From the NCBI GenBank assembly GCA_016839635.1, contig JAEOTV010000291.1, positions 1 through 27,316 on the forward strand: 27,316 bases of DNA. Reading direction: 5' to 3'. The position numbers and the translations under genes are program-made. A model generated the notes under the pieces. It was not told where the DNA came from. It ran no database searches and worked only from the letters and a program-made list of their open reading frames with translations. This DNA is from Promethearchaeota archaeon. GTDB taxonomy: Archaea; Asgardarchaeota; Lokiarchaeia; Sigynarchaeales; SOKP01. Of this stretch, positions 1 through 27,316 are shown piece by piece; within the stretch, counting starts at the first letter, position 1, and each line of letters starts with the position of its first letter.

Positions 1-565
1 CACCTCTTCCAGCATATCTACTAGGTAATCCTTCAGGATCAGCAAAACAAACCCCTGAATTACCTCCAAGAAGCTCAGCTGCTATTCCTACACCACATAT
101 CCCTGCTTTTTCACCAAATTCTTTACGAAGATCCTTATAAACACCATATAGTCCTTTACCAGACCATTTATTAGCATTTATGAATTCTCCACCATCCATA
201 GTCACTTTCAAGAGATAATAATCATCTCCTTCATGTTTACCTTCCACGATTATAGCACCTACACGCATCCTTGCTAGCATTTGAGCAAATGGGGTTCCTG
301 CATTAGCTTCTTTTATACCTCCTGTCAGAGGAGATTTTCCTCCTACAGAAAGTCTTCCACTTGAAGGTGCAGCTGTACCTGTGACTATCCCTGGAGCAAA
401 TACAAGCTTATTATGCGGTCCTAATGGATTACATGTTGGTGGTACTTCTTTATTTACTATTGTTGACGTCATCCCACGTCCACCTAAAGCAGCATAATCT
501 CCCGGGAGATCCTCATATTTAGCTTCAAGCTTATTCATATTTACTCTTAATATTCTTTTTGGCAA
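1..565 (-). CDS. Aldehyde:ferredoxin oxidoreductase, N-terminal part (cut by window edge)
   Basis: This is the first 188 codons of a tungstopterin-dependent aldehyde:ferredoxin oxidoreductase family enzyme, which oxidises aldehydes to carboxylic acids with ferredoxin as acceptor. The translation shows the AOR N-domain signature: LGGRGMTSTIV near residue 27, APGIVTGTAAPSSGRLSVGG, KSPLTGG, then MRVGAIIVEG and, at the cut end, PSRYAGRGG, the region that contacts the pterin in this family. The proposed start is TTG at 565, because a good Shine-Dalgarno (GAGGTGA) lies 5 nt upstream and the protein then begins LPKRILRVNM, as AOR proteins do. An internal ATG ten codons later would cut into the domain. 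The catalytic C-terminal half and the FeS cysteines lie outside the window, so the subfamily (AOR, FOR, GOR or WOR) cannot be decided. Confidence 0.93.
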   Translation of the reverse strand, partial: MPKRILRVNMNKLEAKYEDLPGDYAALGGRGMTSTIVNKEVPPTCNPLGPHNKLVFAPGIVTGTAAPSSGRLSVGGKSPLTGGIKEANAGTPFAQMLARMRVGAIIVEGKHEGDDYYLLKVTMDGGEFINANKWSGKGLYGVYKDLRKEFGEKAGICGVGIAAELLGGNSGVCFADPEGLPSRYAGRG

Positions 566-570
566 ATTTT

Positions 571-577
571 TCACCTC
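571..577 (-). promoter_or_regulatory. Shine-Dalgarno of the AOR gene
   Basis: GAGGTGA on the minus strand, 5 nt before the TTG codon at 565. It matches the archaeal anti-SD core well and decides the non-ATG start. Confidence 0.7.
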
Positions 578-752
578 TATTTTATTAGGCGAGTAATAAT
601 AGTATTTCTATGTTATTTAAACGGCTCGTTATGTACTAACTGATATAACGAAAAATTAACGTTTTAGAGAGCTTTCACAATATTGTAGGATTTTCAGCTG
701 AATAAAATTTTAGAAAATAATAGATTTAATAGATACCTAGTTTTATTACATT

Positions 753-1040
753 TTGAAAGATATGGACTACTCAAATAATCAAGTTACTAATAATTTATCA
801 TTTAAGATTATTCAGAGTGGAGACATAATAAAAATTGAACTATCTACAGTGAATTTGGGAAAAGAATTTCATGAGATATATGATTCAATATTGAAGGACT
901 TAAAGTTAAAACAAAAAGATACATACTTAAGTAATGAAGAGGGCAAAATGATAGGAGATCTTGACTTAAACTTAACGCTAGAAGAAATTATTAAAAAATT
1001 CGGCACCAAGTTAAAATTGTATTATGAAAAAGTTCTCTAA
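753..1040 (+). CDS. Small ubiquitin-like (beta-grasp) candidate protein
   Basis: A 95-residue hypothetical protein starting with TTG (ATG at 762 is an alternative, giving 92 residues). The residue pattern follows ubiquitin-like beta-grasp proteins: two N-terminal strands (LSFKIIQSG, DIIKIELSTV), a helix (EFHEIYDSILKDL), a strand with a turn (TYLSNEEGKMI), then DLDLNLTLEEIIKKFG and a last strand TKLKLYYEKVL. The C-terminal part resembles the D-x-x-(S/T)L-x-(D/E)-x-x-I ... L-x-L layout of ubiquitin. It has no C-terminal Gly-Gly, so if the fold is right it cannot be conjugated or thiocarboxylated as encoded. It is divergent from the AOR gene; MoaD-type beta-grasp proteins serve pterin cofactor synthesis, but a functional link here is speculative. 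The existence of the gene is likely; the fold is a pattern-level inference. Confidence 0.6.
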   Translation: MKDMDYSNNQVTNNLSFKIIQSGDIIKIELSTVNLGKEFHEIYDSILKDLKLKQKDTYLSNEEGKMIGDLDLNLTLEEIIKKFGTKLKLYYEKVL

Positions 1041-1059
1041 TTAACAGGATTCTATGTTT

Positions 1060-3006
1060 TCATTTAAAAATAGGGATGATAAGATGACTTGGATAATCTT
1101 TTGAGTGATAAATTTTTTGTTCAGCAACAAGGTATTCTTCTGGGTTACTTTCTCCTCCTAAATTAGAGTTTATATCAAATCTAGGAAAATTACTGGAAGT
1201 TATTTCTATTCTTATTCGGTGTTCCTTCCTAAAACATATTGATGTATTTCCCAGTTCAATTTCATATTTATATATTTTTTCGGGTTCAATAAGAGAAGGA
1301 TTACTATCACCATCTCGATATCTAGCCCGAATTCCTGCATCTAAAATGTTAAGCGCTTTTCCTCGAGGATAAACATCTACTAATTTAATCATAAAATCGG
1401 TGTCTTTAGCCGAGGAGGAAGCATATATCACCATCTTCACTGGACCTGTTATTTCTACTCCTTTCTCTAACGGTTTAGTTGTATACACTAATACATCTTT
1501 TCTTTTTGCAGCATCTTTTTGATTTTGAGCTCCCTTCAAAATAAGTAAATTCCTCCCACCTTTGGTAATAACAGGATCCATGGGATCAAAAGTATATATA
1601 TCTTCTATCTCATCAGAAGGTTCTTCAAAATTTAAGGTTCCATCTCCTTTTATACTATTTGCTTTTCCACCAGAGTGAATATATAATTTCTGAGATTTAA
1701 TATTTCTAGGTGGCCAGTCCTCGGTGTATCTCCATAAATTTTTTCCCGTTACCCAGTATTTAATAGAAGGCTTATTTATATCGGGAAATATATTTTTATC
1801 ATCCCATAGCCAATACTGATTCCATTTAAGATTTATAAATCCTTTGAAGAAACTTAGTAATCCAGCATTTTTAAGTTTGCTTTCAGGGTGACCTATCGCA
1901 GCATGAGCCCAGGGCCCTATTAGTATTCTTGAATATTTTCTTGCATCTCCAGTAGCTTTTTCCTTAATTTCAAAAAAATCTTTCATCTGTTTTTCAAGGA
2001 ACATATCCTGCCAACCAGCTAGCATGAAAACAGGTTGTGATAATTTAGATGTATTCATTTCTAAAAATCCAGACATCTTGTATGTATCCTTATCTAAACC
2101 TCGAGTAATCAAGAAATCATTTAAGAATTTAAAATACACGTTATAACTGCGTTTCGCTGGATCGAAATTCTTAACATTATAATACGCAATTAGAAGATCT
2201 TGAATTTCTTTAATACTTTTACCTTTTAACTGTGATAAGCTAATCCGACTCTTTTTTTTAATTGGGTCATTAAATAAAGCATATTTTGGATTTAAAAACC
2301 TCTCATACATTAACTTCGTCAATGTTTGTACTTGTGGAATTTCGCGGTGTGCCACAATATTAACCATTATTCTATATATAGAAGTCGTAAGAGCATGAAT
2401 TTGTAAGCCTCCATTATTTTTCCATAAATTCAAGGTCGATGTAACAGCTGGTGTTATGCATGTCAAGTATTTATTTTCCCAAGATAATGCGAGCTGAGTT
2501 ATCCCAAAATAACTTGCACCCACCATTCCTATTTTCCCATTGTACCAATATTGTTTAGAAATCCATTCTAAAGTTTCTAATCCATCTTCTCTTTCAGTAA
2601 ATAAATAATAATTGAAACCATTTGAATGACCTGTTCCTCGAATATCTTGTATTATTGTAACAAACCCATAAGAAGCATAACCATAACCAAGAAAACTGAA
2701 AATATCTTTCCAGTATGGTAATCTTACTAATATGGTTGGACATTTGCCATTTCGCCTGTATATATTTTTGGGGACATAGATGTCGGTAGCTAATTTTACA
2801 CCATCATTTAATCTGATAAAAGTTTCTGGATATCTTTTCACCCCATTTTTAGCATACCCCAACCCTAACAAACTTCCTAAAATCTTAGCTAAAGGGACGG
2901 ATCCGTATCTAACTATTTTTTTGATTAACTTCCATGCGAAATTCGGTAATTGGGGTCTTATTGGTACTTTTAAATATGATAAGCTTGTAACATGGTTTTC
3001 TCTCAT
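1060..3006 (-). CDS. CocE/NonD family alpha/beta hydrolase (X-Pro dipeptidyl-peptidase S15 type)
   Basis: A 648-residue hydrolase of the cocaine-esterase / S15 family, which cleaves esters, amides or X-Pro peptides. The catalytic triad is visible: Ser165 in MVGASYFG (nucleophile elbow), Asp334 in LAGWQDMF, and His368 in IGPWAHAA. Family signatures DGVKLATDIYVP (about 69-79) and QDIRGTGHSNG (oxyanion region, about 120-130) are present. The C-terminal third (about 440-648) corresponds to the jelly-roll domain of the family (VKMVIYASSSAKDTDFMIKL, HRIRIEITSSNFPRFDIN). Length is usual for the family. No signal peptide is apparent; residues 25-50 are mildly hydrophobic but contain charges, so it is probably cytoplasmic. 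The ATG start at 3006 leaves a 47-nt gap to the upstream tRNA gene. The physiological substrate cannot be told from sequence. Confidence 0.92.
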   Translation of the reverse strand: MRENHVTSLSYLKVPIRPQLPNFAWKLIKKIVRYGSVPLAKILGSLLGLGYAKNGVKRYPETFIRLNDGVKLATDIYVPKNIYRRNGKCPTILVRLPYWKDIFSFLGYGYASYGFVTIIQDIRGTGHSNGFNYYLFTEREDGLETLEWISKQYWYNGKIGMVGASYFGITQLALSWENKYLTCITPAVTSTLNLWKNNGGLQIHALTTSIYRIMVNIVAHREIPQVQTLTKLMYERFLNPKYALFNDPIKKKSRISLSQLKGKSIKEIQDLLIAYYNVKNFDPAKRSYNVYFKFLNDFLITRGLDKDTYKMSGFLEMNTSKLSQPVFMLAGWQDMFLEKQMKDFFEIKEKATGDARKYSRILIGPWAHAAIGHPESKLKNAGLLSFFKGFINLKWNQYWLWDDKNIFPDINKPSIKYWVTGKNLWRYTEDWPPRNIKSQKLYIHSGGKANSIKGDGTLNFEEPSDEIEDIYTFDPMDPVITKGGRNLLILKGAQNQKDAAKRKDVLVYTTKPLEKGVEITGPVKMVIYASSSAKDTDFMIKLVDVYPRGKALNILDAGIRARYRDGDSNPSLIEPEKIYKYEIELGNTSICFRKEHRIRIEITSSNFPRFDINSNLGGESNPEEYLVAEQKIYHSKDYPSHLIIPIFK

Positions 3007-3053
3007 TACTTTAAAAAGAATTTATTACCTTATAAAGTTTCAAAAATTAAAAA

Positions 3054-3161
3054 TGGCAGGCCCGAGGGGATATGTTCAAGAAATGCGAATGGCATATCAC
3101 ATTGAACCCCCGATCTTCAGCTTAGGAGGCTGCCGCCTTATCCAGTCTGGGCCACGGGCCT
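3054..3161 (-). tRNA. tRNA-Arg(CCT) with a T-loop intron
   Basis: The minus strand folds as a tRNA. The acceptor AGGCCCG pairs with CGGGCCT, followed by discriminator G and an encoded CCA (3054-3056). The anticodon loop is CTCCTAA, giving anticodon CCU (Arg); the anticodon stem GCAGC/GCTGA has one G27-A43 mismatch. The T-stem is GGGGG with CCCCT. The T-loop (plus 3070-3106) is 37 nt instead of 7, implying an insertion of about 30 nt. The mature tRNA would be 78 nt with a TTCAAAT-like T-loop. There is no intron in the anticodon loop. Confidence 0.88.
3072..3101 (-). other. Probable archaeal tRNA intron in the T-loop (about 30 nt)
   Basis: Within the expanded T-loop, GTTCAA (exon side) is complementary to TTGAAC (intron 3' side), and further in GATATGC can pair with GCATTTC with one T-T mismatch, closing a CATTC loop. 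Unpaired TGT and CATAT flank the central helix, giving a relaxed bulge-helix-bulge-like structure of the sort cut by the archaeal splicing endonuclease. Exact splice points may be shifted by 1-2 nt; the length of 30 nt follows from requiring a 7-nt T-loop. Confidence 0.68.
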
Positions 3162-3185
3162 ATTATTAATATCTTTCTATATAAT

Positions 3186-3194
3186 CATATAAAC
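3186..3194 (-). promoter_or_regulatory. TATA box of the tRNA-Arg gene
   Basis: GTTTATATG on the minus strand, centred about 29 nt upstream of the mature tRNA 5' end, the expected distance for an archaeal TATA box directing transcription start at or just before the tRNA. Confidence 0.5.
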
Positions 3195-3343
3195 ATACAA
3201 TAAAATAAAAAGTTAAATGAATATAATATAATTCTATTCCTTTTTCTCTCAATTTTCTATAGACATTTTTATCATTGTTTGTTAATTGAGTATGAAAGTA
3301 AGGGGAATGAAAAGGTTTTAATTGATGAGGTTTTTAATTGTAA

Positions 3344-3352
3344 TTATAAATA
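3344..3352 (+). promoter_or_regulatory. Putative TATA box of the Sm-like gene
   Basis: TTATAAATA about 40 nt before the ATG at 3391, allowing a transcription start about 15 nt before the start codon. It is the best A/T box at the right distance, but the whole region is AT-rich. Confidence 0.35.
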
Positions 3353-3390
3353 TTTTTTTATGAAAAATTTTTTTTTCGAGTTTTTAAAAG

Positions 3391-3651
3391 ATGGAAAGAC
3401 GATCTAATAGGCCTATTGATTATTTAAAATCATCAATTAATGAAATAATTCTCATTAAAGTGAAACGAAACCGATTATTCAGAGGACGCCTTGGCGGATT
3501 TGATGAACACCTTAATCTATATCTTGAAGAAACAAGTCAAATCTTCGAATATCAAGATGATGAAGGTAATATTCGTGAGGAACACGAAAACCTAGGGAGC
3601 ATAGTTGTACGGGGAGATAATGTAATATTCGTTAATCTTGCTCATTTATGA
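3391..3651 (+). CDS. Sm-like archaeal protein (LSm/SmAP)
   Basis: An 86-residue Sm-fold RNA-binding protein, expected to form a heptameric ring that binds U-rich RNA. Sm1 is visible as IILIKVKRNRLFRGRLGGFD with HLNLYLEE (about residues 20-47), including the conserved G and the D-x-x-x-N RNA-binding arrangement (DEHLN). Sm2 is seen as GSIVVRGDNVIFV (about 70-82), with the typical R-G-D/N core. Between them lies a short acidic insertion (YQDDEGNIREEHEN). Length is normal for archaeal SmAP. The start is ATG. In many archaea this gene is followed by the L37e ribosomal protein gene; here it is not, and a large phosphoesterase follows instead. Confidence 0.95.
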   Translation: MERRSNRPIDYLKSSINEIILIKVKRNRLFRGRLGGFDEHLNLYLEETSQIFEYQDDEGNIREEHENLGSIVVRGDNVIFVNLAHL

Positions 3652-3825
3652 GGGTTTGAAGCAGGATATCTCCTTTGTTGATGTTTAGTCATCTCTATAC
3701 ATATCATCATATCTAAAAAGGAAAGATGCAATTATCTTTTTAAATTGCGATTATTTTGTTAGTAATAATATAAATATTTGAAATATATGAAATAATTAGC
3801 TTTACTATTTGAGTGCCTTTAAAAA

Positions 3826-5880
3826 TTGAGTTCGATAGAAGAAGAAAATAAAGGAAGTTCAATTCTAATTAATCCAAATTTGGGACAGCCATTAATTTTA
3901 AAAATAGATCGCAAATTAAAAAAGAGAACATTTCAAACTCATTTACTTTTTGTTAGTGATAATTCTGATCCAGAGTTTTTTAAAAAGACAATTCAAAATC
4001 AAATAACACTTGTTCCTTTATTTGACTATAAATGGTCATATAAATTAATATTTGAAAAAAAAGAAAAAGGATTCTTTTCAAAATGGAGAGAAAGAAGACA
4101 AAAAAAAAAAAGAAAGAAATTTCTTGGAGACAAATTAAAAAATATAATAGAAGAAGACTTAGATTTAGACCAATTAAGAAAATTAAAATCTCGGCTTCAT
4201 AGAGGAGAACCAATTTTCCTTAAAGTAATTAGTGTAGAAAAATCTTCCGTAACTTCAATTCATGATTTATCTTATCTAAAAGATTTAAAACCTCAAGAAA
4301 TACTTGTAAAAAACCAAGTATTTGGAGAACTAAATCGATTCTATAAAGTAACGATTGAATTTAGAATTGGTAAAGATGTTATAAAATTTTTAAAGGAACG
4401 AAATTTTGTTATGTTTGACATTTGTTGCCCCAATAATCGAATAAATTATCATTCAGTAGTGGTTTCAAAACAAAAATGGCAAGATTTTACATTTGTTCAT
4501 GCTACGGATTTGCATTTAGCAGAGAGAAATGATAGGCTTTATGAAATTATTAAAAAATGGACTGAAACCTCAATTAAGGAGAATGTTGAAGATTTTTTTG
4601 AGATTGTAAGAAAAAAATTAAAAATTAAGAAGAACCAAGAAAATGAGGAAAGATTATTATCTGACATTAAAATTCCATTAAGAAAACGTTTAATTAATCC
4701 AAATAATCAATTTCGTAAATTCATAAAATTAATGAATAAGAAAGTCCTTAGAAATGAATTAGATTTTATTGTAATGACAGGAGATCTTGTTGATTATACG
4801 ATTTTAAGTAGATTAGCAAAAAAGCTCCGTAAATTGAATGAGTTTAGATATGAGGATAGTAATTGGCAAGTTTTTAAAAACATATTACTAAATATTGCAT
4901 CTCAAGAAAATTATAAAGGAGTTGTAAGAGGTGAGGAATTAAATTGTCCTATTTTTACGATACTAGGAAATCACGATTATCGTCCATTTCATTATGATTT
5001 AACGTGGGGAAACATGTATAATAAGATTGGTTTAAATGCTTCCGAGGCGGTAGCGTTAAATGAGTTATTTTCCGCATCTCCTATCACAGCTCTAACAAAA
5101 TCTTCATTAGCATTAAGGGGATATCTATCAGAAATAAATTCATCAAGAGATTTTTCTATAAAATTAGGCAACAATCTCCTTATATTTTTAAATACTGGCG
5201 GAGATTCCTTTAGAAACATTAGAGATTTATTGACAGGCCATCCTTCTGTTACAGGGATAACATATAAACAAATAAAATATTTAGAAAACCTTATTAATAA
5301 TGAAATTAATGAGCGTGTGAATACATTTTTATTTCTACATGGTCCTCCGTTAAATCCAGGAGGTGAAAAGCTAAGTATTAATATTTTTGAAAAAAAAGGG
5401 AGCAGATTTGTAAGATATAAGATTAATGACTTCAAAGAATCAGTAATAAAAAATTTAGGGAAAGCAATATCTAAAGCACGCATTGATAGAATTTTTAATA
5501 CCAAGCATGGCTGTGTTTCTTCAAATTGGGAAAAGTTAATGGAATTTTGTAAAAATTTCACAGTTCTAACGCTCTCCGGACATACACATACTAATCGGGA
5601 ATTTAGATTGGATGATCCTGGTGAATTTAAAACCAGTGTGTATGATGCTCCCCCATTTAGATTGAACAAAATTGAAAATCCTGCTGCGATTTTCTATGAT
5701 GACTATTCAGAGATATACGACAACCCAAAAGCTATAAGTGAGAATGGACCATTTGTCGTACAAACCCCTGCGTTAGGTTTAGGGAGTTATGGAAATTCAA
5801 AATCTGCGGGTGGGTATAGGGAAATATTAGTTAAAGATGGAGAATTAGCTTCTTTTAAAGTAAAATCTATTAACCGTTAA
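3826..5880 (+). CDS. Large calcineurin-like metallophosphoesterase with unassigned N-terminal domain
   Basis: A 684-residue protein of the calcineurin-like (metallophos) superfamily, which uses a two-metal centre to hydrolyse phosphoesters. The canonical motifs are in order: Asp228 and His230 (HATDLHLAE), Asp320 (MTGDLVDYT), Asn382-His383 (ILGNHDYRP), His505 (FLFLHGPPLN), and His586/His588 (LSGHTHTNREF). All metal ligands appear intact. Residues 1-220 form an upstream region that I do not recognise: mixed beta-strands plus a very basic segment around residues 78-99 (GFFSKWRERRQKKKRKK). About 80 residues separate the first two motifs, with charged helices (240-310). The start is TTG at 3826. 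No signal peptide or membrane helix is seen, so it is probably cytosolic. It converges with the longin-Arf GTPase with only 15 nt between stops. Substrate unknown. Confidence 0.9.
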   Translation: MSSIEEENKGSSILINPNLGQPLILKIDRKLKKRTFQTHLLFVSDNSDPEFFKKTIQNQITLVPLFDYKWSYKLIFEKKEKGFFSKWRERRQKKKRKKFLGDKLKNIIEEDLDLDQLRKLKSRLHRGEPIFLKVISVEKSSVTSIHDLSYLKDLKPQEILVKNQVFGELNRFYKVTIEFRIGKDVIKFLKERNFVMFDICCPNNRINYHSVVVSKQKWQDFTFVHATDLHLAERNDRLYEIIKKWTETSIKENVEDFFEIVRKKLKIKKNQENEERLLSDIKIPLRKRLINPNNQFRKFIKLMNKKVLRNELDFIVMTGDLVDYTILSRLAKKLRKLNEFRYEDSNWQVFKNILLNIASQENYKGVVRGEELNCPIFTILGNHDYRPFHYDLTWGNMYNKIGLNASEAVALNELFSASPITALTKSSLALRGYLSEINSSRDFSIKLGNNLLIFLNTGGDSFRNIRDLLTGHPSVTGITYKQIKYLENLINNEINERVNTFLFLHGPPLNPGGEKLSINIFEKKGSRFVRYKINDFKESVIKNLGKAISKARIDRIFNTKHGCVSSNWEKLMEFCKNFTVLTLSGHTHTNREFRLDDPGEFKTSVYDAPPFRLNKIENPAAIFYDDYSEIYDNPKAISENGPFVVQTPALGLGSYGNSKSAGGYREILVKDGELASFKVKSINR

Positions 5881-5895
5881 TAGATTAAGCTTATC

Positions 5896-7251
5896 TTAGG
5901 TTTTGACTTGCTTTAATACTTTTGAATAGTACTTTCGAATTGCACTGAGTTCTTTTGAGTTAAATATATCCATTTTATAATTTTTTAGAAAAGTACTAAA
6001 CTTTGGAAATTTATCGGGATTGGTTTTTGTTAAAAAGACACAATTAAGCGCGGTGAATAAAATACTTAACTTATCATAGTAAGCAAACGAGTTATTTCTT
6101 TCAAACTCACTATATAATTCATTATTCATTAACGCATTTCTAATAGGATTTTTAAGACTTTCTTGTACAATTTTCTTTTTCTTATGAATAGGTTGTTCCT
6201 CTTCAGGAGTTTTTGAAATTACATGATCTATTTTGTCTTGTATCTCATTGACTTCTAAAATTTCCTCTGCTTGAGTAGTGGTAATGCCAACTTGTTTATC
6301 TGTAATTATAAATGATTTATCTACGACAGGTTCTTCCTCAAGCCCAAACAAAGTTTCATAACTTAAGTCCGTGTTTTCAAATAATTCAGCTAATAATGGA
6401 TTATTTTCGGTACTCATATCTAATATATCTGCTATAACCCGAATCATCTTATTTCGATTTTCTTTTCTGTTCGCTACCATTGGATATGTTTTCAGACCAG
6501 TTATAGTTTCGATTTCTCCTACACTTAGAGCGTTAGGTAGGTCTTGTTTATTTCCTATGATAGCTGCTCTAGCATGTGGAACTTCTTTAACTTTTAAATC
6601 TAAAAAGAATTTACTTTTCTCAACATTTTTAATTGAAGAATCAGTAACTATGAGTACAGCATCACTTTCTTTTATAAATCCTTTCCAAAGGAATTTAAAT
6701 TGCTCTTGACCAGCAAAATCAAATAATCGGAAAAATAATTTCCCAATTTTAATAGTAGCGATCTCTCCTGTAATAGTCGGAACATGTTGAAGTGGAATTT
6801 CATCCATTTTTATTAGTTTTTTTATTGTTGTTTTTCCAACTCCTGCGAATCCTACTACCGCAATCTTAGGTTTAAGATTTCTATGCATTTCATCAAGCGC
6901 TACATTAATTGCTGTAAAATTTAAGTCTACAATCTTTTTTTCCTTTATCATATCTTTAAATCGGTTTAAGAATATATTCTTAAAATTACTTAATTGAGTC
7001 TTTATTGTTCTATAAAAATCATCAACTAATCCAGTTATAAAAATAAAAATTAAATTATCCTCTAGCTCAACATCGTAAGAAATTTTAAATTTAATAAAAT
7101 CAAAATATCCAGTTGTTCTCCCAAGTGCTCTTTTTGTTTCTGTAATAATTTTAAAACTAACATCCTCAATCTCAGAATCATCTAAGGCATTTCCATAAGA
7201 TCTTTTATAAATAATCTCGTTTCCTTTAAGAACAAATGCTTGCCGTAGCAT
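5896..7251 (-). CDS. Longin-like domain fused to an Arf-family small GTPase
   Basis: A 451-residue protein. Residues 1-120 have a longin-like pattern: an N-terminal beta hairpin (QAFVLKGNEIIYKRSY), a helix, strands FDFIKFKIS and LIFIFITGLV, then a long helix. The GTPase domain (about 128-278) has the G1 P-loop GFAGVGKTT (134-142), a switch I threonine in VPTITGE (157-163), G3 DFAGQEQF (178-185), G4 NKQD (234-237), and a plausible G5 around MVANRKEN. DxxGQ with the PTxG switch I is Arf/Sar-like. Residues 280-365 are acidic and probably disordered; 366-451 is helical and ends in a basic tail. There is no N-terminal myristoylation glycine. Longin domains bind GTPases and SNAREs in eukaryotic trafficking, and such GTPase fusions are typical of Asgard archaea. 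The role here is presumably regulatory; partners are unknown. Confidence 0.88.
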   Translation of the reverse strand: MLRQAFVLKGNEIIYKRSYGNALDDSEIEDVSFKIITETKRALGRTTGYFDFIKFKISYDVELEDNLIFIFITGLVDDFYRTIKTQLSNFKNIFLNRFKDMIKEKKIVDLNFTAINVALDEMHRNLKPKIAVVGFAGVGKTTIKKLIKMDEIPLQHVPTITGEIATIKIGKLFFRLFDFAGQEQFKFLWKGFIKESDAVLIVTDSSIKNVEKSKFFLDLKVKEVPHARAAIIGNKQDLPNALSVGEIETITGLKTYPMVANRKENRNKMIRVIADILDMSTENNPLLAELFENTDLSYETLFGLEEEPVVDKSFIITDKQVGITTTQAEEILEVNEIQDKIDHVISKTPEEEQPIHKKKKIVQESLKNPIRNALMNNELYSEFERNNSFAYYDKLSILFTALNCVFLTKTNPDKFPKFSTFLKNYKMDIFNSKELSAIRKYYSKVLKQVKT

Positions 7252-7302
7252 ATTACTTTATAACTTCTATTGATCAATAATAAGCATAGAACTTAGGTTT
7301 AA

Positions 7303-7317
7303 TATATAAAACAATTA
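7303..7317 (-). promoter_or_regulatory. Putative TATA box of the longin-Arf gene
   Basis: An A/T box reading TTTTATATATTAAA on the minus strand, about 55 nt before the ATG at 7251, fitting a transcription start near 7280. It is nearly symmetrical and so could also serve the plus strand. Confidence 0.35.
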
Positions 7318-7474
7318 TGTAGTAAAACAACATATATTTAAACTTCATGAAAAGGAAGAATTGATATGCATTGTATCAAACAAAGAAATGCCATCTCCAC
7401 AAATAATTTATTAAAATGGAAAGGATTATCTATCAGAAATTAAAAGAACTTAAACCTATCTCGAAGTGTGATTC

Positions 7475-8896
7475 TTGTACATTAAAAATAAATCTGAAAT
7501 CCTTAAACAAAAATTACCTAAAATTCAATTGAACTTAAGGCAAATTGGACTCCAAGCAATTTCAAAAGCAATCTCAGCGGTAAAACCCAAAAACTTAATG
7601 GAAAAATCAATTAGAGTACTTGAAAATAAATTGTTAATTCAAAATGATGAGTATGATCTACAAAAATTCAAGAAAATTTTCATTATTGGCGGTGGTAAGG
7701 CAACTGTTGAAATGGCATTGACATTTGAAAAAATTCTGTCAAATGCAAAGGATATCGATTATATGGGTATCATTAATGTACCTAAAGACCTTGAAAAACA
7801 GGATCTTTTCAAAAAAAGTAAAATCTCCATGAATTTTGCTTCTCATCCGATTCTTAATGAAATTGGGTATAAAGGAACTTTATCCATGATGGAAATTATA
7901 GAAGATTCAACTAAAAATGATCTTATTGTATGTTTAATATCCGGGGGAGGGTCTGCTTTACTTCCATTACCAAAAAAGGGTATCAAACTTGTAGATCTAC
8001 AAGAAATTAATTCTCTTCTTTTATCCTCAGGAGCATCAATTCACGAGATTAATACCATAAGAAAACATTTATCAGATTTTAAAGGTGGAAATTTAGCAAA
8101 AAAAATATATAATTCAAGTGGAGCTACATTAATTTCTTTAATTATTTCTGATGTTGTTGGAGATAATTTAGAGTCAATTGCATCTGGCCCTACTGTACCT
8201 GATAAAACAAATTTTAAAGATGCTTTTGAGATTTTAAAGAAATATGATCTTTTGGAAAAGACTCCTATTTCAATAAAAGAACATTTAGAAAAGGGATTAA
8301 CTGATAAATCTTTAGAAAATCCAAAACTAGATGATTTGTGTTTTGCAAATGTTTATAACTACTTAATTGGAAGTGTAAGCTCTGCTGCTCAAGAAGTTAA
8401 ACTTTTCTTAACAAATGAAGGATTTGAAGTCAAATATTTTTCTAATAATATAAGTGGTGAAGCAAAAGAATTTGGAAGAGGAATATATAATATTATTTCC
8501 AAATATGTTCAAGAAAATGTAGATCCAATCATGGACTTAAGAAAAGCATTAATTGGAACTGGTGAATTAACTGTTACTATCAGAGGTAAGGGAATTGGGG
8601 GAAGGAACCAAGAAATGTTGCTAAGTTTTCTAAAACATGTAAAAAGCAAAAAAATTGATTATAATTTTCTAATCATTAGTGTTAATCTGGATGGTATTGA
8701 GGGTAATAGTAAAGCGATGGGAGCATTAATTGACAATTCTGTAATTGAACAAGTCATTTCAAAAAATATGGATCCAGAGAAGTTCCTGTCCAATAATGAT
8801 TCAAATAGTTTCTTTAAAAAATTAGGTAATGAAATAATAAGTGGTCCAACCGGTTGTAATGTAAATGATTTAATACTGATTCTTATTTCAATATAA
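7475..8896 (+). CDS. Glycerate 2-kinase (GckA/MOFRL family)
   Basis: A 473-residue enzyme that phosphorylates D-glycerate to 2-phosphoglycerate, feeding into lower glycolysis; it is found in archaeal modified Entner-Doudoroff pathways and in serine or glycerate use. The N-terminal DUF4147 domain shows IIGGGKAT (about residue 71), LISGGGSALLPLP, NTIRKHLSDFKGG and DVVGDNLESIASGPTVPD. The C-terminal MOFRL domain shows GTGELTVTIRGKGIGGRNQE, NLDGIEGNSKAMGALID and ISGPTGCNVNDLILIL. All are classic signatures of the family and the length is normal. The start is TTG at 7475; no ATG precedes the first conserved segment. It stands alone, divergent from the longin-Arf gene, so no pathway operon is visible here. 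Confidence 0.95.
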   Translation: MYIKNKSEILKQKLPKIQLNLRQIGLQAISKAISAVKPKNLMEKSIRVLENKLLIQNDEYDLQKFKKIFIIGGGKATVEMALTFEKILSNAKDIDYMGIINVPKDLEKQDLFKKSKISMNFASHPILNEIGYKGTLSMMEIIEDSTKNDLIVCLISGGGSALLPLPKKGIKLVDLQEINSLLLSSGASIHEINTIRKHLSDFKGGNLAKKIYNSSGATLISLIISDVVGDNLESIASGPTVPDKTNFKDAFEILKKYDLLEKTPISIKEHLEKGLTDKSLENPKLDDLCFANVYNYLIGSVSSAAQEVKLFLTNEGFEVKYFSNNISGEAKEFGRGIYNIISKYVQENVDPIMDLRKALIGTGELTVTIRGKGIGGRNQEMLLSFLKHVKSKKIDYNFLIISVNLDGIEGNSKAMGALIDNSVIEQVISKNMDPEKFLSNNDSNSFFKKLGNEIISGPTGCNVNDLILILISI

Positions 8897-8932
8897 ATTT
8901 AAATAATTAAGTGTATACTAAAGTTAGCGAAG

Positions 8933-9091
8933 ATGACTGGAGTTATAATTTGCCCTTTGTGTGGTTTTAGTTTCAGGTACTCCAACTCTAAAACAGAAAA
9001 GGACAAAATTAAATGTCCTATGTGTGGTTTTGAATTTGGAAATCCTCAAATTTCTCCTTTTACTCCAAAAGATTTTAATAAGAAATTCTAG
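8933..9091 (+). CDS. 52-residue two-CPxCGF zinc-ribbon protein
   Basis: A very small gene with ATG at 8933 and TAG at 9089-9091. The product begins MTGVIICPLCGFSF and has a second knuckle IKCPMCGFEF about 20 residues later, so four cysteines (7, 10, 28, 31) form a treble-knuckle zinc ribbon. The tail (NPQISPFTPKDFNKKF) is polar. It lies 36 nt after the glycerate kinase stop on the same strand. No strong Shine-Dalgarno is seen. Such mini zinc ribbons in archaea are often nucleic-acid or protein-interaction modules; no specific role can be given. The paired CPxCG knuckles at the right spacing make a chance ORF unlikely. Confidence 0.75.
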   Translation: MTGVIICPLCGFSFRYSNSKTEKDKIKCPMCGFEFGNPQISPFTPKDFNKKF

Positions 9092-9288
9092 TGAATTTGA
9101 TTTCATAAATTAAATTTGAGTGAAGAAATTAGACTGAATTATAATTCGATAAAATCCTTTAACAAAATAATAATTTCTATATTGGTAAATTTTTTAAAGA
9201 TTGAAGTTGAAATTAGATCACCGATTAATTTTTATTAATTGATAAATAATTTTCAATTTAATACAAAACAAATTCATGGTAAAATACA

Positions 9289-11454
9289 ATGGCTAAAAAA
9301 GATAAGAAAAAAAAACCATCAGCGCGAACATCACGAATGGGCTATGATAAATCAGAAGCTGATGAAGAACTCGTAGCTGAAGCATTGAAACGAAAAGATA
9401 TGGATACGGGACGTGTTGAATTACTTGATAGAGATACTTCTACACCAGTTATAGAGACATATGATGAAGATACTGGAAAACTCGAGGGAAGTATCGTTTT
9501 AAAAGATCGTAATCGAGAAGGTTTACTAGCTTTAGTGAAAATAATTGAAACAGTAGATGTCGAACAGGATCATGATGCTAACATTAAATCATTTTCCCAT
9601 AGTGGCAAATTTAACATTGAAAATCCTAGTTCTGTTGATAGATTATGGGATATAGATGTTTCTCTAGAAAATATTGGAAGTACTGATTTGAAATCTAAGG
9701 ATATTTCAATAAGAGAATTAGGGACTGAATCACCAGATAATGTTGACTCAAGAGATTTTAAAATAACAAAGGATATAAAAAATTTATTGCTTGTTAAAGA
9801 ATTTATAAGTACTCTCCCTAATGCTGATGATGTTCTGAATATTAATGATATTGAAAAAGAGTTATTAAAATCAAAGGATAAAACGAGTGAAGTCTCTTCT
9901 AAACCACCATCAAAACCAAAATTTGATGAGGAAGAGGATGAGGATGAGGAAGAAGAGGAAGAGCTAGAAGCAGAAGGTGAAACTTGGGGTGATGGAGGTA
10001 CTCTTGTTGAAACGGGCTTAGAATCATTTGGAATCTCAATTGATAAAGATAATGCTGTAACTTTTGCTATAGCAATTAGAAGTTTGTTTGATAAACCAGT
10101 TACAAACATTAAAGTCGTTAAAAATATTCCTGATGATTATACGAACCCCGTAGTTACGGATACTACCGAAGGTAGGGCTGAAATTGAAGGTAATAAAATA
10201 ATATGGACAATTGATAAATTACCACCTGAATATACCATTATGTGTAAATTCAAATGCAATATTATGGTAACTGATATTGCTAAAAGAAGAACAGGATCAT
10301 TAGAAGTTACTTATCAGGCAGCATCTTCCTATGCTGAAGGATTAGCTATAGAAAAATTTGATGCTTATACAAGAAACAAATTTTATGTGGATACAGTTGA
10401 AAGGGATGAAGAACCGGGTATTTTTGATTGTAAGCTTGTATTTGATAATTCATCCGAATTTATCATACAACTTTTCAACGCAGATGTATATTCCCCAGAA
10501 GATGAAACAAAGAAATTTGTAGATATTGATCCCAATGACGTCCCAATGTTACCTAGTGGTGCACAATGGCATTCAACAAAATGGCAATATGAGAGCGATG
10601 AATATCCAACTTTTAGAAAGAAACTGGAGTTTAGAGTAATGCCAGATTTCCAAACAATTGTTAATGGAACTATGGCACTCTCGGATGTTATATTAGAGAT
10701 TGGTAGTATCTCTGGAGTAATGTCTTATAACTTAACTGAAGTTCCAACTTATCGAGCAAAAGATGTTATTGCTTCCATTAAAATGGTTAATAACGGTTCA
10801 GCGCCACTTGACGAGGTTACAATCATTCAGCAACACTTCTCTGATGAATACCAACCTCCAAAAGCAGATGAAATTAAATTAATGTGGGATGGTGAAGAAG
10901 TCGAGGTTTCTGCTGGAGCTGTAAGTTTCGAAGATAAAGTTTTCAAAATTGATCTCAGAGATTTGAAAGACAGCAGTACCGGTATGTTTAAACCAGACTC
11001 AGCCTTAGAGTTTGAATATCCTATTCACTGTGAAAACCCTGCACGCGAATCTACTTTTGAATCTGAAATAATATATCTCGCAAACACTTTTCCAGTAAGT
11101 CAAGAGTTAGAGTTCAAACCAGAGGTCCCAGTAATAGAAGCAATGCACATCAGAAGAAAGTTCAGAATTGGAAAAGAAGTAGTCCCTGTAGGAGATTTAG
11201 GCAATTACAGAATTATGCTAAGTCTTGAAAATATCGGAGAATCTAAATTACATAATCTGATTATTTTAGATAAAGTCCCAGATTCGTTCGAATATGGTTC
11301 TTATTCCATGACTCCAGAAATTACAGATGAAGTAGGGCAAGATACATTAAAGTGGGATATCGAACTTTTAGATGTGGGAGAAAAATTAGAAATCACTTAT
11401 GAAATAACAGGTACAGGAAAATATAGTCCATCTGATGCTCAATTAGCGCTTTAA
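9289..11454 (+). CDS. Acidic cytosolic protein with tandem beta-sandwich (DUF11/COG1361-like) domains
   Basis: A 721-residue protein starting at ATG with a lysine-rich tail (MAKKDKKKKPSARTS), not a signal peptide. It contains several beta-rich repeats with a shared motif of strand, N-(I/N)-G, then L-x-x-(I/V): WDIDVSLENIGSTDLKSKD (about 120-138), VTFAIAIRSLFDKPVTNIKV (257-276), VIASIKMVNNGSAPLDEV (493-510) and YRIMLSLENIGESKLHNL (640-657). Segments such as VPDSFEY and LKWDIELLDVGEKLEITYEI (about 663-707) are typical of DUF11/COG1361 beta-sandwich modules, normally found on secreted surface proteins. A run of almost pure Glu/Asp (213-230) splits the first domain from the rest. The gene is followed by an oligo-T terminator and then, 136 nt on, the beta-propeller gene in the same direction. 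Function unknown; a scaffold or coat-like role is speculation. Confidence 0.8.
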   Translation: MAKKDKKKKPSARTSRMGYDKSEADEELVAEALKRKDMDTGRVELLDRDTSTPVIETYDEDTGKLEGSIVLKDRNREGLLALVKIIETVDVEQDHDANIKSFSHSGKFNIENPSSVDRLWDIDVSLENIGSTDLKSKDISIRELGTESPDNVDSRDFKITKDIKNLLLVKEFISTLPNADDVLNINDIEKELLKSKDKTSEVSSKPPSKPKFDEEEDEDEEEEEELEAEGETWGDGGTLVETGLESFGISIDKDNAVTFAIAIRSLFDKPVTNIKVVKNIPDDYTNPVVTDTTEGRAEIEGNKIIWTIDKLPPEYTIMCKFKCNIMVTDIAKRRTGSLEVTYQAASSYAEGLAIEKFDAYTRNKFYVDTVERDEEPGIFDCKLVFDNSSEFIIQLFNADVYSPEDETKKFVDIDPNDVPMLPSGAQWHSTKWQYESDEYPTFRKKLEFRVMPDFQTIVNGTMALSDVILEIGSISGVMSYNLTEVPTYRAKDVIASIKMVNNGSAPLDEVTIIQQHFSDEYQPPKADEIKLMWDGEEVEVSAGAVSFEDKVFKIDLRDLKDSSTGMFKPDSALEFEYPIHCENPARESTFESEIIYLANTFPVSQELEFKPEVPVIEAMHIRRKFRIGKEVVPVGDLGNYRIMLSLENIGESKLHNLIILDKVPDSFEYGSYSMTPEITDEVGQDTLKWDIELLDVGEKLEITYEITGTGKYSPSDAQLAL

Positions 11455-11467
11455 TCTTAATAAAGCA

Positions 11468-11494
11468 TTTTTTATTTTTTTTATTTTTTATATT
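11468..11494 (+). terminator. Oligo-T terminator after the beta-sandwich gene
   Basis: Several T runs (T6, T8, T6) start 14 nt after the TAA stop, the typical form of archaeal intrinsic terminators on the coding strand. It suggests that the propeller gene downstream has its own promoter. Confidence 0.5.
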
Positions 11495-11590
11495 TACAAT
11501 AATAGTTTAATAACACCTTAAGGATAATTATTAAATGAATAAATAACGAAGTTTAATTTAATTACTACTTTTAATAAGTCTTGAGAAATA

Positions 11591-13276
11591 ATGTTAAGAA
11601 AACGTTATCAACTGAATTGGATGTTTGAATGTCCAGATGCGGTATTAACTTGCTCAGTTTTGAAATGTCGCGATAAAGAAGGTAATGACCGTAACTTTCT
11701 AGTTTTTGGGGGGCATGATAAAACTCTTTATTTGATGGACGAAGAGATGAACATTATTGATGATAGAGCATTTGATGGATGGTGTAGATGCAGTTATTCA
11801 ATAGATATTGACGGAAATGGATGCGATGAAATATTAGTAGGCGCTGGTGATGGTAATTTCATGGTTTTGAAATTAAATATCGAAAAGAAAAAACTCACAG
11901 GTTTAATGCGGTATAAGGCCTCAAAGAGGATTAATTGCTGCGTTGCTGGAGATTTCACGCGAGATGGGAATATTGAATTGATCTTTGGAAGTGATGATAA
12001 ATCTCTCAAAATTTTCGATGATATTAAAGCAAAAGACCCCAAATTTATGTTGTATTATGATTCTTGGGTCACAGCTTGCACATTAGGTTTCTTAAAATTA
12101 CCCGATAATGAGGATCCTATATTTGGACTATTAGTTGGCACAAAAAATGGATTAGTTCAATTAGTTCAATTTCAGGATAAGATGCTAGACATTATATGGC
12201 AGAATAATTTTTCCACTCAGATCAATGATATCAAAGTTGGAGATGTAACAAATGATGGATTAAATGAAATTCTACTAAGTACTGATGACTCTTTTATTAA
12301 AATCTTAAATAGTGAAGGAGAACCCATTAAGGAGATTAATACTGAAGAAGGGCGTCCAATTTCATTATTAATTGAAGATATCGATGGTGATAACGCAAAA
12401 GAAATTGTTGCAGGATGTGCAGATGGTTCTCTTAAAGTCTTTCATAATCCTACTTTAGATTCACAAGAATTCGAATTAAAATGGAAAACTAAAGTATCTA
12501 CATCTATTAAAAATGTTTGTTATCTCACTGGAGAAGATAAAAATGTTAAGCATATTGTATTTGGAGGGTATGATCGCAAGATTAGAAATGTCACTGATTT
12601 TGAATGGGGCCATAAAGAATCACTTATAATTCCTCAAAAAATTAAAATAGATGAAATAAAGGAGAGTAAAAAAACCGATTTAGTTAATGAAATTGCGAAA
12701 ATAAAGGATTTTCCAACAAATATAAGAGAACATATCTTCAAATTTCTACAGGAGCAGGGGTATTTAAAAGACTTAATGAATGAATTATCAAAATTAAGCT
12801 ATTCTGAGGACGAGATATTAGAAGAATTCGCACTTTTAAAGACACAGAAATCAGTTGTTTATGAGAAAATGACATACCCTGTATGGAGTTTACCTAGTGA
12901 AGAATTTGAGAAGGAAATGCCTGAGGAGGCTAAAGCTGAAATCTCCGTTGAAGAACAGCCAAAACCTAAGGTACAACCATTAGTTATTGAAGAATCTGTT
13001 ACACCTAAAAAAGAAAAATTACGAGCAGCTTTAGAAAGTGAACCTAAAACAAAAGTAGCCAAAGAAAAAGCAAGTGCGGGAGGATCACTGGGAGATATAA
13101 TTATTGCCTATTTAAAGGAGCAGACATTGGTCACAACAAAAGCACAATTCGTTAATGATATTAAAAATAAAGGTTTTTCTAATAGCCAGATTGAAAAAGA
13201 GATAAATGAATTGAAGGAACAAGGTAAAATTCAATATTCACGAGCTAAACCAAAAGGATGGAGTTTAGCTGAATAA
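11591..13276 (+). CDS. Cytosolic FG-GAP-type beta-propeller with two C-terminal winged-helix-like repeats
   Basis: A 561-residue protein, ATG start, no signal peptide. Residues 1-345 form a beta-propeller whose blades carry D-x-D-G-x-x-(D/E)-(I/L) loops as in FG-GAP/VCBS repeats: IDIDGNGCDEILVGAGDG (71-88), GDFTRDGNIELIFGSDDK (120-137), GDVTNDGLNEILLSTDD (217-233) and EDIDGDNAKEIVAGCADG (262-279), plus degenerate blades. Residues 380-434 and 503-560 are duplicates of each other: both run I-x-x-(F/Y)-L-x-EQ, then SxxxI-x-x-E-x-x-x-LK-x-Q/EQ, a Y, and end in WSL; this is a winged-helix pattern. A Glu/Lys/Pro-rich linker (435-495) joins them. No enzyme motif is seen. FG-GAP propellers are mostly extracellular, but eukaryotic ITFG2 is a cytosolic example acting in a Rag-GTPase regulator. 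It converges head-on with the longin-like gene, whose stop is directly adjacent. Confidence 0.82.
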   Translation: MLRKRYQLNWMFECPDAVLTCSVLKCRDKEGNDRNFLVFGGHDKTLYLMDEEMNIIDDRAFDGWCRCSYSIDIDGNGCDEILVGAGDGNFMVLKLNIEKKKLTGLMRYKASKRINCCVAGDFTRDGNIELIFGSDDKSLKIFDDIKAKDPKFMLYYDSWVTACTLGFLKLPDNEDPIFGLLVGTKNGLVQLVQFQDKMLDIIWQNNFSTQINDIKVGDVTNDGLNEILLSTDDSFIKILNSEGEPIKEINTEEGRPISLLIEDIDGDNAKEIVAGCADGSLKVFHNPTLDSQEFELKWKTKVSTSIKNVCYLTGEDKNVKHIVFGGYDRKIRNVTDFEWGHKESLIIPQKIKIDEIKESKKTDLVNEIAKIKDFPTNIREHIFKFLQEQGYLKDLMNELSKLSYSEDEILEEFALLKTQKSVVYEKMTYPVWSLPSEEFEKEMPEEAKAEISVEEQPKPKVQPLVIEESVTPKKEKLRAALESEPKTKVAKEKASAGGSLGDIIIAYLKEQTLVTTKAQFVNDIKNKGFSNSQIEKEINELKEQGKIQYSRAKPKGWSLAE

Positions 13277-13723
13277 TTATTCTTGAGTCTTCTTTATAAA
13301 AAATTCTTCTATTGTTTCTTGAAACGGCTCAAATTGATTTAATTCTGTGAAATCTTTTTTCTCATATTTTTGAATAAATAATTGTAGTACCGGTTCTACC
13401 CTTTCGAAAAATTTTCTAACAAGTTTATCTGATTTTTTTTTTGATTTATCAACTAATCCATATAAAATTATTGGTTCTTTAACACGATTATCTCCTGATT
13501 GGATTTCAGCTATCTTAAAGATAAACAAGATATTTCCTGATTCCAAATATTCCATTGAATTATTTTTAAATGCAGTATCAACAAATGTATTGATTGCCGA
13601 AATAAATGCTCCTCTAAGATCCTTATTTATACCACTTTCTTTTTGAGCTGGAATTTCTTTCATTATATGACTCACTAGGACAAATCCCCGAAATACAAAA
13701 CCTAATTCGTAAAGTTCCTTCAA
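13277..13723 (-). CDS. Free-standing longin-like domain protein (candidate)
   Basis: A 148-residue hypothetical protein with a TTG start at 13723; no in-frame ATG precedes the first predicted strand. The element order fits a longin/profilin-like fold: hairpin LGFVFRGFVLVSHIM, helix DLRGAFISAINTFVDTAF, strands SMEYLESGNILFIFKI and EPIILYGLVD, and a long helix KLVRKFFERVEPVLQLFIQKY. The same order and similar hydrophobic spacing are found in residues 1-105 of the longin-Arf GTPase at 5896-7251. No catalytic motif, signal peptide or membrane helix is visible. Its stop abuts the stop of the beta-propeller gene. If the fold is right, it would be a partner or regulator of a small GTPase; a Roadblock/LC7-type fold is the main alternative. 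Confidence 0.62.
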   Translation of the reverse strand: MKELYELGFVFRGFVLVSHIMKEIPAQKESGINKDLRGAFISAINTFVDTAFKNNSMEYLESGNILFIFKIAEIQSGDNRVKEPIILYGLVDKSKKKSDKLVRKFFERVEPVLQLFIQKYEKKDFTELNQFEPFQETIEEFFIKKTQE

Positions 13724-14064
13724 TTTAGATTCAAAGAATTTAATTAATAATTATTTTTCTAATAATAGTTGTTAAAAAATTAATATTTATTTTCGTATTT
13801 ATTTTTAGACTAAATCCTTAAATTCTATTAAAAAGAACGAGTTATAAAATGATGCTAAACCTTAAAAAAAAAATAAGATGAAAAAACTGAAGAAGGAAAA
13901 TTACACAAAAAGATTTAGAACATAAATGGAAATAAATTATTGTGAAAATAATCTCTAAATACAAATTTTTTAATTTTTTGAAATTATAAGTTTTTTATAC
14001 TAATATTGGTTTATTACAATTATTCAAAAAAAAATATTGATTAATAAGGTTAGGGATTAATTTT
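13724..14064. other. Intergenic stretch without a recognisable gene
   Basis: A 341-bp very AT-rich region between the longin-like gene (minus) and the zinc-finger gene (plus), so it must hold the promoters of both. It contains long A runs (about 13864-13873) and T runs but no ORF longer than about 15 codons with coding character, and no tRNA. A weak box C/D-like pattern near 13850 was considered and not accepted. Confidence 0.6.
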
Positions 14065-14307
14065 ATGAATGAAGCAGAGTCTCGTTTTTGCCCTTATTGT
14101 GGAATCGAGTTAGAACACCCGTACTGGGCTCATATCCAAGCAGAACATCCAGATAAATATACCCAAAAGGAAACTTGGATTAAATTATGGCAAGATTATC
14201 GAGGTTTAGGTATGGATGAAGAAACATCTTTAATGGTAATATCAGAACTATTCAATGCAACTCAAGAAGAAATCAAATCTTTCTTAGAAAATGCTAAAGC
14301 TCTATAA
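14065..14307 (+). CDS. Small C2H2-type zinc-finger protein
   Basis: An 80-residue protein with ATG start and AAGGTTAGGG upstream as a weak ribosome-binding site. The N-terminus carries a C-x2-C-x10-H-x4-H finger (Cys9, Cys12, His23, His28 in FCPYCGIELEHPYWAHIQAEHP). Residues 38-80 are helical (ETWIKLWQDYRGLG, ETSLMVISELFN, QEEIKSFLENAKAL) and could form a small three-helix bundle. No enzymatic feature is seen. It is probably a DNA-, RNA- or protein-binding factor, but there is no specific evidence. It converges with the acidic helical protein at 14390-14686. Confidence 0.75.
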   Translation: MNEAESRFCPYCGIELEHPYWAHIQAEHPDKYTQKETWIKLWQDYRGLGMDEETSLMVISELFNATQEEIKSFLENAKAL

Positions 14308-14389
14308 TTGTGGTTTGTGAAAAATTATTTTAAAATTAAAATAAATAAAGAAATAGTTTAAATTTAAATCACAAAATGTAAATTTCGGG

Positions 14390-14686
14390 TTAAAATTCTT
14401 CTTCTTCAGCGTCTTCTTTTAAGAGTCCTGCCTGTTTTAGAATATCTTCAATACTATCACGAGCTTTAATAACTTGTTCATTCTCGTTTAACTTAAGTTT
14501 TTCAATAGCATCATCACTGAATTCCATTATTTTCTTAATGGCTTCAGAAGAAAAATCTTTAATTTTTTCAGAGGTTTCCTCGATGAAGTCTTTTCCAGAT
14601 TCACCAAAAACATTACCAAAGAAATCGGTAAAAGATTTATTCAGTTTTTCTATGAAGTTTTCTTTTTCTTCTCCTTCATCATTCAT
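14390..14686 (-). CDS. Small acidic, highly helical protein
   Basis: A 98-residue hypothetical protein with ATG start. The composition is Glu/Lys/Asp-rich with regularly spaced Phe, Ile and Leu. Its repeats of about 11 residues (FIEKLNKSFTDFFGNVFGE, FIEETSEKIKDFSSEA, IKKIMEFSDDAIEKLKL) suggest a long amphipathic helix, as in apolipoprotein-like or lipid- or protein-surface-binding helices. It ends in an acidic tail (EDAEEEEF). There is no signal peptide, transmembrane segment or cysteine. I do not recognise a family. Expression is plausible because start, length and composition are coherent, but the function is unknown. Confidence 0.6.
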   Translation of the reverse strand: MNDEGEEKENFIEKLNKSFTDFFGNVFGESGKDFIEETSEKIKDFSSEAIKKIMEFSDDAIEKLKLNENEQVIKARDSIEDILKQAGLLKEDAEEEEF

Positions 14687-14862
14687 TTTATTTCACTAAT
14701 TTTTAATGTTTATTATAGTAATTTTTTAAAATATTAAAATCCATACTTCTTTTTGTTTTTTACTTCATCTATTTTAGTTATTTTTGGTTTCCATAAGAAA
14801 AGTAAGAAAAGTCTTAGTAGAATTTAAACAAACCGACGTTGATTTTTATGGATTTAAAAATA

Positions 14863-15882
14863 TTAAATCAATCTTTTTCTTTTCCAGTTCTTCAAATCAT
14901 CTTTAGAATAACCCAGTAACCTACAGTAAATTTCTTCATTATTTGCACCGAATTCAGGTCCTGAATTCTCAACTGACCCTACAGTATCGGAGAATTTAAT
15001 TAAACGATTAGGTATCGTAGCTTTTCCAACATCCCACTTAGAGAAGTCAAATTGGTCACACAGCATCCCTCTTTCTTTGAGATTTGGATGGTTATGAACT
15101 TCATCAATGGTTAAAACTTTACCGCATGGAATTCTTACGGATTCTAGCTGTAGTATAGCTTCTTCTCGTGTTAAATTTCCACTCCACTGTTCAATAATAT
15201 TATCTAATTCCTCTATATGATCAAACCGTTTTATAATATTATCGAGTCTTGGATCTTTTAGGAGTTCAGGTTTTTTTAATACATCGTTTACTATCCGTTG
15301 GAATTGATTCTCTGTAAGAGTCGTTAAAACAATCAAGCCATCTTTACAGTGATATTGGTTGTAAATTGGTAAGAACTTCGCCGTTAAATCGATATGTTGA
15401 GCTCTTGGAATAAACTCCTTTGCTTGAGCTCTAATGTTTATGGCGAACATTATATCATGCATTGAAATATCAATAAATTGACCGTTCCCTGTTCTTTCTC
15501 GATGATATAGTGCTTGACTTATTCCAATTGCAGCAATATGTCCTGCTGTATAATCTGCTATAGGTAATCTTGGTGGTCCTTCCTTAAAGCCTAAAGCATC
15601 GAGAATTCCTGCTTGAGCTTGAATGATTATATCAAACGCGGTTTTTTGAGTATATCGTTCTAATCCTTCATTTCCGTAACCTGATATTTTTGCGTATATT
15701 AATCGAGGGTTAATTTCTTTCAACACTTCATATCCCAACCCCCATTTTTCCATTGTTCCTTTCACAAAATTCTCTACAAGAACATCTGACTTTTCCACTA
15801 ATCTTTTAAATATCTCTTTAGCCTCTTCTTTTCTTAAATCGAGCGAAATTGATTTCTTCCCTCTATTTAAAATGGAGAACAA
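14863..15882 (-). CDS. CoA-transferase family III (CaiB/BaiF type), body of a 5'-frameshifted gene
   Basis: A 339-residue open frame covering most of a family III CoA-transferase, which moves CoA between acyl groups via an aspartyl-CoA intermediate. Family features: SILNRGKKSISLDL (residues 3-16), VLVENFVKGTMEKWGLG, INPRLIYAKISGYG, the probable catalytic Asp110 in LPIADYTAGH, then YHRERTGNGQFIDISM, and a C-terminal VRIPCGKVLTIDEV segment. The normal family N-terminus (about 60 residues) is missing from this frame; it is encoded just upstream in other frames (15883-16084). TTG at 15882 is therefore only the first available start codon in the open frame and probably not a native start. Together the pieces give about 400 residues, the family's usual length. 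Substrate unknown; neighbours also handle acyl-CoAs. Confidence 0.85.
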   Translation of the reverse strand: MFSILNRGKKSISLDLRKEEAKEIFKRLVEKSDVLVENFVKGTMEKWGLGYEVLKEINPRLIYAKISGYGNEGLERYTQKTAFDIIIQAQAGILDALGFKEGPPRLPIADYTAGHIAAIGISQALYHRERTGNGQFIDISMHDIMFAINIRAQAKEFIPRAQHIDLTAKFLPIYNQYHCKDGLIVLTTLTENQFQRIVNDVLKKPELLKDPRLDNIIKRFDHIEELDNIIEQWSGNLTREEAILQLESVRIPCGKVLTIDEVHNHPNLKERGMLCDQFDFSKWDVGKATIPNRLIKFSDTVGSVENSGPEFGANNEEIYCRLLGYSKDDLKNWKRKRLI

Positions 15883-16084
15883 CGGAAATATAGTTTTATC
15901 ATAAAGAACAAATAAACGGAATGCTTCTCCAAAGGGCGGAGGTTATAGTTTGGACTGCGAATTGCACTCAAATTTCTACCTTTATTACACTTGCCCCTTG
16001 ATCAGCAAAAAATGTACTAGACCAGGGACCGGAAATAAATTGTGAGCAGTCGAGAATCTTTAGATCTTCAAAAATTTTAACCAT
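15883..16084 (-). pseudogene. Detached N-terminus of the family III CoA-transferase (two apparent frameshifts)
   Basis: From ATG at 16084 the minus strand reads MVKIFEDLKILDCSQFISGP and on to DQGASVIKVEI, the classic CaiB/BaiF N-terminus, then meets TGA at 15968-15970. The next homologous piece, SAIRSPNYN, is in a second frame, and PPPFGEAFRLFVLYDKTIF in a third, which is the frame of the 339-residue body. One missing base near 15965-15970 and one missing C in the CC before TCCGCCC (about 15940) would restore a single frame. This is either a decaying gene or assembly errors. Confidence 0.8.
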
Positions 16085-16160
16085 GAAATTTTAGAATTAA
16101 AAATTTTTAAAATACTTTTTTACATAATTAACTCGTCCAAGTATTTCTTGAATATAAAAT

Positions 16161-17087
16161 TTAAGCAAAACTTAACTCATAGAGTTTTTTATTATGCTTC
16201 ATATCAGTTTTTACATTTTTTACAATTTCAAACATATCATCTGTGAGCCTTTTCATTTCATTTTTCGCGGCACTAGCATGTCCTGATAAAGCTATTCTCC
16301 CAAAGTCAGAATTAAGTAGGTTAAGAAGCTTTTTCCTTACTAGAGATAAGGGAATCTTAGTAAGTAGTTTAAATTTTTTAGGAAGAATAGGGAAACCCAA
16401 CTCTTTTAATGTGTTAATAAATTCTCGAAATCCTTGAAGAGCTAAATTAATGAGTTCTTTATCTGTTCCAAGCGTTTTATTGCGTTTTTTTGCAGCATAA
16501 CCTCCCATAGCTAATGGACTTATTAAAGCCATATGAGTTTTTAACCATGCATCTATATTTTCACTTATATCGACTTTGATTCCTGAATTTGTAAATACTC
16601 TTTCAATATTTTTCAATCGATCAGATTTTTTTCCATCAAGTTCCCCCACATATAATATAGCATCATCTACATAGGCAGCAATAATCTTATATTCTTCCCT
16701 ATATCCGCCAGGTCCTCCAAATCCAAGTATAATTCTACTCTTTTCAATACTATTTAAATATTCAGTTGCACCTGATGGGTTATTTCCTGTAAAAATTACT
16801 ATTGGACTGATATTCTCTTTTATAATAGGCAATATTTGACTGACTTGTTGTCGTTGCATGATAACTAGAATCACATCGTATAGATCTTCTTTATTTAGTT
16901 TATCAACAAGATTGATATCAGTTTTGTATATTTTATGAAAAATATCATCTTGAATAATCAATCCATGGTTTTTTAAATCGTCTAAACGTTTCCCTCTAGC
17001 TAGGATTGAAACATCATTTCCACCACTTTTAAGTTTATAAGCAAATATGCTACCTATTACGCCCGCTCCATAAACTAATATTTTAAT
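16161..17087 (-). CDS. Ketopantoate reductase-like (ApbA/PanE family) dehydrogenase with ATT start
   Basis: A 308-residue NAD(P)-dependent dehydrogenase of the ketopantoate-reductase family when read from ATT at 17087. The N-terminus (start)KILVYGAGVIGSIFAYKL carries the Rossmann GxGxxG, and NDVSILARGKRLDDL follows as expected. The central LGFGGPGG lies near the end of the first domain. The C-domain has AWLKTHMALISPLA, matching the segment with the catalytic lysine, and SGHASAAKNEMKRL in the place of the family's substrate-binding helix, somewhat diverged. No in-frame ATG, GTG or TTG occurs before the Rossmann motif; the first is TTG at 16961, which would delete it. AAGGTGA lies 6 nt before the ATT. 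Because the C-domain is diverged and there are CoA-metabolism neighbours, the substrate may not be ketopantoate. Confidence 0.82.
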   Translation of the reverse strand: MKILVYGAGVIGSIFAYKLKSGGNDVSILARGKRLDDLKNHGLIIQDDIFHKIYKTDINLVDKLNKEDLYDVILVIMQRQQVSQILPIIKENISPIVIFTGNNPSGATEYLNSIEKSRIILGFGGPGGYREEYKIIAAYVDDAILYVGELDGKKSDRLKNIERVFTNSGIKVDISENIDAWLKTHMALISPLAMGGYAAKKRNKTLGTDKELINLALQGFREFINTLKELGFPILPKKFKLLTKIPLSLVRKKLLNLLNSDFGRIALSGHASAAKNEMKRLTDDMFEIVKNVKTDMKHNKKLYELSFA

Positions 17088-17093
17088 AATTTT

Positions 17094-17100
17094 TCACCTT
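17094..17100 (-). promoter_or_regulatory. Shine-Dalgarno supporting an ATT start
   Basis: AAGGTGA on the minus strand, 6 nt before the ATT codon at 17087, similar in sequence and spacing to the SD of the AOR gene at 571-577. This supports initiation at the ATT codon. Confidence 0.6.
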
Positions 17101-17389
17101 AAAAATCAAATTTTTTTTGTCTAATTATTAATATGTAAAATTTATATTTAAATTTAGTCACACCTAATTTATCAGAAACAATCATTTAAAAATGGGGCCA
17201 ATAGTTCTAAATTATCAAATAATAAGAAGGAATTTAGGATATTTATTTATCTATATGAATAGTTATAATTAATAAACAAATTCAAACAATAAATAGAAAA
17301 AAAGCAATAATTAGCTTCTTTTATATGAATTTAGATTTAAAAATTTAGGTTTTAAAATCATGTAATATTTTACGATACAAGGAAGTAGT
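17101..17389. other. Intergenic region between divergent dehydrogenase and acyl-CoA synthetase genes
   Basis: About 290-300 bp, very AT-rich, expected to hold both promoters. I see no ORF with coding character (the longest ATG frame is about 26 codons) and no structural RNA. AAGGAAGTAGT just before 17390 is a usable ribosome-binding site for the downstream gene. Confidence 0.5.
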
Positions 17390-18871
17390 ATGAATGAAAC
17401 TCACTTTTTACATGGATTTTTGAATCCAAAAAGCATTGCCATTTATGGAGCTAATAACAAAGGTAATTCTTTAGCTGGGCTTCAAATAATGAATCTTATT
17501 AAGTCTAGCTATGAAGGTAAAGTATTTCCAATACATCTAAAGTTAGAGTCTGTAATGGGATTTAAAGCTTTTAAATCAATTGCAGACGTTCCAGAGATCC
17601 CCGACCTAGTAGTAATTGTTCTTCCAGCTAAATTAGTTCCTCAAATTTTTAGAGAATGTGGAGAAAAAGGAGTAAAAAGAATAGTCTTGATTTCTGGAGG
17701 TTTCCGTGAATTAATAGGAGAACATAAAAATTCACTCACAGAAGAAATAAATGATATTGCAAAAGGATATGGGATAAGATTTATTGGTCCTAATTGTTTG
17801 GGTGTCTATAATAATTGGTATGGGCCAGAAGAAGAAAATAAATCCTTTAATATCTTTATTTGGGAAAATCTCAAAAGAAGTAAATTTTCAGTTGTTTCTC
17901 AATCAGGTACCCTTTCTTGCCACATTTGGTATGATCCTGAGAATTTAGATTTAGGTTTGAGTAGATCTTTATCTGTGGGAAATGAAGCAAATATTGATAT
18001 AGTAGATTGTTTAGAGTACTATAAGGATGATGAGTATACTGAAATAATTGGATTATATATTGAAGAGATGAAAAGGGGTCGAGAATTTTTAGAATTAGCA
18101 AAAGAAATTACTCCAAAAAAACCCATTATCGCAATTTATGTTGGAGGTTCTAAGGCAGGTAATCGTGCATTACAGAGTCATACGGGGGCTTTAGCAGGGA
18201 ATTCTAAAGTATATGAAGGTATTTTTAAAGAGACAGGCATTATCAAAACAGATTACGTTCAAGAATTTTTAGACATAGCTCTAATATTTTCAAGAGGGAT
18301 AACCCCTAAGGGTAGACGAATTGGTATTATAACAAACTCAGGAGGTCCGGGCGCGATGGTCGCTAATAATGCTGAAAAACATGGTTTAATTGTTCCAGAA
18401 TTTTCAAATACTCTACAAAAAGAATTAAAAAGTATTTTACCTCCAACTGCGAGCTTCAAAAATCCAGTGGATTCTACATTTGACATGAACTTACCATACT
18501 TTTACATTACTTTACCTGAATTATTAATGAAATCAGGAGAAATAGATGCGATAATTCAATATGGAGTGGTTGGATTCCAAGAAGTCTTAGACGAATATCT
18601 CAAATATGATCAAATAGTAAAACACGCTGAATTTCAACATCAACCAGATGAATTTGTTGATGAGTTAGCTCAGAAATTACTCCAGCCAACAATGAAAAAT
18701 TCTCAGAAATATAGTATACCAATATTGTATGTTAATCCAATGAATTTTAATAGCCCATGGTCTAAAAGACTCAGAAATAACGGAGCTATTCTTTTTAGAT
18801 TATGGGATAGACCCGTAAATGCTCTTGCAAAAGTGTGTGAGTATGTAAAGTATAGAAAACAATTTTCCTAA
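17390..18871 (+). CDS. ADP-forming acyl-CoA synthetase, alpha-subunit type (CoA-binding/succinyl-CoA ligase-like)
   Basis: A 493-residue protein of the NDP-forming acyl-CoA synthetase superfamily, which in archaea makes ATP from acyl-CoA or, in reverse, activates acids. Residues 7-140 are the CoA-binding Rossmann domain (NPKSIAIYGANN, VIVLPAKLVPQIF, GIRFIGPNCLGV). Residues 165-300 form a ligase-CoA domain with SVVSQSGTLS, SVGNEANIDIVDCLEYY and the phospho-histidine motif LQSHTGALAG (His264). Residues 305-490 form a second ligase-CoA domain (GIITNSGGPGAMVANN, NPVDSTFDM). There is no ATP-grasp domain in the protein and no beta-subunit gene in the window, so the partner must be elsewhere if this is a working two-subunit enzyme. 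ATG start with AAGGAAG upstream. Acid specificity is not predictable. Confidence 0.9.
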   Translation: MNETHFLHGFLNPKSIAIYGANNKGNSLAGLQIMNLIKSSYEGKVFPIHLKLESVMGFKAFKSIADVPEIPDLVVIVLPAKLVPQIFRECGEKGVKRIVLISGGFRELIGEHKNSLTEEINDIAKGYGIRFIGPNCLGVYNNWYGPEEENKSFNIFIWENLKRSKFSVVSQSGTLSCHIWYDPENLDLGLSRSLSVGNEANIDIVDCLEYYKDDEYTEIIGLYIEEMKRGREFLELAKEITPKKPIIAIYVGGSKAGNRALQSHTGALAGNSKVYEGIFKETGIIKTDYVQEFLDIALIFSRGITPKGRRIGIITNSGGPGAMVANNAEKHGLIVPEFSNTLQKELKSILPPTASFKNPVDSTFDMNLPYFYITLPELLMKSGEIDAIIQYGVVGFQEVLDEYLKYDQIVKHAEFQHQPDEFVDELAQKLLQPTMKNSQKYSIPILYVNPMNFNSPWSKRLRNNGAILFRLWDRPVNALAKVCEYVKYRKQFS

Positions 18872-19022
18872 TCCCATTTATGCTTTAAAAAAAGAATTTT
18901 CGGATTTTTAAATAAAGTCAAATCTTAAAAAAAGAATTCTAAAAATAGTTATTTGAAAAAAAACAATTTAAAGTATTGTTTTATTACACGAAATACCAAA
19001 TTAATGTAATCAAAATCAAGTC

Positions 19023-21020
19023 GTGAAGAATATGAGTGATGAGAGAAAAAAACTTTGGGAACCATCTAAAAAATGGTTAAAAAACGCAGAAGTAACTCGC
19101 TTTATCAAATTTGTTAATAAAGAATACGGTCAAAATATAAAAGGTGGCAACGAATTATATAAATGGTCCGTTGAGGAGATTCCCGATTTTTGGGATGCTA
19201 TGTGGAAATTTTCTGGTATTATATCTTCTCAACCATACGATAAAGTTGTTGAAGATTTAGGCGTATTTCCTGGTACAAAATGGTTCCCTGGAGTTAAACT
19301 AAATTTTGCTGAAAATCTTCTAAAGTATAAAGACGATCAATTAGCTTTTATATTTCAAGGTGAAACCAAAGTTTCAAAACAGATGACTTACGAGGAATTA
19401 AACAAGATAGTAGCTCGTTTAGCAAAATCCCTTAAAGATATGGGAATTAAGACAGGTGATCGGGTTGTATCTTATATTCCAAATCTTATTGAAACACCAA
19501 TTGCTATGTTAGCAACTACTGCTATTGGAGCGATATGGGCTTCTTGTGGTGCTGAACTTCAATCAAGTGCAGTCATAGATAGATTTGGTCAAATTGAGCC
19601 AAAAGTACTATTTACCGTTGATGGTTATTTTTATAGAGAGAAAATTTTTGATATTAAAGATAATATAAAAGCAGTTGTAGAATCAATCCCTTCAATAGAA
19701 AAAGTAGTTGTTGTTTCTTACATCTCTGATGGTAAAGCGGATATTAGTAGTATACCTAAAGCAGTAAATTGGGAAGATTTCATGGCAAAAGATGATGAGA
19801 TTAAGTTAGAGTTTGAACAATTACCATTTAGTCATCCTATATATATAATGTTCTCATCAGGTACAACAGGAAAACCAAAATGCATGGTTCAAAGCGGAGG
19901 AGGTGTTCTTATAAATCATTTAAAAGAACTTATCCTATCAACAGATTGTAAACGAAGCGATGTTATTAATTATATAACAGCACCATCTTGGATGATGTGG
20001 AATTGGTTAATTAGTGCGCTAGCTGTTGGTGCAACCATCTTCCTATATGATGGTAATCCCCTTTATCCAGATCCTCTTAGATTTTTCGAATTAATAGAGA
20101 AACATAAAATTACAATTTTTGGAACTAGCGCTGCTTATATTCATTACTTAATGGGGCTCGGAGTTAAACCTGCTGAAAAATATGATTTATCTTCGTTAAG
20201 AGAGATATCACAAACAGCATCAACACTCTCTCCTGAGGGATTTGAATATGTATACAAAGAAATTAAGAAAGATCTCTTTTTCAATTCAATCAGTGGGGGT
20301 ACAGATATTAATGGATGTTTCGCTGGAGCAATACCTATCCTTCCAGTATATTCTGGTGAACTTCAAGGGCGTGCGTTAGCAATGAAAGTAGAAGCATATA
20401 CAGATAAAGCTGAACCTGTTGAAGATGAACAAGCAGAACTTATATGTGAAGCAGCTGCTCCTTCCATGCCAGTCTATTTCTGGGGTGATGATGATAACAT
20501 GACAAAATATAAAACTGCTTATTTCAATCACTTTAAAGATGCAGGTAAAAATGTATGGAGACATGGGGATTATATTGTCATACATAGTGATACAGGTGGG
20601 ATTACATTCTGGGGACGATCTGATGCTGTACTTAAACCCTCAGGCGTTAGAATTGGTACTGCTGAAATTTATAATGTAGTTGAGCAACTCCCTGAAGTCG
20701 CGGACTCTTTAGTTATAGGTCAAAAATGGGAAGGCGATACTCGTATTGTCATGTTTATACTTTTAAATGAAGGATATGAATTAACCGATGAATTAAAAAC
20801 TAAGATCCGACAAACACTTAGAGAAAAAACTTCACCTAGACATGTTCCTAAACTCATTTTTCAAGCACCAGCAGATGGAATCCCCTATACATTCAGTAAT
20901 AAAAAAGTTGAGATTGCGGTAACTAAAATCATCCATGGGATACCCGTAGCGAATCGAGGTGCTCTCAGGAATCCAGATTCCCTCGATTATTATATGGAAA
21001 TGAAGGATAAACTTCAATAA
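19023..21020 (+). CDS. Acetoacetyl-CoA synthetase (acetoacetate-CoA ligase)
   Basis: A 665-residue AMP-forming acyl-CoA synthetase. It has the long N-terminal extension typical of acetoacetyl-CoA synthetases (LWEPSKKWLKNAEVTRFIKF; WSVEEIPDFWDAMWKFSGI; WFPGVKLNFAENLL). The ATP-binding P-loop MFSSGTTGKPKCMV (about 276-289) is intact. So are NSISGGTDINGCFAG, the adenylate motif WRHGDYIV with FWGRSDAVLKPSGVRIGTAEIY, and the C-terminal KKVEIAVTKIIHG that supplies the catalytic lysine. Acetoacetyl-CoA synthetase converts acetoacetate, ATP and CoA to acetoacetyl-CoA. GTG at 19023 is chosen as the start; ATG three codons later is equally possible. Upstream on the same strand is the ADP-forming synthetase, 151 nt away, so they are probably separately transcribed. 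A strong oligo-T terminator follows. Confidence 0.93.
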   Translation: MKNMSDERKKLWEPSKKWLKNAEVTRFIKFVNKEYGQNIKGGNELYKWSVEEIPDFWDAMWKFSGIISSQPYDKVVEDLGVFPGTKWFPGVKLNFAENLLKYKDDQLAFIFQGETKVSKQMTYEELNKIVARLAKSLKDMGIKTGDRVVSYIPNLIETPIAMLATTAIGAIWASCGAELQSSAVIDRFGQIEPKVLFTVDGYFYREKIFDIKDNIKAVVESIPSIEKVVVVSYISDGKADISSIPKAVNWEDFMAKDDEIKLEFEQLPFSHPIYIMFSSGTTGKPKCMVQSGGGVLINHLKELILSTDCKRSDVINYITAPSWMMWNWLISALAVGATIFLYDGNPLYPDPLRFFELIEKHKITIFGTSAAYIHYLMGLGVKPAEKYDLSSLREISQTASTLSPEGFEYVYKEIKKDLFFNSISGGTDINGCFAGAIPILPVYSGELQGRALAMKVEAYTDKAEPVEDEQAELICEAAAPSMPVYFWGDDDNMTKYKTAYFNHFKDAGKNVWRHGDYIVIHSDTGGITFWGRSDAVLKPSGVRIGTAEIYNVVEQLPEVADSLVIGQKWEGDTRIVMFILLNEGYELTDELKTKIRQTLREKTSPRHVPKLIFQAPADGIPYTFSNKKVEIAVTKIIHGIPVANRGALRNPDSLDYYMEMKDKLQ

Positions 21021-21044
21021 TTTTTTTCTTTTTTTCTTTATTTT
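21021..21044 (+). terminator. Oligo-T terminator after acetoacetyl-CoA synthetase
   Basis: An almost pure pyrimidine tract (T7-C-T7-C-T3 and on) begins directly after the TAA stop; typical archaeal U-tract terminator. Confidence 0.65.
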
Positions 21045-21092
21045 AAGATTAGAATGTAGTAGAATTTACAAAAAGGATGAGTAGTAAGGTAA

Positions 21093-21536
21093 ATGGATCT
21101 ATTTGATTGGATTTTTATAATTTCGAGTTTGGTTTTTTTCTCGTCTATAATTTCTGTATTTATATTAAAGGCCAATGACAAAGAAGATAAGGTGAAAGTA
21201 TTTGGAATCATTCTTTTCATCATGATTTTTCCTATTATCTTAGTTAAGATTAATTATATCATTGTGGGAAGAGATGGAAGATTCATAATCTTTCTTAGTT
21301 TAATCCTCATTTACTTAGTGTTAGAATTTTTGCTTGACCAGGTTTTCAAGATTGATTTTCGCTCAAAAACAAGCCGACATGTTCCTTATATTATTGTTGA
21401 TTGGGCAGCTTGTTTTTCATTTCTGTTTGGTGCCCTAAGACTTGATTATACTTGGGGATGGATTGTATCCTTCTTTTTCTTTGCATTTATAGCTGCCTTG
21501 ATATACAACATAGATAGGCGCAGAAGAAGGAAATAA
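21093..21536 (+). CDS. Small four-helix membrane protein, unknown function
   Basis: A 147-residue protein with ATG start preceded by AAGGTAA. Four or five hydrophobic segments are visible: about 5-25 (LFDWIFIISSLVFFSSIISV), 36-57 (FGIILFIMIFPIILVKINYII), 63-84 (RFIIFLSLILIYLVLEFLL), 98-115 (YIIVDWAACFSFLFGAL) and 119-138 (YTWGWIVSFFFFAFIAALIY). A strongly basic C-terminus (DRRRRRK) marks the cytoplasmic side. No catalytic or transport motif is recognised. It may be read through from its own promoter, as it follows a terminator. Confidence 0.72.
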   Translation: MDLFDWIFIISSLVFFSSIISVFILKANDKEDKVKVFGIILFIMIFPIILVKINYIIVGRDGRFIIFLSLILIYLVLEFLLDQVFKIDFRSKTSRHVPYIIVDWAACFSFLFGALRLDYTWGWIVSFFFFAFIAALIYNIDRRRRRK

Positions 21537-21585
21537 TATATATTTTTTTCATTAATTTTATTTAATTAATTAGTCAAAAGGATAC

Positions 21586-22254
21586 CTATTGAAAATCGTT
21601 ATTTTTTCTAACCATATACCACATATTAATATCAAAATGAGGTAATGTAATCTCTTTCATCACTTCAAATCCACATTTTTTATAAAAAATTACATTCCCT
21701 TCTGTTTGTGTCTCGAAATATATGGGTAATCCTTGATTTTCTGCCATTTCTATGAGTGCTCTTAACAATTTTCCTCCAAACCCCTTTCTTTGATTTTTTT
21801 GTGATACTCCAAGAACAGCGAGATAGATATGTGGATGTATATCAAAGATTTTCTTCTCTTCGTCTAGGACTTTTAGAGCTTCTACCGTTTTCTTATCGAA
21901 CTTTTTTCGAACTTTCATGACAGGAATAATTGCCCCGCTTCGAATCATAGGCCAAGCGGTCATAATTGCATGTTTACTGGGAAGTATAGCCATAATGCCT
22001 TCAAATTTCTCAGATGTAGCATAAACACTACCATATCTTAGACAATATCTTATGAACATTTCATAGCATGTGTCAATTTCCTCCCCTTCAAGACCCCAAG
22101 CTTCCATAAGTGGATCTTTAGAAAAGGCATCCCCTAAAACCTTACTAACTTCTCTAAGTTCTTTTTTACTTATTAGATATAGGTTATCAAGCAAATTATT
22201 TTCTTGTCTTATATCAACAATAGCTTTATTTTTTAATTCAGCCATTTTAATCAT
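21586..22254 (-). CDS. GNAT-family N-acetyltransferase
   Basis: A 222-residue acetyltransferase of the GNAT superfamily that transfers an acetyl group from acetyl-CoA to an unidentified amine. Motif A, the acetyl-CoA pyrophosphate loop, is clear: YLAVLGVSQKNQRKGFGGKL (about 143-162, with Q/R-x-x-G-x-G). Motif B follows as LPIYFETQTEGNVIFYKKCG (about 175-194), and GFEV. The N-terminal helix REVSKVLGDAFSKDPLMEAW is typical of the FR47-like and aminoglycoside-type subgroup (F-x-x-DP). ATG at 22254; a second ATG three codons on is possible. It converges with the membrane protein gene at 21093-21536. Confidence 0.88.
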   Translation of the reverse strand: MIKMAELKNKAIVDIRQENNLLDNLYLISKKELREVSKVLGDAFSKDPLMEAWGLEGEEIDTCYEMFIRYCLRYGSVYATSEKFEGIMAILPSKHAIMTAWPMIRSGAIIPVMKVRKKFDKKTVEALKVLDEEKKIFDIHPHIYLAVLGVSQKNQRKGFGGKLLRALIEMAENQGLPIYFETQTEGNVIFYKKCGFEVMKEITLPHFDINMWYMVRKNNDFQ

Positions 22255-22326
22255 TATTGACTTTTTTTATGCTAATATAATTATTTTTTTTCTAAAATTA
22301 AAATGATCTAGAGCCCAATTTCTATG

Positions 22327-22360
22327 AAAAAAATAAAAAATACTAAAAAAGGAAAAAAAA
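22327..22360 (-). terminator. Oligo-T terminator after katG
   Basis: On the minus strand, downstream of the katG stop, four T runs of 6-8 follow each other (A runs on the plus strand at 22327-22333, 22335-22340, 22345-22350 and 22353-22360). Confidence 0.5.
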
Positions 22361-22412
22361 TTTTTAAAAATAATTTTTTTAAACTATCACCTTGGACTCA
22401 ATTCCCAATCCT

Positions 22413-24620
<2,208 letters not shown>

Positions 24621-24665
24621 CTACCATAATTAATTTTGGTTGCATTATCTATACAAGAATACCTA

Positions 24666-24674
24666 GTATATATG
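24666..24674 (-). promoter_or_regulatory. Putative TATA box of katG
   Basis: CATATATAC on the minus strand, 52 nt before the katG ATG, giving a predicted transcription start near 24643. It lies just downstream (in katG orientation) of the inverted repeat at 24684-24708. An archaeal-type promoter in front of a bacterial-type gene implies local adaptation. Confidence 0.4.
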
Positions 24675-24683
24675 TGAATATTT

Positions 24684-24708
24684 AATGATTTATTATACAA
24701 TAATCATT
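24684..24708. promoter_or_regulatory. Candidate PerR/Fur operator between katG and its regulator
   Basis: A perfect inverted repeat: AATGATT, 11 nt, AATCATT (24684-24690 and 24702-24708). The half-sites resemble the GATAAT/ATTATC-type arms of Fur-family boxes, and total length (25 bp) is in their range. It lies between the divergent katG and Fur-family genes, next to the katG TATA box. AT-rich sequence gives chance palindromes, so confidence is moderate. Confidence 0.45.
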
Positions 24709-24801
24709 CTTATATAATAATTAATATCAAACAGTAACCATTATTAATATAGATTATGAGTTATTCTAAAAACACTTTAAAATATAAAACTATTCAATTA
24801 A

Positions 24802-25236
24802 ATGATTGATTTGGATATTCAAGAATTAATTACAACATTTAAAAAAAAAGGATATAAAGTAACAACTCAACGTTTAGCAATATGTAAATTCATCCTCAGC
24901 AGGAATGATCATCCAACAGCAGAGGTAATATATCAAGAATTGAGAAAAGAATATCCAACGATAAGTTTGGGTACAATTTATAAAACTTTGCATCTTTTAA
25001 AAGAATTTAGCTTAATACAAGAATTAGGGTTCAATGAAGGAAGTATAAGATATGATCCAGATATGGAACTCCATATAAATATGGTATGTTTGAAGTGTGG
25101 TAAAATATATGATTACAAGGCCGGTAATGTTAAAAAATTATGGAATACAATTATTTCAGATATCGGAATAAAACCTAAAGGGCAAAGAATTGATTTGTAC
25201 CATGAATGTGATGATTGTAATGAAAATGATAAATAA
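24802..25236 (+). CDS. Fur-family metalloregulator (PerR-like)
   Basis: A 144-residue Fur superfamily repressor. The N-terminal winged helix is clear (GYKVTTQRLAICKFI; HPTAEVIYQELRKEYPTISLGTIYKTLHLLKEFSLI, about residues 16-75). The C-terminal dimerisation and metal domain has YDPDMELHINMVC, with Asp and two His residues in the place of the PerR regulatory Fe/Mn site, followed by the structural zinc cysteines CLKCG and, near the end, CDDC. Two CxxC pairs are the PerR/Zur/Fur zinc knot. Divergence from katG favours a peroxide-sensing PerR role, binding the intergenic inverted repeat; Fur or Zur functions cannot be excluded from sequence. ATG start; no strong Shine-Dalgarno, so a short-leader mRNA is possible. 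Confidence 0.92.
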   Translation: MIDLDIQELITTFKKKGYKVTTQRLAICKFILSRNDHPTAEVIYQELRKEYPTISLGTIYKTLHLLKEFSLIQELGFNEGSIRYDPDMELHINMVCLKCGKIYDYKAGNVKKLWNTIISDIGIKPKGQRIDLYHECDDCNENDK

Positions 25237-25299
25237 TTTTATTTAGTTATTTTAATGAACAAAACTATTATGTAAGACTAAAAATTTAATGTAATAGCA

Positions 25300-26298
25300 A
25301 TGTATATATATTGGGCAGTTATCGCTCCATTTTTATCATGTTTAGCAATATTCTTGGGTTATGTGTTAATTAAAGAGAGAAAAAGAGTCGGATTAATATT
25401 TCTAACAGTATTTTTTATTTTTAATATTAATGTCACATTTAACATTATCAATATATTTCGAAGAGATTATAGTGAAGATTTTTCCATTTTTCCTTTGAGC
25501 AATATTGTTGCATATATAGTGATAATTAATATTGTAATTATTTCAATCTCTATACTACTTCACATCAAATTTGATGATTTTAAAGAGAATCACGCAATAA
25601 TTAGAATTCAATCTTTTTTTTTTAAGATTAGGGACAATATTTTTCTGCTTGAGAAGACTTCTGATAAATTAATATCGATCATCTTACTTGCTTGTCTTTT
25701 TTATATTATAGGTTTAATTAATCTTTATATCCATGAATTTGGTCATGCGATGGCAGATATTATTGTTGGAACTTATTATAATGAAATTAGAATCAATTTT
25801 TTTCTTCAAGGATGGACTTCTGGAGGAGGAATTCTTGCAACTGATCCATTTCATACTCAGAAGCTAACAGTAATTTTACTTGGGGGACTATTTACAGAAT
25901 GTATATTTGCACTATTCTCACTTGTTGTTATTTTATGGAAAAAAGAAAAGAATAATTTCACGTGGCTTTTATCGATTATAATCTCAATGCTATTTTTAAA
26001 TCGAGTAGCACTTTATTTCACATTCCCTCATTTACTTAATATAAGAAGTGATGTATTAGGTTTAGTAAGCTTAGGATATGACCCTAGGGATCTTTTTTAC
26101 ATTTTCTTTCCCTTTTTGATCTTTACTATTGTTATTACTTCCAAATTAATAGCAAAATTATATAAAACTAGTTTAAAAAGAAATAATATGTTCCTAGGAA
26201 TATACTTCCTCAGTTTAACAGTGTATATTGTTTTATTAGTAGTTTTGAGTGCAATTAATGAATTTGTAATTTCACTAGAGTCATTGAGTTTTTACTAA
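25300..26298 (+). CDS. M50-like intramembrane metalloprotease
   Basis: A 332-residue polytopic membrane protein with about eight hydrophobic segments. The zinc-binding motif is at the end of a membrane helix: INLYIHEFGHAMADIIVG (His145, Glu146, His149), as in site-2-type peptidases (M50). A later LLGGLFTECIFALF and RSDVLGLVSLGYDP (Asp249) fit the second conserved region with the third zinc ligand of M50B-like proteins. The first about 100 residues are three further transmembrane segments without known signature. It is preceded by the PerR-like gene (63 nt apart, same strand), so co-transcription is possible. The substrate is unknown; related proteases cut membrane-anchored regulators or have housekeeping roles. 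Confidence 0.75.
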   Translation: MYIYWAVIAPFLSCLAIFLGYVLIKERKRVGLIFLTVFFIFNINVTFNIINIFRRDYSEDFSIFPLSNIVAYIVIINIVIISISILLHIKFDDFKENHAIIRIQSFFFKIRDNIFLLEKTSDKLISIILLACLFYIIGLINLYIHEFGHAMADIIVGTYYNEIRINFFLQGWTSGGGILATDPFHTQKLTVILLGGLFTECIFALFSLVVILWKKEKNNFTWLLSIIISMLFLNRVALYFTFPHLLNIRSDVLGLVSLGYDPRDLFYIFFPFLIFTIVITSKLIAKLYKTSLKRNNMFLGIYFLSLTVYIVLLVVLSAINEFVISLESLSFY

Positions 26299-26415
26299 AG
26301 AATTCATGAATTAATCTAGTATATAGAATAAGAATTTTAGAAAAACATGGCAAATATCCAATAAAAATGAATCAATAAGAATAAAGAAAATTATTTTGCT
26401 CAAATAATAGATAAG

Positions 26416-26431
26416 AAAAAAGAAAAAAAAA
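26416..26431 (-). terminator. Possible oligo-T terminator of the cold-shock gene
   Basis: T9-C-T6 on the minus strand about 105 nt downstream of the cold-shock gene's stop codon. If used, the mRNA has a 3' tail of about 100 nt. Confidence 0.35.
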
Positions 26432-26534
26432 GATAAGATTCGATAACAATCGCAAAAACAGATTTTTACTAATTATTATGTATTTCTTATGTTATATTTT
26501 ATTACTTTTTGTAGATTCATAAATAATCATAATA

Positions 26535-26807
26535 TTAGAAGCGGAAATTTCTTCCTCTGCCTCTATTATATGGATTAGGAGGTGCCTTTTCAGTCACTAC
26601 CACATTAGAAGCCTGGGGGCCTTTTTGACCATCAACTACTTCAAATTCTACTTTATCGTTTTCATTTAATGTTTTGTATTCGTCATCTCTACCTGATAAT
26701 GCACTGTAATGAACAAATACGTCGGCTCCATCTTCAGAACTTATAAATCCGTAGCCTTTTCGGCTATTAAACCATTTTACTGTTCCTTTTACCAATTTTA
26801 AAACCAA
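26535..26807 (-). CDS. Cold-shock domain protein (CspA family)
   Basis: A 90-residue single cold-shock domain protein that binds single-stranded RNA/DNA and acts as an RNA chaperone. [18 protein letters not shown] carries RNP1 (KGYGFI, residues 17-22), and DVFVHYSAL carries RNP2 (VFVHY). [20 protein letters not shown] completes the OB fold. The C-terminal tail ([13 protein letters not shown]) is Arg/Gly-rich, giving extra RNA contacts. Both possible starts are TTG: 26807 (used here), or 26795, which would give the more usual [10 protein letters not shown] beginning. There is no strong Shine-Dalgarno for either. Csp proteins are absent from many archaea and usually considered of bacterial origin, but base composition here matches the host. 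Confidence 0.93.
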
Positions 26808-26900
26808 TTTTCAAATTTTCAATTAAAATTCTTTATTTCTAAAGAGCTGATAAAAAAAAAGAAATCAAAGATAATAAATTTTGACTTTTTTGGGATAGCT

Positions 26901-26952
26901 AGAGAATTTTTGCGAAAAAATTTTACATCTTTTTGTACATTAAGAATTCTCT
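26901..26952 (-). promoter_or_regulatory. Possible 5'-leader hairpin of the cold-shock gene
   Basis: AGAGAATT (26901-26908) and AATTCTCT (26945-26952) are perfectly complementary 8-bp arms enclosing 36 nt, located 94-145 nt upstream of the cold-shock start on the minus strand. Bacterial csp mRNAs have structured leaders acting as thermosensors; whether transcription starts this far upstream is not known. Confidence 0.25.
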
Positions 26953-27077
26953 GTGAAGGAGTTTAATATAAATAAACAAAAGTAATATTGAAGCTGATAA
27001 TTAAATTAACCATAATTTTAATATAGAGTAAAATTTTTGATTTCTTTAAATATATTTTATTTATAATAGCATAACAT

Positions 27078-27316
27078 ATGGCGTCTAAAAATCAATTTAT
27101 ATTAATATTTATTGGATTTATCTCTATCCTTGTTGTACTTCTTACTCCCTATGGTTTCCATATTGACTTAGGACCCGGACCAAATAGCCTAATGGCAATT
27201 CTTTGGGAATATTGGGATCTATCAATTTTAAGATGGTTTACAGTGTTGGAGTATGTTCCATATTATTTTTTTAGGTTTATCGCAATCTATTACTTGATAA
27301 GATATCTTATGGATAA
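27078..27316 (+). CDS. Membrane protein, N-terminal part (cut by window edge)
   Basis: ATG at 27078 opens a frame running to the window end (79 codons seen). It starts MASKNQFILIFIGFISILVV, a strong transmembrane helix with a short polar head, then a loop (TPYGFHIDLGPGPNSLMAI) with aromatic-rich segments and a second hydrophobic stretch (VPYYFFRFIAIYYLIRYLM). No family is recognisable from this fragment. The first helix could be a signal anchor. Confidence 0.7.
   Translation, partial: MASKNQFILIFIGFISILVVLLTPYGFHIDLGPGPNSLMAILWEYWDLSILRWFTVLEYVPYYFFRFIAIYYLIRYLMD

Follow-up and report, generated by a model that had tools for sequence, protein, structure and literature searches.

A putative adaptin-like pair of adjacent genes in Lokiarchaeia, encoding a multi-sandwich protein and a propeller with winged helices

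Results

The gene pair and its distribution

Two adjacent genes of a Promethearchaeota archaeon, here named SAND and PROP, are proposed to encode two subunits of one putative cytosolic adaptin-like complex of the class Lokiarchaeia (Promethearchaeia), a reading to which a probability of about 0.5 is given. The Asgard archaea are the archaea nearest to eukaryotic cells. In the stretch of 27,316 nt that was analysed (the window), the core parts are SAND (9289..11454, + strand), a 721-aa adaptin-like multi-sandwich protein, and PROP (11591..13276, + strand), a 561-aa FG-GAP/WD-type propeller with winged-helix repeats. The 148-aa longin-fold protein LON (13277..13723, − strand) is convergent with PROP, and the Arf-like GTPase LonArf (5896..7251, − strand) is a nearby gene outside the conserved unit; these four genes all lie within 8 kb. 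A glycerate-kinase-like enzyme with DUF4147 and MOFRL Pfam matches (7475..8896, + strand) is a syntenic neighbour, present in 39 of 47 loci compared, and not part of the unit. Neither Rfam nor a tRNA scan gave any match in the window. Pfam found no Vps4 or ESCRT-III genes among the 17 of 22 window genes scanned, a set that left out a 147-aa and a 222-aa protein and the catalase-peroxidase-, Fur- and cold-shock-like genes, the last three recognised by eye.

SAND and PROP are adjacent in 53 of the 60 PROP-bearing genomes of the class, these being the genomes found adjacent in the gene order comparison together with G090, G091 and G093. The order comparison drew on 74 SAND entries among the matches listed, all 56 PROP entries, the best 7 LonArf entries and one strong LON entry per genome in 54 of 68 genomes. 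Co-occurrence of the two genes is strong within the class, by a test that ignores shared ancestry and on genomes of which many are probably incomplete. The pair is not Asgard-wide, because no genome outside Lokiarchaeia held PROP with profile A2 at E≤1e-20, while at least five genomes outside it (G056, G057, G060, G062 and G063) hold a SAND-like protein without PROP (profile A1, E 5e-94 to 2e-104). Twenty regions were compared, nine of them picked for a known PROP match, ten from the SAND list and one (G108) for PROP and LON; three of the ten from the SAND list also contain PROP (L094, L095 and L097), and five of these ten lie in the class. The count of 7/14 obtained from chosen regions is no random sample, and the 53/60 adjacency and the co-occurrence are less selected.

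SAND resembles mu-adaptin

SAND is probably cytosolic. Profile matches and a predicted model suggest that it is a relative of mu-adaptin, one of the subunits of the adaptors in vesicle coats, and that it resembles the part which grips cargo. When whole-protein profiles of the SAND family were compared with the PDB, mu-adaptins were matched and hardly anything else; the close-family profile A1 gave one unrelated match and no mu-adaptin, and the window SAND alone had no PF00928 match by Pfam. PF00928 was matched by 4 of 25 close relatives, and its curated cut-off was exceeded by SAND relatives from 10 of 227 genomes and in 0 of 14 control genomes. The relative L101 scored 48.9 bits against a cut-off of 31.6, over positions 16-235 of 259, and the matches of L101, L108 and L109 span the positions of both subdomains in order. 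The PF00928 matches of the family stop short of the C-terminal strands, which in the mu-homology domain hold much of the YxxPhi cargo pocket. By family profile, the SAND superfamily was found in at least 191 of 227 Asgard genomes, its widespread form being about 595 aa long.

In the predicted model of SAND (mean pLDDT 56.5), residues 76-466 (9514..10686, + strand) align to about residues 166-435 of the AP-2 mu2 chain, in its mu-homology domain, the alignment spanning a region where pLDDT is low. Within it, residues about 246-360 (10024..10368, + strand) are the putative counterpart of mu-homology subdomain B, which in that domain is inserted in subdomain A; they were placed through relatives and family profiles and carry the motif 'GxA-x-y...ivWkI'. 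A beta-sandwich follows at residues 467-600 (10687..11088, + strand; pLDDT mostly 76-90), with bacterial pilin and adhesin sandwiches as its structural matches. Residues 608-721 (11110..11451, + strand) form a DUF11 sandwich that is weakly similar to the gamma-adaptin ear, the best PDB match being 1gyv (E 0.034); gamma1-adaptin ear chains make up 6 of its 11 PDB matches at E≤10 and Tie2 3 of them. The mu-aligned region is preceded by a helix and a lysine-rich tail, about 75 residues in all, compared with the 148 aa of LON; no longin is fused there, and SAND is not classed as an AP complex because this stretch is too short for a LON-like longin. Some relatives carry longer N-terminal extensions.

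PROP combines a propeller with winged helices

The propeller of PROP occupies residues 1-340 (11591..12610, + strand), with E 1.1e-19 for the BBS7 propeller and 1.9e-7 for Itfg2. A relation to the BBS7/BBS2 propellers is borne out by PF23743 (71.3 bits) and PF14783 (38.7 bits), each against a cut-off of 27, but the ITFG2 model was also above its cut-off (31.1 vs 27). Winged-helix-like repeats were located at residues 366-440 (12686..12910, + strand) and 489-561 (13055..13273, + strand), the second with a C-terminal YSRxxPxGW motif, in agreement with the FG-GAP propeller with two such repeats that had been proposed; up to four copies were seen by eye in relatives. No ear or platform family was among the Pfam matches of the window PROP.

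LON and LonArf are probably neighbours rather than obligate subunits

LON has a longin fold (bb-a-bbb-a-a) close to known longins, as the earlier description of a longin-like protein had it; sequence searches with LON gave nothing. It lies convergent beside PROP in 45 of 55 PROP genomes, but its position looks like inherited synteny, since five other loci (L137-L141) keep it next to glycerate kinase or other window genes although neither SAND nor PROP is present there, and since G153 and G157 have an adjacent SAND-PROP pair but carry LON elsewhere. LON is thus probably tied to the pair by synteny only. In LonArf the Arf-like GTPase domain comprises residues 123-259 (PF00025, 73.4 bits vs a cut-off of 22.3), with Arf1 and its relatives as best PDB matches and nucleotide-binding motifs recognised by eye. 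Its N-terminal domain and C-terminal tail are conserved; matching the former, a candidate longin, to longins led nowhere. Among the matches listed a close LonArf ortholog occurs in 7 of 227 genomes, always beside SAND-PROP, and all seven loci hold LonArf, SAND, PROP and LON, with LonArf adjoining SAND in each. No GTPase gene linked to the pair across lineages was seen in the loci compared. We infer that the putative SAND-PROP complex requires neither LON nor LonArf as a subunit.

Discussion

Alternative readings

The mu resemblance of SAND could be convergent, SAND being a cytosolic generic Ig-like (DUF11/NEW3) scaffold and the pair a structural or enzymatic assembly unrelated to membranes. 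The generic sandwich family DUF11 matches the part of SAND that PF00928 covers and outscores it in 14 of 15 relatives scanned. All 25 close relatives match DUF11 at E≤1, as do 19 of 20 diverse relatives at E≤1e-3. Foldseek places integrin legs and bacterial adhesins first for the low-confidence SAND model, and in the fold comparison integrin, pilin or adhesin sandwiches outrank mu2; of the 15 C-terminal sandwiches used as a control, one matched PF00928 as well (E 0.047). A generic scaffold would however have to account for whole-protein profiles that retrieve almost exclusively mu-adaptins from the PDB, for three relatives whose PF00928 matches run in order over the positions of both subdomains and for the lack of PF00928 matches in the 14 control genomes, and it is considered unlikely, if a serious competitor to the adaptin-like complex.

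Improbable is the view of PROP as an ITFG2/KICSTOR-like regulator, in line with the regulatory alternative of the sequence-only reading; PROP and SAND would then act on a Rag- or Arf-like GTPase that signals nutrient or energy state. The best PDB matches of the PROP family profile are indeed the ITFG2 chains of KICSTOR (E 7e-8), and the Itfg2 Pfam match reaches 2.4e-16 in the relative L087, but the BBS7 model outscores Itfg2 in five of the six PROP members scanned, L087 being the exception, so that FG-GAP similarity cannot choose between the two; nor was a GTPase gene seen linked across lineages. The propeller may share its ancestry with BBS7 or with ITFG2, because both profiles pass and because the BBS7 model also matches Asgard propellers other than PROP (at E≤1e-8, in 25 of 227 genomes and in none of 14 controls). 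Still less credence is given to a single GTPase-controlled coat of LonArf, SAND, PROP and LON, close to what the sequence-only reading had put forward. Its appeal lies in the proximity of the genes, in their joint presence in every LonArf-ortholog locus and in the sigma/mu-N type longin fold of LON; the four-gene assembly was rejected on the rarity of LonArf among the matches listed and on the separability of LON, which persists without SAND and PROP. The sequence-only observation is thus confirmed in part, and its interpretation in part supported. Of the neighbourhood conservation expected for the four proteins, the SAND-PROP part held, the LonArf part failed, and the frequent position of LON beside PROP looks like synteny rather than linkage. 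The coat idea itself gained unforeseen support from the apparent relation of SAND to mu-adaptin.

The proposed complex and known systems

In the SAND-PROP complex as proposed, the mu-like domain of SAND would bind the tails of its clients, membrane proteins or others, in the way that mu subunits bind cargo tails, and its sandwiches might recruit accessory proteins. PROP would act as a scaffold with winged helices that join subunits, as those of ESCRT-II do, and an Arf- or Rab-like GTPase may control recruitment of the pair to the membrane.

SAND shares with AP-2 mu and AP-3 mu the profile matches and the fold similarity to the mu-homology domain, and like a clathrin adaptor mu it is probably cytosolic and has a longin-fold gene nearby. 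It differs in that the longin is separate and two extra sandwiches follow the mu-like region, and no large solenoid subunit of the clathrin adaptor kind was recognised among the scanned window genes. The BBSome subunits BBS7 and BBS2 combine a propeller with a gamma-adaptin-ear domain and also have platform and helical domains. The BBS7 propeller tops the Pfam matches of PROP and an ear-like sandwich stands in the adjoining SAND, but the domains are on two proteins and winged helices replace the platform and helical domains. ITFG2 of KICSTOR, an FG-GAP propeller and the best PDB sequence match of PROP, differs from PROP, which bears winged-helix repeats. In the account of PMC7311171, the BBSome is recruited by the Arf-like GTPase ARL6. 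The Halo_adaptin systems of haloarchaeal ESCRT, as outlined in PMC10936438 and defined there on the Vps4 tree, likewise combine duplicated winged helices with a propeller and several Ig-like 'adaptin-like' domains, and their propeller stands at the N-terminus of the adaptin-like proteins. SAND and PROP, by contrast, are encoded by two genes, and Vps4 was not recognised among the scanned window genes. Eme et al. 2023 (PMC10307638) describe a Mu C-terminal Pfam domain in Asgard genomes, unfused to other AP domains, and AP/COPI domains as sparsely distributed, and the word 'propeller' occurs 0 times in the main text of that paper. The Pfam domain is similar and the archaea are the same, but the superfamily is here far from sparse, at 191 or more of the 227 genomes.

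Among the open questions of eukaryogenesis is the origin of vesicle coats. A relative of mu-adaptin that is probably cytosolic, occurs in at least 191 of 227 Asgard genomes and is genetically linked to a propeller in one class makes SAND-PROP a concrete candidate for a two-protein complex, where previously there were scattered single-domain matches. It is a tentative and rather doubtful further step that the near-universal Asgard SAND family might be the ancestral mu-homology/ear protein that gave rise to the adaptor domains of eukaryotes, mu and delta-COP among them, and which in Lokiarchaeia, with a BBS/COPI-like propeller, would form a working pre-eukaryotic coat adaptor.

Gene neighbourhood in close relatives

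The sequence-only reading had proposed a GTPase-associated assembly of four proteins, and each of these corresponds to one open reading frame of the window: the Arf-like GTPase LonArf with its conserved N-terminal domain (5896-7251, minus strand), the 721-aa adaptin-like multi-sandwich protein SAND (9289-11454, plus strand), the 561-aa FG-GAP/WD-type propeller protein PROP (11591-13276, plus strand) and the 148-aa longin-fold protein LON (13277-13723, minus strand). A glycerate-kinase-like gene separates LonArf from SAND, and none of the four proteins has a membrane-type hydrophobic stretch (19-residue Kyte-Doolittle maximum 1.05-1.25).

All 47 close-relative loci in the genome collection are titled Lokiarchaeota or Lokiarchaeia; the source labels Hermod-, Heimdall-, Thor- or Hodarchaeota on some close protein relatives were taken as loose naming. 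In counts that are raw as to contig ends, PROP was present in 43 of the 47 loci, LON and glycerate kinase in 39 each; LonArf was present in 8, including a single weak match of 29% identity. Two further window genes, encoding an 80-aa zinc-ribbon-like protein (14065-14307, plus strand) and a 98-aa acidic, helical-looking protein (14390-14686, minus strand), were present in 31/47 and 29/47 close loci and also adjoin LON in locus L141, where the SAND-PROP pair is absent. Since the entire region is syntenic in close relatives, adjacency by itself says little, and family profiles were therefore searched against 227 genomes of the phylum.

Linkage of SAND and PROP

PROP (profile A2) was found in 55/227 genomes at E ≤ 1e-20, all 55 belonging to the class Lokiarchaeia, and SAND (profile A1) in 142/227 at E ≤ 1e-5, paralogs included; in 50 of the 55 PROP genomes a SAND gene is located no more than 8 kb from PROP. 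A wider PROP profile (A7), run on the 83 genomes of the class, detected PROP in 66 at E ≤ 1e-20 and in 60 at E ≤ 1e-50. At the stricter threshold 57 genomes had both proteins, 3 SAND only, 3 PROP only and 20 neither, and the two genes were adjacent in 53 of the 60. Several distant members have the orientation of the pair altered or an extra small gene between SAND and PROP, and in several that were examined no other window gene was found adjoining the pair; in one such genome, G088, SAND shares 95% identity with a protein that carries the label Candidatus Harpocratesius (class Promethearchaeia). This pattern fits functional linkage and not a frozen chromosome. Outside the class, SAND-like proteins occur without PROP in five genomes among the matches listed (G056, G057, G060, G062 and G063).

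Neighbourhood conservation, which the sequence-only reading had set as its test, thus held for SAND and PROP but not for the other two proteins. LonArf-like proteins occur in 154/227 genomes at E ≤ 1e-25, mostly as paralogs; the close ortholog was seen in only 7 genomes among the matches listed, each time adjoining the pair, and LonArf is therefore a local neighbour. LON was found in 68/227 genomes at E ≤ 1e-6 (family profile), and in 45 of the 55 PROP genomes it lies convergent to PROP. Four genomes that lack SAND-PROP at E ≤ 1e-50 (L137-L140) have LON next to glycerate kinase, with the phosphoesterase nearby, and in L141 LON likewise stands on a stretch lacking both SAND and PROP; in G153 and G157 SAND is adjacent to PROP and LON is located elsewhere. 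LON is weakly linked to the pair, but may function with a GTPase. In L138-L140 it is divergent from a 334-aa small-GTPase gene and in L137 from an ORF of this kind with 131 aa, a possible longin-GTPase pair.

Domain relationships

The Pfam matches of the PROP propeller include BBS7, BBS2 and ITFG2. Its winged-helix-like repeats, ending in a YSRSxPRGW-like motif, number 1-4 copies counted by eye and are lacking in a distant copy (L087). In L081, L082 and L083 the protein is extended at its N-terminus by a long stretch that looks like coiled coil. Within the mu-like region of SAND there is a long aspartate/glutamate run (9925-9981, plus strand; residues about 213-231), which varies among close relatives and is missing from distant ones.

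The C-terminal sandwich of SAND, searched as an intended negative control, matched no mu chain in the PDB search. Its best match was the gamma1-adaptin ear (E 0.034), which made up 6 of the 11 matches at E ≤ 10, closely followed by Tie2 receptor chains (3 of 11), and one of 15 members reached PF00928, the mu-homology domain of vesicle adaptors (E 0.047). An ear-like character is suggested by these sequence matches, though only suggested.

The SAND superfamily (diverse profile A6) was found in 191/227 genomes at E ≤ 1e-30 and outside the class takes the form of one ORF of about 580-630 aa in many genomes among the matches listed; the Lokiarchaeal SAND is therefore a single branch of a wider family, having its own partner. 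Four of these forms were checked with Pfam: two matched PF00928 (E 2.3e-8 and 8.5e-4) and the other two did not at E ≤ 0.01. Within a few kb of a form of about 595 aa, L136 (G160) carries genes that Pfam assigns to the ubiquitin, E2 (UQ_con) and E1 (ThiF) families, and L123 (G079) carries gene clusters matching that set. Forms of about 590 aa lie near actin-family genes in L120 (G069; PF00022) and L121 (G071; genes of the same sequence cluster), with common gene order; L120 also contains a family B DNA polymerase gene split by an intein that includes a LAGLIDADG domain (1-4571, minus strand). In 12 of the 20 loci L117-L136 the form of about 595 aa adjoins a gene with the metallo-beta-lactamase fold (cluster 1, matching PF13483 in L124), whose ORFs are of 231-267 aa, but of 75 aa in L130.

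Discussion

According to the accessible text of Eme et al. 2023 (PMC10307638), Asgard genomes contain the mu C-terminal Pfam domain in unfused form and AP/COPI domains are sparse in them. The accessible text of PMC10933270 documents longin-GTPase fusions of Asgards and places the small GTPase genes of MK-D1 generally outside operons with longin genes. In haloarchaea, the Halo_adaptin ESCRT systems, as described in the available part of PMC10936438, bring together a propeller with adaptin-like domains of Ig type and with winged helices. No earlier report of the SAND-PROP pair was found in the literature searched, which had bioRxiv preprints and most subscription papers outside its reach.

Gene linkage, co-occurrence and domain relationships are established for SAND and PROP, and we infer a physical complex, an adaptor role and membrane recruitment. 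We give roughly even odds (about 0.5) that the pair is a two-subunit adaptin-like adaptor, in which, by analogy, SAND would grip client tails following the logic of the mu-homology domain and PROP would act as the scaffold.
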